Assembly (NCBI RefSeq): GCF_007990505.1
Contig: NZ_AP019822.1
Coordinates: 310,001 to 374,000 of the forward strand
Source of the DNA: Pseudoleptotrichia goodfellowii
GTDB lineage: Bacteria > Fusobacteriota > Fusobacteriia > Fusobacteriales > Leptotrichiaceae
Direction: 5' to 3'
DNA: 64,000 nt
Position numbers and translations under genes: made by a program. Shown piece after piece: positions 1 through 64,000 of this stretch (its first letter is position 1; the number at the start of each line of letters is the position of its first letter). Under the pieces are notes generated by a model. That model was given only the letters and a program-made list of their open reading frames with translations. It was not told the origin of the DNA and did no database searches.

Positions 1-523
1 TCCTTATTCGCTGTTTGATATTTCTTTGCAGTTGTCCTACGCTGCAGTTATTGCAATAATATTTATTTATCCGATTTTTGAAAAACTTTTACAGAAAAAA
101 TATTTCGATAAAATGAAAGACGGAATAATAAAAGATGTCCTGAAACTTACACTGCTGAGCCTTGTAATACAGATGACGAGTATTCCTTTGTTTCTGTATT
201 ATTTTGATAAACTTCCGCTTTTTTCTTTTTTACTTAATACAGTAGGAGTACCTGTGGGAACCGTTTTGATAGAGTTGCTTTTCGGAGTAACTTTACTTAA
301 TATTCTTCAGATAAAAATACTGAATCCCCTTCTTGTAACGGTTTCAAAAATTATTTTTAATGCTTTTGAAGGGTTTATATATGCGGGAAGCAGACTTCCT
401 CTTTTACAAATCGGAATTTCCGTGAAAATAAATCTGCTTTTTGTATTTATATATTACGGGATGTTGTTTTTTCTATGTCTGAAGCTAAATAAAAAAGATG
501 AAAAATCTGAAAATGGAAGTTAA
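1..523 (+). CDS. comEC: ComEC/Rec2 DNA-uptake channel protein, C-terminal part (partial)
   Basis: The reading frame is open from the left window edge, so the start is missing. The internal segment reading LQLSYAAVIAIIF matches the FQLSFxAVxGI signature of the ComEC competence domain. It is followed by several hydrophobic segments (about residues 45-65, 70-95 and 130-150 of the visible part) and a short Lys/Asp-rich tail. ComEC forms the inner-membrane channel that takes in single-stranded DNA during transformation. The usual C-terminal metallo-beta-lactamase domain is not present after the channel here, so this is the channel-only form or a shortened one. A TTG at 26 is internal, not a real start. 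Confidence 0.8.
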   Translation, partial: PYSLFDISLQLSYAAVIAIIFIYPIFEKLLQKKYFDKMKDGIIKDVLKLTLLSLVIQMTSIPLFLYYFDKLPLFSFLLNTVGVPVGTVLIELLFGVTLLNILQIKILNPLLVTVSKIIFNAFEGFIYAGSRLPLLQIGISVKINLLFVFIYYGMLFFLCLKLNKKDEKSENGS

Positions 524-587
524 AAAATAAAAGAAAGTACAAGAACTTTATATGACATGGAGATTTTACAAATTCTCTTTCCTTAGC

Positions 588-616
588 TTGAAAAATAAAG
601 GCAAATATGATAATAT
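588..616 (+). promoter_or_regulatory. Sigma-70 type promoter upstream of the DUF445-ruvB operon
   Basis: TTGAAA at 588-593, a 17-nt spacer, then TAATAT at 611-616. It lies in the 154-bp gap after comEC and about 60 bp before the first gene of the long + strand run. It is the best candidate for the main promoter of that run. Confidence 0.55.
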
Positions 617-677
617 ACAATGTAACAAAAATAATAGATACATTGATTAAAGTAAGGAAATTACGGAGGATATTAAA

Positions 678-1301
678 TTGAAACATTTAATAATACAGTT
701 TGTAATAATGGTGTCGGTAGGAACATTGATAGGATGGTTTACCAATTATCTTGCGATAAAATTATTATTCAGACCTCACAGAGAGATAAATTTTCTGTTT
801 TTTAAAATACAGGGGCTTATACCGAAAAGAAGAGATGAAATTTCCGAGAATATTGCGGGAGTTGTGGAACAGGAACTGATTTCGGTATCCGATATAGCGG
901 AAAGACTTAAAGGCAGCAATCTTGACGAAGAAATCGTTGATGAACTTGTGGATAAAATAATAGGGGTTAAGCTTCAAAAAAGCATTTTGGAAAAAAATCC
1001 TTTATTGAAAATGATAGTAAACGATTCTTTAATGGATAAATTGAAATCTTATTTTAAAAAAGCGATTTTGGAGAACAAAGAAGAAATTCTTGCGGAAATT
1101 TTAAAAGTTGTAGAAGAAAAAATTGATTTTAAAGAAATTATGGTTGAAAAAATGACTAATTTTTCTTTGGATGAGATAGAAAATATAATACTTAAAATTT
1201 CAAAAAAAGAATTAAAACATATTGAAATAATAGGCGGAGTTCTCGGAGGAATTATTGCTGTATTTCAGTTTTTATTAATGATGCTGTTAAAACAGGTTTA
1301 G
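678..1301 (+). CDS. DUF445 family membrane protein
   Basis: 207 residues. The N-terminal hydrophobic segment (about 5-25) is followed by the family signature GWFTNYLAIKLLFRP (about 19-33) and a GLIPKRR motif. An amphipathic middle part follows, then a second membrane segment at the C-terminus (about 187-204). The function of DUF445/YheB proteins is not established. The start is TTG at 678, chosen because GGAGG lies at about 666 and the family N-terminus fits. It is shorter than the roughly 380-residue YheB type and corresponds to the compact form. It precedes ruvB by a few bases and is probably co-transcribed. Confidence 0.8.
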   Translation: MKHLIIQFVIMVSVGTLIGWFTNYLAIKLLFRPHREINFLFFKIQGLIPKRRDEISENIAGVVEQELISVSDIAERLKGSNLDEEIVDELVDKIIGVKLQKSILEKNPLLKMIVNDSLMDKLKSYFKKAILENKEEILAEILKVVEEKIDFKEIMVEKMTNFSLDEIENIILKISKKELKHIEIIGGVLGGIIAVFQFLLMMLLKQV

Positions 1302-1314
1302 TTAAGGAGTGTTA

Positions 1315-2376
1315 ATGGAAAATGAAAGAATATTGGCGTCTGAAGAATTAGGTGAAGACAATATTCAGAAAACTCTCCGACCTAAAACATTCAGTGAATA
1401 TATAGGTCAGGAAGATTTAAAAGAAAAAATGAATATTTTTATAAAAGCTGCAAAAATGAGAAACGAAGCTATGGATCATATACTGCTTTACGGACCTCCG
1501 GGTTTGGGGAAAACAACTTTGGCAGGAGTTATCGCTACGGAAATGGGAGTAAACCTTAAAATAACTACAGGTCCGGTATTGGAAAAAGCGGGAGATTTGG
1601 CAGCGATTTTGACATCTCTTGAAGAAAATGATATTCTGTTTATAGATGAAATCCACAGACTCAATACTTCTGTAGAAGAAATACTTTATCCTGCAATGGA
1701 AGACGGAGAGCTTGACATACTCATAGGAAAAGGTCCGTCTGCAAGAAGTATAAGGATAGAATTGCCCAAATTTACTCTTATAGGAGCAACTACGAAAGCG
1801 GGACAGCTCAGTACACCTCTAAGAGACAGATTCGGAGTAACCCACAGAATGGAATATTATAAGCTTGAAGAACTGAAAGAAATAATAAGACGGGGTGCAA
1901 ATATATTTCAAGTATCTTATGATGAGGACGGAATAACCGAAATAGCCAAAAGAAGCAGAGGAACACCGAGAATAGCCAACAGACTTTTCAAAAGAGCGAG
2001 AGATTTTGCTCTTGTGGAAGGAAAAGGTATACTTGACAAAGCCAGTGTAGACGGTATTTTAAAGTTGCTGGGGGTGGATGAAAGCGGACTTGACGAACTT
2101 GACAGAAATATACTGAAATCCATTATAAATGTATATAACGGCGGTCCTGTAGGAATAGAAACTCTTTCTCTTCTGCTGGGAGAAGATAAAAGAACGATAG
2201 AAGAAGTTTACGAACCTTATCTCGTGAAAATCGGGTATATAAAAAGAACTCAAAGAGGTCGTGTTGTTACCGAACACGGTTACAGACATCTGGGATTGGA
2301 AAAAATACTAGGTGAAAAAATAAAAGGAGAAAACGACTCCGATTTAAAAAACGATGATGAAAACACTTTGTTTTAA
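1315..2376 (+). CDS. ruvB: Holliday junction branch-migration DNA helicase RuvB
   Basis: About 353 residues, full length for RuvB. Recognised by [11 protein letters not shown] near the N-terminus, Walker [10 protein letters not shown] (about 62-70), Walker B FIDEIHR, the sensor segment IGATTKAG, arginine finger region TPLRDRFG and the C-terminal winged-helix part ending in [13 protein letters not shown]. RuvB is the hexameric ATPase that drives branch migration with RuvA in recombinational repair. I chose ATG at 1315 over GTG at 1309 because AAGGAG at 1304-1309 is spaced correctly for it. ruvA and ruvC are not adjacent. Confidence 0.97.
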
Positions 2377-2405
2377 AAAATGAAAATAATCGAGGTGGAC
2401 AAAAT

Positions 2406-3113
2406 TTGCTGACAGTAATAGCAGATAAGGAAAATATAACAGAAAAAGAAATTACAATAACCGATAAATCAGACTGTAATCATGTACAGAATGTATTCAG
2501 ACTGGGTAAAGGTGATGGATTGAGGGTTATAGACGGAGAATTTGAATATTTGACGGAAATAACCAATATTGCAAAAAAGGAAATAAAATTAAAAATAATA
2601 AAAAAAAATACAGATAATTATTCGCTGAATATTAATATAGATGCTGCAATCGGTATTCTGAAAAACGAAAAAATGAATATGACAATAAAAAAATTAACAG
2701 AAATCGGAGTTAGTAAAATAATACCTCTTCAGACAGAAAGGGTAGTTGTAAAGATAAATGAAAAAAAAGAAAAATGGGATATAACTGTGAGAGAAGCCTT
2801 AAAACAATGTAAAGGTGTGAAGTTTACAGAAATAGCTCCCGTTACAAAGCTACAAAGTATAAACTATGAATTATATGATAAAATCGTCTATGCTTATGAG
2901 AATAGTGATAATACAGAACCTTTAGTAAATATAGTAAATAAAAACGATAAAAACATATTGTATATAGTGGGACCTGAAGGCGGAATAACAGAAGAAGAAG
3001 TTAATTTTTTGAAAGAAAAAGGGGCGACAGAAATAAGTCTCGGAAAAAGAATATTGAGAGCGGAAACAGCGGCAATTGTCATAGGAGGTATATTGGCAAA
3101 TGTCTACAATTAG
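2406..3113 (+). CDS. rsmE: 16S rRNA (uracil-1498-N3)-methyltransferase RsmE
   Basis: 235 residues. The N-terminal PUA-like part includes HVQNVFRLGKGD. The C-terminal SPOUT knot includes KLTEIGVSKIIPLQTERV, VGPEGGITEEEV and SLGKRILRAETA, the SAM-binding trefoil motifs of RsmE. It methylates U1498 of 16S rRNA at N3. The TTG start at 2406 follows a GAGG at about 2391. The last codons overlap the start of mtaB by 14 bases, which implies translational coupling. Confidence 0.95.
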   Translation: MLTVIADKENITEKEITITDKSDCNHVQNVFRLGKGDGLRVIDGEFEYLTEITNIAKKEIKLKIIKKNTDNYSLNINIDAAIGILKNEKMNMTIKKLTEIGVSKIIPLQTERVVVKINEKKEKWDITVREALKQCKGVKFTEIAPVTKLQSINYELYDKIVYAYENSDNTEPLVNIVNKNDKNILYIVGPEGGITEEEVNFLKEKGATEISLGKRILRAETAAIVIGGILANVYN

Positions 3114-4461
3114 AGATACACAAAAGGAAAAAGCCGAAGATATTAAAAATAATGCAGAGAGAACAGTAGCTTTTTATACTTTGGGATGTAAAGTAAATCA
3201 GTATGAAACGGAAATCATAAGAAAAGATTTTCTGGATCATAATTATAAAGAAGTCGATTTTGATGAAAAAGCCGATGTTTATATTGTAAATACATGTACG
3301 GTTACTAATGTTGCAGATAAAAAAAATAGAAAAATGTTGCGACGGGCAAAAAATACAAATCCTGATTCTCTTGTAGTTGCAACAGGGTGCTATGCTCAGA
3401 CAAACTTGGACGATTTGAAGGAAATGAAAGAAATAGACTTTATAATCGGAAATTCCAAAAAAGAAAATGTTTTTAACATAATAAATAAAAATGTATCTCA
3501 CTATCAGGTAGATAACATATTTGACGAAAAAGAATACAGCTCGAATAAATATACGATATTGAGGGAAAAAGCGAGAGCTTTTGTAAAAATACAGGACGGC
3601 TGTTCAAAATTCTGTTCTTACTGTAAAATTCCTTATGCGAGAGGACTCAGCAGATCAAGAGCTACGGAACATGTTCTCGAAGAGATAAATTATTTAGGAG
3701 AACAAGGATATAAAGAAGTCGTACTGACAGGAATAAATATGAGTGAATACGGGTTGGACTTGGAACCTAAAACTGATTTTGATACATTACTTGAAAAAAT
3801 ACTTGCAGTAAAATCTGTGGAAAGAGTGAGGGTCAGCTCGGTTTATCCCGATACTATAACAGATAAATTTTTGGGAATGCTGAAAAATAATCCTAAGTTA
3901 ATGCCTCATCTTCATGTATCCGTTCAAACTTTGGATGATAAAATTCTTCATTTGATGAGAAGAAATTATAAAGCCGAATTTGTTGTAAATACTCTTGAAA
4001 AGGTAAAAAGAGAGGTTCCTGAAGTAGCTCTTACGGCAGATATAATAGTAGGATTTCCTCAGGAAGAAGAAGAAAATTTTGCTAATACGATGAAAAATCT
4101 TGATTCTTTAGGATTTGCGGATTTACATGTATTTCCTTATTCGGACAGGGAAAAAACTACAGCTATGCTGCTGGACGGTAAAATAGATGCTGTAGAGAAA
4201 AAAAGAAGAGTTAAAAAAGTTGAAGAATTGAATAACATAAAATATGCAGAGTTCAGAAAGAAAACTGTAGGTTTAAAACAGAGAGTTTATATTGAAGAAA
4301 TAGTTGAAGACAAAGCTTTCGGTTATACCGAAAATTATTTGAAAGTATTTATTGATTTGAAAAAAGGAGAAAAAAACAATCTGGATGTAAAAGTTTCTGA
4401 TTTGGTAAATACAAAAATAGTCGATTTTGACGGAATATTATTAGAAGGAGATATAATATGA
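3100..4461 (+). CDS. mtaB: tRNA (N6-threonylcarbamoyladenosine-37-C2)-methylthiotransferase MtaB
   Basis: 453 residues, full length. The N-terminal UPF0004 domain carries TLGCKVNQYE, NTCTVT and GCYAQ, which supply the first three cluster cysteines. The radical-SAM centre is CSKFCSYC (about 168-175), followed by YARGxSRSR, and a TRAM-like domain closes the protein. MtaB converts t6A37 to ms2t6A in tRNAs reading ANN codons. The VNQYE and CKIPYARG signatures separate it from MiaB and RimO. It overlaps rsmE upstream and the lipoprotein gene downstream by 4 bases. Confidence 0.95.
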   Translation: MSTIRDTQKEKAEDIKNNAERTVAFYTLGCKVNQYETEIIRKDFLDHNYKEVDFDEKADVYIVNTCTVTNVADKKNRKMLRRAKNTNPDSLVVATGCYAQTNLDDLKEMKEIDFIIGNSKKENVFNIINKNVSHYQVDNIFDEKEYSSNKYTILREKARAFVKIQDGCSKFCSYCKIPYARGLSRSRATEHVLEEINYLGEQGYKEVVLTGINMSEYGLDLEPKTDFDTLLEKILAVKSVERVRVSSVYPDTITDKFLGMLKNNPKLMPHLHVSVQTLDDKILHLMRRNYKAEFVVNTLEKVKREVPEVALTADIIVGFPQEEEENFANTMKNLDSLGFADLHVFPYSDREKTTAMLLDGKIDAVEKKRRVKKVEELNNIKYAEFRKKTVGLKQRVYIEEIVEDKAFGYTENYLKVFIDLKKGEKNNLDVKVSDLVNTKIVDFDGILLEGDII

Positions 4462-5462
4462 AAAAATTTTTATTAGTAATGATCAGTTTATTATTCTTTG
4501 TTTCCTGTTTTGAAAATGCGGAAAAGCTGAAAAGTGAAAACAGAATATTCAGAACCAATGACAAATATTATGTTTATTATGACGGTAATACTTTTGAGTT
4601 ACCTAAAGATTTATATTTGACAAAAACTAAAAAAGTCGAACAGTATTTTACATCGGGAATGCTTAAGCAATTGAATATAGGGACATTAAGTAAAGCGGAG
4701 TTGTTAAATGACTTGAATAAGTATTTTCCTTCAGGAATAAAATATATAACTGAAAATGAAACTTCTGTAGGAAGTGTTTTAATTCCTGTAACTTCAGTGG
4801 GAAGTGAAAAACATGTGGACAGTATTAAATTTGAAAAAATGCTTGCAAATATGCCTAAAGCTCAGGAAGTCAAAAAAGATGATGAAATACAGGAAGAAAC
4901 AGTAGTAAATACAAATCCTGCAGAAACATTGAAAGGTAAAAAGTTTGAAATACTCAATGCCAATGGTATTGATGGTTTTGCAAAAAATATCGGAGAAAAA
5001 CTGAAAGCAAAATTCGGAATAGAATACAATGCTGAAAATTATACGAAGCCTGAAACAATGAATTATGTTATAGTCCGTAAATTAAACGATACTGAAATCG
5101 AAGCGATACTCGCAGAAGCAGGATTGAAATATGCCAAAATACTGGAAGATAAAACTGTAAAACCTGATGCGGACTTTGTGCTGATTACAGGAAATGATTC
5201 TCAAATAAATTTCCCGGTAGAAATAGTTACGTTAGGTGAAAAGTCGGTAACAGCAGATAAAATAAAAGGATATAACGTCAAAAATATAAAATCTTCCGAA
5301 TATAAAGGGGAAAAACTTGATAAAATAATTGACGTGAAAATCGTTTACAATCCTTCGGATGTTTATACTGCAAAGTTACTTGCAAAACAAATAGGCGGTG
5401 GGGTAAAACTTATTGCTGACAATGAAATAAACGGGAAAATAATAATTGTGTCTAAAAATTAA
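4458..5462 (+). CDS. Lipoprotein with a LytR C-terminal (LytR_C) domain
   Basis: 334 residues. The signal peptide MKKFLLVMISLLFFVSC ends in a lipobox-like FVSC, so it is probably lipid-anchored. Around residues 158-225 the pattern FEILNANGIDGFAKNIGEKL followed by a Y-rich strand matches the LytR_C fold (VlNgtg..GlA...a..L), found at the C-terminus of LytR-CpsA-Psr proteins and also alone. A second, weaker copy may follow to the end (IVYNPSDVYTAKLLAKQIGG). The specific role is unknown; an envelope function is inferred. It overlaps mtaB by 4 bases and precedes rsfS. Confidence 0.7.
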   Translation: MKKFLLVMISLLFFVSCFENAEKLKSENRIFRTNDKYYVYYDGNTFELPKDLYLTKTKKVEQYFTSGMLKQLNIGTLSKAELLNDLNKYFPSGIKYITENETSVGSVLIPVTSVGSEKHVDSIKFEKMLANMPKAQEVKKDDEIQEETVVNTNPAETLKGKKFEILNANGIDGFAKNIGEKLKAKFGIEYNAENYTKPETMNYVIVRKLNDTEIEAILAEAGLKYAKILEDKTVKPDADFVLITGNDSQINFPVEIVTLGEKSVTADKIKGYNVKNIKSSEYKGEKLDKIIDVKIVYNPSDVYTAKLLAKQIGGGVKLIADNEINGKIIIVSKN

Positions 5463-5478
5463 GGAAAAGGAAGGTAAA

Positions 5479-5823
5479 ATGGAAGAAAATAAAGAGCTTA
5501 AAAAGGAAATTGATTCAATTATATCAATAATTGAAGATAAAAAAGGTCAGGATATCAAAGTTTTTGATATGAAAGGAAGGTCACCGTTTTTCGATTATTC
5601 AATATTGTGTACGGGGAGTTCCACGAGAAATATAGAAGCGATAGCAAATGATATTAAGAAAAGTTCCGAAAATATCAGAAGTATCGAAGGTCTTGAAGAA
5701 TGCAACTGGGTTTTGATAGATTCGGGAGATATAATAATCAGTATATTCAGTAAAGATGCAAGAGAATATTACCAATTGGACGCATTTTATGAAGGTGTAA
5801 ATCAGGAAGGAAGTATAATTTAG
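5479..5823 (+). CDS. rsfS: Ribosome silencing factor RsfS (RsfA/Iojap)
   Basis: 114 residues from ATG 5479. The family signature is clear: DIKVFDMKGRSPFFDYSILCTGSS, then VRSIEG-type and the C-terminal IDSGDIIISIFSKDAREYYQLDAFY segment (Iojap D-x-IVH-F...R-x-YYxLE-x-LW equivalent). RsfS binds ribosomal protein uL14 and blocks subunit joining when nutrients are limiting. The frame is open further upstream to TTG 5446, but AAGGAAGG at about 5466-5474 fits the ATG. Neighbours with related roles are mtaB, rsmE and tlyA. Confidence 0.93.
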   Translation: MEENKELKKEIDSIISIIEDKKGQDIKVFDMKGRSPFFDYSILCTGSSTRNIEAIANDIKKSSENIRSIEGLEECNWVLIDSGDIIISIFSKDAREYYQLDAFYEGVNQEGSII

Positions 5824-5846
5824 GGCTCAGGGAGTAAAGAAAAACT

Positions 5847-7802
5847 ATGAGAGAATTGGATAAAGAGGAAAGAAATCCCAGATATGTAATGTTTATATTA
5901 TTAGTTGCATCGGTTTTTACGGTTTTGGTAGCAAGATTGTTTTCGCTGCAGATATTAAATGCTTCCACTTATGAAGAAAGAGCTTTACAAAACAGAATAA
6001 GAACAAATGTTATTAAAGCGACAAGAGGTGAAATATACGACAGAGAAGGGAAACTTCTGGCTAAAAATACTACCGGTTATAAACTGATACATACAGATAC
6101 CAGACAGCTCTCAAGCAATGATATAGAATTGCTCAGAAAAATTCAGAATCTTGATGAAAATCAGTTGGAAGAAGCATTATCCAGACAAAAAAAACAGAAA
6201 GCCGAAGGATTGAAAGAAACAATAGAAGATATACGGACAATCAGCCAAATTACAGGATACACTACCGATTACATAATAACAAGGTTCAGTAAACAGCCCC
6301 GTATAGGTATTGATAAAACAATTCTCGTTATAGAAGATTTGGATAAAAATATTGCATTGAAAGCTGTAGAAAAGATAAAAAATAACAGAATAAATATAGT
6401 TGAATACAATAAGAGATACTATCCTGAAGATAGTATCGCTTCGCATGTAATAGGAAATGTGAAACCTATAAGTGAAAAAGAATATAATGAGTTAAAAAAA
6501 GAAGGATATCAGAATGACGATCTGATAGGTAAAAAAGGTGTAGAAAAAGAATACGATAAGGAAATGAAAGGACAGGACGGAGTTGAAGATGTAGAAGTCG
6601 ATGTCCACGGAAATGTTATAAAAGAAATAAAAAATGTTTCCAGTATAACAGGAAAGAATATATATCTGTCTATAGATCTCGATTTGCAGAAGTACATGAC
6701 TCAGGCTTTTGCAGGGAAAAGCGGAGCATTTATAGCTATGGAAGTTAAAACAGGAAAAATCATAACATTCGTAAGTTATCCTGAAATCAGCCTGAATCTC
6801 TTAAGTTCAAGGATTCCTGACGATCAGTGGAATGAACTGGTCAATTCCAAAGCAAAACCTCTTGTAAATAAAGGGATTGCCGGATTATATCCTCCGGGGT
6901 CTACTTTTAAAGCAATAACAGGTTTGGGAATACTGGAATCGGGTATCTCTCCTTATGATACAGTAATGTCTACAGGACAGTATAAGTTCGGAAAACTCAT
7001 ATTCAGAGATTCGAGCAGCAGAGGGTATGGAATAACAAATTTCAATAAGTCAATAGAACATTCGGTAAATACTTATTATTATGTATTTTCTCAAAGAGCG
7101 GGAAAAGATAATATTATAAAATATGCAAAAGAAATGGGAGTAGGAGAAAAAACGGGAATAGACATCCCGGGGGAACAGGCCGGAGTTTTACCTACACCTG
7201 AATGGAAAAAGAAAAGATTTAAAAAGAAACAGGATCAGATATGGTTACCGGGAGATCTTATAAATATGTCTATAGGTCAGGGATATGTACTGATGACACC
7301 GGTACAGGTACTTTCAGCTTATCAGATTATAGCTAATAACGGAGTGATGATAAAGCCCACAGTTGTTGACAGATTTGTAAGTTATGACGGTAAAGTGGAA
7401 AAGAATGAGCCTAAAATATTGAGGAAAATAAAAGTAAGCGATAAAAATCTGAAGTTGATGCAAAATGCATTAAGGCTTCCTGTAAGTTCCTACGGAGGGA
7501 CTGCGAGAGTACTTTATTTCCCTAATTTTCCTGTGTCTGCAAAAACGGGAACGGCACAAAATACAGGATTTAGAGATAATCACTCGTGGATAGCTGGGTA
7601 TTTCCCATCGGATAATCCTCAAATAGTATTTGTTTCCATAATAGAAGGTGCAGGATATGGAGGAGTCGCTTCAGGACAGTTGGCAAGGACATTTATAGAA
7701 AAATACAGAGATAAATATGAATTTAAAAAGAACATTTTGCCTGAACAGCAGAATCAAGTTGCCGAGAATACAGGTAAAAAGAAAAAAAGAAAAAGAGGAT
7801 AA
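5847..7802 (+). CDS. mrdA: Penicillin-binding protein 2 (peptidoglycan transpeptidase)
   Basis: 651 residues. One N-terminal membrane anchor (about 13-33) is followed by the dimerisation domain with RGEIYDREGKLLAKN, then the transpeptidase domain. The active-site motif STFK starts near residue 352, SVN follows (EHSVNTYYY), and KTGTAQ lies near 565. The protein ends in a Lys/Arg-rich tail. It is a class B PBP of the MrdA type that cross-links glycan strands during elongation with RodA. No rodA or mreBCD is adjacent in this window. Start ATG 5847 with CAGGGAG upstream. Confidence 0.95.
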   Translation: MRELDKEERNPRYVMFILLVASVFTVLVARLFSLQILNASTYEERALQNRIRTNVIKATRGEIYDREGKLLAKNTTGYKLIHTDTRQLSSNDIELLRKIQNLDENQLEEALSRQKKQKAEGLKETIEDIRTISQITGYTTDYIITRFSKQPRIGIDKTILVIEDLDKNIALKAVEKIKNNRINIVEYNKRYYPEDSIASHVIGNVKPISEKEYNELKKEGYQNDDLIGKKGVEKEYDKEMKGQDGVEDVEVDVHGNVIKEIKNVSSITGKNIYLSIDLDLQKYMTQAFAGKSGAFIAMEVKTGKIITFVSYPEISLNLLSSRIPDDQWNELVNSKAKPLVNKGIAGLYPPGSTFKAITGLGILESGISPYDTVMSTGQYKFGKLIFRDSSSRGYGITNFNKSIEHSVNTYYYVFSQRAGKDNIIKYAKEMGVGEKTGIDIPGEQAGVLPTPEWKKKRFKKKQDQIWLPGDLINMSIGQGYVLMTPVQVLSAYQIIANNGVMIKPTVVDRFVSYDGKVEKNEPKILRKIKVSDKNLKLMQNALRLPVSSYGGTARVLYFPNFPVSAKTGTAQNTGFRDNHSWIAGYFPSDNPQIVFVSIIEGAGYGGVASGQLARTFIEKYRDKYEFKKNILPEQQNQVAENTGKKKKRKRG

Positions 7803-7839
7803 ATATTAAGAAAATATATAAAGAAAAGGAGGTCGTTGA

Positions 7840-9714
7840 ATGTCGGAAAAAGAAAATAAAAAAGGAAATGAAAAAGCAGATCATCCTTTTAAAAGAGATT
7901 ATTCAAAAAATGTGTTGAATAAAGTGAAATCAAAAATTAAAAATAGCGGATTGAACCGTGAAGGACGTTTAAACGAAGGAAACAGTTTACAATTTTTCCC
8001 TGATAAATCTGAAGGGATAAATTTGAAAAATGAAAATAAAAAGAAAGAAAAAGAAGAAAAAATGTATGTTATCCCTCTGGGAGGAATAGAAGAAGTAGGG
8101 AAAAATATGACTGCATTTCAGTATAAGGATGAAATAATCATCGTAGATGCAGGGCTTACTTTTCCTGAAGACGAACATTTGGGAATAGATGTTATAATTC
8201 CCGATTTTTCGTATTTGGAAAGTAACAGAGAAAAAATAAAAGGACTTCTTTTAACTCACGGACATGAGGATCATATAGGAGCGATTCCTTATTTATATCA
8301 GAAATTGGGAACGGAAGATATACCGATGTACGGCGGAAGGCTGACATTGGAACTGGCAAAAGCAAAATTTGAAAGAAAAGATGCAAAACTTCCTAAAGAA
8401 AAAATAATAAAAGGAAGAAGTATATTAAAAATATCGAAATACTTTACAGTGGAATTTATAAGTGTAACTCACAGTATTGCCGATTGTTATGCTATCTGTA
8501 TAAAAACTCCTGCTGCAACAGTGCTTCACTCGGGAGATTTTAAAGTGGATTTGACACCTGTAGACGGTGAAGGATTTGATTTTGCGAGATTTGCACAACT
8601 GGGAGAAGAGGGAGTGGATTTACTTCTTTCGGATAGTACAAATGCACAAATTCCGGGCTTTACATTGTCCGAAAGAACTGTAGGAGAAAGTCTGAAAGAA
8701 GAATTTGCAAAAGCAAAAGGAAGAATAATACTAGCGGCATTTGCTTCTCATGTTCACAGATTACAGCAAATAATATATATAGCTGAAAAAAATAACAGAA
8801 AAATAGCCATTGACGGAAGAAGTATGGTTAAAATATTTGAAATCTGCTCAAATTTGGGATATTTGAAAATTCCTAAAGGAATAATGATAGATATAGATAA
8901 AGTTGAAACATTGCCTGCAAATAAAGTTCTGATATTGTGCACAGGGACTCAGGGAGAGCCTCTTGCGGCATTGTCCAGAATAGCAAACGGTTCACATAAA
9001 TATATAACTTTAAGAGACGGGGATACTGTAGTAATATCTGCAAGTCCTATTCCGGGTAATGAAAAAGCTGCATATAAAAATATAAATCAACTTATGAAAA
9101 GACACGCAAATGTCGTATTTGAAAAAGGTATAGGAATACATGTTTCCGGACACGGATGTCAGGAAGAACAGAAACTTATGTTAAATCTTGTAAAACCTAA
9201 GTTCTTTATGCCTGTTCACGGGGAATATGTCATGTTGAAAAAACATAAAGATTCTGCCGAAGCTGTGGGAATACCTTCACAAAATATTATACTTGCGGAA
9301 AACGGTATGAAGCTGGAACTTACAAAATCAAGTTTTAAAGCTGTAGGAAAAGTACCGAGCGGAGTTACTCTTATAGACGGATTCGGTATAGGAGATATAG
9401 GAAATGCCGTATTAAAAGACAGACAAAATCTGGCTGATGACGGAATAGTAATAATATCCGTTTCTCAATACAAAACAGGTACTTTCAATAAACAGATAGA
9501 GCTTGTAACAAGAGGGTTTGTATATAATAAGGATGCGGAAAGCTTATTATCCGAAACGAAAGAGTTAATCAAACTTGAACTTGAAAATATGGAAACACAG
9601 GGAATTAAAGAAACAGGAAAAATAAAACAGAGATTGAAAATAAAAGTAGGAGAATTTTTAAATAAAAAAACGGACAGAGAGCCTATAATTCTTCCTATAA
9701 TAATGGAGGTTTAA
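7840..9714 (+). CDS. rnj: Ribonuclease J (MBL/beta-CASP RNase)
   Basis: 624 residues. The metallo-beta-lactamase core starts at about residue 75 with YVIPLGGIEEVGKNM; the metal motif HGHEDH is at about 140-145, with TLHSGDFK and STNA further on. The beta-CASP part carries ASHVHRLQQI, CTGTQGEPLAALSRI and SGHGCQEEQ, with the RNase J C-terminal domain behind. RNase J has 5'-3' exo- and endoribonuclease activity in mRNA turnover and rRNA maturation. The first 75 or so residues are a Lys/Asn-rich, low-complexity extension absent from the common 555-residue form. Start ATG 7840 follows AAAAGGAGGT. Confidence 0.95.
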   Translation: MSEKENKKGNEKADHPFKRDYSKNVLNKVKSKIKNSGLNREGRLNEGNSLQFFPDKSEGINLKNENKKKEKEEKMYVIPLGGIEEVGKNMTAFQYKDEIIIVDAGLTFPEDEHLGIDVIIPDFSYLESNREKIKGLLLTHGHEDHIGAIPYLYQKLGTEDIPMYGGRLTLELAKAKFERKDAKLPKEKIIKGRSILKISKYFTVEFISVTHSIADCYAICIKTPAATVLHSGDFKVDLTPVDGEGFDFARFAQLGEEGVDLLLSDSTNAQIPGFTLSERTVGESLKEEFAKAKGRIILAAFASHVHRLQQIIYIAEKNNRKIAIDGRSMVKIFEICSNLGYLKIPKGIMIDIDKVETLPANKVLILCTGTQGEPLAALSRIANGSHKYITLRDGDTVVISASPIPGNEKAAYKNINQLMKRHANVVFEKGIGIHVSGHGCQEEQKLMLNLVKPKFFMPVHGEYVMLKKHKDSAEAVGIPSQNIILAENGMKLELTKSSFKAVGKVPSGVTLIDGFGIGDIGNAVLKDRQNLADDGIVIISVSQYKTGTFNKQIELVTRGFVYNKDAESLLSETKELIKLELENMETQGIKETGKIKQRLKIKVGEFLNKKTDREPIILPIIMEV

Positions 9715-9715
9715 A

Positions 9716-10042
9716 ATGGATCTTTCCAGTAAGGAGAGAGCTTTTCTGAAAAAACTTGCACACGGAATAGATCCTGTTGTAAGAATAGGAAAAGACGGTA
9801 TAGATGAAAATGTAATAAAAAGTATAGCCGATGCTGTAAAAAAGAGAGAACTGATAAAAGTAAAAATATTACAGAATTCTCAGGAAGAAATCGGTAGAGA
9901 ACCGGGAACGGAACTGGCTTCCAAAACAAAGTCCGTCTTTGTAGACAGTATAGGAAAAATAATGATTTTTTTTAAGCCTGACAACAAAAACGGAAAAATA
10001 ACCAAAGAATTTAATGAGTTTAGAAAGAAAGGTAAAAAATGA
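9716..10042 (+). CDS. yhbY: YhbY-type CRM-domain RNA-binding protein
   Basis: 108 residues, the normal size for a single CRM domain. Signature: LSSKERAFLKKLAHGIDPVVRIGKDGI near the N-terminus (L-x6-L-K-x-A-H-x-L-x-P-v-v-x-I-G), then ELIKVKIL and a GxxxVFxxIG-like strand. YhbY binds pre-50S ribosomal particles. The ribosome site GGAGG lies in the last codons of the RNase J gene, so the two are coupled. It overlaps the next start by four bases. Confidence 0.9.
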   Translation: MDLSSKERAFLKKLAHGIDPVVRIGKDGIDENVIKSIADAVKKRELIKVKILQNSQEEIGREPGTELASKTKSVFVDSIGKIMIFFKPDNKNGKITKEFNEFRKKGKK

Positions 10043-10500
10043 GCGGTGGAATAATATTCGGAAACAGACTGCTTGATGTGGCTGCAATATCTTGTTTTTC
10101 GGCACAATTTTATAAAGTATTCTATCCTTTGCTGAAAAAAGAGAAAATACAATGGGTAAGAATGTTTCAGACAGGAGGAATGCCCAGTTCACATGCTTCG
10201 ACAGTTGTTTCACTGGCAACGTCAGTGTGTTTGCTGAAAGGTGCTAACTCTATAGAATTTGCCATAGCAATGGTGTTTTCGGGAATAGTTCTGTATGATG
10301 CTACAGGAGTGAGAAGACAGGCGGGGAAACATGCGAAAGCCTTGAATACTCTTGTGGACAGTATAGAAAAAAGAGACGGAATAGAAATAATAAGCGAAGA
10401 ATTTAAAGAGTTTTTAGGTCATACTCCTCTTGAAGTATTTTGGGGGAGTATATTGGGAATAGTAATAGGTTTGTTATTTAGAGGATATATAGCAGGGTAA
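10039..10500 (+). CDS. Divergent PAP2 family membrane protein (DUF212, YuiD-like)
   Basis: 153 residues. The motif GGMPSSHASTVVSLATSV (about 51-68) is the diagnostic GxxPSSHxA segment of DUF212. VLYDATGVRRQAGKHAKALN and the hydrophobic C-terminus are also typical. Several membrane segments are present. DUF212 is remotely related to PAP2 acid phosphatases; its substrate is not established. It overlaps yhbY by 4 bases (ATGA). A 102-bp AT-rich gap follows in which I see no clear terminator. Confidence 0.87.
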   Translation: MSGGIIFGNRLLDVAAISCFSAQFYKVFYPLLKKEKIQWVRMFQTGGMPSSHASTVVSLATSVCLLKGANSIEFAIAMVFSGIVLYDATGVRRQAGKHAKALNTLVDSIEKRDGIEIISEEFKEFLGHTPLEVFWGSILGIVIGLLFRGYIAG

Positions 10501-10602
10501 TCAATAAGCTAAATAATATAAAATAAATGAAAAAATAAGAATTATATTTTATCATTTAAGTTATTACCGTTGCCGATTTTAAATTGTCAGAAAAGGAAAT
10601 AT

Positions 10603-11340
10603 ATGAAAAAAAGGCTGGATTTGATTCTCGTGGAAAGAGGTATTTTTGAAACGAGAGAAAAAGCAAAAAGAGAAATAATGGCAGGGAATATTATTGTAAA
10701 TGAGCATGCTGTCACTAAAGCGGGAACAAATTTTAAAGATGATGAAAAGCTTTTAATAAGAGTAAAAGACCGTTTGAAATATGTAAGTCGCGGAGGACTT
10801 AAGCTGGAAAAAGCAATAGAAGTCTGGAATCTTGATTTTTCAGATAAGACAGTCCTTGATATAGGTGCTTCTACCGGAGGATTTACAGACTGTGCATTAC
10901 AGAACGGTGCGAAGAAAGTTTACAGTGTAGATGTAGGGACCAATCAGCTTGACTGGAAACTGAGAAACGACAGCAGAGTAGTTTCCATTGAAAATACTCA
11001 TATAAAGGATTTAAAGCCCGAAAATCTTGAAAACGAAAAAGCAGATTTTACAGTTATAGATGTGTCATTTATTTCATTAACAAAAGTAATTCCTTATTTA
11101 CGTAAATTTCTGAAAGATAAAGGTAAAGTTATAATGCTTATTAAGCCTCAGTTTGAAGTCGGAAAAGAAAAAATAGGAAAGAATGGTATAGTAATAGAAG
11201 AACAGTATCATGATGAAGCAATAAAGAAAATAATTTCTTTTATTAAAGAAAATGATTATGAACTTATAGGTGTAGAAGATTCCCCTATAAAAGGCTCTAA
11301 AGGTAACAAAGAATTTTTAGCAATGATTGTGTCAAACTAA
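10603..11340 (+). CDS. tlyA: TlyA family 16S/23S rRNA 2'-O-methyltransferase (hemolysin A type)
   Basis: 245 residues from ATG 10603, chosen because AAAAGGA sits just upstream and MKKRLDLILVERGIF is the conserved N-terminus. An S4 RNA-binding domain (about 1-60) is followed by a FtsJ-like Rossmann methyltransferase: VSRGGLKLEKAI, LDIGASTGGFTDCALQNGA (SAM loop), DVGTNQLDWKLR, and IKPQFEVGKE. TlyA methylates C1409 of 16S and, in some species, C1920 of 23S rRNA. Older names call it haemolysin. The start overlaps nothing; ctpA follows 19 bases later. Confidence 0.93.
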   Translation: MKKRLDLILVERGIFETREKAKREIMAGNIIVNEHAVTKAGTNFKDDEKLLIRVKDRLKYVSRGGLKLEKAIEVWNLDFSDKTVLDIGASTGGFTDCALQNGAKKVYSVDVGTNQLDWKLRNDSRVVSIENTHIKDLKPENLENEKADFTVIDVSFISLTKVIPYLRKFLKDKGKVIMLIKPQFEVGKEKIGKNGIVIEEQYHDEAIKKIISFIKENDYELIGVEDSPIKGSKGNKEFLAMIVSN

Positions 11341-11359
11341 TAAAAACAGGAGGAAATTA

Positions 11360-12664
11360 ATGAAAAAAAATAAATTATTATATCTGATATTAGGATTTAT
11401 ACTTATAAGTATACCTGTATACTGTGCTGCGACAATTATAAAATCCGCCAGAAATGATAAAAACAGCAATGCCAACTATAACACGGATTCAACAGAACTT
11501 AACAGAATTGTGGACGTTATAAACATCATAGACAATAGATTTGTAGGAAAAGAAACACCTAATAAAGACGAACTTTATAAAGCAGCTGTTACAGGAGTCG
11601 TAAACAGGCTGAACGATCCTTATTCGGAGTATTTGTCTCAGGAAGATTTGAAAAACTTTTCCGAAGATATAGAAGGTGAATATGTAGGTGTAGGAATGAG
11701 TATCCAGAAGAAAAAAGGAGAAGCTCTTGAAGTTACGTCGCCTTTTATAGGAAGTCCGGCTGAAAAAGTGGGAATAAAAATCGGAGATAAAATAATTAAA
11801 GTAGATGACAAAGATATATTGCCTCTTACATCGACAGATACGGTAAAATTACTGAAAGGTAAAGAAGGTACAAAAGTCAGTGTAGAGATTGTAAGAGCTG
11901 GAAAAAAAGAGCCCTTTAAAGTAACTATGACAAGAGCAAAAATAAAGCTTGAAACTGTAGAAAGTAAAATGCTCGGAAACGGTATAGGATATGTAAGTCT
12001 TTTGAGATTCGGAAATCATGCAGGAGAAGATGTACAAAAAGCTGTAGAAGGACTTCAGAAACAGGGAATGAAAGGGCTTATTCTGGATCTTAGACTGAAC
12101 CCGGGAGGATCTTTACAGGAAGCACAGGATATATCATCTTTATTTTTAAAAGAGGATTTGATAGTTTCATTGAAATATAAAGACGGCCAGGAGAAAAAAT
12201 ACAATAGAACGGGTAAATATTTAGGTGATTTTCCTTTGATAGTTCTTGTAAACAAGGGAAGTGCTTCTGCGTCGGAAATAGTAACAGGAGCAATTAAAGA
12301 TTACAAAAGAGGAACTATTATCGGAGAGAAAACTTTCGGAAAAGGAATTGTACAGCAAGTTTTACCTTTAAGAACGGGAGATGCTGTAAAATTAACTATT
12401 GCACAGTACTTTACACCTAAAGGAAATTATATTCACGAAAAAGGAATAGAGCCTGATATAAAAGTACCTATGGAAGAACTTATCACTCTTAAAGGTTATA
12501 CGAATGATTCGGAACAGGCAAGAAAAAACAGAGAAAAAGAAATAGAAGAGATTCTTATAAAAGAAAAAGGTGCCGAAGAAGCTAAAAAAATCATAGCTGC
12601 AGGAGATGTACAGCTGAAAAGAGCCATAGAAGAAATGAATAAAAAATTAGGAACAAAAAAATAG
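11360..12664 (+). CDS. ctpA: C-terminal processing peptidase CtpA (S41 family)
   Basis: 434 residues from ATG 11360 (GGAGG at 11350). The N-terminus has an uncleaved-type signal anchor (LLYLILGFILISIPVYC). A PDZ domain spans roughly 95-180 and includes GVGMSIQ and IGDKIIKVDD. The catalytic S41 domain carries LDLRLNPGGSL, the nucleophile region NKGSASASEIVTGAIKD and the general-base Lys in GEKTFGKG. It is a periplasmic or cell-surface serine protease with a Ser-Lys dyad. A charged helical tail follows. Start shifted from TTG 11327 inside tlyA, which lacks a ribosome site. Confidence 0.95.
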   Translation: MKKNKLLYLILGFILISIPVYCAATIIKSARNDKNSNANYNTDSTELNRIVDVINIIDNRFVGKETPNKDELYKAAVTGVVNRLNDPYSEYLSQEDLKNFSEDIEGEYVGVGMSIQKKKGEALEVTSPFIGSPAEKVGIKIGDKIIKVDDKDILPLTSTDTVKLLKGKEGTKVSVEIVRAGKKEPFKVTMTRAKIKLETVESKMLGNGIGYVSLLRFGNHAGEDVQKAVEGLQKQGMKGLILDLRLNPGGSLQEAQDISSLFLKEDLIVSLKYKDGQEKKYNRTGKYLGDFPLIVLVNKGSASASEIVTGAIKDYKRGTIIGEKTFGKGIVQQVLPLRTGDAVKLTIAQYFTPKGNYIHEKGIEPDIKVPMEELITLKGYTNDSEQARKNREKEIEEILIKEKGAEEAKKIIAAGDVQLKRAIEEMNKKLGTKK

Positions 12665-12680
12665 AATATTAGGAGAGTTT

Positions 12681-13382
12681 ATGTTTTATGTTGTCGGTAC
12701 ACCGATAGGTAATTTGGAAGACATAACATTCAGAGCTTTAAGGATTTTAAAAGAGGTGGATTATATATTTGCCGAAGATACGAGAGTAACAAAAAAGTTA
12801 CTTAATCATTATGAAATAGAAAAGACGGTATACCAGTATCATGAACATAATAAATTTCATCAAATAGAAAATATTTTAAACTTATTGAAAGACAATAAAA
12901 ATATAGCTTTGGTGACGGATGCAGGAACTCCCTGCATTTCGGATCCGGGCTTTGAACTTGTAAATGAGATATTAAAAGAAAACATAAAAGTGTCAGGCAT
13001 ACCGGGTCCTTCATCGATAATAACAGGTGGAAGTATTTCCGGACTTGACATGAGAAGAATTGCATACGAAGGTTTTTTACCCAAAAAAAAGGGAAGACAG
13101 ACTCTTTTTAATAAACTGAAAGAAGAGGAAAGAATGATTATTATACTCGAATCTCCTAACAGGATTTTGAAAACTCTGAAGGATATAAAAGAATACTTGG
13201 GAGAAAGATATATAGTAATCACAAGAGAGCTTACAAAGATATATGAAGAAGTTATAAGAGGAAATGTTTCAGAAATTATAGAAAAACTTGAAAAAAAACC
13301 TGTTAAGGGAGAAATAGTTTTGTTTATAAGGGCATCGGAGGATAACGGAATATATTTGAAAAAAGAAGTAAAAGGAGAATAA
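12681..13382 (+). CDS. rsmI: 16S rRNA (cytidine-1402-2'-O)-methyltransferase RsmI
   Basis: 233 residues. Tetrapyrrole-methylase-type fold: VVGTPIGNLEDITFRALRIL at the N-terminus, EDTRVTKKLL, LVTDAGTPCISDPG, GPSSIITGGSISGL and EGFLPKKKGRQ are the RsmI hallmarks. It methylates the ribose of C1402 in the ribosomal decoding centre. It is shorter than the 280-residue E. coli protein by the C-terminal domain. It sits one base before the RbgA gene start region and shares the operon. Confidence 0.95.
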   Translation: MFYVVGTPIGNLEDITFRALRILKEVDYIFAEDTRVTKKLLNHYEIEKTVYQYHEHNKFHQIENILNLLKDNKNIALVTDAGTPCISDPGFELVNEILKENIKVSGIPGPSSIITGGSISGLDMRRIAYEGFLPKKKGRQTLFNKLKEEERMIIILESPNRILKTLKDIKEYLGERYIVITRELTKIYEEVIRGNVSEIIEKLEKKPVKGEIVLFIRASEDNGIYLKKEVKGE

Positions 13383-13383
13383 A

Positions 13384-14262
13384 ATGAATATAAACTGGTA
13401 TCCGGGTCATATGAAAAAAACTAAGGATCTGATAGTTGAAAATCTTAAAATAATAGATGTCGTTATTGAAATACTGGATGCAAGAATACCTTTATCGAGT
13501 AAAAATCCCGATATATCAAAATTGGCTAAAAATAAACAGAAAATAGTTGTTTTAAACAAAGTTGATCTGGTTGATACTAAAGATCTGAAAAAGTGGGAAG
13601 AATATTTTCTGAAAAATGAAATATCAGATTATTTTGTTGCTCTCAGTGTAGAAAAAGGAACTAATTTTAATGAACTGAGAAAAATAACCGATAAAATTTA
13701 TTCTGATAAACTCGAAAAAATGAAAAAAAAGGGACTGAGAAAAACCGAAGTAAGAGCAATGATAGTAGGGATACCCAATGTAGGAAAGTCAAAATTTATT
13801 AATAAATTTGTGAATAAAAATAAGGCTAAAGTCGGAAATACACCGGGGTTCACAAGGGGAAAACAGTGGATAAAAATAAATGATAAAATAGAGTTGCTTG
13901 ATACACCGGGAGTTTTATGGCCTAAGTTTGAAGATGAGAACACAGCATATAATCTGGCGATAACAGGCTCAATAAAAGATAATGTGCTGCCGATAGAAGA
14001 AGTAGTCATGAAATTTTTTGACAAATTAAAAATATTAAACAAAATTGAAAATTTGGTAGAAGTATATAATTTGGAAGAATACACAAATAAAGAAGAGATA
14101 AAAGATACGGAAAATCATAAAATACTTGAAATGCTCGAAAAAAGATTGGGGATTTTCAAAAACGAAGAGCATAATTACGAGACAGTAGCAAGAAGAGTGC
14201 TTAAAGACTACAGAAACGGAAAAACAGGAAAATTCTTTTTGGAACTTCCTGAGGAGTTTTAG
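13384..14262 (+). CDS. rbgA: Ribosome biogenesis GTPase RbgA (YlqF)
   Basis: 292 residues. Circularly permuted GTPase: G4 NKVDLVD (about 58-64) precedes G1 GIPNVGKSKFIN (about 134-145), then G2-like TPGFTRGKQW and G3 DTPG. The N-terminal INWYPGHMKKTK is the RbgA signature and the C-terminal ANTAR-like helical part is present. It helps in late 50S subunit assembly. The gene starts one base after the rsmI stop, with AAAGGAG in the rsmI end. Confidence 0.95.
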   Translation: MNINWYPGHMKKTKDLIVENLKIIDVVIEILDARIPLSSKNPDISKLAKNKQKIVVLNKVDLVDTKDLKKWEEYFLKNEISDYFVALSVEKGTNFNELRKITDKIYSDKLEKMKKKGLRKTEVRAMIVGIPNVGKSKFINKFVNKNKAKVGNTPGFTRGKQWIKINDKIELLDTPGVLWPKFEDENTAYNLAITGSIKDNVLPIEEVVMKFFDKLKILNKIENLVEVYNLEEYTNKEEIKDTENHKILEMLEKRLGIFKNEEHNYETVARRVLKDYRNGKTGKFFLELPEEF

Positions 14263-14292
14263 GAAAGTTTTTATGCGTTTAAAGGAGAAAAT

Positions 14293-15549
14293 ATGAGAGT
14301 AGGAATATTCACCGATACTTACAGACCGCAGGTAAACGGTGTTGTAAGCTCAATATTGACATTGGAGAAGGAATTAAGGAAAAAAGGTCATAAAGTTTAT
14401 ATTATAACAACAACAGATCCTGATGCACCTATGGTCGAGCCTAATGTGTTGAGATTGCCTAGTATGGAGTTTAAGCCTTTGCCTCAATACAGATTGGGAA
14501 TGCTTTATTCATCGAGGATAATAAAAAAAATAAAAAGACTGGAACTTGATATAATACATTCACAGACAGAATGGGGAGTCGGAACATTTGCAAGATTTGC
14601 AGCAATAAATCTTGAAATCCCTCTTGTGCATACGTATCACACTCTTTATGAATATTATACCCATTATATAACGAGAGGTCATTTTACAGTACCGGCTAAA
14701 AAACTCGCAGCTGCGATAAGTAAGTTTTACTGTGAAAAATGTAATGCACTTATAGTACCTACAAGGAAAGTCGAAGATATACTCTATTCATATGATGTTG
14801 ATAAAAACATGAATATAATTCCTACAGGAATAGAGCTGAATAAATTTTACAGAGAAAATTATACAGATGAAGAAATAAAATTTATGAGAGAAAGTTTTAA
14901 TATACAGGATAGTGATTTTCTTTGTGTGTATATAGGAAGAATAGCAAAGGAAAAAAGTATTGATGTTTTGATAGACATGTTTTCAAAAATAAAAGATGAA
15001 ACATTCAAATTTATGATAGTAGGTAGAGGACCTGTGGTTGATGAACTTAAAAATCAGGCAGAAAATCTCGGAATAAATGACAGAGTAATTTTTGCGGGAG
15101 AAGTTCCTCACGATAAAGTTCCCGTTTATTATCAGATGGGAGATGTATTCTTAAATGCAAGTGTATCGGAAACTCAGGGACTAACCTTTGTAGAAGCAAT
15201 GGCTGCAAAAACTCCCGTTAATGCAAGGTATGATTTGAATCTGGAAGATTTACTGGTTAAAAATGAAGCGGGATTAGTTTATAAAAATGAAGAAGAATTT
15301 ATAAGTAATATAATGTTATTAAAACAGAATAAAGAATTGAGAGAGAAAATAATAGAAAATGCTTACAATGTATCTCAGGACTTTACTGCTGAAAAGTTCG
15401 GAGAGAGAGTAGAAGCAGTCTATAAAAAAACAATAGAGGAGTATGATAGTCGTGAAAGTTTTACTATTTTCAGAGGGGAAAAATACATTCAGCAAATCAG
15501 GCGTTGGACAAGCATTAAATCATCAGGTAGAAGCCCTTGGAGCAAATAA
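14293..15549 (+). CDS. GT4 glycosyltransferase, probable 1,2-diacylglycerol 3-glucosyltransferase
   Basis: 418 residues. Two Rossmann halves: N-terminal MRVGIFTDTYRPQVNGVVSS with the acceptor motif HTYHTLYEYYTHYI, and C-terminal YIGRIAKEKSIDVLI, VGRGPVVDEL and SETQGLTFVEAMA (the E-x7-E donor motif). This pattern matches the alMGS / monoglucosyl-diacylglycerol synthase branch of GT4. The last 35-40 residues, from about EEYDSRES on, are Arg/Ser-rich, do not look like the family and lie over the start of the next gene, so a stop codon may have been lost. The following gene likely acts next in the same pathway. Confidence 0.8.
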   Translation: MRVGIFTDTYRPQVNGVVSSILTLEKELRKKGHKVYIITTTDPDAPMVEPNVLRLPSMEFKPLPQYRLGMLYSSRIIKKIKRLELDIIHSQTEWGVGTFARFAAINLEIPLVHTYHTLYEYYTHYITRGHFTVPAKKLAAAISKFYCEKCNALIVPTRKVEDILYSYDVDKNMNIIPTGIELNKFYRENYTDEEIKFMRESFNIQDSDFLCVYIGRIAKEKSIDVLIDMFSKIKDETFKFMIVGRGPVVDELKNQAENLGINDRVIFAGEVPHDKVPVYYQMGDVFLNASVSETQGLTFVEAMAAKTPVNARYDLNLEDLLVKNEAGLVYKNEEEFISNIMLLKQNKELREKIIENAYNVSQDFTAEKFGERVEAVYKKTIEEYDSRESFTIFRGEKYIQQIRRWTSIKSSGRSPWSK

Positions 15550-16468
15550 TGTGGAATATACTTTAAATCCTGATGAAGAATATGATATTGTGCATATAAA
15601 CACGTTAGGGTTGAAATCATGGAAAATGTTGAAAAAAGCTAAAAAAATGAAAAAACCTGTAATTTATCACACACACACAACTTACGAAGATTTTAAAGGA
15701 AGTATAAAATGGAGTGATCAGCTTGCACCTGTAATAAGATACTGGGCTAAAAAATCTTACAATGGAGCGGATTATTTAATATCTCCAACTGAATATACAA
15801 AAAAACTTGTTTCTGAAAAATACTTAAAAAACGAAAAAGAAATAAGAGTAATATCTAACGGTGTAAATACTGAGAAAATTTCGAAAAATGAAGAATTGAA
15901 GAAAAAGTTTCTGGAAAAATATAAGATTTTCAAACCTCTTGTAATAACTGCAGGATTGCCTTTTGAAAGAAAAGGAATAAAAGAATTTGTAAAATTAGCG
16001 GAAAGATGCAGTGATTATCAGTTTTTATGGTTCGGCTCTTCAAGTATAAAACCGATGTTACCGAAAAAAATACAAAAAATAATAGATAATCCTCCAAAAA
16101 ATCTTTCTTTTCCCGGATTTGTGGAAAAAGAAGAACTGATAGGAGCATTCAGTGCTGCAAAACTTTTTTTATTCATGACTTATGAGGAAAATGAAGGAAT
16201 AGTAGTGTTGGAATCGCTTTCATTGAAATTACCTTTGGTGGTAAGAGATATTCCTGTCTATGAGGACTGGCTTCAGGACGGTGTAAACTGCTTTAAAGCC
16301 CGAAATAATGACGAATTTTACAAAAAAATGGTAAGTATCGTCAATGATAAAGTAAAAAATATAGATGATATAATAGAAAATGCTTATAAAATTGCTGAAG
16401 AAAGAGACTTAAAAAATATAGGTAAAAAATACAAAGAGTATTATGAATATATATTGGATAAAAAATAA
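15452..16468 (+). CDS. GT4 glycosyltransferase, CpoA-like, probable second glycolipid step
   Basis: 338 residues from GTG 15452. The N-terminus MKVLLFSEGKNTFSKSGVGQ and the VHINTLGLKSW segment resemble pneumococcal CpoA, which adds galactose to glucosyl-diacylglycerol. The donor-site motif EENEGIVVLESLSLKLPLV is present. The ATG at 15443 has its GAGGAG only one base away, whereas GTG 15452 is spaced about 10 bases from it, so GTG is the better start. The gene overlaps the preceding glycosyltransferase by about 98 bases. Together they probably make the head group of membrane diglycosyl lipids; the sugar specificity is inferred. Confidence 0.75.
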   Translation: MKVLLFSEGKNTFSKSGVGQALNHQVEALGANNVEYTLNPDEEYDIVHINTLGLKSWKMLKKAKKMKKPVIYHTHTTYEDFKGSIKWSDQLAPVIRYWAKKSYNGADYLISPTEYTKKLVSEKYLKNEKEIRVISNGVNTEKISKNEELKKKFLEKYKIFKPLVITAGLPFERKGIKEFVKLAERCSDYQFLWFGSSSIKPMLPKKIQKIIDNPPKNLSFPGFVEKEELIGAFSAAKLFLFMTYEENEGIVVLESLSLKLPLVVRDIPVYEDWLQDGVNCFKARNNDEFYKKMVSIVNDKVKNIDDIIENAYKIAEERDLKNIGKKYKEYYEYILDKK

Positions 16469-16512
16469 AATAATCGTAAGAACTCGATGTTTTAACATTA
16501 TGATAAAAAAAT

Positions 16513-16556
16513 AAAGGATATTCTGAATTTTCTTTTAAACCTAAATTCCCGAAGAA
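16513..16556 (+). repeat. Left terminal inverted repeat of the insertion sequence
   Basis: Starts AAAGGATA and ends in aaacctaaattcccgaagaa (16537-16556). The last 20 bases match the reverse complement of the right end at 19 positions; the outer part matches with small gaps. Confidence 0.8.
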
Positions 16557-16594
16557 TTATACATATGAAAAAAGGACATAGAATTAGTCTTTTT

Positions 16595-18145
16595 CTATAA
16601 TAATTCTTCAGGAAATTTAATATCCATATATTTAAATATTTCTTTCTGTTTCTTTGTTACTTCTCCCAATTTAAGTTTTTCATTACCTCTTTCATAACTT
16701 TCTATCAAGTCCAATTCATCAAGAAGTTCCTGTGTTGTGTATTTCTTATATAATTCTTTTCACTCATCTTATTTTTTATATACGATAGCATTACTAATGA
16801 CACGAATGTTACAAATATTTTTCCATCCATTGTAGGTTTTGATGATACTCTTAATCTTCTTGCATCAAGTCGGTCTTTTATATTATGAAATGCTTTCTCT
16901 GCTACATCTTTTTGTCTATATATACTTAATATTTCTCTTGCTTCAAGATTTTCATTACTTATCAAACTGAAATAACCATATTTTTTCATATGTTTTTCTA
17001 TAATATCATCTTTTGCTACAGCAATTATATTTTCTTTTTCAACTTTAATATCGAAATATTTCCTATAGTCTTCGACTCTTTTTCATTTTCTACATTATTT
17101 TCTATATCTGTTTTAATTTAATCAGGTATTCTGTAAAATCTTTATCTTCTTTTAAAGCTTTTCATCATCAAAAAACACATACAAGTAAAGATACTTCTTA
17201 TTTTCCTTGTCTGTATCGTCCCACATAAGTATTTCTTTTTTACCATATATATTATATTCAGCTATATAATTAGTAAATTTCTTAATATCTTTTACTTTTT
17301 CTATTCTTTCTTTTATTATTTTGATGATGACTTTGTTCCTACAATAAATTTAAATTTATTATTCATGAGTTCATCTATATTGTTTTACTGTAGAATCCTC
17401 TATCCATCACTAATTTAGGTTTCTTAACTCCTATATACTGAACATCTTTTATTAATCTTCTAACTGTTGACACATCAACAATGTTTCCTGGTAAAACTCT
17501 ATAGTAAAAAGGCAATCTTGACTTTTCTCCATACAAAATTGCAAGATTGATTTGTGCTAATGTATCATTTTCCTTATTATATCCGTATCTCATTTGATTA
17601 ATAGCTTTTGAATAAGATGATATGCTTGTTGTATCATAAGCCCAATACTCATCTTCTTTCAACTGTTCAGCCTGTAATTTAAAGAAATTGTTTTTTCCGC
17701 TTTCATTTATTTCTGAAAACATTTCACTTATTCTTTGAGAAGTTAGTTCACTTCTGTTAAATGTTTTATGAATTTTACTCCATTTTTCATATCTTGATAT
17801 AGGACTATCTTTTTCTAATATCAGATATTGTGCAACAGATAAAATTTCTTTGTACAAATCAGGAAAACATTCTTTAAGATTAGAAGTCAGTCCCAATTTT
17901 TTAGCAATAAGATTTAAAAGCAGATTAGCACCATAAAATTTACGCTTATCATTTTGAGCTTTATTTTCTTCCAATTTCTTTTTTTGAGTGGAAGTAGGTA
18001 CAATTTGTCCAGTAAGAGGGTCCTTAATACCGATTAATTTTCTTTTAGATTTAGATTTTTTTTCAGATTTATCCCAATAGTTAATAGATTCATAAACATA
18101 AGTTTTATTGTATTTTTTATTATATAGAAAAACTAAAGAAGCCAT
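16595..18145 (-). pseudogene. Transposase, IS1634/IS4-like DDE type, frameshifted
   Basis: The intact N-terminal half (18145 down to 17375, 256 residues) has KKYNKTYVYESINYWDKSEKKS and a DDE-region strand ending VMDRGFYSKT. The C-terminal piece (about 16989-16595) carries YRQKDVAEKAFHNIKDRLDARRLRV, whose E-x6-K spacing fits the IS4 YREK-type signature, and ends FPEELL at a TAG. The middle is out of frame in several places, and the C-terminal part shifts frame again near 16750. It cannot make a full transposase. Start ATG 18145 lies just inside the right repeat. Confidence 0.85.
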
Positions 18146-18251
18146 AAGATTATCACCTATGTATAATTATACATAGAAATAAAGAAAAAGTCAAGAAAAA
18201 AATGTAGAAAAAAGCAATAAAATTAATCTTTTTTCTACTTCATATGTTTAT

Positions 18252-18296
18252 TTCTTCGGAAATTTAGGTTTAAATAAAGAATTTCAAGTATCCTTT
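18252..18296 (-). repeat. Right terminal inverted repeat of the insertion sequence
   Basis: On the minus strand it starts AAAGGATA and ends aaacctaaatttccgaagaa (18252-18271), the partner of the left repeat. It lies only 8 bases from the stop codon of the GH114 gene. Confidence 0.8.
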
Positions 18297-18304
18297 TTTA
18301 AAAA

Positions 18305-19321
18305 TTAATCAGGAATTTTTATGCCCTGTTCGGCTCTATCCTCAAAATAATAATAGGAATCGACTGTATCAAGCAAATAACCGTCAACTTCTATTTCATC
18401 AAGACTTTTCTGATAATTTTTTATAATTTTTTTCCATTCGGGATGCCAGTATTTTACAATATAATTTCCTTTCCAAGCAGGATTTTCCGCTACAATCCAT
18501 TCAGGATTTTTTTTGTTCCACGACTTATCCCAGTAATTTCTGTAATCTTCAGCTTCTCCTATGCTGAAATAAGCAACTACAAGCCTTTTCCCTCCTGATT
18601 TTTTTGTTTTTAACTGCTTTATCTGTTCTTTTGTAAAAAAGACTCCGTTGTGAGAAGGTTCAATCAGAAGTAAATCAAAATCAGTGTTTTTTAAAAACTC
18701 AAAATATTGATTTATATCTTTAAACTTTTCAGGATTTAAAAGACACAAAAAATTCTTAACCTTATTGAGAGAGTCTATATTTTCTGTATTGTATTCGTGA
18801 ATAGACTCATATAGATCTTTTGCTCCGAATGAGAGAAGCATTTCGCTGATAAATTTTGTTTTCATATCCTCTTTAATTAAAAAATCTTTTTTTGATTTTC
18901 CTTTAGCATAATTAATAACAAAAACAGGCTTTCCGCTGTTTCTTAAAGGAATTAAAAGATTTAATAATTCTTGTCGGGATTTTTTTGGAGTGGGAGTGTT
19001 GTATTTTAAAATATCTCCATAATACAAAGATTCCTGAGTAGTTCCGTCCGTAATGTTGAAAAAGTTTTTATCAAGCTTTCCGTTATTGAAATACAGACCG
19101 TTTCCGTTTTGAGTAATTATAATCCTGCTTTTACTTGTATTATTTCTTATTTCCTTTATAAAATCCTTCATACGATTACGATATACTTCGTTGGATGTAT
19201 TCCGTTCATTGTTGGAGAATATCTTATTTTCCGATTCTTTTAAAGAAGACAGTTTCAAGGGATCTTCTTTTGAGAAACCTGAAATAAAAAATATAAAGAT
19301 TAATAATAATTGTTTTTTCAT
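18305..19321 (-). CDS. Secreted GH114-like (endo-alpha-1,4-polygalactosaminidase / TM1410 type) protein, probably 3'-truncated
   Basis: 338 residues with an N-terminal signal peptide (KKQLLLIFIFFISGFS). The TIM-barrel features are FDLLLIEPSHNG, KRLVVAYFSIGEAEDYRNYWD, NPAWKGNYIVKYWHPEW and DGYLLDTVDSYYYFED, typical of GH114/TM1410 proteins. In that family the barrel normally continues beyond the DxVDSYxYF strand by roughly 60-80 residues. Here it stops within 15 residues, next to the insertion sequence. Truncation by the element is therefore likely, and activity doubtful. Substrate (galactosaminoglycan) is inferred from family knowledge only. Confidence 0.75.
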   Translation of the reverse strand: MKKQLLLIFIFFISGFSKEDPLKLSSLKESENKIFSNNERNTSNEVYRNRMKDFIKEIRNNTSKSRIIITQNGNGLYFNNGKLDKNFFNITDGTTQESLYYGDILKYNTPTPKKSRQELLNLLIPLRNSGKPVFVINYAKGKSKKDFLIKEDMKTKFISEMLLSFGAKDLYESIHEYNTENIDSLNKVKNFLCLLNPEKFKDINQYFEFLKNTDFDLLLIEPSHNGVFFTKEQIKQLKTKKSGGKRLVVAYFSIGEAEDYRNYWDKSWNKKNPEWIVAENPAWKGNYIVKYWHPEWKKIIKNYQKSLDEIEVDGYLLDTVDSYYYFEDRAEQGIKIPD

Positions 19322-19467
19322 ATAATATAAATTCCTTTCAATATATGAATTTATTATATCTTTTTTAACTTAGAAAATACAGTCAATAAGTAATTTATAA
19401 GGTACATGTTGTAAAATATACCAATATATGACTGTTTTCGTTGATGAAAATAGTGGAGGTGAGCATT

Positions 19468-20070
19468 TTGAAAAAATTAATTTTATTCGTATTTTTTATA
19501 TTTTCGATAACTGCTTTTTCGGGTACTGATAAAGAAGCGGAAGAAAAAATCAGGAAAGAAATGGAAAAGGTTATTAATTATCATAAAACAGGCGGTAAGG
19601 AAGAACGGGAAAAACTGCTGCTGGTAAATAGACTGGACAGAGATTCTGTCAGTTATTTTATTATGAATAAAATCGGAAGTGTAATGAGTGAAGGTCATAA
19701 AAAGTCCGAATATAAAATAAACAATATTGAAATAAAAGGAAATGAAGCTGTAATTGATATAGACTATAAAGGTCCTGATTTAAGTCAGGGAGTTGAAAAA
19801 TTTCAGAAAGATTTTGAAAAATCTCCTGAAATTGTCGAGAAAATAAAAAAAATGTCTAAAAATGATTCTAAAAAATATATCGCAGAAGAATTTGAAAAAT
19901 ATATGATAAAAGATCTGAAAAGCGGAAGTTTTAAATATTACAATAAAAAAAGAATGAAACTTAAAATAAAAAAAATCGGTAATTGGGATAATCTTAATTT
20001 AGACAGAGAATTTATGAATATGCTTTCTTTGGGAATAATGGATAAATTTCATTCAATAGCCGGTTTGTAA
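19468..20070 (+). CDS. Small secreted protein of unknown function
   Basis: 200 residues from TTG 19468, with GGAGGT at 19455-19460. The N-terminus KKLILFVFFIFSITAFSG is a signal peptide with likely cleavage after AFS. The mature part is highly charged (Lys/Glu), with a central strand region NNIEIKGNEAVIDIDYKGPD reminiscent of DUF4878/NTF2-like lipoproteins, but I cannot assign a family. An upstream in-frame ATG at 19444 has no ribosome site and would block the signal peptide. The tRNA operon follows. Confidence 0.65.
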   Translation: MKKLILFVFFIFSITAFSGTDKEAEEKIRKEMEKVINYHKTGGKEEREKLLLVNRLDRDSVSYFIMNKIGSVMSEGHKKSEYKINNIEIKGNEAVIDIDYKGPDLSQGVEKFQKDFEKSPEIVEKIKKMSKNDSKKYIAEEFEKYMIKDLKSGSFKYYNKKRMKLKIKKIGNWDNLNLDREFMNMLSLGIMDKFHSIAGL

Positions 20071-20087
20071 AAAAATAAAAAAAGTTA

Positions 20088-20116
20088 TTGACAAATAAAA
20101 TAAAAAATGATAATAT
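20088..20116 (+). promoter_or_regulatory. Promoter of the tRNA operon
   Basis: TTGACA at 20088-20093, a 17-nt spacer and TAATAT at 20111-20116, about 35 bases before tRNA-Pro. No other promoter is visible between the five tRNAs. Confidence 0.7.
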
Positions 20117-20149
20117 ATCACTTGTCTGATAGAAATATCAAATAAGAAC

Positions 20150-20225
20150 GGTGCATGGCGCAGTCCGGTAGCGCACCTGCCTTGGGAGCAGGGGGCCGCA
20201 GGTTCGAATCCTGCTGCACCGACCA
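20150..20225 (+). tRNA. tRNA-Pro(TGG)
   Basis: Seven-base acceptor stem CGGTGCA/TGCACCG, anticodon loop CTTGGGA-type with TGG, T loop TTCGAAT, encoded CCA end at 20223-20225. Confidence 0.95.
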
Positions 20226-20240
20226 TTATCTATATGTGAT

Positions 20241-20316
20241 GCGGGAGTAGCTCAGTTGGTAGAGCGTCAGCCTTCCAAGCTGAATGTCGCGAGTTCGACC
20301 CTCGTCTCCCGCTCCA
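20241..20316 (+). tRNA. tRNA-Gly(TCC)
   Basis: Acceptor GCGGGAG/CTCCCGC, anticodon stem TCAGC/GCTGA with loop CTTCCAA giving TCC, T loop TTCGACC, encoded CCA. Confidence 0.95.
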
Positions 20317-20343
20317 TTTTTTTAAAGGAAACAGGAGATAGAT

Positions 20344-20420
20344 GGTGACCGTAGTTCAGTTGGTAGAGCGCCAGTTTGTGGCACTGGTTGTCGCGGGTTC
20401 AAGTCCCGTCGGTCACCCCA
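20344..20420 (+). tRNA. tRNA-His(GTG)
   Basis: Acceptor GTGACCG/CGGTCAC with the extra G-1 at 20344 facing C73, the histidine identity pair. Anticodon GTG in the loop TTGTGGC-type; encoded CCA at 20418-20420. Confidence 0.95.
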
Positions 20421-20423
20421 TAT

Positions 20424-20499
20424 GAGCCATTAGCTCAGTCGGTAGAGCACATGACTTTTAATCATGGTGTCACTGGTTCGATTCCAGTATGGCTCACCA
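20424..20499 (+). tRNA. tRNA-Lys(TTT)
   Basis: Acceptor GAGCCAT/ATGGCTC, anticodon stem CATGA/TCATG with loop CTTTTAA, encoded CCA at 20497-20499. Only three bases separate it from tRNA-His. Confidence 0.95.
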
Positions 20500-20519
20500 T
20501 TAATAATAAAATAAAGAAT

Positions 20520-20603
20520 GCGAGAGTGGCGAAATTGGCATACGCACTAGACTTAGGATCTAGCGTCTTCGACATGAGGGTTCGAGTCCCTCCTCTCGCA
20601 CCA
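20520..20603 (+). tRNA. tRNA-Leu(TAG)
   Basis: Acceptor GCGAGAG/CTCTCGC, anticodon stem CTAGA/TCTAG with loop CTTAGGA giving TAG, long variable arm, encoded CCA at 20601-20603. It is the last gene of the operon and abuts the prophage. Confidence 0.95.
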
Positions 20604-20627
20604 AAAAGCCCCACACAACTTTATAAC

Positions 20628-21983
20628 TCAATTCAAGATTATCAGTATTTCAATAGGCTGATATTTTTTTATTTTTATCTTTTTTATCAAAAGTCTAAAC
20701 ATAGTGAATAAATCATATCGATCCGTATCATCCATATTTTCCAAAACCTCTTTCAAAATTTTTATATTATCTAATTCTTTTTCAGATATAGTTTTTTCAT
20801 TTATAATTCTTTCAACATCTTGCAATGATGTTTCAAAAAATTCTTTTCTTGTTTTCAGTTCTTCAAGTTTTGTTTTTAATTCTGATTCCGTAATTAATTC
20901 TTTTGAGTATAACTCTATATATTTATTTCGTTCCTTGTCTAATTTTTGGCACTGTGCTTTAAAGTTTTCTTTGTCGGATATATATTTATCCAAATTTGGT
21001 TTTTCATTTAAAAATTCAAGCTCTTTTAAGCTTAAAAGCTTATTTATAATAAAGTCCTCTGCTTTTCTTTGTGCTATTGATTTTCTGCATTTATCACATC
21101 TATAGTTCGGACCGTTTTTGAACATTTTCCCTCCGCAGGAACATTCAATAATTCCTGTGAATAAAAATTTATTATCTTTTTTTATTACTCTTTGCTTAAA
21201 GAGCATTTGTCTTTGAACTTCTTCAAAAACTTCTTTATCTATGATTGCGGGATGATTTCCTTTAAAAATTTTAGCTTCCTTATTTATTTTTACTATCCCG
21301 GTATTTATGTTATTTTCTTTTTTTCCATACATTAGATTTCCAATATAAAATTCATTTTGCAAGATCCATTTAATTGACGAAATATGACGATTAAATATTT
21401 TTGCTGTTTCACTTAGACTTTTTGTTTCAAGATAAGTATTAAATATACTTATTACATCTTCTGATGTGTCTATATCAACTACTATATTTCCGTTTCCATC
21501 TTTTTTATATCCAATAGGAATAGTTCCGCCTTGCCATATCCCTGCTTTTGCCCTTGCCCACTTGTTAGATTTTACCCTCATAGATATTTGTTTTCTTTCG
21601 TAGTCAGCAAGGACTGCAAAAATTTGAAAGAATAACATACCTGTGGGAGTTGTAGTGTTTATCTCACTTTGAGATATTGAAACAAATTTAATGTCACTTT
21701 TTTGTAATTCAAGGACAAAATTTAGCATTGTTAGAGTAATACGGGATATACGGGAACTTTCATAAACAACTAATACATCAAATGATTTCTTTTTAATTTC
21801 CTGCTGTAGCTTTAAAAATCCTTCCCTGTTATCATTTCCTCCGCTTTCAACATCTTGTATTATTTCTTTTAATTTGTAGTTGTTATATTCGCAAAATTCT
21901 TTGCATTTCTGAATTTGGAACTCGAGAGACCGACCTTCTTCTTGCATTTCGGTCGATACTCTCGCATAAACAATAGCTTTCAT
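20628..21983 (-). CDS. Large serine recombinase (phage integrase)
   Basis: 451 residues. The resolvase domain starts MKAIVYARVST with the nucleophile Ser10 and contains VVYESSRISR and ADYERKQIS. A recombinase domain follows (KAGIWQGGTIPIGYKKD, HISSIKWILQNEFYIGNL), then a zinc ribbon CSCGGKMF..YRCDKCRK and a coiled-coil tail. This is the full layout of large serine integrases. It is the last gene of the leftward operon and ends about 25 bases from tRNA-Leu. It inserts and, with a directionality factor, excises the prophage. Unlike tyrosine integrases, it does not need a long tRNA-identity core. Confidence 0.95.
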   Translation of the reverse strand: MKAIVYARVSTEMQEEGRSLEFQIQKCKEFCEYNNYKLKEIIQDVESGGNDNREGFLKLQQEIKKKSFDVLVVYESSRISRITLTMLNFVLELQKSDIKFVSISQSEINTTTPTGMLFFQIFAVLADYERKQISMRVKSNKWARAKAGIWQGGTIPIGYKKDGNGNIVVDIDTSEDVISIFNTYLETKSLSETAKIFNRHISSIKWILQNEFYIGNLMYGKKENNINTGIVKINKEAKIFKGNHPAIIDKEVFEEVQRQMLFKQRVIKKDNKFLFTGIIECSCGGKMFKNGPNYRCDKCRKSIAQRKAEDFIINKLLSLKELEFLNEKPNLDKYISDKENFKAQCQKLDKERNKYIELYSKELITESELKTKLEELKTRKEFFETSLQDVERIINEKTISEKELDNIKILKEVLENMDDTDRYDLFTMFRLLIKKIKIKKYQPIEILIILN

Positions 21984-22050
21984 TTATTAAGCCGCTCCTC
22001 TTTTTCTCTGATTTGCTTTTATTTTTAAAAGTATTTTTAGTATTTGTTCT

Positions 22051-22452
22051 TTATTTTTCATTCTCAATCAACTCCATTAATTCGGGATTTTCAAAAATAT
22101 TACCGATAACCTCAAAATCTTCTTTTTTGAAATCAAAATGGAAAATATAGATATAGTCATCTTTGTTGATTAATTCGCCTACAAAAGCACCGTTCTTAAA
22201 TTTAACGATTGCTTTTTCAATTTTGCTCGAAGTTAAATTAATTAAAACTATATCCCCCTCGTATATCTCAACACCATTTTTGTCTTTAAGTCCTGTGTAT
22301 TGCATTATTTCATAAGGGTCTTTGTAGAAAAAAGTTAATTTGTTGTTCCTGAATACATATAACTCACCTCTTGGGTTGATTAAATAATCTAATTCTTTTT
22401 CAACAAATCTTTTCAAATCATAATCCCAAATTCTAAATTTAATCTCTCTCAT
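22051..22452 (-). CDS. YopX family protein
   Basis: 133 residues. MREIKFRIWDYDLKRFV, IMQYTGLKDKNGVEIYEGDIVLI and VIGNIFENPELM are the YopX signature (fRaWd, QyTGLkDknGkeIyegDiv, viGNiyenPeLl). YopX is a small phage protein of unknown role, common beside recombination genes. GGAGAG ribosome site; its start overlaps the end of the small coiled-coil gene upstream. Confidence 0.9.
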   Translation of the reverse strand: MREIKFRIWDYDLKRFVEKELDYLINPRGELYVFRNNKLTFFYKDPYEIMQYTGLKDKNGVEIYEGDIVLINLTSSKIEKAIVKFKNGAFVGELINKDDYIYIFHFDFKKEDFEVIGNIFENPELMELIENEK

Positions 22453-22603
22453 TTTCTTTCTCTCCTAAAATCCATTTTAAAGTTTTTATTTGATTTAATA
22501 AATTTTTGTTGTGATTGTCTATTTCTTCAACATCACTGCACCAAGTATCTAAATTGTTTTCTAATTCTTTTATTTTATCTTTTATTTCCTGTTCTGTTTT
22601 CAT
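22439..22603 (-). CDS. Small coiled-coil protein of the MKTEQEI type
   Basis: 54 residues, starts MKTEQEIKDKIKELE with GGAGGAAG upstream and ends overlapping the YopX start by 14 bases. Charged and helical, with a Trp-containing IKTLKWILGE end. Two other short genes of this prophage (25934-26107 and 36895-37053) begin with the same MKTEQEI and end in a similar LLRxIL segment. Function unknown. Confidence 0.75.
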   Translation of the reverse strand: MKTEQEIKDKIKELENNLDTWCSDVEEIDNHNKNLLNQIKTLKWILGEKENERD

Positions 22604-22637
22604 TTTTCTTCCTCCGTTCTCTCAATTAATCCTGTTT

Positions 22638-23381
22638 TTATTCCTCAAATGGATTTTTTGCTGTATCTCCAAATAATTCATTTTCTAAATTATCGTCTTC
22701 AGTTACTATTTCGGCTTCTTGAACTTCACTTGTAGGTTGTTCTTGTGGAGTTTCATCAATTTTAGATAAATCAATGCCTGTTTCTTCAGCTTCGTACATT
22801 CCTTCAAGTTCTTCAATAAAGGCTTCTCTTAATGCTTGAGCTTTAGCAACTTTAGTTATCATTGTAACTGGTCTATTTGCCCAGTTTGTATTAGGAGTTC
22901 CGTCACTTTTAGTTTGAATATATTCATCAAGATTTACTTCGACCGTAACTGGATTTTTCCAGTTTTTACGATATACACTACACCAAGCACCAATTAATTT
23001 CTCTTGGTCTTTTAAGTAAATAGTTCCTTCTCTTCTTTCTAATTTTCCAGTTTCATTTTTCAAAACATATATCCCTACAGTTTTTCCATCATATTCTTTA
23101 TGCTGTATGGCTCTTTTTTCAAGAGCGTCCCTTGAAACTACCATTGTGGCTGGTTGTGTTCCATACTTAATCAAATATACTTCTTTCGTAAACGGATTGA
23201 GTTTTCTTGCTTTACACAGGTGCATAAAATAAACTATTTCTTGGTCCGTTAATTTATCAGCCTGTCCGTTTACAAGGTAGTTCTTTACTATCGCAGGACT
23301 TAATTTTATTTCTTCATTACCTACGTTGAAAATCATTAATTTGTTATCTTTCTTATTTTTTTCATCTGCTATTCTACTCAT
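22638..23381 (-). CDS. bet: RecT/Bet family single-strand annealing protein
   Basis: 247 residues. Diagnostic segments are VKNYLVNGQADKLTDQEIVYFMHLCKARKLNPF, EVYLIKYGTQPATMVVSRDALEKRA, GAWCSVYRKNWKNPVTVEVNLDEY and TMITKVAKAQALREAF, as in phage Bet proteins. The acidic C-terminal tail is usual for SSB contact. It anneals single strands produced by the neighbouring YqaJ-type exonuclease. GGGAGA lies inside the end of the upstream DUF1351 gene. Confidence 0.93.
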   Translation of the reverse strand: MSRIADEKNKKDNKLMIFNVGNEEIKLSPAIVKNYLVNGQADKLTDQEIVYFMHLCKARKLNPFTKEVYLIKYGTQPATMVVSRDALEKRAIQHKEYDGKTVGIYVLKNETGKLERREGTIYLKDQEKLIGAWCSVYRKNWKNPVTVEVNLDEYIQTKSDGTPNTNWANRPVTMITKVAKAQALREAFIEELEGMYEAEETGIDLSKIDETPQEQPTSEVQEAEIVTEDDNLENELFGDTAKNPFEE

Positions 23382-23383
23382 TA

Positions 23384-24289
23384 TTATTCATCTCCCAATT
23401 CAATATTTTCTTTTAATTCTGATTTTATTCCGTATATTTCAGATACTCTTTTTAATTCTTTCAAAAATGATAATGAAGCTCTCGGAAATCTTATTGTAGT
23501 ATCGAAGTATTTTTCATTTTTTTCGATTTTTGGATCCGAAGCTACATAAGTTTTTTGAGTTTGCTGTATAGCTTCTTGTTTCTCCTGTTCTTTTTTAGCT
23601 TCTAATTCCGCCAAAGCTTTTTGTTTATCCTCTTCGGCTTTTATTCTCATATTTTCTTCCGTAGTCTTAATTTCGTTCTTTTTATCAACTAACTTTTTCA
23701 TTATGTTATCATACTCTTCAAGCACTAAATACTGCACATCTTCAAATTTGAGCTTATTTTCTATTTCTTCGTTGACTGCTATTAATTGAGAAGTTATAAA
23801 GTTGTATCTTTTATTCCAGTATTCAAACTGTTCCTTTATTTCTTCCTCGATTTTTTTAATCGTCATAGTTTTGTTTTTCCATTTATCCCCTATGACGAAA
23901 TATCTTTCGAGGAGTTTATTTTCTCCGAATATTTTATTTTTAAATTCCCCTATTTCTTCCAGTTTCTTTTGCCATTCTTCCTCTTCAAACTTCTTGATTT
24001 GCTCTCCTATATTGTTTGATAATGCTTTTGTATCTTTTTCAGCAGTCTTAAGAGTATCTATTATACTTTTTATGTCTGCCATTCCATCTTTTTCTATTTT
24101 TTTTCTTACTTCCAATATATTTTTTTCAAGCTTATTAAGTTTAGTTCTTTCTTCTGTTGCCATTTTAACTTCATCAGCTGTAAAAACTATATTCTGATAC
24201 TTTTCTTTAACTTCTGCCATATATTTTTCGACTTCCTCGATATTCATTTGAACTACGGCAGGAGTAATGCTTTTTATAACTAATTCCAT
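23384..24289 (-). CDS. DUF1351 family protein
   Basis: 301 residues from ATG 24289, with AAGGAGG just upstream; the longer frame to 24325 lacks a ribosome site. It begins MELVIKSITPAVVQMNIEEV and is mostly helical and charged, with AEVKEKYQNIVFTADEVKMATEERTKLNKLEK, the DUF1351 pattern. A phage protein of unknown function that regularly accompanies RecT/YqaJ recombination modules; the gene order here agrees. Confidence 0.85.
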   Translation of the reverse strand: MELVIKSITPAVVQMNIEEVEKYMAEVKEKYQNIVFTADEVKMATEERTKLNKLEKNILEVRKKIEKDGMADIKSIIDTLKTAEKDTKALSNNIGEQIKKFEEEEWQKKLEEIGEFKNKIFGENKLLERYFVIGDKWKNKTMTIKKIEEEIKEQFEYWNKRYNFITSQLIAVNEEIENKLKFEDVQYLVLEEYDNIMKKLVDKKNEIKTTEENMRIKAEEDKQKALAELEAKKEQEKQEAIQQTQKTYVASDPKIEKNEKYFDTTIRFPRASLSFLKELKRVSEIYGIKSELKENIELGDE

Positions 24290-24299
24290 TATTTCCTCC

Positions 24300-24467
24300 T
24301 TAAGTATATATCCATAATAAATCATTTATTTTTTCAAGGACTTCACATAAATCTTGTAATTCTTCCTCTTCAAATTCTTCGAGTTCTATTTTATCCTCAA
24401 TTTCCAAAAGAAAATCTTTTATGTTGTCTATTTTATCTTCTGCACATTTTACTGTTTTTTCTTTCAT
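24300..24467 (-). CDS. Small acidic protein
   Basis: 55 residues, MKEKTVKCAEDKIDNIKDF, rich in Glu/Asp with a predicted helix and ending LLWIYT. GGAGG precedes the ATG, and its end carries the ribosome site of the DUF1351 gene. Not recognised. Confidence 0.65.
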   Translation of the reverse strand: MKEKTVKCAEDKIDNIKDFLLEIEDKIELEEFEEEELQDLCEVLEKINDLLWIYT

Positions 24468-24480
24468 TTTATTTTTCCTC

Positions 24481-25128
24481 CTAAATTATTAATTTCTTTA
24501 CATAAGGCGGTTCTTCGTCTCTTTCTAAGTAGCCGTAAAACTCAACCTCTTTTTTATATATTTCAAACATATCTTCGGTATCCCGATTGATATAATATTG
24601 CCTTAACTCATGCTTATTATCCGCAAATACAAGCTTAATATCAGCGTATAATATTGCATATTTCCAGCCCGTAACCATTAAATAGTGTTGGACTTGAAGA
24701 TAATACTCAATCGGTATATTATCTTTCCATTTTTGCTTGTATATTGCGTAGCTATGACAAGTAGCTGTCTTTATTTCTAAAATCCCTTTTTCTCCGTCCT
24801 CATTTTCCAAAACTCCGTCGAGATTAGCTGACATAAATGAATATTCAACCGACACAAGAGTTTTTTCAAGTTTGCCTACAGAATATTCAGGATTATTAAT
24901 CCGAAAGTGTTCTATAAGCAAATCTTCGCTTTTAACGCCTCTCTGTATTGCCTCGTTGTCGGATAAATCGTCTTGCTTTTTTCTCCCTGTCTTTTCTTTC
25001 CAGAGGTCAACAATATTTTTGTATTCGTTATACCCCATTAATACAGAAATATCGCTTCCACCAATATGTTTCCTCCGTATATCATGCCACTCATCTTTGT
25101 TTGAGTAGCTTAATTCTCTGAATTGCAT
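24481..25128 (-). CDS. YqaJ-type viral recombinase (lambda exonuclease fold)
   Basis: 215 residues. IGGSDISVLMGYNEYKN (N-terminal GgSdia..lG), SANLDGVLENEDGEKGILEIKTA (catalytic D and E-x-K) and YYLQVQHYLMVTG (QvqhQm) are the YqaJ motifs. It is a 5'-3' double-strand exonuclease that partners with RecT/Bet. I prefer ATG 25128 over ATG 25143 because AAGGAGG lies between them. Confidence 0.92.
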   Translation of the reverse strand: MQFRELSYSNKDEWHDIRRKHIGGSDISVLMGYNEYKNIVDLWKEKTGRKKQDDLSDNEAIQRGVKSEDLLIEHFRINNPEYSVGKLEKTLVSVEYSFMSANLDGVLENEDGEKGILEIKTATCHSYAIYKQKWKDNIPIEYYLQVQHYLMVTGWKYAILYADIKLVFADNKHELRQYYINRDTEDMFEIYKKEVEFYGYLERDEEPPYVKKLII

Positions 25129-25144
25129 TCTTCCTCCTTTCATT

Positions 25145-25384
25145 TCACAAAACAGGAAATAATTCTTCCCGTCTTGCTTCTTTCAGTGTTTCAAAGTATC
25201 CTATTATTTCATCGTTTGTCATTCTGCTGTAATCAAAATTTATAGCTCTCACTTCGATTTTTCTGTCGGAATTATATAAAGCCCGAAGTTTTGCGTGGGT
25301 AATTTTCGCTGACACTTTTCTTTCTTCAACTTCAATAACAACTGGAGCATTTTCAAAGTAAAGGAGTTTTATTTTATTGCTCAT
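25145..25384 (-). CDS. Small phage protein of unknown function
   Basis: 79 residues from ATG 25384: MSNKIKLLYFENAPVVIEVE. It has a beta-strand start and an acidic-basic helical end (YFETLKEARREEL). It overlaps the end of the upstream gene by 11 bases and has GGAG upstream. Not recognised. Confidence 0.65.
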   Translation of the reverse strand: MSNKIKLLYFENAPVVIEVEERKVSAKITHAKLRALYNSDRKIEVRAINFDYSRMTNDEIIGYFETLKEARREELFPVL

Positions 25385-25592
25385 CTTCGTCATCTCCATT
25401 CTCCAACCATTCTTCTAAATCTGCGAAGTAATCAAATTCTTTTTTGTGATTTTTTGAAGAGTTAAATTTTTTATAAGTTACATATATACCATTTTTGTTC
25501 ATATTCAGACTAACGATTACTATTTCTCCGTCGTCATAATCAAACGGTGTTTCATTTATTATGCTTTCCCATATATCTTGTAGTTCTATCAT
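25374..25592 (-). CDS. Small acidic phage protein
   Basis: 72 residues, MIELQDIWESIINETPFDYDD, ending in a strongly acidic DLEEWLENGDDEDEQ tail. GAGGAT ribosome site inside the upstream gene. Acidic DNA-mimic-like composition is noted but no family is recognised. Confidence 0.65.
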   Translation of the reverse strand: MIELQDIWESIINETPFDYDDGEIVIVSLNMNKNGIYVTYKKFNSSKNHKKEFDYFADLEEWLENGDDEDEQ

Positions 25593-25774
25593 CTGTTATC
25601 CTCCTCTATTTCTTCTAAAAGTTCTTTTAAAATATCAATTTTTATTTCAATTGCTAAAGCTAATTTTAGTGCCTGTTCAATCCAAATATCCGATTCAGCA
25701 AGCTCTTGTTTCTCCTTTTCAAGAACATTAATTTTGTTTTTTATAGTTTCTTTTATATCCATATTTTTTCTCAT
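25589..25774 (-). CDS. Small coiled-coil protein
   Basis: 61 residues if ATG 25774 is used, 57 if ATG 25762. Heptad-like helix with NKINVLEKEKQELAESDIW and LKELLEEIEEDNR. The first ATG overlaps the stop of the upstream gene (TAATG), suggesting reinitiation. Not recognised. Confidence 0.6.
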   Translation of the reverse strand: MRKNMDIKETIKNKINVLEKEKQELAESDIWIEQALKLALAIEIKIDILKELLEEIEEDNR

Positions 25775-25950
25775 TAAATATATTTTATTTTTTTTAAAAC
25801 CCATTTAAGAGCTTCGATTTTTCCGCGTTCATAATCGAAACTCGAATGGTCTTCTATATCTTTCATTTTGATTTTCAAAATCGAAGCATCAGCTTTCAAT
25901 TCTAAAATTAATTCTTCTAATTTTTCGATTACCTCATCTTTCTCTCTCAT
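25774..25950 (-). CDS. Small coiled-coil protein
   Basis: 58 residues from ATG 25950, MREKDEVIEKLEELILELK, ending IEALKWVLKKIKYI. The ending resembles the LKWIL end of the MKTEQEI proteins. TAGGAG lies about nine bases before this ATG; the upstream ATGs at 25959 and 25956 are too close to it. Confidence 0.65.
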   Translation of the reverse strand: MREKDEVIEKLEELILELKADASILKIKMKDIEDHSSFDYERGKIEALKWVLKKIKYI

Positions 25951-26107
25951 TTTCATCATCTCCTAAAATTTCTCTTAATAGTTTATTTCTCTCTTCGAGC
26001 ACCAATATATATGTACTTAGAAGCCCCCAATCATTATCCGATTTTGCTCTTTCTATTTCCAATTCATTTTTACGTATCATTTCCCTTATTTCCTGTTCTG
26101 TTTTCAT
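25934..26107 (-). CDS. Small coiled-coil protein of the MKTEQEI type
   Basis: 57 residues, MKTEQEIREMIRKNELEIERA, ending RNKLLREILGDDENEREKR. AGGAGG precedes the ATG. It overlaps the next gene by about 17 bases. Shares its first seven residues and C-terminal LLREIL pattern with the genes at 22439 and 36895. Confidence 0.75.
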   Translation of the reverse strand: MKTEQEIREMIRKNELEIERAKSDNDWGLLSTYILVLEERNKLLREILGDDENERER

Positions 26108-26163
26108 TTTTCCTCCTATTATTTAATTTTATAATATGCTATACTTAATTGATTGAATTTGTG

Positions 26164-26187
26164 AGGCACTTTTGCGAGTGCCTTTTT
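26164..26187 (+). terminator. Intrinsic-terminator-like hairpin, + strand
   Basis: Stem AGGCACT/AGTGCCT with a 6-base loop and a T-run on the + strand. No + strand gene ends nearby. On the minus strand it sits just after the small membrane gene but lacks a U-run, so it may only stop antisense transcription or protect an mRNA end. Confidence 0.45.
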
Positions 26188-26364
26188 CTATTTAAACTCT
26201 TTTTTCAATTCTCGGAAAAATTCCGGGAATATCCAAAATAATAACCAGCATAATATAGGTACAAGGGCATTTCCTCCAAGTCCCCAATATCCGTTTTCCA
26301 CTATAGCACCGTATTGAGCTAATAAAGTAAGAAGTATTGATATAATCCACTTAATTTTATTCAT
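26188..26364 (-). CDS. Small membrane protein
   Basis: 58 residues: MNKIKWIISILLTLLAQYGA, then GYWGLGGNALVPILCWLLFWIF and a charged LKKEFK tail. Two membrane segments, with AAGGAAGG upstream. The size and topology would fit a holin-like or leaflet protein, but its place in the early leftward operon argues against lysis. Not recognised. Confidence 0.65.
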   Translation of the reverse strand: MNKIKWIISILLTLLAQYGAIVENGYWGLGGNALVPILCWLLFWIFPEFFRELKKEFK

Positions 26365-26394
26365 CTTTATCCTTCCTTTCTACATTTTTAAAAA

Positions 26395-26754
26395 TTAATC
26401 AAACATATCGTTGATAAATTTTTGTATTTCTTCTTCTGTATCTTCAAAGACATATTTGAAAGATACGTGTGTTGTCCATTCTGTCCGTGTAATATCACTT
26501 CCCTCGACGGTGTACGAATGTTTTTTGTAAGAGCCGACACTGTATAATTGACCGCTTGTTTTTCCTCTGAGTTTTACAACAATAATGTCTCCTTCTCTAC
26601 CAGAGTACAATTCGTAGTTGCTACTTTCTCTTACTTTATGTTCAGCTTTTGCAATCATTAGTCTGTCGTTAGCATTAAGACCCGATAAATCAGCTTTCTC
26701 TTGTGTTCTTATTAAATCTGATTTTAAATTTTCTCTGTTAATATTTCTTTTCAT
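26395..26754 (-). CDS. Phage protein of unknown function
   Basis: 119 residues, MKRNINRENLKSDLIRTQEK, with GGAGG upstream. The helical N-terminus is followed by a beta-rich part (YSGREGDIIVVKLRGKTSGQ, TRTEWTTHVSFKYVFEDTEEE). No family recognised. Confidence 0.6.
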   Translation of the reverse strand: MKRNINRENLKSDLIRTQEKADLSGLNANDRLMIAKAEHKVRESSNYELYSGREGDIIVVKLRGKTSGQLYSVGSYKKHSYTVEGSDITRTEWTTHVSFKYVFEDTEEEIQKFINDMFD

Positions 26755-26765
26755 TTTCTTTCCTC

Positions 26766-27149
26766 CTAATTATATTTAAATTCTGTTTTTCTATTTTTGA
26801 TAGTAACTTTGATTTTGTTAGGGTCTACAACCCAGTGGGAATCTACCATTTTTTTGTAATCCCCAGTATAAATAACGCTGATTATATATTTTTTAGTACC
26901 AACAACAAAAGCATTTCTGTTATTATTGTAAACAACTACCATTTCGTTGTCGGCTAAATTATTTATTTTTACAAATTCCTTATTCATCATAAATTGTTTC
27001 ATTATTTCAAATTTACGGTCTTCTCTCCATGCGACATCTGAACTTAAGCATGGTAATAGATACCCCCATAAACCTGTAATGTTTTTAGACCCACCAAATC
27101 TTGTAAAACCTGTAAGTGTTTCAATATGTTTATTTATTTTTCTTTCCAT
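26766..27149 (-). CDS. Phage protein of unknown function
   Basis: 127 residues, MERKINKHIETLTGFTRFGG, with GGAGG upstream. The second half is strand-rich (NEMVVVYNNNRNAFVVGTKKYIISVIYTG). A short G5/C5 hairpin (27174-27189) lies upstream. Not recognised. Confidence 0.6.
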   Translation of the reverse strand: MERKINKHIETLTGFTRFGGSKNITGLWGYLLPCLSSDVAWREDRKFEIMKQFMMNKEFVKINNLADNEMVVVYNNNRNAFVVGTKKYIISVIYTGDYKKMVDSHWVVDPNKIKVTIKNRKTEFKYN

Positions 27150-27207
27150 ATTATTTCCTCCTATTTTTTATTTGGGGGATTTCTCCCCCTATATATAATT
27201 TGGTTTG

Positions 27208-27525
27208 TTAAGCTATTTTCTTAGTTGAAACCCATACGTCATAGGTTTCTTCCTCTGTGATGTATTCTTGGTTTCCGTTCCAGTACGTATGAATACCAGT
27301 AACGATACTTGAAGTTGCCTGTGTTTCATATTCGTAATTCTCGAATATATCCAACACTTGCATTACTTCTTTGGTCGTGTAGCCGTCTAATATCCAGCCA
27401 CAAAGCCAGTTGTTCAACCAAGATTGAGTATATTCAATCTCGTATTCATCGTTTATTTTCAATTCTCCGTTGCCGATTTCGTCTTGTATGACACTTTCGA
27501 CAAAGTCTTTAAAATTTTCTTTCAT
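27208..27525 (-). CDS. Phage protein of unknown function, first gene of the leftward operon
   Basis: 105 residues from ATG 27525 (AGGAGG just upstream): MKENFKDFVESVIQDEIGNG, with the internal QSWLNNWLCGWILDGYTTKE and TGIHTYWNGNQEYITEEETYDVW. The frame is open further upstream, but that part covers operator sequence. First gene behind the repressor-controlled leftward promoter; function not recognised. Confidence 0.6.
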   Translation of the reverse strand: MKENFKDFVESVIQDEIGNGELKINDEYEIEYTQSWLNNWLCGWILDGYTTKEVMQVLDIFENYEYETQATSSIVTGIHTYWNGNQEYITEEETYDVWVSTKKIA

Positions 27526-27546
27526 AGTTCCTCCTACTAAAATGAT

Positions 27547-27569
27547 TTTTGTCAAATCGTTTGACAAAA
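27547..27569. promoter_or_regulatory. Operator-like inverted repeat (site 1)
   Basis: Perfect 10-base arms TTTTGTCAAA and TTTGACAAAA around TCG. It lies in the leader of the leftward operon. Contains the GTCAA/TTGAC half-sites shared with the other operators. Confidence 0.65.
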
Positions 27570-27617
27570 TGCAAATGATAAGGTAAAAAAATATAGGAAT
27601 TTTCCTTTTGTGATATA

Positions 27618-27646
27618 GTTATATCATATAATTTGACTTTTGTCAA
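27618..27646 (-). promoter_or_regulatory. Leftward early promoter of the prophage
   Basis: On the minus strand TTGACA (27646-27641), a 17-nt spacer and TATAAC (27623-27618). The -35 box is inside operator site 2 (27633-27646), so repressor binding would block it. Confidence 0.7.
27633..27646. promoter_or_regulatory. Operator site 2 (TTGAC-TTTT-GTCAA)
   Basis: Perfect dyad TTGACTTTTGTCAA. The same 14 bases, read from the other strand, occur at the distant rightward promoter (31396-31409). Confidence 0.7.
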
Positions 27647-27654
27647 GCGTATAT

Positions 27655-27668
27655 TTGATTTTTGTCAA
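27655..27668. promoter_or_regulatory. Operator site 3 (TTGAT-TTTT-GTCAA)
   Basis: One mismatch from the perfect dyad, and 22 bases (about two helical turns) from site 2, as expected for cooperative repressor dimers. Lies just before the -35 of the repressor gene promoter. Confidence 0.6.
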
Positions 27669-27673
27669 ATTAT

Positions 27674-27702
27674 TTTACAAATGTAAAAAATGATAGTATA
27701 AT
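27674..27702 (+). promoter_or_regulatory. Promoter of the repressor gene
   Basis: TTTACA at 27674-27679, a 17-nt spacer and TATAAT at 27697-27702. The ribosome site AGGAGG and ATG 27729 follow. Confidence 0.65.
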
Positions 27703-27728
27703 TTAATAAGACAATAGGAGGATTTATA

Positions 27729-28439
27729 ATGGATAAAATTGAAGAAGTGTCAATTGCAATTAGAAAAAGAAGAGAAGAATTAGGATTATACCAAGAAGAT
27801 GTAGTTGAAAAACTAAGAAAAGAGAATATTCATATTTCGGTATCTGGACTTTCAAGAATCGAAAGTTCGGAAAGACAAAAATTAGACTCGAAACTGCTGA
27901 TAGCTCTATCGAAAATATTGAAAAAAGATTTTATGGCAATATTAGGACATAATCCTCAAAATTTCAATGGACAATCGGAAGTGAGAGAAGAATCGAATGT
28001 ATATGGAGGCTCTTTCCAAAGTTTCGTGACCATACCACTTTATAGTATGGCTTCTGCAGGAAACGGATTAATAGAATTTAGCAATGAAGTCGATTATATA
28101 GATATACCTAAATTAAATGGAAACGTAAAAAAGAGCGATTTTGCTTCAAAGGTAAAAGGTGATAGTATGGAACCTTATTATCACGAAGGAGATATAATAG
28201 TTGTAGATGTTTCAAATAGAGATATTCGGACATTAAATGGTAAAGAAGCATTAATTGATTATGACGGAAAAAGGTATTTAAAAATTGTAGAGTTTGAAGT
28301 AGGCACAGGGGATTTACGATTAAAGTCATATAATCCTGCTTATAGTGACATTCAAATTAAAAACTATGACCTTGACGAAGTTGAGTGTAAAGGAGTTATA
28401 AGTATGGTAATTAGTATGAGAAATAATAAAAGAATATAA
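27729..28439 (+). CDS. CI/LexA-type prophage repressor (XRE HTH plus S24 peptidase domain)
   Basis: 236 residues. N-terminal XRE helix-turn-helix (about 7-65, AIRKRREELGLYQEDVVEKL, HISVSGLSRIESSE). After a linker the S24 domain starts near 98; the catalytic Ser is near 146 in VKGDSMEPYYHEGDIIVVD and the Lys in DGKRYLKIVE. The cleavage site is probably the SAGNG segment just before it. It should keep the prophage silent and be self-cleaved on RecA activation. The neighbouring TTGAC-N4-GTCAA dyads are its probable operators. Confidence 0.92.
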   Translation: MDKIEEVSIAIRKRREELGLYQEDVVEKLRKENIHISVSGLSRIESSERQKLDSKLLIALSKILKKDFMAILGHNPQNFNGQSEVREESNVYGGSFQSFVTIPLYSMASAGNGLIEFSNEVDYIDIPKLNGNVKKSDFASKVKGDSMEPYYHEGDIIVVDVSNRDIRTLNGKEALIDYDGKRYLKIVEFEVGTGDLRLKSYNPAYSDIQIKNYDLDEVECKGVISMVISMRNNKRI

Positions 28440-28593
28440 AACTTCCGATGGATTTAGAGTTTAGGGAAGTTTGAAAAAGTAATATAAAAAAATAATATTT
28501 TATAACTATAATTATAATTTATATGTTGTTCATAAATACTGATATTGTTACCTTTATTAAAAAATATTTATATATTTTATAATATAATTTTTG

Positions 28594-28622
28594 TTGACAT
28601 TATATAAAAAAAAGTATATAAA
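28594..28622 (+). promoter_or_regulatory. Promoter of the XRE/helical-protein cassette
   Basis: TTGACA at 28594-28599, a 17-nt spacer and TATAAA at 28617-28622, shortly before AAGGAGG and ATG 28650. No TTGAC-N4-GTCAA operator overlaps it. The rest of the gap from 28440 is AT-rich and holds nothing else I can name. Confidence 0.6.
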
Positions 28623-28649
28623 TATATAAAGAATAAAGGAGGATATATT

Positions 28650-29174
28650 ATGAAAACAATGGGGAGTATTTTTAAAGAATATAGAAAAAAAGAACGAATA
28701 ACACAAAGAGAATTAGCGGATTTGTTAAATTGTAGTTTACAATCAATTGCTAAAATTGAGACAAATAAATCAAATGCCGGTCCTAAAATATTAACTGAAT
28801 TTTTGAAACAAAGGAATATTGATAAAGAAACGAGAAAAATCATTTTTGAATATAAAAAGCAGAAGAAAGAAAAAAAAGCAAAAACAACCTCAAAAGAACA
28901 AGATGAGAATTATAGTTATGAAGATATGCTAAAAATAAAGGCGGTTTTGTCTGAATACGCAACTACAAATAGATTAGTGAAAGTAATGTGGGATTTTAGA
29001 GAATCTCTTTTCAAATATTTTCAGGAAATAGATTTGTTACTTTCTACAAATGAGTTTAAAACAAATAAAAAAATGGAAAAAGGTATTTTAAAAGTTAGCG
29101 AAGATTTAGACGATATGTCAAAAAAAATGAAAAAGCATCTTGATAAAAAAATTATAGATGCACAAATTTTGTAG
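28650..29174 (+). CDS. XRE family transcriptional regulator
   Basis: 174 residues. N-terminal helix-turn-helix: IFKEYRKKERITQRELADLLNCSLQSIAKIET (about 6-37). The rest is a long charged helical region (EYKKQKKEKKAKTTSKEQ) and a C-terminal helical part. It has its own promoter and is followed 11 bases later by the helical-protein gene, with which it probably forms a unit. Confidence 0.8.
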   Translation: MKTMGSIFKEYRKKERITQRELADLLNCSLQSIAKIETNKSNAGPKILTEFLKQRNIDKETRKIIFEYKKQKKEKKAKTTSKEQDENYSYEDMLKIKAVLSEYATTNRLVKVMWDFRESLFKYFQEIDLLLSTNEFKTNKKMEKGILKVSEDLDDMSKKMKKHLDKKIIDAQIL

Positions 29175-29184
29175 GAGGATAAGA

Positions 29185-30033
29185 ATGTTTAGTGTAGAAG
29201 AAGAAAAAGAATTTATAGAGTTATTGCCATTAATGCAGGACTTTACAAGCAAAATTAAAATTATATCGGAATTTGTAGAGAAAGAAGAAAACGAAGTAAT
29301 AGAAATGGCATTTACTACATTTTTTGGAAAGACATTGAAGCCGAGATATAAAGATTATGGTACAATATATTTGGAACAAGGTAGAAAAATTTCTGGATGC
29401 ATGATAAGAATGGAGGAAAAAGGAAGAAATCCAAGAGTTAAAACAGGAACGCACGGAATGCCGCAACACATTGAGATGATGTTTGAAACTTTCGGAAGCA
29501 GGGAAATAGGTAAAAATATATTAGAATATTCATTTAGGTTAGTAGATATAACTTTAGAGTCGATTTTTTCTTCAGATAAAGAAAAGAAGAAAGAAAAATA
29601 TAATTTGGCTATTCAGCAATCTAACTTTCTGTATATGATGTTACAAATAGCAGTTAAATTGTTAGCGTTAGATTTATATAAAAAGGGAGAAAAAATTGAA
29701 AATGTTACGTTGCGTTATATGACTGAAATGATAGAAAAAGATAAAAAACGATTGGGAGAACTTTTTTCAGAAGCTTTCAATGGTTTTGGAGATTTAACTT
29801 CGGCGATAGATGAATATTATTTTACTTTGAACAGCTATTTTGAAGACTACGCTAAAAGGAAATTTAATGTTACTCTTGAAGAAATGGAAAGAATGGGAGA
29901 AGAGCATAGAGTACTTAAAAGATTAGGCGAAGATAATGTTTTGAGATATGTAGGTTTTTTATTAGAAAGATTGAGAAATAAGTTAATAATTCAACATACT
30001 ATGACCGAAAACAAAATAATAACTTTAAAATAA
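29185..30033 (+). CDS. Helical protein of unknown function, cassette partner of the XRE gene
   Basis: 282 residues from ATG 29185 (TAGGAGG upstream). Mostly helical and charged, with MPQHIEMMFETFGSREIGKN and LYMMLQIAVKLLALDLYKKG. No family is recognised. The gene pair is bracketed by its own promoter and an intrinsic terminator and sits in the immunity region, a usual place for lysogenic-conversion or superinfection genes; that role is an inference from position only. Confidence 0.65.
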   Translation: MFSVEEEKEFIELLPLMQDFTSKIKIISEFVEKEENEVIEMAFTTFFGKTLKPRYKDYGTIYLEQGRKISGCMIRMEEKGRNPRVKTGTHGMPQHIEMMFETFGSREIGKNILEYSFRLVDITLESIFSSDKEKKKEKYNLAIQQSNFLYMMLQIAVKLLALDLYKKGEKIENVTLRYMTEMIEKDKKRLGELFSEAFNGFGDLTSAIDEYYFTLNSYFEDYAKRKFNVTLEEMERMGEEHRVLKRLGEDNVLRYVGFLLERLRNKLIIQHTMTENKIITLK

Positions 30034-30057
30034 GAGCCTAACGGCTCTTTTCTTTTT
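30032..30057 (+). terminator. Intrinsic terminator after the XRE/helical cassette
   Basis: Stem AGAGCC/GGCTCT with loop TAAC, followed by TTTTCTTTTT. It begins at the stop codon of the gene at 29185. Confidence 0.8.
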
Positions 30058-30107
30058 GGGAAATTCGGGATATAATATAATAAATATTTTAAAAGGAGTT
30101 GATAAAA

Positions 30108-30554
30108 ATGACAAAAAGAGAAAAAATATTATCAGGAATTATTGTTTTGCTTTGTGTCGGGATTTTAGCTGTAGGATATAAGGCTTATAATTACAGGAAA
30201 GTATTGATTGAAAAGAAAAAAATTATTGCACAAAAAGACGAAAATTTTTTAAAAGGAATGAAATTGTCTTATGAAGCTTATACAAGATTGCAACTTGTTG
30301 ATATAATGCGTACTTACGGTATTAGACATCCTTTAAGTAGTTCAGTTTCACAAGTTGAATTTCAAACAGCACTTACAAAAACTTCGGAAAGTAATCAGAA
30401 ATACTCGAATTTTTTAGAAGAAAATGGATTTAAGGACGGGAAATTATCTAATCTTATAAACAAAGAAAATCCTGATTTTTTTACTATTCAAGACAAATAT
30501 CAAAGTTTTGCAAAAATATTAGATGAAGAAGATGCTAAGAGTAAAAAAGAATAG
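30108..30554 (+). CDS. Single-pass membrane protein of unknown function
   Basis: 148 residues from ATG 30108 (AAAGGAG upstream). Short basic N-terminus, one membrane segment (ILSGIIVLLCVGILAVGYKAY, about 6-25), then a soluble helical domain, probably outside the cytoplasm. A TATAAT at 30071-30076 could serve as its promoter. The nuclease gene follows three bases after the stop. Confidence 0.65.
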   Translation: MTKREKILSGIIVLLCVGILAVGYKAYNYRKVLIEKKKIIAQKDENFLKGMKLSYEAYTRLQLVDIMRTYGIRHPLSSSVSQVEFQTALTKTSESNQKYSNFLEENGFKDGKLSNLINKENPDFFTIQDKYQSFAKILDEEDAKSKKE

Positions 30555-30557
30555 AAT

Positions 30558-31370
30558 ATGGTAAAAATAAGAAATTTAGAATTAAATATTGGAAAAGAAA
30601 TCGGATATTATTTGTTTGAAAATAAAAAATTCAAAACTATTGAGGAAGTTGTTATACAGTATTATGAGGATAGAGGATACAGAGGAATTTATACTGAAAA
30701 CAAATACTGGAGGAATTTTTTTGGATTATTTTTTGATAATATTATAGTGGAACAAGTCGGAAACGTGAATATCTTAAAATTTGATTTTCAAAAAGAGATT
30801 GATATAAAAAAGGTATTCAATAAAACGTACTTTTTAAATAAGGCTTACTGTCCTTATAAAAAAGAAGATTTGAAAGTGCTGTTAGATTTTTTAGATTTGG
30901 AAAGTTTTATGAAATTGTTATTTTATTATAGGATAAAACAATCAGGATTTCCTGATGTTATGATTTATAACAAAAAGGAACTGTTATTTTTAGAAGTAAA
31001 AAATAAAAATGACATGTTAAGAGAAAGTCAAGCGATAACTTTACAAGTTTTATCAAGCAATAATGTGAATGTAGAAATTTGTACTATTAATTTTTCGGAA
31101 AGAAAAAAGAAAGAAATAATAAGGCTATTAAAATCTAATAAAGAAGATGTAGACATAATAAACTATTTATTGCAAGATATAATCAAAATAAATAGAAGAA
31201 ATAAATATTGGTATGAAAAAGGATTAGGAATACTATTTATACTTGTATTTTGGTATATTGGAATACCGTTAGCAATTATTTCTTTTCTGAACAATTATTA
31301 CAAAGACAAAGCTTACGAAGAAATAAAAGTACAGGAAGTTTTAAAAAAAAGAAAAAATAAAGGCTCTTAG
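30558..31370 (+). CDS. VRR-NUC-like nuclease with C-terminal membrane segment
   Basis: 270 residues. The core GFPDVMIYNKKELLFLEVKN plus KNDMLRESQ (about 130-160) matches VRR-NUC PD-(D/E)XK nucleases: G-x-PD, then E-V-K, then a D-x-L-x-x-x-Q helix. The hydrophobic stretch GLGILFILVFWYIGIPLAIISFL (about 224-246) would tether it to the membrane, and a basic tail follows. VRR-NUC in phages normally has no membrane anchor, so this layout is unusual. It follows a membrane-protein gene and may act with it. Confidence 0.7.
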   Translation: MVKIRNLELNIGKEIGYYLFENKKFKTIEEVVIQYYEDRGYRGIYTENKYWRNFFGLFFDNIIVEQVGNVNILKFDFQKEIDIKKVFNKTYFLNKAYCPYKKEDLKVLLDFLDLESFMKLLFYYRIKQSGFPDVMIYNKKELLFLEVKNKNDMLRESQAITLQVLSSNNVNVEICTINFSERKKKEIIRLLKSNKEDVDIINYLLQDIIKINRRNKYWYEKGLGILFILVFWYIGIPLAIISFLNNYYKDKAYEEIKVQEVLKKRKNKGS

Positions 31371-31385
31371 GGGTCTTTATTTTTT
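31352..31385 (+). terminator. Intrinsic terminator overlapping the nuclease 3' end
   Basis: A-rich/T-rich stem closing AAAGGCTC with GGGTCTTT around loop TTAG, the loop containing the TAG stop, followed by a T-run to 31385. Confidence 0.75.
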
Positions 31386-31395
31386 GAAACTTCAC

Positions 31396-31424
31396 TTGAC
31401 AAAAGTCAAATGATAAAGTATAAT
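31396..31424 (+). promoter_or_regulatory. Rightward early promoter with repressor operator
   Basis: Perfect consensus TTGACA (31396-31401), 17-nt spacer, TATAAT (31419-31424). The dyad TTGACAAAAGTCAA (31396-31409) is the same operator as site 2 near the repressor gene, so the repressor can shut off this promoter too. Confidence 0.8.
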
Positions 31425-31442
31425 TGTTTTGAGGTGAAGTAA

Positions 31443-31628
31443 ATGGGTGAAAATACAAAAAAAAACTATAAATTAAAAATATTGAGAAAGCTAATGCTGG
31501 ATAAAGATTTGCTTTGGAAAGATGTTGAAAGAATAACAGGATTTACAAGGCAAAATATAGACTACGCTTTCAAAAACAATTATCAAAAAACAATTGACAA
31601 AGTATTTGAAAAGATACAGTCAGTTTAA
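31443..31628 (+). CDS. Cro-like small HTH protein
   Basis: 61 residues. LRKLMLDKDLLWKDVERITGFTRQNIDYAFKNNY forms a compact helix-turn-helix. GAGGTGAAG precedes the ATG. First gene behind the operator-bearing rightward promoter, the place of cro in lambdoid switches. A related operator half-dyad follows the gene at 31648. Confidence 0.7.
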   Translation: MGENTKKNYKLKILRKLMLDKDLLWKDVERITGFTRQNIDYAFKNNYQKTIDKVFEKIQSV

Positions 31629-31647
31629 TTTTTTTTGCAATCACGAT

Positions 31648-31666
31648 TGTCAAAAGTCAAATGATT
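31648..31666. promoter_or_regulatory. Operator-like site (TTGTC-AAAA-GTCAA-ATGAT)
   Basis: TTGTCAAAAGTCAA differs from the TTGACAAAAGTCAA dyad at one base and keeps the flanking ATGAT seen at 31396. No clear promoter boxes around it. Confidence 0.5.
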
Positions 31667-31706
31667 TTGCAAATAGAATAAATAACCCCAAGAAAGGAGG
31701 TTTGAT

Positions 31707-31943
31707 GTGAAAATATTAGATTTGAATAAAATATCAAAAGAAATTGAAATAGTTTTGTCTGAAAATGAAGTAGGATTGGATGAATTTGAAGAAATTTATG
31801 AAAAAATAAAAACGGATTACAAAAATAATCCGTTAGATTCTCAAAAAATAAAAAAGAGATACAGAGCACATTTATTGTTTAATATTATATTGTTTTTGGT
31901 ATTTTTATCAATTATTTTTCTTGAAGTTTATCTAAGACATTAA
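31707..31943 (+). CDS. Small tail-anchored membrane protein
   Basis: 78 residues from GTG 31707 (AAAGGAGG upstream). Acidic helical N-terminus (NEVGLDEFEEIYEKIKTDY) and one C-terminal membrane segment (LLFNIILFLVFLSIIFLEVYL). Its end overlaps the oppositely oriented membrane gene by about 32 bases. Not recognised. Confidence 0.6.
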   Translation: MKILDLNKISKEIEIVLSENEVGLDEFEEIYEKIKTDYKNNPLDSQKIKKRYRAHLLFNIILFLVFLSIIFLEVYLRH

Positions 31944-32319
31944 TCAGTTCAAACAGAAACATAAGAATGCTGGCAGTAATTAAGAAAGTAAAGATTTGTT
32001 TTAATGTCAAATCAAAAACTATTAAGTTTAGGTTTAAATTCAGAACATTTATAAAAAAGTTATTTAGTACAAACAGAAAATTCAAGACAGAAATTTTTAA
32101 CAGTTTTGAATTTTTTAAAAATATTGAAATAGCTAAAAAAATACTGTTTGATGAAAAAAAGATACTTAAAGCTTGATTGTCGAATTCAACTGAAAAATAG
32201 CTAATAAATATTGAAAAACAAAAAGTAATTAAAATCAAAAAATTAACTTTCTTGTAAATGAAATCAGAAAACGGATTCAAGAAAATTAAGAATAATAAAA
32301 CTAAAAATAAAGATTTCAA
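31912..32319 (-). CDS. Multi-pass membrane protein of unknown function
   Basis: 135 residues from TTG 32319, with GGAGG 8 bases upstream on the minus strand. About four membrane segments (MKSLFLVLLFLIFLNPF at the start). It is Phe/Leu/Ile/Asn-rich, which could also arise by chance on the strand opposite to A-rich DNA, but the ribosome site and clean topology favour a real gene. Converges with the + strand gene before it. Confidence 0.55.
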   Translation of the reverse strand: MKSLFLVLLFLIFLNPFSDFIYKKVNFLILITFCFSIFISYFSVEFDNQALSIFFSSNSIFLAISIFLKNSKLLKISVLNFLFVLNNFFINVLNLNLNLIVFDLTLKQIFTFLITASILMFLFELINVLDKLQEK

Positions 32320-32373
32320 AAAAATACCTCCTTTCGTGTGTGATGTTTGGCAATATATTATACCCCGAAAGTG

Positions 32374-32397
32374 AAAAAAGAGCCTTTTCAGACTCTT
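32374..32397 (-). terminator. Intrinsic terminator, minus strand
   Basis: Minus-strand stem AGAGTC/GGCTCT with loop TGAAAA and a run of T. It directly follows the stop of the 38-residue gene. Confidence 0.7.
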
Positions 32398-32402
32398 GAA
32401 AA

Positions 32403-32519
32403 TTAATTAGGTGTTGAACGTTTATGAGCAGGAACTTTTGTGCCATCTTTCTTAGTGTAAGAACCTACTGAAACAATCTTAACCTTGTTTCCGGATTTTC
32501 CAGATGTAGCTTTTGCCAT
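32403..32519 (-). CDS. Very small basic protein with a YTKKDGTKVPAHKR motif
   Basis: 38 residues, MAKATSGKSGNKVKIVSVGS followed by YTKKDGTKVPAHKRSTPN. The R/S-Y-x-K-x-DGT-x-V-x-x-H-x-R-S/T motif occurs in many small phage, plasmid and nuclease-associated proteins; its function is not established. GGAGGAAAAC precedes the ATG. It has its own consensus promoter and terminator, so it is a single-gene transcription unit on the strand opposite to its neighbours. Confidence 0.75.
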   Translation of the reverse strand: MAKATSGKSGNKVKIVSVGSYTKKDGTKVPAHKRSTPN

Positions 32520-32591
32520 AGTTTTCCTCCTTTCTAATAATTATATATTTGGTAGATTGGAGTTTACGTGTATATATAATTATTTAAAGTC

Positions 32592-32624
32592 TTGTTAGCA
32601 ACATACGCTATAGATTGCTAACAA
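32592..32624. promoter_or_regulatory. Inverted repeat at the start of the leftward mini-operon
   Basis: Perfect 10-base arms TTGTTAGCAA and TTGCTAACAA, 13 bases apart. It covers the expected transcription start of the leftward promoter, so it could be an operator for a second regulator or a leader hairpin. Confidence 0.6.
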
Positions 32625-32625
32625 T

Positions 32626-32654
32626 ATTATAACGCAACATTTTGTGTTTGTCAA
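32626..32654 (-). promoter_or_regulatory. Consensus leftward promoter of the 38-residue gene
   Basis: On the minus strand TTGACA (32654-32649), 17-nt spacer, TATAAT (32631-32626), a full consensus. The TTGTCA on the + strand could also help a rightward start. Confidence 0.8.
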
Positions 32655-32690
32655 CAATAAAATATCACTAAATATAGGAGGGAAAAGAAA

Positions 32691-32933
32691 ATGACTTTTC
32701 AAGAATTTTTAAAAGGACGTAAGCAATACAAGGACTTCGTGCTTATTGAAGAGAACGGAGACAAAGAAAAAATTAAGGAAGTAAGTAAACAACACGGAAA
32801 AAAAACAAATGGATACGTTTTATTGTATAACAGAGAAACGGAACATTTAAGTAAACATCAAATTTATGTAAGTAACAGAGGATATTCAATTTTGTGGAGA
32901 AGAAGAAAAATCTTATTGAACAATTTCAAATGA
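32691..32933 (+). CDS. Small basic phage protein
   Basis: 80 residues, MTFQEFLKGRKQYKDFVLIE, ending in a basic SNRGYSILWRRRKILLNNFK. AGGAGGG precedes the ATG. First gene of the rightward early block after the divergent control region. Not recognised. Confidence 0.6.
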   Translation: MTFQEFLKGRKQYKDFVLIEENGDKEKIKEVSKQHGKKTNGYVLLYNRETEHLSKHQIYVSNRGYSILWRRRKILLNNFK

Positions 32934-32960
32934 TTTTTTTTGAGAGAAGAAACTCATTAA

Positions 32961-33010
32961 AACTTGCTGACGACGAAGTCAGTTGAGTTGTCAACTAATA
33001 GTTGACAGCT
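32961..33010 (+). other. Two tandem hairpins upstream of the tRNA-like element
   Basis: Hairpin A: AACT..CTGAC/GTCAG..AGTT (32961-32989) with loop GACGAA. Hairpin B: TGTCAACT/AGTTGACA with loop AAT (32989-33007), extended to 11 pairs with one wobble. No U-run follows, so they are not a simple terminator. Confidence 0.55.
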
Positions 33011-33015
33011 TATAT

Positions 33016-33094
33016 GGACTGTATGGCTGAAAGGTTAAGGCATGGGTAAACTCGAGTAAATCCTATATGGTAGGTTCGACTCCTGCACAGTCCG
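33016..33094 (+). ncRNA. tRNA-like element with abnormal anticodon arm
   Basis: Acceptor GGACTGT/ACAGTCC pairs fully. The D arm GGCTGAAAGGTTAAGGC has the invariant GG. The T arm GTAGG-TTCGACT-CCTGC is normal. The anticodon arm can only close as ATGGG/CCTAT with one wobble pair, leaving a 15-base loop that contains the 8-base palindrome ACTCGAGT. No CCA is encoded. It is either a decayed phage tRNA or a tRNA mimic; I cannot assign an amino acid. Confidence 0.55.
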
Positions 33095-33147
33095 AATATA
33101 TTTTGAAAGGTAGGTGTAAACCTCCCTCGAATTTGAATTTATTATAT

Positions 33148-33174
33148 CCGCCTTGTATTTCGGCTACAGGGCGG
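33148..33174 (+). other. Strong 10-bp hairpin before the methyltransferase gene
   Basis: CCGCCTTGTA pairs with TACAGGGCGG (one wobble) around loop TTTCGGC. GC content is far above the surroundings. It lies 20 bases before the ATG at 33195 and may fold in its leader RNA. The rest of 33095-33147 shows nothing clear. Confidence 0.6.
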
Positions 33175-33194
33175 TAACAAAGGAAACGTAAAGG

Positions 33195-33752
33195 ATGAGA
33201 AAAGTAAGCAAAATGCAAAATAATTTGAATAATAACTTTTATTCAGATGAATGGAATACGGATATTAAAACAGTCAATAAAATGATTGAACTTTTAAATC
33301 CGTTTCCTGAAAGTAAAATTTTGTGTCCTTTCGACACTGAAAACTCAAATTTTGTGAAACAGTTGAAAGAGCAAGGACACGAAGTTATATACGGAATAAA
33401 CGATTTTCTCAAAAGTAATAAATATAATTTTGATTATATTATCACAAATCCGCCTTTTTCTATAAAGGACGCTGTAATTGAAAAGTGCCTTGAAAGCGGG
33501 AAAAGGACGTGCTTAGTATTACCACTTGAAAGCTTAGCTGGAGTAAAAAGGCACAGAATTTTTGAGAAATATAATACAAAACTTGAAATATATATTCCGA
33601 CCCGCAGGGTAAATTACTACGATAAAAATTGGAAGAAACGAGACGGAAGTAATTTTCATAGTATATTTATTATTTTTGATAAAGCAAATGTCGAAACGAA
33701 AATAACATTTGAATTTGAAGAAGAGAAAATCAAACAATTAAATCTATTTTAG
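33195..33752 (+). CDS. Phage DNA adenine methyltransferase-like protein (NPPF type)
   Basis: 185 residues. The catalytic motif is NPPFSIKDAVIEKCL (about 86-100). The SAM-binding part is reduced to ILCPFDTENSNFVKQL, a form seen in compact phage N6-adenine methyltransferases. FHSIFIIFDK is a later strand. It may modify phage DNA against host restriction. Activity with such a short motif I is uncertain. Confidence 0.75.
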   Translation: MRKVSKMQNNLNNNFYSDEWNTDIKTVNKMIELLNPFPESKILCPFDTENSNFVKQLKEQGHEVIYGINDFLKSNKYNFDYIITNPPFSIKDAVIEKCLESGKRTCLVLPLESLAGVKRHRIFEKYNTKLEIYIPTRRVNYYDKNWKKRDGSNFHSIFIIFDKANVETKITFEFEEEKIKQLNLF

Positions 33753-33760
33753 GAGGAATT

Positions 33761-34009
33761 GTGGGAGAAAAATCAGAGATAATACAAAAAGTAGACAGTA
33801 TCAATAATCCGCAGCATTACAAACTTAACGGATTGGATATAGAAAGTATTGATGTTGTGAGATCAGTTCTTGGAAAAGAGAAATTCATCGGATTTTGCAA
33901 AGGAAATATACTGAAATACTTAATCCGGGAAGAGAACAAGAACGGATTGGAAGATATAAAAAAAGCCAGAAAATATACGGACTGGCTAATAAAGGAAATG
34001 GAGGGGTAA
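33761..34009 (+). CDS. DUF3310 family protein
   Basis: 82 residues from GTG 33761 (AGGAGG upstream). INNPQHYKLNGLDIESIDVV, FCKGNILKYLIREENKNGLEDIKKARKYTDWL is the DUF3310 pattern (dPxHY...iE.id.....f..GN..KYl.Ra.~KnG..DlkKA..Yl). A common phage protein linked to nucleotide metabolism; role not established. Confidence 0.88.
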   Translation: MGEKSEIIQKVDSINNPQHYKLNGLDIESIDVVRSVLGKEKFIGFCKGNILKYLIREENKNGLEDIKKARKYTDWLIKEMEG

Positions 34010-34011
34010 AG

Positions 34012-34788
34012 ATGAATGAATTGAAAACGATAGAAAAAGAGAATTTTAAAATTTTTAACAAAGAGAATTTAGGAAGCGTAAGAACGGTATTAGTGGACGG
34101 CGAAGTTTGGTTCTGTATAAAAGATGTATGCAATATTTTAGGATTAACAAATCCTACTATGGTAGCTCAAAGATTGGACATGGACGAACAGGCTAAGTTT
34201 GACTTAGGGTTATTAAATAAAGAGCTTACGAACTTTGCAAATGAAAGCGGTCTTTATACTTTGATTTTGAGAAGTGATAAACCTGAAGCCAAGACCTTCA
34301 GAAAATGGATAACTTCGGAAGTGATACCGTCAATCCGTAAAACAGGAAACTACTCAATTCAAAATCCTGTTGAAGCTTTGCTTGAAAATCCTGTAAAGCT
34401 TGGAGAAATGCTGATTGAATACGGAAAAGCAAAAGAACAATTAAAAATACAAGCTCCTAAGGTACAAGCGTATGAAAATTTGTATGAAAGCGATGCCGTT
34501 ATGGATATTGGAGAAGTATCTAAAACAATAAATTTCAAGGGAATTGGAAGGAATAACTTATTTGCAATTTTAAGACAACAAGGAATATTGAACTCTAATA
34601 ACGATCCATATCAGGAATATGTAAATAGAGGATATTTTAAATTAATCCCGACAAATTATGTTGATAATTTCGGGAATAGGAAGATGAAAACAGTCGTTTA
34701 TATGAAAGGGATAGAAGCGATTACAAGGTTATTGCTGAAATTAGGATATACAAAAATAAATCCTAACTATAGTGTGGCAATAAACTAA
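34012..34788 (+). CDS. Phage antirepressor, BRO-N plus KilA-C domains
   Basis: 258 residues from ATG 34012 (GGAGGGG upstream). The BRO-N domain includes VRTVLVDGEVWFCIKDVCNILGL and SGLYTLILRSDKPEAKTFRKWITSEVIPSIRKTG. The KilA-C (ANT) domain includes AYENLYESDAVMDIGEVSKTIN and GRNNLFAILRQQGIL. Such proteins bind and neutralise repressors or act as DNA-binding regulators. A longer frame from 33895 overlaps the DUF3310 gene and is not used. Confidence 0.9.
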   Translation: MNELKTIEKENFKIFNKENLGSVRTVLVDGEVWFCIKDVCNILGLTNPTMVAQRLDMDEQAKFDLGLLNKELTNFANESGLYTLILRSDKPEAKTFRKWITSEVIPSIRKTGNYSIQNPVEALLENPVKLGEMLIEYGKAKEQLKIQAPKVQAYENLYESDAVMDIGEVSKTINFKGIGRNNLFAILRQQGILNSNNDPYQEYVNRGYFKLIPTNYVDNFGNRKMKTVVYMKGIEAITRLLLKLGYTKINPNYSVAIN

Positions 34789-34792
34789 AAAA

Positions 34793-34814
34793 AAGACACT
34801 TTATAGAGTGTCTT
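34793..34814 (-). terminator. Hairpin with a minus-strand T-run
   Basis: Stem AAGACACT/AGTGTCTT with loop TTATAG. The T-run is on the minus strand (A8 on +), so as a + strand terminator it is poor. It may serve as an mRNA-end or antisense barrier. Confidence 0.4.
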
Positions 34815-34883
34815 AAAAGGAGTTGGTTATTTAATTTTATAGCTAATTATATCATGAAAAACGGTGTTTGTAAAGGAGTTTAG

Positions 34884-35798
34884 ATGAGTTTTAAGGAACA
34901 TAATAACCGAATAAAAGCAAAGAATTTCGCTGAATATATCACGGGAGAAGAGTTAAGAAAATATGTAGCTTCCAAAGTTAAAAAATATGTCGGAGAAAAT
35001 CCAACGATATTTGACGGAGCTTTAGGAAGCGGACAGCTTGAACAGTACTGCAATCCTGAAAAAATCTATGGTGTCGAAATTCAAGCAGAAAGTTGTGAGG
35101 CAGCAAAAGAGAATTATTCCGAAATTGACATTGAAAATAAAAGTTTTTTCAATTTCACGAGAGATAATTTTGTAGCTGATTGCGTGATTATGAATCCGCC
35201 GTTTTCGATTAAATTCAAAGATTTGTCAGAGGAAGAACAAGAAAATATCAGGAATGAATTTAGCTGGAAAAAGAGCGGAGTTGTCGACGATATATTTGTG
35301 CTTAAATCACTCAAATATACGAAAAAATACGGCTTCTACATACTATTTCCTGGTGTCGGATACAGAAGCAGTGAGAAAAAGTTTCGGGAAATTATTGGAA
35401 ACAGTCTGCAGGAACTTAACATGATAGAAAACGCTTTTGAAGACACAGGAATATCAGTTTTATTTATTGTTATTGATAAGGAAAAAACAGACAATAAAGT
35501 TACCAAAGAGTTGTATGATTGTAAAACTAAAAGTCTTCTTAAAATTGAAGAAACGGATCTCGAAGAAGACTTTCGTTGGCAACCGACACAGTTGGAAAAA
35601 GAAACAGAAGAAATTAATATAGAAGAGCTTAAAGATGACTTAAAACGGTCATTTTTAGGGCATATTGAAAATAGCTTAGATTTAGAATTATTTCTATTTA
35701 GAACGCTTGGAGAAGGAGAATTTCTAAGCTATTTAGCAGCAATAAAAGAAATTGTACGAAAGTACGAAAGAAAATATCTGATAGGAGATGAAGAATGA
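34884..35798 (+). CDS. N6-adenine DNA methyltransferase
   Basis: 304 residues. Motif I: TIFDGALGSGQLEQYC (about 39-54); motif IV: CVIMNPPFSIKFKD (about 97-110). The C-terminal part is helical and acidic. The order motif I then NPPF fits gamma-class N6-adenine methylases of the HsdM type. It ends overlapping the next gene by 4 bases (ATGA), so the two proteins are translationally coupled. It could protect phage DNA or form a pair with the nuclease-like partner. Confidence 0.85.
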   Translation: MSFKEHNNRIKAKNFAEYITGEELRKYVASKVKKYVGENPTIFDGALGSGQLEQYCNPEKIYGVEIQAESCEAAKENYSEIDIENKSFFNFTRDNFVADCVIMNPPFSIKFKDLSEEEQENIRNEFSWKKSGVVDDIFVLKSLKYTKKYGFYILFPGVGYRSSEKKFREIIGNSLQELNMIENAFEDTGISVLFIVIDKEKTDNKVTKELYDCKTKSLLKIEETDLEEDFRWQPTQLEKETEEINIEELKDDLKRSFLGHIENSLDLELFLFRTLGEGEFLSYLAAIKEIVRKYERKYLIGDEE

Positions 35799-36337
35799 AA
35801 GATATAGTAGAAATCTATAAAGAATGTGGCGATTTTCACGAATCAGTTAAGAGAAGTGGACTTACTCCACTTGTTGCTCACATAAAATTAATGAAAAGCG
35901 GTGTTTTGAAAATACAAGACAAAATAAAATATGCCAGTAGAGGTGGAAGATTAGGGGGACTGGCAGAGGAACTATTTCAAAAATTAGTTCCTGATGCTGT
36001 GGATGCTAATAAATATTGGCAAAAAAATAATCCTATTTACGATTTCATGTATAAAGGATTGACCATAGACGTCAAATATAGCAGCTATCATTCCCGAGGG
36101 AAGAAAACAAACTACTGGAATATACGGACAAAAGGGAAACAGAACATAACAGTAGCATTTTTAGAAAGAAAAAGTGGAGATGAATTGAAAAATCCTTACT
36201 GCTTATTAATCCCAAACGGCTTTATCGGGACCAAATGCGATACTCACGTATCTAAGAGTGGAGAATGGTTTCAAAACTTTAGAATAGAACTGGACGAACT
36301 ACAAAAATACTTAGATGAGTATGCGGAATTTGTTTAA
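35795..36337 (+). CDS. Possible PD-(D/E)XK nuclease with N-terminal helix-turn-helix
   Basis: 180 residues. The N-terminus IVEIYKECGDFHESVKRSGLTPLVAHIKLMKSGVL resembles a helix-turn-helix. The core PIYDFMYKGLTIDVKYSSYH (about 82-101) has the D...(I)DVK spacing of PD-(D/E)XK enzymes, with YWNIRTKGKQ and VAFLE strands after it. The gene overlaps the methyltransferase by 4 bases. It may be a restriction enzyme or a recombination nuclease; I infer a nuclease only from the motif. Confidence 0.6.
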   Translation: MKDIVEIYKECGDFHESVKRSGLTPLVAHIKLMKSGVLKIQDKIKYASRGGRLGGLAEELFQKLVPDAVDANKYWQKNNPIYDFMYKGLTIDVKYSSYHSRGKKTNYWNIRTKGKQNITVAFLERKSGDELKNPYCLLIPNGFIGTKCDTHVSKSGEWFQNFRIELDELQKYLDEYAEFV

Positions 36338-36346
36338 GGAGTAACT

Positions 36347-36898
36347 ATGAAAAGAAATTGGACATTAGGAGAAATAGAAGATTTAAGAATAATGATCGAA
36401 GTGGAAGGATTAAGTCACAGGGAAGCGGCAGAGGCACTTGGAAGAACAAAACAATCTGTTTGTCACAAAGCTAGGATATATAAATTTAAAACATCGTATT
36501 TTATGGATAAAAGAAAAAAGATAGAATTAAGAAACTTAGTTGAAAATTCAACTATTGATAAAAACACCATTTGTAAAAGATTGAAAATAACAAAAAGATC
36601 CTTAAATTATAGAATGGAATTGATGTATAAAACATGCAATTTAACAAATATAAGAAATAAAGGGTTATTTAAAAACAATGGTAAAAAATGGTCGCAGGAA
36701 GAAGACGATTTTATTTACAAAAATTATTATAAAATAGGAAGATTGAAAACAGCCAAAGCGTTAGGGAGAACTCTTGGAGCATTAAAAAAAAGAATGTTTG
36801 ATAACATAGATAAAAAATTGTTAGAAAAAGGTTTTTATACAAAAGGTTGGAACTTTAAAGAACGAACGAGAATATGGAAGGAAAGCAGGGATTTATGA
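36347..36898 (+). CDS. SANT/Myb-like double HTH protein
   Basis: 183 residues. Two similar DNA-binding-like units: WTLGEIEDLRIMIEVEGLSHREAAEALGRTKQSVCHKA (about 4-41) and WSQEEDDFIYKNYYKIGRLKTAKALGRTLGALKKRM (about 114-150). The gene at 41626 has the same second unit. A DNA-binding regulator is inferred; not a sigma factor by any motif I can see. Confidence 0.7.
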   Translation: MKRNWTLGEIEDLRIMIEVEGLSHREAAEALGRTKQSVCHKARIYKFKTSYFMDKRKKIELRNLVENSTIDKNTICKRLKITKRSLNYRMELMYKTCNLTNIRNKGLFKNNGKKWSQEEDDFIYKNYYKIGRLKTAKALGRTLGALKKRMFDNIDKKLLEKGFYTKGWNFKERTRIWKESRDL

Positions 36899-37053
36899 AA
36901 ACAGAACAAGAAATAAGGGAACTGCTTGAAAGATTCAAGGAAGAAAAAGAAGCAGTATCAAAGGATGAAAACTTGACGATAGAGCAAAGAAACAAGGAAT
37001 TTAACAGATATTTAGACAGAATACATCTGTTAAGAAGAATTTTAGAAGATTAG
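36895..37053 (+). CDS. Small coiled-coil protein of the MKTEQEI type
   Basis: 52 residues, MKTEQEIRELLERFKEEKEA, ending RIHLLRRILED. Its ATG overlaps the stop of the upstream gene (ATGA). Third member of the prophage's MKTEQEI set. Confidence 0.7.
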   Translation: MKTEQEIRELLERFKEEKEAVSKDENLTIEQRNKEFNRYLDRIHLLRRILED

Positions 37054-37065
37054 AGGTGTCGGAAT

Positions 37066-37866
37066 ATGGCCAAAAAATTAATAAATAAAAAGGGGAATTA
37101 TACAACAATACAAAACGAATTAATAAATGACAAAAGCATATCTTTAAAGGCTAAGGGAATATTGCTATATATGCTGTCAAAACCATATGACTGGAAATAT
37201 AATCCAAAAGAAATAGCAGCAAATTCAAAAGACGGATTAGATTCAGTATACAGCGGGTTAAAAGAACTTATTGAAGCGGGATATGTAAGCCGAAAGCGAT
37301 ATGCTGACGGTAGGGTAGATTATTATGTTTTTGAAGATAAAAGCGAAAATGACATTGAGGATTTTTCTTTAAAAGAAGAAAACCCAAATCGGGAAAACCC
37401 AAATCGGGAAAACCCAAATCGGGAAAACCCAAATCGGGATTTTCCCGACGTATACAAAAGAAAGAATACTACTAAAGAAAGAAATATACTAAATACTGAA
37501 TATAACAAAAAAGAAAATAAAAAAGAAAGAAACGAAATTGATGATTATATAAACGCTGCTCAAAAAAGTGAGGAGTATAAAAATCTACTTTTTGAGTTTG
37601 TAAAATATAGAAAAAAGATAAAATTATCTTTAAAAACTCCAGGACCTCTTAAGACATTGATTAATTTCTTTCCGACAGAAGAACTTTTAAAAGAAGCTTT
37701 GGAATATATGGATATGTATAACTGGAGGACAGCTGAACCACAATGGATAGAAAATAAAAAGCAAGGAGGAAACAATAATGGTGGAAAGCGTGCAGGATAT
37801 AGCAAAACGAATGGAAAACATTCGGAAAAACCAGACTACTCAACGGGATTTGAAGACTGGAACTAA
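37066..37866 (+). CDS. Replication initiator-like winged-helix protein with internal iterons
   Basis: 266 residues. The N-terminal winged-helix domain includes YTTIQNELINDKSISLKAKGILLYMLSKP and SVYSGLKELIEAGYVSRKRY. A linker carries four tandem ENPNR repeats (about 105-124), encoded by 15-bp DNA repeats. The C-terminal part (YKNLLFEFVKYRKKIKLSLK... TAEPQWIENK) looks DnaD-like. The helicase-loader gene overlaps its last 89 bases. The layout mirrors lambda O: an origin inside the initiator gene, followed by the loader. Confidence 0.78.
   Translation: MAKKLINKKGNYTTIQNELINDKSISLKAKGILLYMLSKPYDWKYNPKEIAANSKDGLDSVYSGLKELIEAGYVSRKRYADGRVDYYVFEDKSENDIEDFSLKEENPNRENPNRENPNRENPNRDFPDVYKRKNTTKERNILNTEYNKKENKKERNEIDDYINAAQKSEEYKNLLFEFVKYRKKIKLSLKTPGPLKTLINFFPTEELLKEALEYMDMYNWRTAEPQWIENKKQGGNNNGGKRAGYSKTNGKHSEKPDYSTGFEDWN
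37379..37438 (+). repeat. Four exact 15-bp direct repeats (iterons)
   Basis: Unit AAAACCCAAATCGGG, four perfect copies without spacers at 37379, 37394, 37409 and 37424. They encode ENPNR in the host gene. The 15-bp length is in phase with codons but not with the helix turn. Confidence 0.9.
37379..37540 (+). other. Probable prophage replication origin
   Basis: The iterons are followed by the inverted repeat TCGGGA-TTT-TCCCGA (37434-37448) and then about 90 bases that are almost only A/G with T (37450-37540), a purine-biased AT-rich stretch suited to unwinding. Order and setting (inside the initiator gene, before the loader gene) match the lambda origin. Confidence 0.65.
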
Positions 37867-38530
37867 TAATTATATGGCTGAAACTGTGGATTGGGATGAA
37901 GAAATAAGAAAACAAGAAACGAAAGAATACCAAAGACTTTCAAATATTTTGGAAGAAGAAAAACAAATAACTTTTAAAAAAGCTGATTGTAAAAATGATA
38001 CTGAAAAAAAACACAAAAAATCATTTGAAAATTTTTGCCGGAACTTTGAAGAAATAAAAGAAATCGGATTAGGCATTTTCATGTACGGCGAATGCGGAAC
38101 AGGAAAAAGTTACTACTCGGTTTGTATTATGAATGAACTCAATAAAGAATATAAAGTTTACCGAACAAGCCTATTTGATTTACTTGAAGAAATAAGACAG
38201 ACGTATAAAAAATATACGGATGCAACGGACGAGTATTTATTTAAAAGGTTAAAAAAGTCGGATCTTGTAATTTTTGATGACTTAGGAAATGAAATGATAA
38301 CAGATTGGGGAAAAGAAAAAATGTTTTTGATTTTTGAGTTTTTGTACAAAAATCGCGTTTCTTTTATCATAAATACTAACTTAGATAATAAACAGTTTCA
38401 AGAGTTTTTGAGAATCAATGGAAGTCCGAAGTTATTTGATAGAATCCGAGAACGTTGCAAAAGCTATAAATTTGATTGGGATAGCAGAAGAAAAGATTTG
38501 CATAAAGCGGATTTTGAAAGATTGTTTTAG
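37778..38530 (+). CDS. DnaC-like helicase loader ATPase
   Basis: 250 residues. Walker A GECGTGKSYYS (about 104-114), Walker B LVIFDDLGNE, sensor I FIINTNLDNKQF, and Arg-finger region RIRERCKSYKFD fit the DnaC/IstB AAA+ family. The N-terminal 80 or so residues are the helical helicase-contact part. It loads the host DnaB helicase at the phage origin. GGAGG and ATG 37778 lie inside the initiator gene, giving an 89-base overlap. Confidence 0.9.
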   Translation: MVESVQDIAKRMENIRKNQTTQRDLKTGTNNYMAETVDWDEEIRKQETKEYQRLSNILEEEKQITFKKADCKNDTEKKHKKSFENFCRNFEEIKEIGLGIFMYGECGTGKSYYSVCIMNELNKEYKVYRTSLFDLLEEIRQTYKKYTDATDEYLFKRLKKSDLVIFDDLGNEMITDWGKEKMFLIFEFLYKNRVSFIINTNLDNKQFQEFLRINGSPKLFDRIRERCKSYKFDWDSRRKDLHKADFERLF

Positions 38531-38539
38531 GAGGAGCAA

Positions 38540-38689
38540 ATGGTGACTAAAGAAATTTTACGAAAAAGATTGGATTTGATTGATAAAAAAATCGAATTTA
38601 CAGAAAACAGAATAAAATCCTATGAAACCGAACTTAAAAAGTTGAGAAAAATAAAATTTGAGATAGAAGAAGAATTAAATGAAAAGTAG
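38540..38689 (+). CDS. Small coiled-coil protein
   Basis: 49 residues, MVTKEILRKRLDLIDKKIEF, entirely helical heptad-like (KLRKIKFEIEEEL). GGAGGAG precedes the ATG; the end overlaps the next gene by 11 bases. Not recognised. Confidence 0.65.
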   Translation: MVTKEILRKRLDLIDKKIEFTENRIKSYETELKKLRKIKFEIEEELNEK

Positions 38690-38900
38690 AAAAGTAAATC
38701 TTTATTATTTCCAAATATGGCACGGAGATAATAAAGTTGAGATAAAAACAGATAAATGGTCGGAGATAGTAGATTTTGTCAAACTACATAAAAAGGGAGT
38801 AACAGGCTTTAATCAAGGCTATAAGAAAGTTCCTGAAAGCAAATTACAGCATTGTATTGATAATGTGAGTATTGAAGACCTAATGACTTTGAAGGAGTGA
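38679..38900 (+). CDS. Small phage protein of unknown function
   Basis: 73 residues, MKSRKVNLYYFQIWHGDNKV. Strand-rich start, then WSEIVDFVKLHKKGVTGF. It overlaps both neighbours slightly. Not recognised. Confidence 0.6.
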   Translation: MKSRKVNLYYFQIWHGDNKVEIKTDKWSEIVDFVKLHKKGVTGFNQGYKKVPESKLQHCIDNVSIEDLMTLKE

Positions 38901-38902
38901 AG

Positions 38903-39091
38903 ATGTTAAAAATATTGCAAGGAGACGCACTTGAAAAAATAAAAGAAATTGAAACAGAAATGAGTAGAGTGCGAGGTATAATAAGCGATTATCAAGATAC
39001 GGTAGATGAAGCTGATCGTCTTATTTATGAAGACGACCAAGATATTTCAGAATTAGAATATATACTTGAAGAATTAAAAGACATATTTTAG
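38903..39091 (+). CDS. Small acidic coiled-coil protein
   Basis: 62 residues from ATG 38903 (AAGGAG upstream): MLKILQGDALEKIKEIETEM, acidic helical, ending ELEYILEELKDIF. Not recognised. Confidence 0.62.
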   Translation: MLKILQGDALEKIKEIETEMSRVRGIISDYQDTVDEADRLIYEDDQDISELEYILEELKDIF

Positions 39092-39103
39092 GAGGAATTA
39101 AAA

Positions 39104-39625
39104 ATGGAAGCATTAAAAACGTTTGATGTTAAAGAATTATTGAAAAGACAAGCTGAGCTTGATAGAAAATTTGACGATAAAGAAACTTTGAGAAAAAGAA
39201 CAGAAAGCAGAGTTTTAATAGCGTATTTTACAGAACTCGGAGAACTGTCACAGGAACTTAAAGGGGAGTGGAATTATTGGAAAAATACAGCTAAAAGGTA
39301 CGACAAGAACAGAGTTTTAGAAGAATTGTCGGACGTGCTACACTTCTTTTTAAGCTATCTTAATTTAAGAAAATGTATGAAAACAGCCAATTTTGAGAGA
39401 TTAGAACTGGACATAATACAATATCATTACAATGAAAGCATCGAAATCAGTTTAGAATGCTTATTTGACTTAGATACGATCTTAATCGGAGTCGAGGCAT
39501 ATCATTATTTTAGACAAATGTTAAACATAGTAATGAAAATCGGTGCATCGGAGCAGGAGTTTTTAAAAGTACATCATGAAAAATGGCTTAAAAATATGAA
39601 CGAAAGAACTAAGGAGGAATACTAA
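39104..39625 (+). CDS. Dimeric all-alpha dUTPase (dUTPase_2 / MazG-like)
   Basis: 173 residues. AYFTELGELSQELKGEWNYWKN (E-x-x-E metal site) and VLEELSDVLHFFLSYLN (E-x-x-D) are the helical metal-binding motifs of the dimeric dUTPase family. It hydrolyses dUTP to dUMP, keeping uracil out of phage DNA. GGAGG before the ATG. Confidence 0.9.
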   Translation: MEALKTFDVKELLKRQAELDRKFDDKETLRKRTESRVLIAYFTELGELSQELKGEWNYWKNTAKRYDKNRVLEELSDVLHFFLSYLNLRKCMKTANFERLELDIIQYHYNESIEISLECLFDLDTILIGVEAYHYFRQMLNIVMKIGASEQEFLKVHHEKWLKNMNERTKEEY

Positions 39626-39629
39626 TGAA

Positions 39630-40379
39630 TTGCAAATATTTAAAAATGAAAAGATAGGACAGATAAGGGCTTTAAAAAAAGATAACGAAATTTATTTCGT
39701 AGGAAAAGATATTGCTGAAATTTTAGGGTATAAAGATACGTCGAAAGCAATAACAAGACATGTTGAAGAAGATGACCGTATGAAATGTCCTGTCGTCGAT
39801 AATATAGGAAGAGAACAGGAAACTTGGATAATAAATGAAAGTGGTTTTTATTCTTTAATAATTTCGAGCGAAATGAAAGAAGCGAAAGAGTTTAAAAAGT
39901 GGGTAACAAAAGATGTCTTGCCGAGTATCAGAAAACATGGAATGTACGCTACCGATGAGTTATTAGAAAATCCTGATTTGTTAATTCGAGTTGCTACAAA
40001 ATTAAAAGAAGAAAAAGAAAAAAATAAGCAACTGAAATTAGAACTTGCTTACAAATCTGAAATAATTGAGGGAGTAACAAATAATATTGATGTGTACAAG
40101 AAACAAGATATTTTAAATAGAGTTGTAAAGCACAAAGGAGCCAACTATAGAGAGCGTTGTGGAGAATTATACAAAGTCTACAGAGAAACACATCATGTAG
40201 ACTTGAAGGCGAGAAAAGAAGGCTACAATAAAACTCAAATCAGGAGCAGAGACAAGTGTAAAAGTGTTATTGAATATGCTGTTAAATTTGGACATATAGA
40301 TAATCTTTATAACATAGCTTTGAAAATGTATGAAACGGATATGAACGAAATTATAGAAAAAATAAGAGAGGTGGCTTAG
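39630..40379 (+). CDS. BRO-N antirepressor-like protein with ORF6C-like C-terminus
   Basis: 249 residues. BRO-N part: QIFKNEKIGQIRALKKDNEIYFVGKDIAEILGY and SGFYSLIISSEMKEAKEFKKWVTKDVLPSIRKHG. The C-terminal KKQDILNRVVKHKGANYRERCGELY resembles ORF6C. The usable start is TTG 39630, 12 bases after AAGGAGG. The better-spaced ATG at 39625 is out of frame and opens only a 10-codon reading frame. Homologues usually begin MNELQIF, so a small indel at the start is suspected. Confidence 0.82.
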   Translation: MQIFKNEKIGQIRALKKDNEIYFVGKDIAEILGYKDTSKAITRHVEEDDRMKCPVVDNIGREQETWIINESGFYSLIISSEMKEAKEFKKWVTKDVLPSIRKHGMYATDELLENPDLLIRVATKLKEEKEKNKQLKLELAYKSEIIEGVTNNIDVYKKQDILNRVVKHKGANYRERCGELYKVYRETHHVDLKARKEGYNKTQIRSRDKCKSVIEYAVKFGHIDNLYNIALKMYETDMNEIIEKIREVA

Positions 40380-40381
40380 TT

Positions 40382-40618
40382 ATGAATAGCAAAGAATACG
40401 GGAAATTTCAAAAATTATTAGATGATTTTGATGTGCAGGACAAAATATCAGATTTATTTGTGAGTATAGCGAAATGTTTAAAATATGAGTTAAGAGATGA
40501 GGACATGACGGATATAACAGAGCAAATAATAAAAGAAGAAATTGGAATGGAAAGAATAGATACGGAAACAATAACATTTATAGCTTTAAAAGAATTTGAA
40601 AAATGGAAAAGTCAATAA
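40382..40618 (+). CDS. Small acidic phage protein
   Basis: 78 residues, MNSKEYGKFQKLLDDFDVQD, helical and acidic. Starts two bases after the upstream stop; GAGGTGG serves as ribosome site. Not recognised. Confidence 0.6.
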   Translation: MNSKEYGKFQKLLDDFDVQDKISDLFVSIAKCLKYELRDEDMTDITEQIIKEEIGMERIDTETITFIALKEFEKWKSQ

Positions 40619-40631
40619 AAGAGGTGTCGAG

Positions 40632-40829
40632 ATGAGAAGAGAAACGAAAAGAACTTTTGAACTTGTTAGGAAAGTACTTTTGACAGGTTCTGAAATTACT
40701 GAAGATGACGGAGAATTTTTAAGAAGAAATCCCGAATTATTTGCAAATTTTAAATTTAAAAAAGTTAGGAGAGCAGATCCGAAATGGCGATTACTTTTAA
40801 ATAATAAAAAAATTAAAGTGGAGGTGTAG
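40632..40829 (+). CDS. Small basic phage protein
   Basis: 65 residues from ATG 40632 (GAGGTG upstream), MRRETKRTFELVRKVLLTGS, ending KWRLLLNNKKIKVEV. Not recognised; the frame extends back to 40596 but lacks a ribosome site there. Confidence 0.6.
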   Translation: MRRETKRTFELVRKVLLTGSEITEDDGEFLRRNPELFANFKFKKVRRADPKWRLLLNNKKIKVEV

Positions 40830-40832
40830 GAG

Positions 40833-41633
40833 TTGGATAATGACATCATAAGAGGCACATTTGAAGTGGATTTGAATACCGGGATAACAAAATATAATCT
40901 GACTTCTACGCATACAATTAAGCAAGAACGGATAAAATCGCTGGAAGATTTTTTGGAAAATACTGTTGCAGAAGTCAATGTTGATAAAAGACTGACTACG
41001 GAGCAACGGAAGAAAATTTGGTGTATTTTGGATGATTTTGCTTATTGTAACGGAGGAGATAAAGAACAGTGGCGAGAGCAATTACAGACTGAATTTTGCC
41101 GACAAAGAGATTACGAATACTTTAGCATCTCGGAACTTAAACGAGACGGAGCGAGTAAAGATGTAGCACGGGAATTCATACAATGGTTATGTGAACTTGC
41201 TGTAACTGAAAGCATAGGTTTTAGAGAGGAAACAGGTAATCCTGCCCTATGGGTGCCTGATATTGGTAGATATGTAATAGCTTGTTTAAGAGCGAGAAGA
41301 TGTGCTGTATGCGGAAAGGTACATGACTTTGACAACGGAGATATAGTTGATTTAGATCATTGGTCGACAATCTCAAGTAGTGCAGGAACGTATGAAAATG
41401 ATGATGGTTTGCAAAATCCTTTTGTCTCTTTGTGCCGGTTACATCATTCTGAAAAACACAATATTGGAGTAAAAAGTTTTGAAGAAAAATACCATATAGG
41501 TGGAATCTGGCTTAACGAACAGTTAGTATATGAGCTACTCGATGTTTATCCGAACCATTTTAGACTTTTCAGGAAAAGATTGAAAGAGGGGTATTATGAC
41601 AATGTAATTACAAGGAAGGGAAAGAATGAATGA
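40833..41633 (+). CDS. HNH nuclease (HNHc_6 / NinG-like)
   Basis: 266 residues from TTG 40833. The C-terminal domain has CAVCGKVHDFDNGDIVDLDHWSTI and LCRLHHSEKHNIGVKSFEEKYHI, i.e. a CxxC knuckle, the DxDH catalytic motif and the H-x3-H zinc/metal end. This is the putative HNHc nuclease family that replaces NinG/Rap in many Gram-positive phages. Role in recombination is inferred. It overlaps the next gene. Confidence 0.85.
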   Translation: MDNDIIRGTFEVDLNTGITKYNLTSTHTIKQERIKSLEDFLENTVAEVNVDKRLTTEQRKKIWCILDDFAYCNGGDKEQWREQLQTEFCRQRDYEYFSISELKRDGASKDVAREFIQWLCELAVTESIGFREETGNPALWVPDIGRYVIACLRARRCAVCGKVHDFDNGDIVDLDHWSTISSSAGTYENDDGLQNPFVSLCRLHHSEKHNIGVKSFEEKYHIGGIWLNEQLVYELLDVYPNHFRLFRKRLKEGYYDNVITRKGKNE

Positions 41634-42093
41634 TGTCACAAGAAAAGAAATAGAAGAAATAAGATATTTGAGAGAAGTCGAAAAACTTAAAATAAAAGAA
41701 ATTTCAAAACTTTTAGGAAAAAAATCAAGAAGAATATCTTATATTATTCAAAAATACACTAAATATAGATATAGAAAAATTTTTGAAGATCAGGAAAAAG
41801 AAAAGATTATTAAAATGTTTGAAAGTGGGTATACAAAAGAACAAATAGCAAATACAACAGGAAGAACATTTTACGGTATTTCAAATTTCCTTACAAGACA
41901 TTACGGAATCACAAATTCTTACAGATTAGTGAGAAAAAATAATTTCAAAAAATGGTCTAAGGACGAAGAAGATTATATTTTGAAAAACTATGAACACAAG
42001 ACAGCTGTTCAGATAGCAAAAGATTTAAACAGGACTGTTTTGGGAGTCAGGACGAGGATCATAAAAATGAGGAGAGAAAAAAGAAAAATATAG
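41626..42093 (+). CDS. SANT-like HTH protein, paralogue of the gene at 36347
   Basis: 155 residues. N-terminal HTH (IRYLREVEKLKIKEISKLLGKK), a middle HTH (MFESGYTKEQIANTTGRT), and the C-terminal KWSKDEEDYILKNYEHKTAVQIAKDLNRTVLGVRTRI, which mirrors the WSQEEDDFIYKNY unit of 36347. Probably DNA-binding; may act at the early-late junction. The 136-base gap that follows stays open in another frame and might hold the original C-terminus. Confidence 0.7.
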   Translation: MNDVTRKEIEEIRYLREVEKLKIKEISKLLGKKSRRISYIIQKYTKYRYRKIFEDQEKEKIIKMFESGYTKEQIANTTGRTFYGISNFLTRHYGITNSYRLVRKNNFKKWSKDEEDYILKNYEHKTAVQIAKDLNRTVLGVRTRIIKMRREKRKI

Positions 42094-42229
42094 AAGAGAA
42101 AATTACGGCGGAGGATATACAGAGTATTCAAAAAACGGCATCAAAGGGACGAATCCGCCAATAATAACAAAAAATCCTTTACATTCGGGAATAAAAATAA
42201 AAAAAGATTTTAATAGGAGGAGAAGATAG

Positions 42230-42421
42230 ATGAAAATATTTATTGTAGTAATACTAATGTTATATATATTGATTACGTCGGATATAATAATTAAGACAAT
42301 AAATCTATTTGTAGTAAGCGATTATGACCGCGAAGAATATAAAGCATTTTTTGTTATAATGATATATATCTTAAGTATAATAGGGTTATTGATGTATATA
42401 TACAATATCTTGAAATTATAA
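42230..42421 (+). CDS. Small two-pass membrane protein
   Basis: 63 residues, MKIFIVVILMLYILITSDII and FFVIMIYILSIIGLLMYIYNIL with a short charged loop SDYDREEYKA between. GGAGGAG precedes the ATG. Holin-like topology, but no endolysin is near. Not recognised. Confidence 0.6.
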   Translation: MKIFIVVILMLYILITSDIIIKTINLFVVSDYDREEYKAFFVIMIYILSIIGLLMYIYNILKL

Positions 42422-42446
42422 AATAAATCGGGAGGTTATTTTAAAA

Positions 42447-42602
42447 GTGAAAGAATTGAAATGTAAATTTTGCAAAAAAAAGAAAATGGAATACGAAATA
42501 AAAGGCGGAAGATTTAATTATGATTTCATATGTACGAGGTGCAAGAAAAGAAATATAGGAACAATAGTCGATAAAACTCATAAAAATACCCCGCAAGGTT
42601 GA
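42447..42602 (+). CDS. Com-like zinc-ribbon protein
   Basis: 51 residues from GTG 42447 (GGAGG upstream). LKCKFCKKKKMEYE and YDFICTRCKKRNIG give two CxxC knuckles as in Mu Com, a translational regulator of mom. The family match rests on the cysteine pattern and size only. Confidence 0.65.
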   Translation: MKELKCKFCKKKKMEYEIKGGRFNYDFICTRCKKRNIGTIVDKTHKNTPQG

Positions 42603-42612
42603 GGTCTGATGT

Positions 42613-42669
42613 TTAAAATAAATTGTAACTGATAAACAAAAAAATCAGTACAACTGCTATTTTAAGCAT
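42613..42669 (-). CDS. Candidate type I toxin: 18-residue hydrophobic peptide
   Basis: MLKIAVVLIFLFISYNLF, a single membrane-spanning peptide. The ribosome site AAGGAGG (42683-42677) is perfect and spaced 7 bases from the ATG, which is strong for so short a frame. Size, short charged start and hydrophobic body resemble the 18-19-residue Ibs toxins of enterobacterial Ibs/Sib pairs. It is on the strand opposite to the surrounding phage genes. A leftward small-RNA unit lies just upstream with a 15-nt complement to its leader. Confidence 0.55.
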   Translation of the reverse strand: MLKIAVVLIFLFISYNLF

Positions 42670-42680
42670 TACAGTACCTC

Positions 42681-42695
42681 CTTATAAAAATATAG
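42681..42695. repeat. Arm 1 of a 15-bp perfect inverted repeat (toxin leader)
   Basis: CTTATAAAAATATAG on +, perfect complement of 42766-42780. In the minus-strand mRNA it directly precedes and touches the ribosome site of the 18-residue peptide. Confidence 0.8.
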
Positions 42696-42717
42696 TGGCT
42701 TTTTGGAAGCCAAAATT

Positions 42718-42723
42718 ATTATA
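42718..42723 (-). promoter_or_regulatory. Extended -10 promoter of the candidate toxin mRNA
   Basis: TGTTATAAT on the minus strand: TATAAT with an upstream TG at the extended -10 position. The -35 region is poor. A start near 42711 gives a leader with a GGCTT/AAGCC hairpin at its 5' end. Confidence 0.5.
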
Positions 42724-42725
42724 AC

Positions 42726-42752
42726 AAAAAAGACTGGAAAACACCAGCCTTT
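42726..42752 (-). terminator. Intrinsic terminator of the candidate small RNA
   Basis: Minus-strand stem AAAGGCTGG/CCAGTCTTT (G-U at one position), loop TGTTTT, then TTTTTT. It lies immediately before the toxin promoter. Confidence 0.75.
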
Positions 42753-42765
42753 AATCCAAAAATTT

Positions 42766-42780
42766 CTATATTTTTATAAG
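42766..42780. repeat. Arm 2 of the 15-bp perfect inverted repeat (small RNA)
   Basis: CTATATTTTTATAAG on +, 70 bases from arm 1. Located in the middle of the small-RNA unit. Confidence 0.8.
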
Positions 42781-42813
42781 TTCCCTTTACGGGGTTTGTC
42801 TTAAGACAAATGT

Positions 42814-42842
42814 ATTGTATCATAATTTTTTAAAAAAATCAA
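42814..42842 (-). promoter_or_regulatory. Leftward promoter of the candidate small RNA
   Basis: Minus strand TTGATT (42842-42837), 17-nt spacer, TACAAT (42819-42814). The 16-base palindrome TTTGTCTTAAGACAAA (42795-42810) covers the expected start and may be an operator. Confidence 0.6.
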
Positions 42843-42851
42843 AAATTTTTG

Positions 42852-42895
42852 TTGACAAATTAGTCCCAGATATGATATAAAAAATTGGGACTAAT
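42852..42895 (+). promoter_or_regulatory. Promoter and inverted-repeat operator of the AbrB-like gene
   Basis: TTGACA (42852-42857), 18-nt spacer, TATAAA (42876-42881). The perfect 10-base arms ATTAGTCCCA (42859-42868) and TGGGACTAAT (42886-42895) embrace the -10 box, as expected for an autoregulator. Confidence 0.7.
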
Positions 42896-42909
42896 AGAGG
42901 AGAGGAAAA

Positions 42910-43080
42910 ATGGAAAAAAGAAAATTAAATATCTCTTTCTATAAAGCAGGAACAGGTAAGGCAACGAGATTAACCGTTCCAATAAAGTGGCTAAGAGAAT
43001 TAGGTATAACAGAAGATGAAAAAAGTATTGACCTAATTTTTGATAGAGAAAATCAGCAACTTATAATAAAAAAGAGATAA
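42910..43080 (+). CDS. AbrB/SpoVT-like small DNA-binding protein
   Basis: 56 residues, MEKRKLNISFYKAGTGKATR then LTVPIKWLRELGITEDEKSIDLIFD and LIIKKR. The strand-helix-strand layout (x-R-x-x-VPxxWxxxLGI-x-x..xvxl) is that of AbrB swapped-hairpin domains, often antitoxins. No toxin-like partner of type II lies next to it. Has its own promoter with dyad operator. Confidence 0.75.
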   Translation: MEKRKLNISFYKAGTGKATRLTVPIKWLRELGITEDEKSIDLIFDRENQQLIIKKR

Positions 43081-43195
43081 GAAAAAACTCCTAATAGTCC
43101 TAAAACTAAAAGGAGTTTATGGATATAACTCTATCCTACCAATAGGATTATATCACATAGACTTCTAAAAATCAAAATTTTTAGGAGGAGCTAAT

Positions 43196-43867
43196 ATGAA
43201 ATTATTAGAATGCAAAGAAAATAAAAATGTGAGAGAAATTAAATTTGATGGGAAATCTATTGTTACAGTGTTGATTGGCAACAAGGTATATGTATCGGTA
43301 AAAAGCATTTGCAAGAATTTAGGAATGGATAAGAATTTATCAGATACTCAAATTAAAAAAATTAATAAAGATGAGCTTTTGAAAGGTGCGTCAAAATTAA
43401 CGCACCTCAAAACAAACGGAGGAACACAACAGGTTTTAATGATAGAACTTGATTATTTGCCAATTTGGTTAGCGAAGATAAATCTGTCGAGATTTACAGA
43501 AGAACTAAAAGAACAATTATTAAATTACCAGTTAAGGGCTAAAGATGTATTAGCCGATGAATTTTTAGGGAAAAGAAAGCTTGAAAATAAAGTCCGATAT
43601 GAGCCTGAACTAAATGAAATTGAGGACAGATCAAAAAGAATAAGAAAAAATCAGGATATTGTAAGAAGTTTGCTAATCCAAATAGCAAATGATTATGATT
43701 GGATAAAATATAGAGCAGGTCTTGGTTTTCAAAGAGCGAAATTTAACTATAAAGAAAGCAAAAGAACAGCATTTATTCTTGAAGGTAAAGAACTCACTAT
43801 AGAAGATATTGACAAATTAAATACTGATAGCTTAAAAAGAACAGAAAAAGAATTGAATGAAATTTAA
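43196..43867 (+). CDS. Phage antirepressor N-terminal domain protein (P22_AR_N type)
   Basis: 223 residues. FDGKSIVTVLIGNKVYVSVKSICKNLGMD and QVLMIELDYLPIWLAKINLSRFTEELKEQLLNYQLRAKDVLADEF match P22_AR_N. The C-terminal part is helical and different from ORF6C. Third antirepressor-like gene of the prophage. A 115-base leader with several short hairpins (AAACTCCT/AGGAGTTT among them) separates it from the AbrB-like gene. Confidence 0.82.
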   Translation: MKLLECKENKNVREIKFDGKSIVTVLIGNKVYVSVKSICKNLGMDKNLSDTQIKKINKDELLKGASKLTHLKTNGGTQQVLMIELDYLPIWLAKINLSRFTEELKEQLLNYQLRAKDVLADEFLGKRKLENKVRYEPELNEIEDRSKRIRKNQDIVRSLLIQIANDYDWIKYRAGLGFQRAKFNYKESKRTAFILEGKELTIEDIDKLNTDSLKRTEKELNEI

Positions 43868-43876
43868 TAAAAATAC

Positions 43877-43904
43877 TTGAAAAATAATGGAAATAGGGTA
43901 TAAT
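43877..43904 (+). promoter_or_regulatory. Promoter of the membrane-protein gene at 43929
   Basis: TTGAAA (43877-43882), 16-nt spacer, TATAAT (43899-43904), then AAAGGAG and the ATG at 43929. Confidence 0.65.
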
Positions 43905-43928
43905 ATATATAAAAGGAGTTGGTAGATA

Positions 43929-44444
43929 ATGAGTCTAAGGAAGTTTAACATTAAATTTACTTTGTTTGCAGCATATTTTCTCTCTATTATTTTTATTGCT
44001 TTTCCACCATTTTTGATAGCAACAATATTGTTTCATAGAAGTCTTTTAAAAAAAGAAAAAAACTTTTATGACGAATTAAGAAAAATAGGATTCAATAATT
44101 ATAGAGAAGTGGAAACAGGACAAAATAAATATCTTATATTTAACGATGACGGACGTTTTATAGAAACGCTTCACCATAGATATAAAATATTTGATATAAG
44201 AGATTACAATGTAGAATTTAATGTTCCTAATCGCCAAAATCAAGTAGTAAATATGCTTGTGGCTCAAAAAGTTGCGGGAGATTTAGGAGTTTTAGCAGCA
44301 TTAGGAGCAAGTATTAGCTATTTAATATTAAGAAAAAAAGGAGAGTTTTCGGATTCGATAAAGTACAGCATAGCTGGACAAAAATCAATAGAAACTTTGG
44401 CTAACTTTCTTTTTTACTACAAAGAAAAAGGATTTATATCATAA
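43929..44444 (+). CDS. Membrane protein of unknown function
   Basis: 171 residues. N-terminal membrane region (LFAAYFLSIIFIAFPPFLIATILF), a soluble middle strand-rich part (KYLIFNDDGRFIETLHHRYKIFDIRDYNVEFN) and a second hydrophobic region near 118-135. Own promoter, placed between early and late genes, so it may be expressed in the lysogen. A superinfection-exclusion role is possible but only by position. Confidence 0.6.
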   Translation: MSLRKFNIKFTLFAAYFLSIIFIAFPPFLIATILFHRSLLKKEKNFYDELRKIGFNNYREVETGQNKYLIFNDDGRFIETLHHRYKIFDIRDYNVEFNVPNRQNQVVNMLVAQKVAGDLGVLAALGASISYLILRKKGEFSDSIKYSIAGQKSIETLANFLFYYKEKGFIS

Positions 44445-44448
44445 TATA

Positions 44449-44477
44449 TTGAAGTTTATCTCAAATAATGATATAAT
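44449..44477 (+). promoter_or_regulatory. Promoter of the RNA preceding the late operon
   Basis: TTGAAG (44449-44454), 17-nt spacer, TATAAT (44472-44477). Transcription would start near 44484. Confidence 0.7.
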
Positions 44478-44483
44478 ATAAAA

Positions 44484-44608
44484 AATAAAAATATATTTGG
44501 AACCAGAAACAATTTCTGGGTAAGCAAAGTAACAACAGGCTTTTTATTCGCAGAGTCCCAAGCGGACCTTTTACGTAGCAATACGTAGAGGGTTCGCTTT
44601 TTCTTTTG
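44484..44608 (+). ncRNA. Structured small RNA between early and late genes
   Basis: A promoter at 44449-44477 and a very strong terminator-like hairpin at the end define about 125 nt without a reading frame. It contains the perfect hairpin CCAGAAA/TTTCTGG with loop CAA (44503-44519) and ends in an 18-pair stem. TGGG (44517-44520) could pair with CCCA (44557-44560). Structured RNAs occur next to terS in many phages; the family here is not identified. Confidence 0.6.
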
Positions 44609-44609
44609 T
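44560..44609 (+). terminator. Very strong terminator hairpin before terS
   Basis: About 18 pairs (several G-U), arms 44560-44577 and 44582-44599, closed by the GNRA-type loop GCAA and followed by TTTTCTTTT. It should stop the small RNA and early read-through just before the late genes. Confidence 0.8.
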
Positions 44610-44635
44610 CAGATTTTTACAGGAGGGAAAATGAT

Positions 44636-45334
44636 GTGTACGAAGACATAAAACCGTTAATTAAAGATGAGTACGAAAACGGAACAAGTATGAGTGTACT
44701 GTCGAAAAAATATAATACAAATCTCAGCAGTATAAAGAAGTGGAGTTCTCAAGAAAATTGGATTAAAAAAAAACAAAATAAGGTAACCAAAAATAAAAGT
44801 AACCGAACCAAAAAAAGTAACCAAAATAATTCGGTTACTTTAGACAGAGAAACGCAGATAAAAAAAGATATTCTTAAAGGGAAAAGTAAAAAAGAGATAA
44901 TGTCGGAATATGACATATCGGAAAGAACGTATCAAAGAAAAGCTAAGAGCATAAGACAAGCAAGACTGGAAAAGACGGAACGATATTTAGATATGATAGC
45001 GGAAAAAGTTTACCCAGATTTGGAATCCGTTTTGGAGAACACTGAAAAGGCGAAAAGGAACTTAGTTGTGCGTTCGATTAAAGAGGTAGGCAACCAAGAA
45101 ACCGATATTAAAAAGATACAAGAATACAACAAAGCTTTTAACTCTATCAAGCAAATGGCGAACGATATAATGAGGACTGGAAAAATACTAACACCATTTG
45201 AGCTACTCGAAATAGATAAGCAATTATCAGAGGAAGAATTACAACAGCAAAAAATTGATGTTGAAAAAAATAAAAATTTGATAACAGAAGAATTTGAACA
45301 GGTAGTGATAGTGGATGACACAGATAAAGATTAA
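44636..45334 (+). CDS. terS: Terminase small subunit
   Basis: 232 residues from GTG 44636. The N-terminal HTH DEYENGTSMSVLSKKYNTNLSSIKKWSSQENW is the DUF1804/PBSX-type DNA-binding domain; a second HTH-like unit (KSKKEIMSEYDISERTYQRKAKSIRQARLEKTERYLD) follows, with an acidic helical end. AGGAGGG lies 9 bases before GTG; the closer ATGs at 44631 and 44634 are out of frame and end after a few codons. Overlaps terL by 20 bases. Confidence 0.85.
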   Translation: MYEDIKPLIKDEYENGTSMSVLSKKYNTNLSSIKKWSSQENWIKKKQNKVTKNKSNRTKKSNQNNSVTLDRETQIKKDILKGKSKKEIMSEYDISERTYQRKAKSIRQARLEKTERYLDMIAEKVYPDLESVLENTEKAKRNLVVRSIKEVGNQETDIKKIQEYNKAFNSIKQMANDIMRTGKILTPFELLEIDKQLSEEELQQQKIDVEKNKNLITEEFEQVVIVDDTDKD

Positions 45335-46574
45335 AGACATTATTGGTTGTAATTATGACAAATTCTGGAATGATAAACATTTTTATAGAGTTGTAAAAGG
45401 TTCAAGAGGTAGTAAGAAAAGTAAAACGATAGCAATAAATATGATTTACAGGATTATGAAATACCCTGAAAGCAATTTGCTTGTAATAAGAAGGGTGTTC
45501 AATACTTTAAGAAACAGTTGTAGAGCTGATTTGATTTGGGCGATTAACAAGTTAAAAGTAAATCGTTTATGGAAAATCCCCAAAGGAGAACATACTTTGA
45601 CTTATTTGCCGACAGGACAACAGATATTGTTTGCCGGATTAGACGATCCGCTAAAATTGACATCAATAACAGTAGCGAACGGATATTTGAATTTTGTCTG
45701 GATCGAAGAATGTTTTCAAATTGAAAAACAAGAGATGTTTGACACTCTTGAAGAAAGTATAAGGGGTAAGCTCCCTGACGGACTTTTCCATCAAATTACA
45801 TTAAGTTTTAATCCATGGTCAGAAGATCACTGGCTAAGAAAAAGATTTTATAACGATACGTATGATAGAACATATATAGATGATCTAATATATGCTATTA
45901 CAACTGACTATACAATGAATGAATTTTTGGATGAAGTAACAATAAAAAGATTTGAGGAAATGAAAACTAAAAATCCAAACAGATTCAAAGTTGCAGGAAT
46001 GGGCGAATGGGGAATAGCGGAAGGACTTGTTTATGACAACTGGGAAATACTTGAGTTTAATGCTTTATTGATGTTAAGGACCAATTTTAAATTAGAAGCA
46101 GTGTTCGGACTTGACTTCGGATTTACTAACGATAATACAGCATTTGTAGCAAGTATAGTCGATTTAGAAAACAAACGATTATATATATTTGATGAATTTT
46201 ATGCAAGAGGAATGTTGAACAATGAAATAGCCTTAGAAATAGAAAGGCGAGGTTATTCAAAAGATGAAATTATAGCTGATAGTGCCGAACAAAAGTCAAT
46301 TGAAGAAATAAAGAGGCTTGGAATTTCAAGAATAAAAGCAGCTTCAAAAGGAAAAGGAAGCGTTAATCAGGGGATACAATATTTACAACAATTCGATATA
46401 TATGTACATCCAAAATGTAGGAATGTGATAATGGAACTAAAAAATTATATTTGGGACGTAGATAAAAACGGAAATACATTAAATAAACCAATCGATAGTT
46501 ACAATCATGCACTTGATGCATTACGTTATTCTATTGAAAAATATAGTGTCGGAGGAATGCACGGTATATTATAG
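45315..46574 (+). CDS. terL: Terminase large subunit (PBSX/Terminase_3 type)
   Basis: 419 residues. Walker A-like VVKGSRGSKKSKT (about 26-38), Walker B YLNFVWIEEC, coupling motif TLSFNPWSEDHW, and nuclease motifs GLDFGFTNDNTAF and ADSAEQKSIEEIK plus HALDALRYSIEKY. It cuts and pumps DNA into the prohead. Complete length for this family. Confidence 0.95.
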   Translation: MTQIKIKDIIGCNYDKFWNDKHFYRVVKGSRGSKKSKTIAINMIYRIMKYPESNLLVIRRVFNTLRNSCRADLIWAINKLKVNRLWKIPKGEHTLTYLPTGQQILFAGLDDPLKLTSITVANGYLNFVWIEECFQIEKQEMFDTLEESIRGKLPDGLFHQITLSFNPWSEDHWLRKRFYNDTYDRTYIDDLIYAITTDYTMNEFLDEVTIKRFEEMKTKNPNRFKVAGMGEWGIAEGLVYDNWEILEFNALLMLRTNFKLEAVFGLDFGFTNDNTAFVASIVDLENKRLYIFDEFYARGMLNNEIALEIERRGYSKDEIIADSAEQKSIEEIKRLGISRIKAASKGKGSVNQGIQYLQQFDIYVHPKCRNVIMELKNYIWDVDKNGNTLNKPIDSYNHALDALRYSIEKYSVGGMHGIL

Positions 46575-46584
46575 GAGAATATAA

Positions 46585-47886
46585 ATGAACAAAAAAAAGA
46601 AAAAATATAATGGATTCGCGAGTAACGCAAGGAATAGTACAAAAGGAACGGAAAGAGATACGCTAAATAGACAAATTCCTGTGAAAAAATATTTGAGTGT
46701 AGAGATGATAGATGACTTAATCGCAAGTAATGAATTTGCAAAAATAATACTGAATGCTCCGATAGAAGATGTTTTAAAAAATGGACTTGATATTGCAATT
46801 TTACAAGATGATGGAACGGATGATATAGAAAGTACAAAAAAACTGAAAGAAAAATTAGATAAACTTGATTATCTTGAAAAAATAATGAATTTTATGTCAG
46901 AAGTTCGTAAACATGGATATGCGATTATGTATTTGAATACGCTACATAATATTGAGACAGAAACGGCGGATGAACTCGGAGAGAGATTTCAAATTGAAGC
47001 TTTAAATATATTTAGCAAATCCGAAATAGCAAAACTAAAACTCGAAAACTCGAAATTATCTCTGAAGTACGGAGAAATAAAAGAATTGCAGATAAAGAAC
47101 TATAAAGATAATAATCAGGTAATAAATACCGAAATACATCCGAGCCGTGTCGTTTTTTCAAGAATAAATGAGGATAAAAAAGAGATAGGACAATCAATAT
47201 TTAATTCTCTTTTTGAAAGAATGGTAATATTTGATAGTACGGAATGGAGTATTGGGCAGTTAATATATAGAGCTGTATTTCTAATTTTAAAGACGGACAA
47301 CGCTACAATGGATAAAATAAAAGAAAGCGGAGGAATAAGAGATAAAGAAGAAGAAATAAATGCTTCGACTTTGGCAGTAATAGGACAAGATGACGAATTA
47401 CAAGTAATAAACTCAACTGGGGGATTGGATCCTGAAAAATTTATAAATGCAGTTTTAACTATATTATCAATACATACAAATATTCCGAAACAGAGACTCG
47501 CAGGAAATACTCAAGGAACACTTGCGGGATCACAAGAAGATGCTAAAAAATACGCCGAATACTTAAAAAGATTTTTTAATAAGCACATTCTTCCTGTTAT
47601 CAACAGCTTAATTGACAAAGTATTAATTGAACTTAAAATATCGCAATCATATAGAGTGAGTCTACCAAATTTACTCGAACCGACAGAGTCAGAACAAATA
47701 GAAAACAGCTTAAAAAAAGTTGAATTAGATACTAAAAAACTTGAGTATTTAGAAAAGGCAGTAAACATTATATCTAATAATGAACTTATAGAAAAAAAAG
47801 ATAAAGTTGCAGAAATAATTAAAAGGCTTGGAGAAGATGATTTTGATTTTGAAGCACTGTTGAAAGAGTTGAGTGAAAATGATTGA
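46585..47886 (+). CDS. Portal protein (DUF1073 / Phage_portal_3 type)
   Basis: 433 residues. FAKIILNAPIEDVLKNGLDI, FMSEVRKHGYAIMYL, HPSRVVFSRI and the long C-terminal helical part with PKQRLAGNTQGTLAGSQEDAKKYAEYLKRFF (the typical PxxrLfG-x-s-p-gG...d...Y) fit DUF1073 portals. Forms the dodecameric vertex for DNA entry. Confidence 0.88.
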   Translation: MNKKKKKYNGFASNARNSTKGTERDTLNRQIPVKKYLSVEMIDDLIASNEFAKIILNAPIEDVLKNGLDIAILQDDGTDDIESTKKLKEKLDKLDYLEKIMNFMSEVRKHGYAIMYLNTLHNIETETADELGERFQIEALNIFSKSEIAKLKLENSKLSLKYGEIKELQIKNYKDNNQVINTEIHPSRVVFSRINEDKKEIGQSIFNSLFERMVIFDSTEWSIGQLIYRAVFLILKTDNATMDKIKESGGIRDKEEEINASTLAVIGQDDELQVINSTGGLDPEKFINAVLTILSIHTNIPKQRLAGNTQGTLAGSQEDAKKYAEYLKRFFNKHILPVINSLIDKVLIELKISQSYRVSLPNLLEPTESEQIENSLKKVELDTKKLEYLEKAVNIISNNELIEKKDKVAEIIKRLGEDDFDFEALLKELSEND

Positions 47887-48667
47887 GTTTGATATTAGCA
47901 CGGATATAGAAAAAAAACTATTAAATATACTAAAAAAAAGAACTAAGAAATTCTTGAAATATATAGAATATAACAATATAGACGTTGAAGATGAAGAACA
48001 ACTAATTGAAGCGGCAGAAAAATTTAAGCCAAAAGAAGACAAGATGATATTTGGAATTAATAGATTGTTATTGCTTTATACATTAGCTTTAATAATAGAT
48101 AAATTAAGCGAAAAGCATCAGGAATTATTTAAAGATAGAATGAAAACCGAAATATTTGAAGAAGCACTAAAAAAAGCGGATAAAAAAATGGAAGAGTTGC
48201 TGAAAAATACTCCTAATAGGGTTGTGAGTATTACTACTAATTACTTCTCCAAAACACAAAAAGGAATTAATAAAGAAAGAGAAATTTTGGAAGAACTTAA
48301 AGAAAAATTTAAAAAAGAAGTAGATATAAAAAAGTGGGAAGAAGCGAAGAAAAAAATAATAGAAAGGATGAGCTATTCAAATTTACTTAATACTGTAAAT
48401 GTGCTTGGAGAAGCACAGGCGGAATACATAAAAACAGTGTTAAAAGAACTTGGGAAAAATGAATTTATTTGGATAACTAAAAACGACGATAGAGTGAGAG
48501 AAAAACATGCTTGGAGGCATGGAAGAAAATTTTCACTCAACGGAGTTTTAAAAGACGGAATCGGAAAAGATCATTCAAGAATACTTCCTAAAGAAGAATG
48601 GGGTTGCCGTTGTGATTTTGGAATAAATGAAAAAGTGATAGAGGAGGGACTGGATAATGCCGCATAA
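47879..48667 (+). CDS. Mu F-like minor head protein
   Basis: About 262 residues from ATG 47879; GTG 47873 is an alternative. C-terminal motif EFIWITKNDDRVREKHAWRHGRKFSLNG and WGCRCDFG is the Phage_Mu_F signature (DdrvRpeHa..dg..f......p.p.~CrC). N-terminal helical part. Minor capsid protein that is packaged with the portal. Confidence 0.9.
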   Translation: MIEFDISTDIEKKLLNILKKRTKKFLKYIEYNNIDVEDEEQLIEAAEKFKPKEDKMIFGINRLLLLYTLALIIDKLSEKHQELFKDRMKTEIFEEALKKADKKMEELLKNTPNRVVSITTNYFSKTQKGINKEREILEELKEKFKKEVDIKKWEEAKKKIIERMSYSNLLNTVNVLGEAQAEYIKTVLKELGKNEFIWITKNDDRVREKHAWRHGRKFSLNGVLKDGIGKDHSRILPKEEWGCRCDFGINEKVIEEGLDNAA

Positions 48668-49739
48668 TAGATATAACTTAAAACAACTTGAAAAACCTAA
48701 TTTTATTGAAACTGATGAGGGATTTTTACAGATAAAAGGTAACATATTAAAAGCTGATAGCTTTATGGAATACAGGAATAAAACAGGTGTATTACGGGAG
48801 AAAATCCCGAAAGATATTTTGTTTAGTGACGATGTTAAAAATTCTTTTTTACACAAAAAAGTAACATTGGAGCATCCGTCAACGTCTGGAAAATTGTCAA
48901 TGATTAACTCGGAAAATGTTGCTGAATTTGGAAAAGGAACGATAATAGATGTATTTGAAAACGGAGATTGTCTTGGAGCGATTTTGCAAGTAGAAGATAA
49001 AAATGCTGTAAATTTTATAAAGGATCGTCATAACAAAAACGAAAATATAGAATTGAGTGCAGGATATACAGCAGAAACAGAGCTTATAAAGGGCAATGAA
49101 TATATTCAAAAAAACATTATTGCAAATCACGTTGCTATTTTAGCTGGAAAAGGGAGAGCTGGAAGCGATGTGAGACTTATATATAATTATTTAGATTACG
49201 AGGAGGAAAAAGGAATGACATTAAAATTTAATGGAGAAGATTTAACGTCTGAAGAATTGTTAGCAAAGGCTATAAACCTTCAGAATGAAAACGAAAATTT
49301 AAAGGAGAAATTTAACGGTTTAGAGTTGGAGAAAAAAGCATTATTTGATGAAAAAGCAACGCTTGAAACAGAAAAACAAACCTTAATTACAGAAAATTCT
49401 AAATTAGAGGCAAAATACAATGAATTGGTAACAGAAACAGAAAATAAAGAAATAATAAGTAAAGCGAAAGAGGTTTTAAACTCTGTTGATGAAAAAGAAA
49501 AAATAGAAAAAATAATGGAAAAAGTAATTAAAGAAGTGAATCCAAAATTCAATATGAGAGAAAATGCGACAGTTAATGATTTAAAAGATACGTTTAACTT
49601 TAGTGTTGAAACTTTGTCAGAAATGGATAAAGAAGCAAAATTATCAGAAAGAAGTAAATTTAATAATCAAAATGAAGCGGGACTTACTTTAAATATTGAT
49701 AACGGATATTTTTCAAAAAAAAGAACAGGAGGTAATTAA
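48657..49739 (+). CDS. DUF2213 prohead protease with C-terminal scaffold
   Basis: 360 residues. The N-terminal half (about 1-185) has KVTLEHPS, GDCLGAILQVEDK, ELSAGYTAE and NHVAILAGKGRAGSDVRL, the DUF2213 protease pattern with its conserved H and S. The C-terminal half from residue 187 is coiled-coil and acidic/basic, like a scaffold. An in-frame ATG at 49215 with its own GAGGAGG suggests a separately made scaffold. Confidence 0.87.
   Translation: MPHNRYNLKQLEKPNFIETDEGFLQIKGNILKADSFMEYRNKTGVLREKIPKDILFSDDVKNSFLHKKVTLEHPSTSGKLSMINSENVAEFGKGTIIDVFENGDCLGAILQVEDKNAVNFIKDRHNKNENIELSAGYTAETELIKGNEYIQKNIIANHVAILAGKGRAGSDVRLIYNYLDYEEEKGMTLKFNGEDLTSEELLAKAINLQNENENLKEKFNGLELEKKALFDEKATLETEKQTLITENSKLEAKYNELVTETENKEIISKAKEVLNSVDEKEKIEKIMEKVIKEVNPKFNMRENATVNDLKDTFNFSVETLSEMDKEAKLSERSKFNNQNEAGLTLNIDNGYFSKKRTGGN
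49215..49739 (+). CDS. Nested scaffold protein (in-frame internal start)
   Basis: 174 residues from ATG 49215, in the frame of the DUF2213 gene. GAGGAGG sits at 49199-49206, a spacing of 8. It contains only the coiled-coil part (MTLKFNGEDLTSEELLAKAI). Lambda C/Nu3 is the known parallel. Production from this start is inferred. Confidence 0.6.
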   Translation: MTLKFNGEDLTSEELLAKAINLQNENENLKEKFNGLELEKKALFDEKATLETEKQTLITENSKLEAKYNELVTETENKEIISKAKEVLNSVDEKEKIEKIMEKVIKEVNPKFNMRENATVNDLKDTFNFSVETLSEMDKEAKLSERSKFNNQNEAGLTLNIDNGYFSKKRTGGN

Positions 49740-49741
49740 TA

Positions 49742-50140
49742 ATGAAATTAGGACAAGAGGCATATTTCTCACGTGAATTGAGAAGAAGAGTTTGCGATGT
49801 TATAGATGAAAATATAACTATCGGAAAAGCAGTACAATGGAGTACAACTGATGGAATGAGAGCGATAAAACCTTTTACAACAGGAACTTTTGCAGGAGTT
49901 GTTATACATACAGATGATAATAAAGACGGAGTAATAGAATATCCGACAACAGCATCAATTTTGCAACTCGGAAATATATGTGTGAAAGTTGAAGAGAATG
50001 TAGGTAAAGGAGATAAAGCGGGAGTAAATAATACAGGCGGATTTGTAAAAGCTGCTTCGGGAACAGAAATAAGAGGTTATTATGAAACAACTGCCAAAAG
50101 TGGAGAATTAGCAATATTAGTGTTAGAAGGAATAGCATAA
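49742..50140 (+). CDS. Structural cement / head decoration-like protein
   Basis: 132 residues. GKAVQWSTTDGMRAIKPFTTGTFAGVVIHT and a Gly-rich strand-rich body (KAGVNNTGGFVKAASGTEIRG) match the phage structural cement (Gp24/DUF2190-like) pattern. Between protease-scaffold and major capsid, the usual place. Confidence 0.78.
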   Translation: MKLGQEAYFSRELRRRVCDVIDENITIGKAVQWSTTDGMRAIKPFTTGTFAGVVIHTDDNKDGVIEYPTTASILQLGNICVKVEENVGKGDKAGVNNTGGFVKAASGTEIRGYYETTAKSGELAILVLEGIA

Positions 50141-50154
50141 GGAGGAGATAATAG

Positions 50155-51060
50155 ATGAGATTTAATAAATACAACAACAAAACATATCAATTAGCAACAT
50201 CGTTTATGGTTGCATTAGGTATTGTTTTAGAAGAAAGAAAAGATGAACTAAAAGGTAGAATGATTGTTCCAATCGGCGGAGATCAATCGGGAATACAAAT
50301 CGGCGATAAATACGTACAATACAGCTCTGTGTCTTCAAGAAGAGTGGCAGAAGTAGTATCGGAAAGAGATGATGATATACCTTTCACAGAAGTTGATGCA
50401 AAGGATAAATTTGCAAAACTACACTGGATAAGAAGTGGTCACAAATTTTCTATAGCAGAAAAAGACAAAATTATAAGTGTGGAGCGTGAAAAACAAACAA
50501 AATTATTTAACTTAAAAGCATCAGAAACATTCTATGCAATTTCTGAAACAGAAAATAAAGAATTACTGTATGGTAATGAGAAACTTGACAGACAGGGATT
50601 GTTGACTGTTGACGGGAAAAGAAGCTTTACGCTTGGAGTAAATTTGTCTACTGCGACGGGAGAACAGGTAACTGATGCATTTGTAAAAGCTGCTCTTGAA
50701 TTTACAACAGGAGCAAAAGGGACTTACAATGCCAGAACATTAGTAATTGATAATACGTTACATGCAGAATTAATGAAAAGTTACGGAACGCAGGAATACA
50801 AAACAAGATTGAGAGTTATTGAAGAATTGGGATTGTTTGGAAATATAGTAGTTGTAAAAGGATTAAAAAATCCAGTTTCTCAAAAAGCAACGATGCTAAT
50901 TTTGGATAATGTTCCAGAAAATTTTCAAGCGATTGTAGTTCAAGAAGCAACTGGAGACGAATGGGAAATTGGAAGAACAACTTATGTGGCTGTAGAAGAA
51001 AAAATATCTGAAATAGTTGCATTTAGACCGGAGTCAATAATGGAACTTATAACTGCGTAG
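50155..51060 (+). CDS. Major capsid protein (DUF2184/encapsulin-related)
   Basis: 301 residues. Position after the cement gene and the HK97-like features KDKFAKLHWIRSGHKFSIAEKDKI, SETENKELLYGNEKL, ARTLVIDNTLHAELMKSYG and EKISEIVAFRPESIMEL fit DUF2184-type capsid proteins. AAGGAGGAG upstream. Probably the most abundant late product. Confidence 0.85.
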   Translation: MRFNKYNNKTYQLATSFMVALGIVLEERKDELKGRMIVPIGGDQSGIQIGDKYVQYSSVSSRRVAEVVSERDDDIPFTEVDAKDKFAKLHWIRSGHKFSIAEKDKIISVEREKQTKLFNLKASETFYAISETENKELLYGNEKLDRQGLLTVDGKRSFTLGVNLSTATGEQVTDAFVKAALEFTTGAKGTYNARTLVIDNTLHAELMKSYGTQEYKTRLRVIEELGLFGNIVVVKGLKNPVSQKATMLILDNVPENFQAIVVQEATGDEWEIGRTTYVAVEEKISEIVAFRPESIMELITA

Positions 51061-51068
51061 GAGGGGAA

Positions 51069-51488
51069 ATGAAAGTAAAGATAATAAGTGATTTACCTGA
51101 GATGTTTATAATATCTCAGGTAATAACTGAAAAAGGGAATATATTAAAATTCACAAAAGGAATACTTGAAACTGAACTTAACGAAGAAAATTTGCAAAAA
51201 ATAAAAAAATTTTTAGAAGGATACGGAAAACGTATTCAAGTTTTAACTGAAACAGAAGCAGAGGGAATCAACAATGAAAAAATAGTAAACAAAATGAATA
51301 AAGAAACTGAATTAAAGCAAAGAAAAGCCGGATTACTTTCGGAACTGGAACTTGTAAAAAAAGATTTAAAGGAAATATCTAAAAAAGACATTATTGAAAA
51401 ATTTAAGCAATATGTAAATGATGAAAATGTTAAAAAAGAAGAACTAATAAAGCAAATTGAAGAAAATATTGAAAAAATAGAGGGATAA
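51069..51488 (+). CDS. Phage head-region protein with coiled coil, unknown
   Basis: 139 residues. Strand-rich start (KVKIISDLPEMFIISQVITEKG) and a Lys/Glu-rich coiled-coil second half (ETELKQRKAGLLSELELVKKDL). Might be a head fibre or completion protein. Not recognised. Confidence 0.6.
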   Translation: MKVKIISDLPEMFIISQVITEKGNILKFTKGILETELNEENLQKIKKFLEGYGKRIQVLTETEAEGINNEKIVNKMNKETELKQRKAGLLSELELVKKDLKEISKKDIIEKFKQYVNDENVKKEELIKQIEENIEKIEG

Positions 51489-51491
51489 AAT

Positions 51492-51884
51492 ATGGAAGCC
51501 AAAGAAATAAGAACTGGAGTTCCTGAATTAAATTATAAAGAAGCGGACGAAAGTTATATTATTCCTGACGAAACGATTAAAATTAAAATAGATGAAGCCG
51601 TTATTTTTATAGAAGATGTTAAGGCGACGATTCCTAAAAAGGTAAAAGATATTTTGATTAAATATTTGACTCAACATCTATTGCTTATGAATTTGAAAGA
51701 AACTACAGGATTAAATCTTCCAAATAATTCCGAAAGTTGGAAAGCAAGACTGAGTGCTTTAGCGTTGGATCAGACAATTCCGGGTCAAAATTTTAGAGCT
51801 TTAATAAGAAAGTATACTGATGATTTTGCGACTGCAGAAGAAAAGGCAAAACAAAAACATCATGGAATTAAATTTTTCAGTTAG
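51492..51884 (+). CDS. DUF4054-like head-tail connector
   Basis: 130 residues. ELNYKEADESYIIPDETIKIKIDEA, IKYLTQHLLLMNL and WKARLSALALDQTIPGQNFRALIRKY fit the DUF4054 helical connector layout (tail region ~~ltst.YG~~y). Binds below the portal. Family call is moderate. Confidence 0.7.
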   Translation: MEAKEIRTGVPELNYKEADESYIIPDETIKIKIDEAVIFIEDVKATIPKKVKDILIKYLTQHLLLMNLKETTGLNLPNNSESWKARLSALALDQTIPGQNFRALIRKYTDDFATAEEKAKQKHHGIKFFS

Positions 51885-51892
51885 GGGGAATA

Positions 51893-52066
51893 ATGGAAAT
51901 AGAAATAAAAGAACCTATTACAGTAGTTCTTGCTCAAACAAATGAAAAAGTTGTATTTGAAGAATCAGGAATTTTGGATGTAGGAGAGCTTGATTTAAGA
52001 ATGGAAAGGATAATTGCTCAAAGTAATGGAAAAATAAAGTTGATAAAAAAAGGAACTAAAAAATGA
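51893..52066 (+). CDS. Small phage neck-region protein, unknown
   Basis: 57 residues, MEIEIKEPITVVLAQTNEKV. Strand-rich, ending KLIKKGTKK. AGGGGGAA ribosome site; overlaps the next ATG by 4 bases (ATGA). Not recognised. Confidence 0.65.
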   Translation: MEIEIKEPITVVLAQTNEKVVFEESGILDVGELDLRMERIIAQSNGKIKLIKKGTKK

Positions 52067-52539
52067 AATTCAGAGGAAGTTTCAAAGCAAAACTAAATGT
52101 TTCAGTTAAAAAAATTGAAAAACCTGAAATAAAATTTCCGGTCCTAACGATAGAAAGTGGAATATTTTCAGATACGCAACACTATGCCAAAAATATAACT
52201 GCTCAAAATCTTTATTCAGTATTATTATATGGAACTAAGGATGGGAAAATACCAAGTCGTAATGTTTTAGAGTTTTTAAATAAATATCTTGAAGATAATA
52301 AGGAAAAATATGTCGGGATATATTTGAAAAATGATAAAGACATCATGAAGGCAGGAAACGTAATAGGGTTAGATATTAACAATAAACATAAACAATTAGT
52401 ATACGGATTTACGAGTCCGGGAAATGCTGTAAGCACAATCAAGGGAAAAGGGTTTAACGATCCTCTCATCGATACGGGAACCTTAGTGAGAAGTATAGCT
52501 TATAGTATTAATAATAAAGGAAGATATGGTAAAGGATAA
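52063..52539 (+). CDS. Neck/head-tail completion protein (gp10/virion-morphogenesis-like)
   Basis: 158 residues. The C-terminal FNDPLIDTGTLVRSIAYSI is the usual pLidTG-l-~sI ending of HK97 gp10-like and Mu gpG-like neck proteins. NITAQNLYSVLLYGTKDGKIPSRN near the middle (lEfGt..ipaRpf). Connects head and tail. Confidence 0.75.
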   Translation: MKFRGSFKAKLNVSVKKIEKPEIKFPVLTIESGIFSDTQHYAKNITAQNLYSVLLYGTKDGKIPSRNVLEFLNKYLEDNKEKYVGIYLKNDKDIMKAGNVIGLDINNKHKQLVYGFTSPGNAVSTIKGKGFNDPLIDTGTLVRSIAYSINNKGRYGKG

Positions 52540-53447
52540 TGAATATAAGTCAAATATACGAAAAGGAAAAAGAATACAAATTTTTAAAATTGATTTCTCA
52601 AAAAAATATAAACGGGATCATTGAGAGCAAATTTGAAGAATATAAAATAAAGTCCTATATTGACTATCAAAGTTATAAAGCTAATAACGATAAAATTGAA
52701 AGCATAAATACAAGAGATAATCTTTTGGGAATTGTCCGTATTCCGACTGTATCAGTTGATAAAAATGGAAACAGCGGAACAATTGAAGTCAATAACGGAG
52801 ACTGTATTATTTATGAAAATAAGAAGTTTGAACTAATAGAAGTTAGAAAATTAAAAGATGAATTAAAACATTACTATACGTTTTATCTAACCGATAATAT
52901 AGAAAATATAAAATTTGATTTATATAAAACAGAGCTTAATTTGTTATTCTTTAAAATATTTAAAAAATTGGGAATTGAAGCAATAGTCTACCATTCTTTT
53001 TTTCAAAATTCTTATTTTGAGAAAATAGAAAAGCCGTTTTTAACTTATGAAATTATGCAAGTAAAAAGGGCAAATGATTATACGACTATCAAAGAAGAAA
53101 TATCGGAAACCGATAAAATCATTTTTAAATACAGAAGCAAAAGAATATATAAAATGATTGTAAGGCTTTACGATAGAGGAACAATACTTAATTTAGATAC
53201 AATACTCAGCAAAAACAAGATATTAAATCATATTATTGATGAACTGAATATAAAATTTCAAAATATATCGGATCTCGAAATTCAAAAATTAGATTTAATA
53301 AGCGAAAGTGATACGATAATAAACAATGGATTTTATAACGAAAAAGTATACGATATTGAATTTACTGTAGATACATTCTATAGTTATGATAACGATTATA
53401 TAGAAAGTGCAAAAATAAAAGGGAAATTAAAAAATAAGGAGGACTAA
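52539..53447 (+). CDS. Neck/tail-terminator protein, possibly a two-domain fusion
   Basis: 302 residues. The N-terminal part (about 1-120; KNINGIIESKFEEYKIKSYIDYQSYK, NGDCIIYENKKFELIEVRKLKDELKHYYTFYLTD) looks like a head-tail stopper. The C-terminal part (FLTYEIMQVKRANDYTTIKEEISE, YDIEFTVDTFYSY) resembles tail-terminator (LIC_12616-like) proteins of about 150 residues. No break is visible between them. Starts on the stop of the preceding gene. Confidence 0.65.
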   Translation: MNISQIYEKEKEYKFLKLISQKNINGIIESKFEEYKIKSYIDYQSYKANNDKIESINTRDNLLGIVRIPTVSVDKNGNSGTIEVNNGDCIIYENKKFELIEVRKLKDELKHYYTFYLTDNIENIKFDLYKTELNLLFFKIFKKLGIEAIVYHSFFQNSYFEKIEKPFLTYEIMQVKRANDYTTIKEEISETDKIIFKYRSKRIYKMIVRLYDRGTILNLDTILSKNKILNHIIDELNIKFQNISDLEIQKLDLISESDTIINNGFYNEKVYDIEFTVDTFYSYDNDYIESAKIKGKLKNKED

Positions 53448-53448
53448 A

Positions 53449-54519
53449 ATGTCAAGAAATGCAATAGTGAGCATTGCGGCTATTAATGCAGCACTTAGTA
53501 CAACTACAAGAGATTTTTCAAGTGTATTATTAATAACAAAGTCTAAGGATGTAAAAACTTCTGACGAATTACCAAAAGCTATAACAAGTGTAGCTGAATT
53601 GAAAGCTTTAGGTTTTGGTGATGATGATAAAGAAACGATATTAGTCAAAGATTATTTCGGAGCTTCAACAAAGCCAGATTATATATGGGTTTTCGGAGAT
53701 AGTACGGCTTCTTTAACATATACTAAAATCCTTGAGGGACTTGATACCCGTTGGAAAGGAAAATGGTTTTATACAATTGTTCCTGTGGGTCAAGAAGCGG
53801 ATGTGAAAGAGGCGATTGATTTTGGAAAGGGAACTTCGGTAGATTATGTATTTTTATTTCAAGGAGCAGCTAATTTTACAAAAGAAACTAACTTAAAAAT
53901 AGCTAAAGAAAACAAAGTGGAAAATGGATTTTATATAGCTACCGATAAAACAGAAGGTCAAATAACTAACTTAGTTGCAACAGTAAGAAATTTTTTTCCA
54001 GGAAGTGTTCCGTTTGCAAGTATTAAATTAAATGGATTGACAGGATCGGGTTATTCTTTATCAGAAATATTAGAACTGGTAGGAAGTAAGAGAGAAAGTG
54101 AAACGGGAGTAAATATTGTTACAGAAGAAGACCAATTTATAATTCCGTATTATGGTAAAGCTATGAACGGCATAACTTGGTTTGATTACACAGTTGCTAA
54201 AATCGCAATAGATGAATATATGAGAGTCGGAATAACGAAATATATTATAGAAAGAAATACAGAAGGAAATAAATTGCCAGCAATGGAAAAAGGCAAAAAA
54301 TTAATTTCCTCAAAAGGAACATCTATATTAAGAGAATTTGCAACAAGAGGAATAATTTATGACATAGATGATTTGCTTGAAACAGGAGAGAATGCTTATT
54401 CGGTTGATGTAATAAATTTAAGCAATAGAGAAGCTGAAGTTGAGTATAAGTGTTATTTCCAAGGAGCAATAATAAAGTCTAAAGTACAAATAACATTGAA
54501 ATCAAATAAAGGAAATTAA
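53449..54519 (+). CDS. Tail sheath protein (DUF3383)
   Basis: 356 residues. FSSVLLITKSKD, FFGASTKPDYIWVFGDS, GLTGSGYSLSE and ITWFDYTVAKIAIDEYMRVGI agree with DUF3383 contractile tail sheath proteins. It marks the tail as contractile. AAGGAGG upstream of ATG 53449. Confidence 0.88.
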   Translation: MSRNAIVSIAAINAALSTTTRDFSSVLLITKSKDVKTSDELPKAITSVAELKALGFGDDDKETILVKDYFGASTKPDYIWVFGDSTASLTYTKILEGLDTRWKGKWFYTIVPVGQEADVKEAIDFGKGTSVDYVFLFQGAANFTKETNLKIAKENKVENGFYIATDKTEGQITNLVATVRNFFPGSVPFASIKLNGLTGSGYSLSEILELVGSKRESETGVNIVTEEDQFIIPYYGKAMNGITWFDYTVAKIAIDEYMRVGITKYIIERNTEGNKLPAMEKGKKLISSKGTSILREFATRGIIYDIDDLLETGENAYSVDVINLSNREAEVEYKCYFQGAIIKSKVQITLKSNKGN

Positions 54520-54533
54520 GGAGGTAATTAAAA

Positions 54534-54959
54534 ATGGCATATATGAGAGACGGATTTGTCCTTATAAGAGTTCCGGGAAGAGAACTTATAATTGATGAAT
54601 TTGATGAAGATAGTATTGATGTAGAAGCTGCAGAAGATAAAGCGACAAGAAGAAGCACAACAAGAGGTAAAAATATATTTTCGATGATGAGGAATGTACC
54701 TTATGAGATAACAATGTCAATTCCACCACTTGCAAATTCAATGAAGAGAACACTTGAATTTTTAAAGTTTTTAAAAAGCCGAGATTATCCAGAATTAGAA
54801 TTTGAAATACATGAAGTTATAGACGGAAAATCTGTAACATCATACTTCAATGACGGCAACATAATGAGCGAATTAGATTCGGACGGAGCTTTTAAGTCGG
54901 ACGCTCCGACAAATACATTAAAAATAGCAGGAACAAGAATCGAAAAAAACGTAGGGTAA
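54534..54959 (+). CDS. Tail tube protein
   Basis: 141 residues. MAYMRDGFVLIRVPGRELII, NIFSMMRNVPYEITMSIPPLANSMKRTLEFLK and TSYFNDGNIMSELDSDGAFKSDAPTNTLKIAGTR have the compact beta-barrel tube look, and the gene follows the sheath. Forms the inner tube of the contractile tail. Confidence 0.8.
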   Translation: MAYMRDGFVLIRVPGRELIIDEFDEDSIDVEAAEDKATRRSTTRGKNIFSMMRNVPYEITMSIPPLANSMKRTLEFLKFLKSRDYPELEFEIHEVIDGKSVTSYFNDGNIMSELDSDGAFKSDAPTNTLKIAGTRIEKNVG

Positions 54960-54968
54960 GGAGAAAAA

Positions 54969-55385
54969 ATGGAAAAAGATAAAAAAATGAATTTCAAGCC
55001 AATAAAACTTGGAGAAAAACCTTTTGAGGGAGCTTACGAGGGAGAGGAAAGGCATTTCGGTCTCCCGAATAAAGTTTTTAAAGTTTATTTAGAAGGGGAG
55101 GGAGATGACGGAGAAAAAGCTTTTATACCAGTTCAAATGATAACTCCGAAAGCGAGAAAATTAACTAAATTTATCTCGAATGCTTCAGTAGTTTTATCAG
55201 CTCTTGAGAATGGAAATTTTTCAAGTGTTGATGATGGAGCATTAGATGATTTTATTGAATTGACTCAAGAATTGTTTCAAATTGCCGAGTCTGTTGTGGA
55301 CAAATTGACTTTTATGAGTATTGTGCAAATGGTAGCTTTTGCGACGAATATTGCGGTAAATCCCAGAAGTGGAGATAAAAAGTAA
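54969..55385 (+). CDS. Tail assembly chaperone, upstream part (G-like)
   Basis: 138 residues, helical C-terminus (KLTKFISNASVVLSALENGNF, FIELTQELFQIAESVVDKLTFMSIVQM). Ends GAT AAA AAG TAA. The next frame overlaps its end without a ribosome site, so it is probably extended by frameshifting as in the lambda G/GT and Mu systems. Confidence 0.78.
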   Translation: MEKDKKMNFKPIKLGEKPFEGAYEGEERHFGLPNKVFKVYLEGEGDDGEKAFIPVQMITPKARKLTKFISNASVVLSALENGNFSSVDDGALDDFIELTQELFQIAESVVDKLTFMSIVQMVAFATNIAVNPRSGDKK

Positions 55386-55557
55386 CGGAGAAATAAACTA
55401 TAAAAAGCACTATAAAAAAATGGATGCAAGACTAATAGATGCTCACTACATAGCATATGAGTTTAAATTGAATCCTTATGACATTGAGGATAATTGGGGA
55501 GATAAACAAATCATAGATACAGTGAGCTTTTTAAAAGAATTATATAAAAGGAAATAG
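55369..55557 (+). CDS. Tail assembly chaperone, downstream part (T-like), reached by frameshift
   Basis: About 62 residues in the frame that is +1/-2 relative to the previous gene: NGEINYKKHYKKMDARLIDAHYIAYEFKLNPYDIEDNWGDKQIID. The only starts (GTG 55369, ATG about 55421) lack a ribosome site. A -2 slip on AAAAAG (55376-55382) just before the TAA would fuse it to the gene before. Confidence 0.72.
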   Translation: MEIKSNGEINYKKHYKKMDARLIDAHYIAYEFKLNPYDIEDNWGDKQIIDTVSFLKELYKRK

Positions 55558-55568
55558 GAGGTGTTGGA

Positions 55569-57773
55569 ATGGCAGATAAAAACGAAACTATAGTTACACT
55601 GAAGCTCAAAGCTGATTTAGACGGATTAAAAGAAGCGTTAAGGAAAATTAATGACATGATAAGATCTACTTTAAAAGCACAAGTAGATATTACTTTTAAT
55701 ATACGAGGAGAAAAAAGAGTCGAAGCATTAAAGCAAAGAATAGCAAAAGAAATCAAAGTTCCTGTTTCGTTTCATCAAAAAGGAGATGCCCCGAAAGCTC
55801 CAGTTTCTAAGCCAACACCGCAACCAACAAATTCTCCTGCTTCTACCGGAATACCAGGAAATTCCAGCGGAGGATTGCAAGATTTTACAAAACAAATGTC
55901 TCAAATTGTAAGCGGAACAGCATTGTTGAATTTTAGTAAAAATATGACAAAAGGAATAATGGAGGTTGGAGTTGAATTTGAAAATTTAAAAACAATAATG
56001 AGAAATACTTTGGGCGGAACCGAAGAAGGCGATGCCGCTATGGATATGATAAAAAATATTGCTTCTAATGCTCATGCGAGTATTGGAGACGTTGGCGAAA
56101 GTTTTCAAAAATTAGTACAAAGAGGAATGAAGCCAACCGAAGAAGAGTTTATACGGCTAAATGATTTTGCAAGATCTCAAGGAAAGAATATAGGACAATG
56201 GACTAATGCCGTTACTTCTGCAATGTTAGGACAAAACAGAGGATTGAAGAAATTCGGAATAACTGCTAAAGATGCCGGAGGCAGTGTTATTTATACTTTT
56301 AGAGGAGTGTCTACTCAAGTAAAGAAGAGTGAAAAAGATATATATGAATACTTATTAAGTTTAGGAAAACTTGATGGAATAATGGGAATGTCTGGAAAAT
56401 CAGCAGATACATTTTCTGGGAAAATGCAAGATATTAGAAATTCGATTGATACTATAAAGATAACTATATTTGAAAAGTTACAATCAGTCTTAAAGCCTTT
56501 AATGGATATTGTGAATAATGTTTTAGATAAAATAAAAAAATGGGTAGAAGAAAATCCAGAATTAGTAACAGGGATAGTATTAATCATAACAACTTTAACA
56601 GCTTTAGTAGGAGCATTTATGGTTTTAACTCCAATTATATCAAGTGTAGCTGGATTGTTTGCTACGTTTGGTGCAGGATTAGGATGGATTATAGTAGCAA
56701 TAGCTGGAGTAGTATTTGTCATATGGGATTTATGGAATGGATTTACTACAGGAAATTCAATAATCGCTGACTTGATAGTGAAATTTTTAGAATGGATAGG
56801 CATAACTACAACAGCTGGAGAGGTTCTTAATTTTTTAAAAGCGACATTTGATATATTAGTCGCTTGGATAACAGCAGGTGTGACTGAAATGATAGCAATT
56901 TTTCAATTTATGGTTGATTATTGGATGGCTTTATTTCAAGGCTTTTTAGATTTTACAGCGATTATGATTGATATAGTTGTAGCTTTATTTACAGGTAATA
57001 TCCCGAGAGCTTCCGAAGGATTTGAAAGGCTAAAAGATGCGGCACTTAATATTTTTGATAAGATAGTCCTTGCGGCACAAAAAGCTGTAAAAACTATACT
57101 TAATGCTTTTGTAGGATTAATGAATAAATTAGCTGATATTCCTCTTATAGGAGAATACATAAAAAAAGGAGCTAATGGGCTTAAAGGTGTCACAGATAAT
57201 ATAGAACAAGATATAAGAAAAAGACAATCTACTGTAAACGAAAGAGATAAAAGAATAAACGGATTTGCAAGAGACGGAAAAAATCCTGGAAATTTAGGAG
57301 GAACAAAAAAGAAAAAAAATAACAAAAAAGGTTTAGATATATTTGGAAAAACAGGTGGAATGTTTGGCTCGGGAGGAAATTCTGGTGGAGGAAGTAAAGG
57401 AAAGAAAAATAAAGACGGAGCAGGAAAAAGTAATAAGCAAAACACGGAAGGGGAAAAAGCTATTGTTACAGCTATAGAAAGTTTGCAGGATATTCTTAAA
57501 AAAACAGGATATTCTATTACTTCTGAAATAAAAAGAGCTAACTTGTTTGAAGCAAAAAGAAAAGCTTTACTCGATTCTCAAAAAAGAGAAGGAGTAACTG
57601 AATTATTTAAACATATAAAAGAAAGGGTTTTAGGAACTAATAATAAAGAAATTAATAATAACAATAAAGTTGAAATATTTTTAAATGGATCAAATGGAAC
57701 ATCATACGGAATAAATGCAAACAGTAGAATAGCAGATTTGTTTAAAATACAAAATAAGAGAAGAGGCGGGTAA
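55569..57773 (+). CDS. Tail tape measure protein
   Basis: 734 residues. The N-terminal coiled region is followed by a Pro/Ser linker (about 75-100), the conserved VEFENLKTIMRNTLGGTEEGDAAMDMIKNIASNAH, then hydrophobic segments (about 335-400 and 425-480) and a Gly/Lys-rich part (about 575-630). Length sets tail length; a modest tail of roughly 110 nm would follow from 1.5 angstrom per residue. Position after the chaperones is canonical. Confidence 0.92.
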   Translation: MADKNETIVTLKLKADLDGLKEALRKINDMIRSTLKAQVDITFNIRGEKRVEALKQRIAKEIKVPVSFHQKGDAPKAPVSKPTPQPTNSPASTGIPGNSSGGLQDFTKQMSQIVSGTALLNFSKNMTKGIMEVGVEFENLKTIMRNTLGGTEEGDAAMDMIKNIASNAHASIGDVGESFQKLVQRGMKPTEEEFIRLNDFARSQGKNIGQWTNAVTSAMLGQNRGLKKFGITAKDAGGSVIYTFRGVSTQVKKSEKDIYEYLLSLGKLDGIMGMSGKSADTFSGKMQDIRNSIDTIKITIFEKLQSVLKPLMDIVNNVLDKIKKWVEENPELVTGIVLIITTLTALVGAFMVLTPIISSVAGLFATFGAGLGWIIVAIAGVVFVIWDLWNGFTTGNSIIADLIVKFLEWIGITTTAGEVLNFLKATFDILVAWITAGVTEMIAIFQFMVDYWMALFQGFLDFTAIMIDIVVALFTGNIPRASEGFERLKDAALNIFDKIVLAAQKAVKTILNAFVGLMNKLADIPLIGEYIKKGANGLKGVTDNIEQDIRKRQSTVNERDKRINGFARDGKNPGNLGGTKKKKNNKKGLDIFGKTGGMFGSGGNSGGGSKGKKNKDGAGKSNKQNTEGEKAIVTAIESLQDILKKTGYSITSEIKRANLFEAKRKALLDSQKREGVTELFKHIKERVLGTNNKEINNNNKVEIFLNGSNGTSYGINANSRIADLFKIQNKRRGG

Positions 57774-57775
57774 GC

Positions 57776-58270
57776 ATGTTAAAATATGACGGTTTTTTCG
57801 GAGCCTTGCCTTTTAGGTCTGTATCAAACGGAATTAATTGGCAAAAAGAAATAACATCAAGAAAAACATACTTAGGTTATGAAGATAATGATCATAGATA
57901 TTTTAAAGCAAAAGAAATAAATTTAACTATTATTTTTGAAGGAAGATTAAAAAAGTTATATCTAACTGCACTACAATCAATGTGGGAAAACAATGATAAA
58001 CAGGTTTTGATATTACTAAAACATGGTCAAATATTTAAAAATATGGTTATAAAGAATATTTCAAATACACAGGAATATGACAACGAAAGAGATAACATTA
58101 TTGAATTAAATGTGTCTTTTCAAGAAATGAGATATGGAGTTCCCGGAGGAAATATTTATGATGATATAAAAAATGTTACTCAACAAGATAGTATGTTTAC
58201 TCAAGTTGTCGGAATCGCAAAAGAAAAATTGAATAATATTGTCAATTTATATAGTAGAGCAATAAAGTAG
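57776..58270 (+). CDS. Baseplate/tail protein (DUF6046-like), tentative
   Basis: 164 residues. LPFRSVSNGINWQKEITSRKTYLGYEDNDHRYFKAKEI and LNVSFQEMRYG fit the LysM-less tail protein that follows the tape measure in Mu/XkdM-like myophages, possibly the initiator that contacts the tube. Three bases after the tape measure stop. Family call weak. Confidence 0.6.
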   Translation: MLKYDGFFGALPFRSVSNGINWQKEITSRKTYLGYEDNDHRYFKAKEINLTIIFEGRLKKLYLTALQSMWENNDKQVLILLKHGQIFKNMVIKNISNTQEYDNERDNIIELNVSFQEMRYGVPGGNIYDDIKNVTQQDSMFTQVVGIAKEKLNNIVNLYSRAIK

Positions 58271-58278
58271 GTGTTTAT

Positions 58279-58698
58279 ATGAAAATACAATACAAGGAAA
58301 ACGAAATAAAGAATTTAATATTAAACAACGATTTTGTCGAAATCCCTTTTGATTTTACAAATTTGAAAAGTAAGACATTAAAAATAGAAGCAATAGTTTT
58401 TGAAAGAAAGATAAAATTTGAACTAATGTACATAAACAAAAAATACGACTTTTTGTTTGATAGTATTGAAAATGTTGTTTTTCAGATATTTAATGTAGAT
58501 AATGAGTTACTTTCTACTTCAAAATTACAATTGAGACAAGATTTATTGTTTGCGGTTAAGCAGATCACGAATGATTATGATGATTTGATTTTGTTATTGA
58601 TTCCAAAAAATAAAAAGTCTTTGAAAGACAAATCTTTTAGTCTTGAAAACATTGAAAACTATGGTTTCTTTTTGTTTAAAGAGGTAAAAAATGGATAA
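58279..58698 (+). CDS. Baseplate plug-like protein (DUF6983-like), tentative
   Basis: 139 residues, beta-rich: NNDFVEIPFDFTNLKSKTLKI, LLSTSKLQLRQDLLFAVKQ. In myophages of this kind a protein of this size and fold forms the baseplate plug between tape-measure-associated protein and hub. Overlaps the next gene by 8 bases. Weak family match. Confidence 0.55.
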   Translation: MKIQYKENEIKNLILNNDFVEIPFDFTNLKSKTLKIEAIVFERKIKFELMYINKKYDFLFDSIENVVFQIFNVDNELLSTSKLQLRQDLLFAVKQITNDYDDLILLLIPKNKKSLKDKSFSLENIENYGFFLFKEVKNG

Positions 58699-59617
58699 AT
58701 TTAGATATATAGAGATAAGGTTAATTTTAGATAATAATGTACTTATTTATGATAATGATAGTTTCAATATTGATTTTAATCTTGAAATTGATAGGACCAG
58801 CCAATCAAATGTATTAGAACTTAATTTGTATAATATAAAGGAAAGGGAAAAAGGGAGAAACTCTTTAGAGTATGAATTTATGAGGTCTAATCCTCAAATT
58901 GAATTATATGCAGGTTATAGAGAAAAGAAAGAGATCAAAGTAAAAGATTTGGTATTTAGCGGACAATTAGCAACAATAAAAAATGATTATGACGATTTAG
59001 ATATTAAGTATTCTCTTGTGTGTTTCCAAGAACGTGATATTTGGGTAATGCAGACATTAAATGTAAGCTATCCGAAAGGAAATAAGCCGTCATTTATTAT
59101 TAAGGATTTGATTGAAAAATTTGGCAGTAGTGGAGAAATAAAACTTGGAATAGGTAAAATAGAGCCATTCAAAGATTTGCCTTATCAATCTAATTTTTCA
59201 AAGTCAAATACGAGTTTACAGAAGATATTTGAGGATCTTGCAAAAGATACGATGAGTATATTTTATATTGAAAACGGACTGCTTTATTTTCTTCCAAAAC
59301 ACTTATATATAAAAGAAAGAACAGAATTAAAGCAATTAGATTTACTTGATTTAACTGCCGACGATGACGGGTATAGCATAAAATTAGGTTTTAGAAATTT
59401 TAAAATAAACACTCAAATATATATTGAGGGACTTGGAAAAGACTATGTGATTGATAAAATAAAACATACTTGTGACGGAGAAAATGGGGATTTTATGACA
59501 GAATTAAAAATACTTGATATGGATATATTCGGTCAAAATATGCTTAAAGAACTTGAAAAAATTAAAAATAAATCGGAAGAAAAAATAGCAAAAGCAGAGA
59601 AAAAGGAGAAAAAATAA
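58691..59617 (+). CDS. Baseplate hub protein (gp44/XkdQ-like)
   Basis: 308 residues. Repeated beta-barrel features: RYIEIRLILDNNVLIYDND, VFSGQLATIKNDYDDLDIKYSLVCFQER, FEDLAKDTMSIFYIENGLLYFLPK and GLGKDYVIDKIKHTCDGENGDFMTELKIL. The layout is that of hub proteins that hold the spike. A Lys/Glu coiled-coil tail ends it. Start overlaps the stop of the preceding gene. Confidence 0.75.
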   Translation: MDKFRYIEIRLILDNNVLIYDNDSFNIDFNLEIDRTSQSNVLELNLYNIKEREKGRNSLEYEFMRSNPQIELYAGYREKKEIKVKDLVFSGQLATIKNDYDDLDIKYSLVCFQERDIWVMQTLNVSYPKGNKPSFIIKDLIEKFGSSGEIKLGIGKIEPFKDLPYQSNFSKSNTSLQKIFEDLAKDTMSIFYIENGLLYFLPKHLYIKERTELKQLDLLDLTADDDGYSIKLGFRNFKINTQIYIEGLGKDYVIDKIKHTCDGENGDFMTELKILDMDIFGQNMLKELEKIKNKSEEKIAKAEKKEKK

Positions 59618-60243
59618 TGGCATTTTCGGAGTTGGAAAAACACAATCGAACAATTGTGACAGAGGAGTTGAACGATATTCACACGTTATGGATAGCAAAA
59701 ATTTATGATGTAAATAACGAAGAAAGAAAAGCAAGTGTTAAGTTTTTACAAAAAGCAATAAGAACTTTGAAAAACGATTATTTTCAAACTCCTCCCGAAG
59801 ATTTAATAGATGTTCCTTTGTTACCTGTTTTTTCAAGTCAAAATTTTGAAATTTATATCCCGTATTCTAACGGTGATAAGGTACTTGTAGGAGTATTGGA
59901 ACGACCTTATATAGAAGCTTTTTATAATGATGAAGTTCAGGAACAGCAATCGTTCGGACGTATGGATATGGGCTATTCTGTAGTCTTAAAGGCCATTCCA
60001 AAAAGTATTTTGTCGGATCGACAAAACAATTCCAAAAATATACTTATAAGAAATAATGAGACGAATATTATCATAAAAAATGGGACTATAGAGGTAAATG
60101 GAAATTGTACTTGGAACGGGAATTTGAAATTTAATGGAGATGTAACGATAAACGGGAAATTAAAGGTTAAATCTGTAGAAACAGATGATATTAAAACTGA
60201 AAACGGAATAAGTAAAGACGGAACACCTTATATACATCCTTAG
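59617..60243 (+). CDS. Membrane-puncturing spike protein (Gp138/gpV-like)
   Basis: 208 residues. N-terminal OB-like part (HTLWIAKIYDVNNEERKASVKF... VLLPVFSSQNFEIYIPYSNGDKVLVGV; Gp138 pattern). The C-terminal half is a repeat-rich beta-helix (NGTIEVNGNCTWNGNLKFNGDVTINGKLKV) ending SKDGTPYIHP, a tip that could bind metal. Pierces the outer membrane on contraction. Confidence 0.82.
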   Translation: MAFSELEKHNRTIVTEELNDIHTLWIAKIYDVNNEERKASVKFLQKAIRTLKNDYFQTPPEDLIDVPLLPVFSSQNFEIYIPYSNGDKVLVGVLERPYIEAFYNDEVQEQQSFGRMDMGYSVVLKAIPKSILSDRQNNSKNILIRNNETNIIIKNGTIEVNGNCTWNGNLKFNGDVTINGKLKVKSVETDDIKTENGISKDGTPYIHP

Positions 60244-60256
60244 TGGAGGAAATCAA

Positions 60257-60625
60257 ATGTTTAAAATGGAAAACGAGGATTTAAAAATAGATAACAATGA
60301 CTTTCAGATTCTTACAGAAAAAGAAAAAGTTCTGCAGGAAATAAAAGAAAAAATAAAATTAATAAGAGGAACTTACAATTTAAGAGAAGAAATAGGAATA
60401 CCTTGGCTTGACTATAACGGGCAGCTTAGTGATACAGAAAGAGATAATATAATAATCGCTTATATGTACGAAAGAATATCAGGATATAAGGGAGTAGATG
60501 TGAGTAGTATTAATATAGAAAAATTAAAAAAAGAAAATAGAGAAGCAAGTTTTAAAATAGAATTTATATATTTTGGAGAAAAAGTAAGTTCCGATATAGA
60601 GGGAGGTGTGTTTAATGGGATTTAA
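60257..60625 (+). CDS. Baseplate wedge protein (gp25/W-like)
   Basis: 122 residues. EKEKVLQEIKEKIKLIRGTYNLREEIGIPWLDY and the short beta end fit the gp25-like/DUF2634 wedge family (r..LfL~~GE~~~~~~~GiPW). Precedes baseplate J as in Mu and P2-like phages. GGAGGAAATC upstream. Confidence 0.75.
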   Translation: MFKMENEDLKIDNNDFQILTEKEKVLQEIKEKIKLIRGTYNLREEIGIPWLDYNGQLSDTERDNIIIAYMYERISGYKGVDVSSINIEKLKKENREASFKIEFIYFGEKVSSDIEGGVFNGI

Positions 60626-61772
60626 GACAGATAAAAACGGAATAATTTTTCCGACATTTGCAGACTTTAAAGAAGAAATGGAAAAAGAAGGGAAAATACA
60701 ATTTGGAGAAGAATTTGAAATAAATCCTGAAACTTCTTTAGGGCAGTTTTTAGAAGTTATATCTTATATGCTTGAGAATACAAGTAAGCAGCTTCAAAAT
60801 GTATATTTTCTATTTTGGTTATTTAACAAAAACGGTGCTTTATTATCGGAATATGCGAGCAATTATGGGATAGAAAGGATACAGGGGAAATATGCTTATG
60901 GAGATTTAACTGTTGAAGGAACTCCGGGACATATAGTTTCAAAAGGTTTTCAAGTCCGTTCAAAAAAAGGACTTTTATATAAGACAGTATCAAATGTATT
61001 AATAAGTTCTAATGGTAAAGCAAAAGTCCAAATAAAAGCAATGGAATTTGGAGAAGAATATAATACGGAAGCAAATACTATTGTAGAAAAAGCAACCGGA
61101 GATGAAAATGTAACAAAAATTTATAATCAAGAAGCAATAACAGGAGGAACGTTTTTAGAAAGCGACGAGGAATTGAGAGAAAGAATTTTAAATTTATCAA
61201 CATCAAAAGGCGGAGCCGATATTAATGGTATAAAAGCAAATTTACTTAAGTTGTCGCAAGTTGAGGATTGTGATATTAAAGAAAATTCTACGGACGAAAG
61301 GGACGAGACTTTTGAACTTGAACCGGGACATATTAGAATTGTTGTAAAAGGACTTATAGATGAAGAAGTAGCTTACGCAGTTTTAAATACTATTTCTCCC
61401 GGAATAGTTACAGACGGCGATGTAGTTATGAGAGTTGTTACAGACTCAAATCAAAACAGAATAATCAAATTTAAACAAGCTACAAAAATTGAATATTCTG
61501 TAAGAGTACGAAACATAAAAAATGTTTCTGAACAAAATAAGGTAACGAAAGATGAAATTATAAATAGTATAGTAAAAGAAACTAATAATTTTAAATTAGG
61601 GCAATATGTGAATTATGAAAAAATTCAGTCTGCGGTTTATCAATTGTCAAAGCAATTGGAAGCAGATGTCGAAATAAAAAAAGGTAGTGGGAGTTGGATA
61701 AAAGAGGATATTGCCATAAGACATGACGAATATAGCTTTTTAAGTATTAATAATATTGAGGTAACGCTATGA
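60615..61772 (+). CDS. Baseplate J protein
   Basis: 385 residues from ATG 60615 with GGAGGTG upstream. FKEEMEKEGKIQFG, SLGQFLEVISYMLENTSKQLQNVY, GTPGHIVSKGFQVRSK and TGGTFLESDEELRERILNLSTSKGGADINGIKANLLKL are the J-family motifs. Overlaps the wedge protein gene upstream by 11 bases. The C-terminal part sits at the wedge periphery. Confidence 0.92.
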   Translation: MGFKTDKNGIIFPTFADFKEEMEKEGKIQFGEEFEINPETSLGQFLEVISYMLENTSKQLQNVYFLFWLFNKNGALLSEYASNYGIERIQGKYAYGDLTVEGTPGHIVSKGFQVRSKKGLLYKTVSNVLISSNGKAKVQIKAMEFGEEYNTEANTIVEKATGDENVTKIYNQEAITGGTFLESDEELRERILNLSTSKGGADINGIKANLLKLSQVEDCDIKENSTDERDETFELEPGHIRIVVKGLIDEEVAYAVLNTISPGIVTDGDVVMRVVTDSNQNRIIKFKQATKIEYSVRVRNIKNVSEQNKVTKDEIINSIVKETNNFKLGQYVNYEKIQSAVYQLSKQLEADVEIKKGSGSWIKEDIAIRHDEYSFLSINNIEVTL

Positions 61773-62371
61773 TGAATGCAGATATGTTTTTAAGTTTATG
61801 TGGAAATATTATTGACAGAAAAGGAGTCAATAATAAGAAGATTTTTGAAATAATAGCAAGCGGATTCGATTTATATAATAAATATTACGAAAAGATATTA
61901 TATTCAGATGTTATTGATAGACTTTATGGATATGAGTTAGATTTGTTTGGAGAACAATTTAGAATTTATAGAGCAGGAAGAACAGACGAAGAATATAAAA
62001 AATATTTGAAAATATCATTTGTTTTAAGGCTTGGAAAAGTTGATTTTAATTTTATAGTTAATGCTATATCAATATTTTTTGGGATAGAGAAAAGTAAAAT
62101 TAAAATCTTTGACAAAAATTCAAACAAAGAAATGAAATCAAGGCACATTAAATTAAGGATTTTAGAAAAAACAGATATACAAGAAGTTATAAGTTTTTTA
62201 AAACATATAAAAGCAGCTGGAATAATAATAGATTGCTGGGAAATGTTAGATGGAAATTTTTTAATTGATTGTAAGGGTAATAAAAAAGAATATAAAGTAG
62301 GAAATAATACAGATTATGAATATGATAGACATGAATATAATCTTGATGAGATGCAAGAAATAAATGATTAA
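61769..62371 (+). CDS. Baseplate wedge protein (DUF2612/gpI-like)
   Basis: 200 residues. YSDVIDRLYGYELDLFGEQFRIYRAGRTDEEYKKYLKISFVLRLGKVDFNFIVNAISIFF resembles DUF2612 / tail protein I: a hydrophobic helix pair after a dGxxLDxxGxxxgxxRgxxxDxxYRxxi motif. Overlaps J by 4 bases. Sits between J and the tail fibre. Confidence 0.78.
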   Translation: MMNADMFLSLCGNIIDRKGVNNKKIFEIIASGFDLYNKYYEKILYSDVIDRLYGYELDLFGEQFRIYRAGRTDEEYKKYLKISFVLRLGKVDFNFIVNAISIFFGIEKSKIKIFDKNSNKEMKSRHIKLRILEKTDIQEVISFLKHIKAAGIIIDCWEMLDGNFLIDCKGNKKEYKVGNNTDYEYDRHEYNLDEMQEIND

Positions 62372-62382
62372 GGAGGTTAAAA

Positions 62383-63687
62383 ATGCCGAGCATTAAGAAA
62401 TTTAAAAGAGGAGTATACGAACACAATAATTTATTTAAAATAAAAGAACCGATTGCAAATGTTGGGGATAGCGAAGTTAGAGAAATAACTCCGTTTAGAG
62501 GGGTTATACAAACTCAGGGAGATATTATTAGTTCCGACGATTTGAATGAAATACAAAAAAATTCAGTTTACTTTGTTGATACTGAATATTCTGAGAATTA
62601 TGGAACGGGAGTTGATGCTTATGTAATTAGTAATTTTACAAATGAGCAGAATGTTTTTTCAGGATTGAAGTTAAAATTTATAATTCCGAAAACTAATGTA
62701 TTTGATAATCCTATTTTGATTATAGATAATAATAGATATGCCTTGAAATTGTCTGGAAGCCAAGAAATAAAAGCACAAGCATTGAAAAAGGATAGCGTTA
62801 TAAATGTAGTGTATAACGGTGATGTTTTTTTTACAGAATTAGTCACAACAGCAAGTGAAGAGACATCAGGAATTGCTAAAATCTACAAAAAATCAGATAC
62901 AGAAAACGACGCAAAGAAAATCAAGAAATATGCTCGTGAAAATATCGGCAACAATAAAGAAGTCAAAGAAGGACTAAACGGAAAAGATTATGAACGAGAA
63001 TATCAAAATGCAAAGACATATTGGGAAAATTTAATTGAAAAAGCGGACCATACAAAATTTGTAACAATGAAAGATTTGTCAATCATTTTAAAAGAAATCC
63101 TGCAACCTGCGAATGGGAATGAATACGGGATAGTTAGCTACGATACAATAAGAAGCGTATCGCCAAAGCCTGATTTGTCGCCTTACGTTCCATTTGCAAA
63201 AGGTTATAGAGATAAGGGAAACGTTACAGAATTTGTAAGAGCTAATGCATCAGATGTATGGACACCTCGCCATTTACACATGTATCTTGAAAATGGCGAT
63301 TATATGGGGGCGTTCCACTTAAATGGCGGACGTGCTTATTACAGAGTGCCGAACAGAAATAGCGGAAATTGGTGTGAGATTATGGACCAATTCGACATGA
63401 TAGCAAGAGACCAGCGAATGGATAGGATTGATGCGGATAAATCGAATTTGTGGGGAAGGGCAAATGATGCTTGGAATAAAGCACACGACGCTCAAGTAAA
63501 CAGAATTTATGAAATTAGAATGGTAGGTTATGTAGAAGATGAAATTAATGGAAAGGGAGAAAGAAATGGTTATGTTTTAACAAAGGTTTCGAGAAATTAT
63601 GGAGAAAGTCAGGATCATATTAAAATAGGGAGCAGAGCTTTACAGTTTCATAGAAATGGTCAATGGCTTAATGCTTATTTTGCATAA
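62383..63687 (+). CDS. Tail fibre / collar protein
   Basis: 434 residues. N-terminal baseplate-binding part (SIKKFKRGVYEHNN, FRGVIQTQGDIISSDDLNEIQ), a middle linker, then the receptor-binding-like C-terminus with aromatic-rich NAYFA end (LQFHRNGQWLNAYFA). Position after the wedge gene fits a tail fibre. Carbohydrate or surface receptor unknown. Confidence 0.75.
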   Translation: MPSIKKFKRGVYEHNNLFKIKEPIANVGDSEVREITPFRGVIQTQGDIISSDDLNEIQKNSVYFVDTEYSENYGTGVDAYVISNFTNEQNVFSGLKLKFIIPKTNVFDNPILIIDNNRYALKLSGSQEIKAQALKKDSVINVVYNGDVFFTELVTTASEETSGIAKIYKKSDTENDAKKIKKYARENIGNNKEVKEGLNGKDYEREYQNAKTYWENLIEKADHTKFVTMKDLSIILKEILQPANGNEYGIVSYDTIRSVSPKPDLSPYVPFAKGYRDKGNVTEFVRANASDVWTPRHLHMYLENGDYMGAFHLNGGRAYYRVPNRNSGNWCEIMDQFDMIARDQRMDRIDADKSNLWGRANDAWNKAHDAQVNRIYEIRMVGYVEDEINGKGERNGYVLTKVSRNYGESQDHIKIGSRALQFHRNGQWLNAYFA

Positions 63688-63699
63688 CAGGAGGAAAAA

Positions 63700-64000
63700 A
63701 TGAAAAAATTTGTAGTTGATAGAGTAGAAGTAATGGAAACAGAGGAAGGAATGAAGTATTGGGGGATTTTTGATAAAGATAATAAGAATTGGTATGAAGA
63801 GCAGAAAAATTTTAAAGAAAATACATTAAAAATTATGTATAACAAAGATAGTTTTTTAATTTTAGGAAGAGAAAAAGACGTTTCAAAAATAGCTCCTACT
63901 ATGGTTGGAGATATTATTGAAGAAATTGAATACAGTGAAGAAATAAAAGTAAATCCGAATTTGTATTTTATTAACGGAGAAATGATAGAATTAAAGGAAT
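63700..64000 (+). CDS. Possible tail-fibre accessory protein (partial, cut at window end)
   Basis: About 100 residues visible from ATG 63700 (GGAGG upstream): MKKFVVDRVEVMETEEGMKY, DKDNKNWYEEQKNFKENTLKIMYNKD. The order suggests a tail-fibre assembly or accessory gene. The 3' end is outside the window. Confidence 0.6.
   Translation, partial: MKKFVVDRVEVMETEEGMKYWGIFDKDNKNWYEEQKNFKENTLKIMYNKDSFLILGREKDVSKIAPTMVGDIIEEIEYSEEIKVNPNLYFINGEMIELKE

Follow-up and report, generated by a model that had tools for sequence, protein, structure and literature searches.

Origins of replication that lie within initiator genes are well established among phages, and a 2006 article by Weigel and Seitz is said to review them in general. 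In phage lambda, oriLambda lies within the initiator gene O and is made up of four iterons with an AT-rich, purine-rich tract 3' of them; gene O overlaps the loader gene P, and the O protein binds the AT-rich single strand of its own origin (PMC7466680). In phage 80alpha, ORF20 and ORF21 are sufficient for autonomous replication, and the origin is apparently embedded in ORF20 (PMC5499656); the GenBank record of 80alpha annotates a rep_origin within the initiator gene. The ORF20-ORF21 module, which is of the phi13/phiETA/phiNM1 type, contains 15/30-bp repeats in the linker region of the initiator gene, TACTAA 3' of these repeats, and then a DnaC-like loader gene. The rep gene of the Lactococcus phage TP901-1, which is labelled experimental in its record, is likewise an HTH_36 initiator gene with repeats, followed by CTACTAAATACTAATA; however, it is not directly followed by a DnaC-like gene, and Rep is annotated as DnaD-like. 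The pSK41-type RepA_N initiators have the origin in the center of rep and possess a DnaD-like winged-helix N-terminal domain (PMC5703833).

The window analyzed here is a stretch of 64,000 nucleotides from Pseudoleptotrichia goodfellowii, of which 10.8 kb is identical to the IMG/VR provirus 2506520045_000001. The phage genes around the replication module encode an integrase (20628), anti-repressors, a terminase (45315), a portal protein, a protease, a tail sheath, a tape measure, and a baseplate. Anti-repressor (Ant-type) genes are located on either side of the module (33895-34788 and 39630-40379). Just upstream of the module lie two overlapping genes (34884-36337 for the two), one of them DNA methyltransferase-like (phrog_6380) and the other of unknown family (phrog_13389), which could form a modification or restriction pair of the phage. 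The prophage itself may have lost its function. The replication module very probably contains a theta-type temperate-phage replication origin embedded in its initiator gene (37066-37866), with the following features:

37066-37866, + strand: replication initiator gene (266 aa), with an N-terminal winged helix (HTH_36), a disordered linker, and a small helical C-terminal domain
37111-37350, + strand: region encoding the winged-helix DNA-binding domain (residues 16-95), which presumably binds the iterons
37379-37393, 37394-37408, 37409-37423, and 37424-37438, + strand: four exact 15-bp iterons AAAACCCAAATCGGG, presumed initiator binding sites
37434-37448, no strand assigned: imperfect palindrome TCGGGATTTTCCCGA (TCGGGA-TTT-TCCCGA), an inverted TCGGGAAAA repeat junction at the 3' edge of the array
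37450-37540, + strand: AT-rich, purine-biased block (91 bp, 20% GC, 76% purine), presumed DNA unwinding element
37467-37475, + strand: first TACTAA-type element TACTACTAA, of a class kept in 58 of 85 relatives and 14 of 18 held-out phages
37486-37497, + strand: second TACTAA-type element ATACTAAATACT, in another reading frame (ATA CTA AAT ACT)
37778-38530, + strand: DnaC/IstB-like AAA+ helicase loader gene (250 aa; phrog_50 with E 5e-43, phrog_3277 with 2e-31)

The first-pass annotation of this DNA had described four exact tandem 15-bp repeats, a TCGGGA/TCCCGA inverted repeat right after them, about 90 bp of purine-biased AT-rich DNA beyond it, and a winged-helix gene whose 3' end overlaps a DnaC-like loader gene, and each of these features was recovered. 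Exact matching and Tandem Repeats Finder both returned the array (37379-37438), which in the latter analysis is the best-scoring repeat of the window (37378-37439, 100% matches), and no further site with at most one mismatch to AAAACCCAAATCGGG was found in the 2.29-Mb genome. The GC content of the AT-rich block is in the lowest 4%, and its purine content in the top 1.1%, of 91-bp windows. The initiator and loader genes overlap by 89 bp. One copy of the iteron with two mismatches, AAAACTCAAATCAGG, is located at 40230-40244 within the second anti-repressor gene; it is probably a chance occurrence, a secondary initiator site being possible.

The initiator matches HTH_36 (PF13730) at E 1.2e-7, above the cut-off, which is its sole Pfam match in a scan to E 0.1, and it matches phrog_4707, phrog_678, and phrog_428, all of which are annotated as "replication initiation". 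AlphaFold2 predicted a good winged helix at approximately residues 16-90, with a pLDDT of about 87-96 over most of residues 16-95, and disorder (pLDDT <50) at residues 109-152; the repeat and AT-rich codons (residues 105-158) overlap this predicted disordered linker. A Foldseek search returned generic winged-helix matches only (E >0.001). Structures titled initiator or Rep-DNA complex, which we take to be pSK41 RepA, were among the best structure matches, with weak Z scores of 7-8 that were tied with those of unrelated winged helices. The RepA_N domain had no Pfam match in the window initiator and matched one distant relative (in A4) at 8e-10; pSK41 RepA_N is a plasmid initiator, unlike the phage initiator of the window. 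The loader matches PF01695 (2e-9) and, weakly, Bac_DnaA (1e-3), and in function it would correspond to lambda P and 80alpha ORF21.

Comparison between the window initiator and 80alpha ORF20 revealed 48.8% identity over residues 10-87 (78 residues, E 3e-14). As in 80alpha-type modules, HTH_36 domain homology is accompanied by linker iterons 3' of the domain and an immediately following DnaC/DnaI-like loader gene. The window module differs from that of 80alpha in that (i) the iterons have another sequence; (ii) the C-terminal part of the initiator is unrelated; and (iii) the host belongs to Fusobacteriota and has no detectable DnaD domain. By homology and layout, the window system is of the 80alpha/phiETA/TP901-1 type, in which the initiator gene contains the origin, and it would function like lambda O-P. 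The origin had earlier been termed lambda-like, which held for the layout (four iterons, a 3' AT-rich tract in the initiator gene, and an overlapping loader gene) and failed for the family: because the Pfam scan to E 0.1 gave no Phage_rep_O match in the window initiator and the iterons are 15 bp rather than 18 bp in length, the likeness to lambda is one of layout. However, phrog_678, which is described as "O-like", does match the window initiator (1.7e-16). Lambda further differs in the variable spacing of its iterons, and gene O has no exact TACTAA.

Copy-to-copy identity is weak evidence of an origin because tandem duplication also yields identical copies; an origin inferred from the identity among the four copies was set aside, and a cross-species comparison was used in its place. 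The closest independent relative, L009, comes from a genome of the same genus and has 72% protein identity to the window initiator. The four iterons are unchanged in L009 and in L028. At the codons with the same amino acid in the window and L009, the synonymous codons were identical at 19 of 19 positions in the repeats and at 21 of 23 in the AT-rich block (residues 125-158), that is to say, at 40 of 42 positions, compared with 87 of 135 (64%) in the rest of the gene (p about 2e-5, amino-acid-stratified permutation). The DNA is thus kept beyond what the protein needs, which is the pattern that had been anticipated for an origin. The repeat codons are rare in the host, with CGG accounting for 1.6% of Arg codons and CCA for 4.7% of Pro codons (52,746 codons from 12 x 20-kb genome samples). 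The palindrome of L009, TCGGGAAAATCCCGA, is the exact reverse complement of TCGGGATTTTCCCGA in the window, and the peptides encoded there differ, being RDFPD (DFP) in the window and RENPD (ENP) in L009.

The wider comparison set consists of 85 non-redundant relatives (<80% identity) from Fusobacteriota genomes, staphylococci, and IMG/VR, which are statistically non-independent despite the 80% cut; linker repeats beyond those of codon-order shuffles were found in 73 of them, with a period of 15 in 58 and of 30 in 6. By the same test, the other 12, several of which are from Fusobacteriales genomes, have no significant linker repeat, which counts against the origin reading. Iteron similarity tracks that of the DNA-binding domain, with a partial rank r of 0.35 (Mantel p 5e-4), and shows no correlation with the C-terminal domain (partial rank -0.02). 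Linkage accounts for part of this co-variation because the iterons and the DNA-binding domain are neighbors. The pattern is visible in natural chimeras. L029 shares its DNA-binding domain with the window (72%), and its iteron is related, but its C-terminus is not shared; L012 shares the C-terminus with the window (58%) and has another domain (27%) together with TGACA/TGTCA-type sites. The further chimeras L017, L022, and L023 have C-termini that are 92-94% alike, DNA-binding domains that are 62-74% identical, and different iterons.

In seven Streptococcus phages (L153, L155, L158, L161, L162, L163, and L165), the iteron array is located in non-coding DNA. The HTH gene of these phages stops 20-41 codons past the domain, and the stretch before the next gene contains the array together with TACTAA or a related element. 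Because the array and the element are non-coding, the presumed origin is freed from coding constraint in these phages. Their initiator is apparently split, with a short HTH_36 gene that is followed in 4 of the 7 by a DnaD-annotated gene.

The commonest linker 8-mer is AATACTAA, which is present in 40 of the 85 linkers, compared with 3 occurrences in the rest of the genes and 5.5 expected from codon shuffles. TACTAA was found in 58 of the 85 linkers, whereas dinucleotide shuffles gave 15.6 (at most 24); of its 60 anagrams, it is the top-ranked one in the linkers. Relative to the iteron cores, 114 copies are downstream, 3 are upstream, and 9 are between, and the orientation is one-sided (114 TACTAA versus 4 TTAGTA). 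Thr in the linker motif N-T-[NK] is encoded by ACT in 93% of cases, versus 37% in the remaining parts of the genes (p 8e-21). The hexamer was chosen on the 85-relative set and tested on 18 GenBank phages outside that set, of which phiNM1 and CNPH82 resemble staphylococcal sequences of the first set; in these 18, the copies before, in, and after the linker number 3, 28, and 3, respectively, with TACTAA in 14 of the 18. The seven Streptococcus phages are part of this GenBank set; the non-coding DNA that follows their HTH genes contains 16 copies, compared with 3.4 in shuffles, phiJH1301-1 alone of the seven has no TACTAA, and identical streptococcal elements stand 3' of quite different iterons. 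A 53-nt streptococcal element had no blastn match among plasmids, a negative that carries no weight because of the low-complexity filter. Two long variants of the element gave 31 exact matches in IMG/VR (2.9 million viral contigs), all of which are located 60-165 nt downstream of an HTH_36-type DNA-binding domain.

A strict rule of T at every third base, which is striking in 80alpha with 11 codons in a row, was rejected as not general. Up to 11 consecutive T-ending codons follow the iterons in 80alpha (L026 2471-3241), L034-L038, L152, and L156, and these staphylococcal codons (ACT ACT AAT AAT AAT AGT ACT ...) resemble a TnnT run. The literature covered, with subscription papers (TP901-1 and SPP1 origins) outside its scope, describes no TACTAA element at phage origins. 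TACTAA is possibly a new conserved origin element.

In Bacillus subtilis, DnaA and DnaD read opposite strands of CTACTATTACTTCTACTA at oriC, where the DnaA-trio and the DnaD recognition element (DRE) are likewise strand-oriented, of the CTA/TACT type, and beside the double-strand sites of the initiator (PMC10201434). Unlike B. subtilis oriC, the window element adjoins phage iterons without DnaA boxes, and its triplet spacing is not strict. The only exact DnaA box of the window, TTATCCACA, is located at 947, far from the array; the closest match to the array has one mismatch (36502-36510), none with at most one mismatch was found between 36510 and 40158, and the counts are near chance. In the window, no DnaA box adjoining contiguous DnaA-trio trinucleotides (3'-GAT-5' or TnnT) was found. 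At least two TnnT units are present on one strand (TACTACT at 37467, and TACT at 37487 and 37494), a feature that is weakly specific because the DNA is AT-rich. The DnaD domain PF07261 had no match in 33 genomes of the family, and the positive controls, B. subtilis and Lactococcus, were matched. Host DnaD was therefore rejected as the reader of TACTAA, being ruled out if the host has none. In lambda gene O (L149, from about 820), the AT-rich tract starts with GACACTATTACAAAAGAAAAAAG, which recalls the streptococcal-phage start CACTAATAAATACTAAC and CTACTATTAC of B. subtilis oriC; this is a single example.

Two other explanations of the array bear on whether the locus is an origin. The array may be a protein-level or slippage repeat, in which ENPNR forms a flexible linker, with recent tandem duplication as the source of the DNA identity. 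Such a duplication would leave identical copies, and because the linker is predicted to be disordered, changes in its length should be tolerated. However, the four copies are unchanged in L009, whose synonymous codon identity is 64% elsewhere in the gene, and the repeat codons are rare in the host. In addition, the constraint reaches into the non-repetitive AT-rich part, the palindrome keeps its DNA symmetry with an altered protein, and the streptococcal arrays are non-coding. We consider this explanation highly improbable; the codon constraint, the predicted disorder of the linker, and the non-coding streptococcal arrays instead argue for the earlier suggestion that the ENPNR repeat is a by-product of the DNA repeats.

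The iterons might also be an operator for transcription of the initiator's own gene or the loader gene, with the origin located elsewhere. Winged-helix initiators often autoregulate, and the loader gene is downstream of the array. Against such an operator, the array is >300 bp within the gene, the AT-rich TACTAA element on its 3' side keeps its position and orientation, and the origin of the 80alpha homolog apparently sits in the corresponding gene (PMC5499656), which leaves it very unlikely as the whole explanation. The array could nevertheless serve as an autoregulatory operator also or instead. The reading of the iterons and the AT-rich stretch within the initiator gene as the prophage origin, which the first-pass annotation had put forward, is supported by the DNA constraint, the tendency of the iterons to co-vary with the DNA-binding domain, the non-coding streptococcal arrays, the prophage context, and the 80alpha homolog; like the anatomy of the locus and the position and orientation of TACTAA, the constraint and the co-variation are established by sequence comparison.

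From the comparison, the AT-rich stretch adjoining the iterons further appears to be a conserved, oriented sequence signal, more than soft DNA. It might instead be generic soft DNA, in which TACTAA reflects the AT-rich codons of an Asn-Thr-Lys linker, and the origin claim would be unaffected. This would fit a host with ~30% GC, the single codon frame shared by 61 of 63 copies of AATACTAA, and lambda O, which has no exact TACTAA. By contrast, the ACT bias of the linker Thr codons, the first rank of TACTAA among its anagrams and its excess over shuffles in the 85 linkers, its concentration within the held-out linkers relative to either side, and its excess in the non-coding streptococcal DNA all argue against generic soft DNA, and we regard it as unlikely. 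As a tentative model, which may or may not hold in full, phages with HTH_36 initiators would combine swappable 15-bp iterons with a conserved, oriented TACTAA that is read single-stranded by a common factor (the initiator tail, the phage AAA+ loader, or host DnaA/DnaD). TACTAA would then be a counterpart of the DnaA-trio/DRE, and the two parts would dictate the in-gene ENPNR/NTKELNTKE linkers.

At the proposed origin, the winged helix of the initiator would bind the four 15-bp iterons plus the inverted half-site at their 3' edge, and the bound initiator complex would strain and open the adjacent AT-rich block. The TACTAA-type sequence may be read in single-stranded form and in one orientation by the C-terminus or linker of the initiator, the phage AAA+ loader, or host DnaA, and the DnaC-like loader from the overlapping gene would recruit the host replicative helicase. 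The probable replication origin of a Fusobacteriota prophage is thereby located by sequence, and the odd repeats in its initiator protein would be explained as the shadow of DNA sites. For a large class of phage origins, the comparison points to an "AT-rich region" that acts as a sequence-specific, oriented signal and persists as the iterons are swapped. Whether unwinding elements outside DnaA-dependent chromosomes hold specific single-strand information can thereby be tested in phages such as 80alpha and TP901-1.

What the first reader, a model, noticed from the sequence alone, without database searches (positions are those of the whole stretch)
42613..42842. Candidate type I toxin-antitoxin locus on the strand opposite to the prophage genes
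Seen: an 18-residue hydrophobic peptide gene (42669-42613, minus) with a perfect AAGGAGG site at 7-base spacing and an extended -10 box (42718-42723). Directly upstream on the same strand is a complete small-RNA unit: promoter TTGATT-17-TACAAT (42842-42814) and a 9-pair terminator with six U ending near 42726. Arm 2 in the small RNA (42766-42780) is a perfect 15-nt complement of arm 1 in the toxin leader (42681-42695), touching the ribosome site. Known: Ibs toxins are 18-19-residue hydrophobic peptides, and TisB/IstR-type antitoxins pair with leaders near the translation start. Inference: the small RNA silences the peptide. The tandem same-strand layout is unusual, and a phage home for such a pair in fusobacteria would be new to my knowledge.
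Basis: partly seen in the sequence, partly recalled or inferred. Interest (0 to 1): 0.78.

Follow-up and report, generated by a model that had tools for sequence, protein, structure and literature searches.

The report
Widespread tandem antisense-RNA toxin modules, Fusobacteriota
A tiny membrane-type peptide gene in a prophage sits just behind a small RNA gene whose RNA matches the peptide's start region, and about a hundred relatives in the fusobacterial order mostly keep that match while changing its letters, which points to an unrecognised family of RNA-controlled toxin switches.

Summary
The window unit (small-RNA promoter, short RNA with terminator, extended -10, leader hairpin, pairing arm, ribosome site, 18-residue hydrophobic peptide, C-rich tail) has paralogues in its own genome and homologues across the order: 109 covariance-model matches in 30 of 96 genomes (22 of 33 in the window's family, 8 in another), some decayed. 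In 34 units chosen without looking at the arms, own pairs average -23.3 kcal/mol against -13.0 for swapped pairs (0 of 20,000 permutations). A second segment matches the leader-hairpin loop and a third probably the mRNA tail. The four clear misfits among the 34 each find a better partner in their own genome; two are a reciprocal exchange, which argues for pairing in trans. Reading frames of relatives are under purifying selection (pN/pS 0.29-0.53). No Rfam family reached its threshold and no Pfam or NCBIfam toxin family matched. Best reading: a new type I-like toxin-antitoxin family with the antitoxin gene in tandem upstream. Transcripts, silencing and toxicity are untested; the second family's version shows no recognisable mRNA promoter.

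The parts
42814..42842 (-). P1, promoter of the small RNA: TTGATT-17-TACAAT (many relatives have TTGAC and TATAAT there)
   Evidence: relatives
42783..42795 (-). E1, ACCCCGTAAAGGG near the 5' end of the small RNA; complementary to the mRNA tail element
   Evidence: short elements, 53 of 88 units: own pairs better than swapped; not so with whole regions
42766..42780 (-). Arm 2 of the small RNA, CTTATAAAAATATAG
42755..42762 (-). E3, TTTTTGGA, complementary to the loop of the leader hairpin
42726..42752 (-). Intrinsic terminator of the small RNA, 9-pair stem and six T
42718..42726 (-). P2, extended -10 TGTTATAAT of the peptide mRNA, overlapping the end of the terminator T-run
42697..42711 (-). 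Leader hairpin GGCT-TCCAAAA-AGCC; its loop side (42707-42700) pairs with E3
42681..42695 (-). Arm 1, CTATATTTTTATAAG, 15-nt complement of arm 2, running into the ribosome site
42677..42683 (-). Ribosome-binding site AAGGAGG
42613..42669 (-). 18-residue hydrophobic peptide MLKIAVVLIFLFISYNLF (GRAVY 2.2), proposed toxin
   Evidence: purifying selection measured on relatives only
42588..42605 (-). mRNA tail ACCTCAACCTTGCGGGGT: ACCTC can sequester the ribosome site, the rest is complementary to E1

Best explanation
It is a type I-like toxin-antitoxin module with the antitoxin gene in tandem upstream of the toxin gene on the same strand. P1 makes a short terminated RNA of about 80 nt. P2, an extended -10 that overlaps the terminator's T-run, makes a separate mRNA for a short hydrophobic peptide. 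The RNA binds the mRNA at up to three places in antiparallel order: loop of the leader hairpin (E3), the 15-nt stretch touching the ribosome site (arm), and the mRNA tail (E1). This blocks translation and probably leads to cleavage of the duplex. The mRNA's own tail (ACCTC) pairs with the ribosome site, leaving arm 1 as the open landing stretch that the small RNA covers. When the RNA is lost or diluted, the peptide is made and probably harms the membrane. Shown here: anatomy, conservation, coding selection in relatives, locus-specific complementarity that is kept while the letters change, and partner exchange. Inferred: the two transcripts, the silencing, the toxicity and the biological role (addiction or phage response).
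For: The own genome holds further copies with different but matching arms. 34 of 61 anchor sites qualify as units by ribosome site and ORF alone. Own sRNA x leader duplex -23.3 vs -13.0 swapped (sd 3.5); the own leader ranks first of 34 in 23 and first or second in 28; 0 of 20,000 permutations, and the same in 17 units with dissimilar arms (13 of 17 first). Arms alone over 88 units: -17.4 vs -7.5, 67 of 88 first, 79 of 88 in the first three. E3 with leader hairpin: -7.7 vs -4.5, 0 of 20,000, first in 16 of 34. The four units ranking 9 or worse each have a much better partner in the same genome, two of them reciprocal; for a third, a relative genome still has that leader next to its fitting RNA. 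pN/pS 0.29-0.53 in six peptide groups; 87 of 88 peptides have positive GRAVY. CCTC in the tail of 74 of 88 (20% expected in shuffled tails).
Against: No expression or toxicity data exist here. P2 conservation is partly circular: the first 34 units were found by a pattern that contains it. Among 42 matches of the window's family found only by the model (which was built from those units), 19 have the extended -10 and 30 a TATAAT; among 21 of the second family, 0 and 0. So a single transcript with the arms pairing in cis is open, above all in the second family. The folding evidence for ribosome site with tail is modest (0.66 vs 0.51 with shuffled tails). Some units do not fit: L294 ranks 73 and L042 23 of 88 on arms alone (L042 is first of 34 with the loop segment included); L006 has ATT where relatives have ATG; L004's frame is 14 residues. 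Nine of the 97 have no ORF, and L292 and L296 look doubtful. The window peptide's own group has two members (three codon differences, one synonymous), too few for a selection test.
Confidence: 0.77

Rival explanations
1. Cis-acting leader: one transcript from P1 reads through the terminator-like hairpin, and arm 2 pairs with arm 1 in the same molecule to hide the ribosome site (attenuator or RNA switch), with no separate antitoxin RNA.
For: The arms flank a hairpin in the right order for one long stem; in the second family 0 of 21 matches have a TATAAT before the leader.
Against: In g9 copies L310, L311 and L313 the T-run and the -10 lie apart yet both are present. The reciprocal partner exchange between G018 581251 and 583072, 1.8 kb apart, and two leaders whose fitting RNA lies further upstream than the neighbouring one make little sense in cis. 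RNA halves without a peptide frame exist.
Confidence: 0.14
2. The RNA-peptide pair is real antisense control, but the peptide is a harmless small membrane protein (for instance a stress or envelope protein) rather than a toxin. (Overlaps with the best explanation except for toxicity.)
For: No toxicity test; purifying selection fits any useful peptide.
Against: Many copies per genome, tandem arrays, RNA halves whose peptide is lost, and places beside prophage-type, ArdC, ParA, integrase and restriction genes, with multi-site complementarity, are usual marks of type I toxins (general knowledge, no call).
Confidence: 0.18
3. Chance: an AT-rich inverted repeat beside a spurious short ORF.
For: AT-rich sequence gives many short matches; 4 of 2000 shuffles reached the duplex energy.
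Against: 0 of 2000 shuffles reached 15 nt; the module recurs in 30 of 96 genomes with kept complementarity.
Confidence: 0.01

Closest known systems
TisB/IstR-1 and relatives (ShoB/OhsC, Zor/Orz, DinQ/AgrB, TimP/TimR)
   Same: Small membrane peptide; neighbouring, non-overlapping antitoxin RNA with a stretch of complementarity to the toxin leader.
   Different: Those pairs are described as divergent (PMC4147584 and PMC8167048, passages seen); here the RNA gene is upstream on the same strand, its terminator overlaps the proposed toxin promoter, and pairing touches the ribosome site.
Ibs/Sib
   Same: Very short hydrophobic peptides (18-19 residues, recalled); multicopy in one genome (recalled); pairing over the start region.
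   Different: Sib covers the ibs coding region and ribosome site as an antisense RNA (PMC4147584, passage seen); here the RNA is not antisense to the gene.
Fst/RNAII (par of pAD1)
   Same: Separate pairing segments at repeats near the start and at the shared terminator end (partly recalled), comparable to the arm and tail segments proposed here.
   Different: Convergent genes sharing a terminator there (PMC4147584, passage seen); tandem genes here; no Pfam toxin match of the peptides.
Type III systems (ToxIN)
   Same: Gene order: RNA antitoxin, terminator, toxin gene on one strand (PMC4147584 and PMC8167048, passages seen).
   Different: Tandem RNA repeats and an endonuclease toxin there; here no such toxin, and the RNA matches the mRNA.
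MsoT1/MsoA1 of Microcystis
   Same: Type I candidate outside the three classical phyla.
   Different: Cyanobacterial; the RNA is sought on the antisense strand and binds the 3' part of the toxin RNA (PMC12390103, abstract and passages seen).

Membership tests
Type I toxin-antitoxin (general) | Short hydrophobic peptide under selection as a protein | tested here: met
   88 ORFs of 14-38 residues, 87 with positive GRAVY; pN/pS 0.29-0.53 in six groups, which do not include the window's own peptide; translation itself not shown
Type I toxin-antitoxin (general) | Antitoxin RNA complementary to the toxin mRNA, locus-specifically | tested here: met
Type I toxin-antitoxin (general) | RNA expressed separately from the toxin mRNA | not testable with these tools
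   Promoter and terminator signals only; none recognised for the mRNA in the second family
Type I toxin-antitoxin (general) | Peptide toxic, RNA neutralises it | not testable with these tools
   No experiment
TisB/IstR-type | Divergent antitoxin gene | tested here: not met
   Same strand, tandem
Ibs/Sib | Antitoxin RNA antisense to the toxin gene | tested here: not met
   RNA unit lies upstream on the same strand; an additional antisense RNA was not looked for
Known toxin families in Pfam | Profile match | tested here: inconclusive
   No toxin family at E up to 10 for 8 peptides of 20 residues or more; the window peptide (18) is below the tool's minimum of 20 and was not scanned
Type III (ToxIN) | Tandem RNA repeats and endoribonuclease toxin | tested here: not met
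   RNA body without tandem repeats by eye, toxin frame of 18 residues
Rfam families | Covariance-model match | tested here: not met
   Window stretch: best STnc390 24.4 bits against gathering 50, E 0.034; four relatives: none at E up to 0.1

The most novel reading that the evidence does not exclude
An order-wide family of type I toxin-antitoxin modules in Fusobacteriota, a phylum for which my searches found none described. The antitoxin RNA gene is in tandem, its terminator doubles as toxin promoter, and recognition uses three segments (leader loop, ribosome-site arm, mRNA tail). The arms diversify copy by copy like private codes, so that many modules coexist in one cell, spread in arrays, and occasionally exchange partners.
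Probability: 0.6. Interest if true: 0.85.

Novelty: new variant of a known kind. Interest (0 to 1): 0.8.

Why it matters
A 2025 paper states that type I systems were known only in Proteobacteria, Firmicutes and Tenericutes before its own cyanobacterial case, and suspects a search bias (PMC12390103, abstract and passages seen). A family with about a hundred copies in fusobacteria, found through one prophage locus, would support that suspicion. The many diverged arm pairs, tandem arrays, RNA halves and a natural partner exchange give a data set on how antisense specificity evolves. The peptides may also matter for the upkeep of phages and other mobile elements in these bacteria.

Tried and rejected
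Rfam scan of the region: only sub-threshold hits (I take STnc390 at 24.4 bits as a terminator resemblance). BLASTN of the unit in phages: 241 records with weak matches, 231 of them Lactococcus, covering 22% of the query in the best listed rows; one was opened, its match lies over the end of one annotated frame and the gap before the next, and it was not examined further (it is not among the anchor sites flagged). Plasmids: one weak match, to Buchnera; one second-family peptide found nothing in plasmids; of two relatives' units one found a single weak Bacillus phage match and the other nothing in phages. The stricter pattern in genome contigs gave 17 stretches, 5 of them named Leptotrichia.

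27 of the 61 anchor sites were dropped by the ribosome-site/ORF rule; one of them is a truncated duplicate of a unit, several are RNA halves whose peptide is gone, others look like ordinary terminator-promoter pairs. 12 of the 109 model matches were not put into the pairing tests; several of them are such RNA halves, and two (G019:C1:1340762 and G017:C78:677) were looked at only at the end and are full units by eye. The prints were partly cut: a few rows (end of L292, L293, L294, L295, start of L296) were not seen as sequence there; L295 was seen. E1 against tail: with whole regions the swapped pairs are about as good as the own ones (own -18.2, swapped -17.2, sd 5.9); with the short elements (53 of 88 units where both could be cut out) own pairs win: 0 of 5000 permutations overall, 12 of 5000 within the first group, 36 of 5000 within the second. 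Relatedness is not removed in these counts, so I call E1 pairing likely, not shown. A covariance model with paired arms was not built because MAFFT did not keep the arms in register; the model used pairs only terminator and leader hairpin. A search of 98 genomes of the phylum at E 1e-4 found the model in 23, none outside the order, but only 2 of the 98 lie outside it.

Full report
Observation. The sequence was read on both strands. The 15-nt match between 42780-42766 and 42695-42681 is the only 15-nt inverted repeat with an offset of 40-150 in the 64-kb window, and 0 of 2000 dinucleotide shuffles reached 15 nt (best 12); 4 of 2000 reached the duplex energy. On its own the duplex energy is good but not overwhelming evidence; the relatives decide.

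Surroundings. The locus lies on the minus strand in a prophage: the plus strand carries a large terminase (45315-46574) and a portal gene (46585-47886), a P22_AR_N antirepressor-type gene (43196-43867) and a weak MazE/AbrB-like frame (42910-43080, E 0.017, below cut-off). A public viral contig carries the locus with the same bases where compared by eye.

Copies in the same genome. A search of the window's genome (one contig, 2,290,729 bases) with 301 bases gave 6 matches including itself. Four of the five others (L002, L003, L004, L006) have the whole layout, though L006 reads ATT for ATG and L004's frame is 14 residues, and one (L005) is only the RNA half. The later model finds 8 matches in this genome, the last at E 0.009. 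Read by eye, the arms differ from the window's and from each other, yet match their partners: 14 nt perfect in L002 and L003, 15 and 13 nt with one G-U pair each in L004 and L006 (by eye).

Collecting relatives without looking at arms. The anchor was the terminator end plus extended -10. The pattern GNCTTTTTTGTTATAAT gave 46 hits in 20 of 33 genomes of the family, against 5 hits of the reversed control pattern; CCAGNCTTTTTTGNTATAAT with one mismatch hit 19 of 96 genomes of the order, 18 of them in the family. 61 distinct sites were extracted, of which 34 have a ribosome site and an ORF of 14-30 codons. The arms played no part in this choice; P2 did, by construction.

Pairing test. In the 34 units the own RNA x leader duplex averages -23.3 kcal/mol (range -32.3 to -8.7), swapped pairs -13.0 (sd 3.5). 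The own leader ranks first of 34 in 23 and first or second in 28; none of 20,000 permutations reaches the observed mean. With 17 units whose arms are dissimilar the result is the same (-23.4 vs -13.0, 13 of 17 first, 0 of 20,000). The E3 segment against the leader hairpin, with arm 1 left out, gives -7.7 vs -4.5, 0 of 20,000, first in 16 of 34.

Misfits and partner exchange. Four of the 34 ranked worse than fourth: L030 (9), L037-1223 (34), L039 (13), L053-1517 (30). For each, 97 RNA bodies were tried. L030's leader pairs at -27.6 with a peptide-less RNA unit about 440 bases upstream (own -15.7). L037-1223's leader pairs at -23.8 with a peptide-less unit one place upstream in a tandem array (own -8.7); in genome G017 (C78:677) what looks like the ancestral unit still has this leader arm next to its fitting RNA (by eye). 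L039 and L053-1517 lie 1.8 kb apart in genome G018 and fit each other crosswise (leaders -24.2 and -27.7; own -11.1 and -9.5), in arm and in loop segment. For three of the four the partner in the same genome is the best of all 97; for L039 two or three RNAs from other genomes do as well or slightly better (-24.9, -24.3, -24.2). These misfits were chosen after seeing the ranks. A misassembly between repeats cannot be excluded, though G018's contig is 2.3 Mb long. I take this as natural evidence that selection acts on pairing between separate RNAs.

Wider family. A covariance model of 24 units (163 positions, pairs only in terminator and leader hairpin) was searched in 96 genomes of the order: 109 matches at E up to 0.01 (rough E-values) in 30 genomes, 22 of 33 in the window's family and 8 in a second family. 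Some are decayed; those of G012 and G014 are each a single damaged copy. All 34 units are among the 109; 63 further matches were extracted and 12 were left out. Of these 97, 88 have an ORF. Arms alone: -17.4 own vs -7.5 swapped (sd 2.6), first in 67 of 88, within the first three in 79 of 88. Two of the 63 (L292, L296) look doubtful to me. In the second family most peptides are longer (29-36 residues; one frame is cut short), the E1 and tail elements have other letters that again largely match each other (CCCGTATGGG with CCCTACGGGG, against CCCTAAGGG with CCCTTAGGGG), and 0 of 21 matches have a TATAAT before the leader. In g9 (three genomes with matches) E1 could not be cut out of any unit. So the module is older than the split of the two families or has moved between them; which was not tested.

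Peptides. In six groups of aligned ORFs pN/pS is 0.29 to 0.53, so they are kept as proteins. The window's own group has two members differing in three codons, too few to test. 87 of 88 peptides have positive GRAVY, mean 1.45, window 2.2. No toxin profile in Pfam matched 8 peptides of 20 or more residues at E up to 10, and NCBIfam gave one unrelated hit (E 0.13) for 7. The window's own 18-residue peptide is below the tool's minimum.

Tail. CCTC stands in the tail of 74 of 88 units (20% expected after shuffling). Folding pairs the ribosome site with the tail (mean 0.66, 28 of 33 above 0.5), but shuffled tails reach 0.51 (56% above 0.5), so the folding evidence is modest and conservation is the better argument. 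In the window mRNA the predicted fold leaves arm 1 single-stranded between the leader hairpin and the closed ribosome site. That arm 1 is where ribosomes or the small RNA land is inference.

Homes. Flanking genes: L031 lies beside an EF-Tu-domain GTPase gene (Pfam; TypA-like from recall), and by eye the same gene flanks L038, L039, L046, L065, L078 and L084, a shared chromosomal site. L040 and L047 lie beside HTH_36 genes whose ends resemble, by eye, the window phage's 37066-37866 product. L021 and L042 lie beside ArdC genes, L082 beside a ParA-type gene, L004 beside an integrase, L002 beside a type I restriction R subunit, L030 near an S24 repressor. Only ten flanking genes were run against Pfam. 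The phage home is thus one of several.

Mechanism and class. [quoted passage not shown] Membership in that type needs toxicity and neutralisation, which could not be tested. Against the known subgroups, TisB/IstR-type (divergent) and Ibs/Sib (antisense) fail on gene layout, and type III fails on repeats and toxin kind. A review mentions parallel orientation among possible type I layouts (PMC8167048, passage seen), so the layout is not unheard of.

Literature. Searches for type I toxin with Fusobacterium, Leptotrichia with toxin-antitoxin, Fusobacterium nucleatum with small RNA and toxin-antitoxin, T1TAdb, type I toxin-antitoxin with Fusobacteria, Fusobacterium with small RNA, antisense and start sites, and Leptotrichia with type I toxin (no paper) showed, in titles and abstract openings, no description of such a system. 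The one relevant passage opened reports type III systems in Fusobacteria (PMC4147584). The library holds open-licence papers only, and the 2010 survey of type I systems was not available, so absence from print is not established.

Noticed in passing
window 42852-42895: Divergent promoter region of the MazE/AbrB-like frame 42910-43080: TTGACA with an inverted repeat TTAGTCCCA...TGGGACTAA around the -10, a likely operator; its -35 lies about 10 bases from that of the small RNA promoter P1.
   Followed up: no
L275 (G015:C1:1942800-1944900): Tandem array of at least five units or remnants spaced about 290-300 bases, with decayed and peptide-less members.
   Followed up: partly
L005, L032, L033, L035, L036, L054, L086: RNA halves with promoter and terminator but without a peptide ORF (by eye), i.e. 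orphan antitoxin-like RNAs.
   Followed up: partly
L298, L295, L307, L309 and other second-family loci: Second-family version: long hairpin between the arms, leader-loop segment co-varying by eye (GTTCA/TGAAC vs GCTTA/TAAGC), no recognisable -10 before the leader.
   Followed up: partly
L211, minus strand near 1866 (IMG/VR contig): Similar layout in an unrelated viral contig: promoter, 12-nt segment CTCCTAAAAAAT complementary to the ribosome site of a longer gene, terminator overlapping TTTTTTGTTATAAT.
   Followed up: no
window 37066-37866: Phage replication-type frame with a repeated NPNRE run; its end resembles by eye that of genes beside L040 and L047.
   Followed up: no
L002 and L004 (own genome): Two of the genome's units lie beside type I restriction genes (R subunit by Pfam for L002; L004 by eye).
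   Followed up: partly
L006 (own genome): The ATG of relatives reads ATT, so this copy's peptide may be silent or use a rare start.
   Followed up: no
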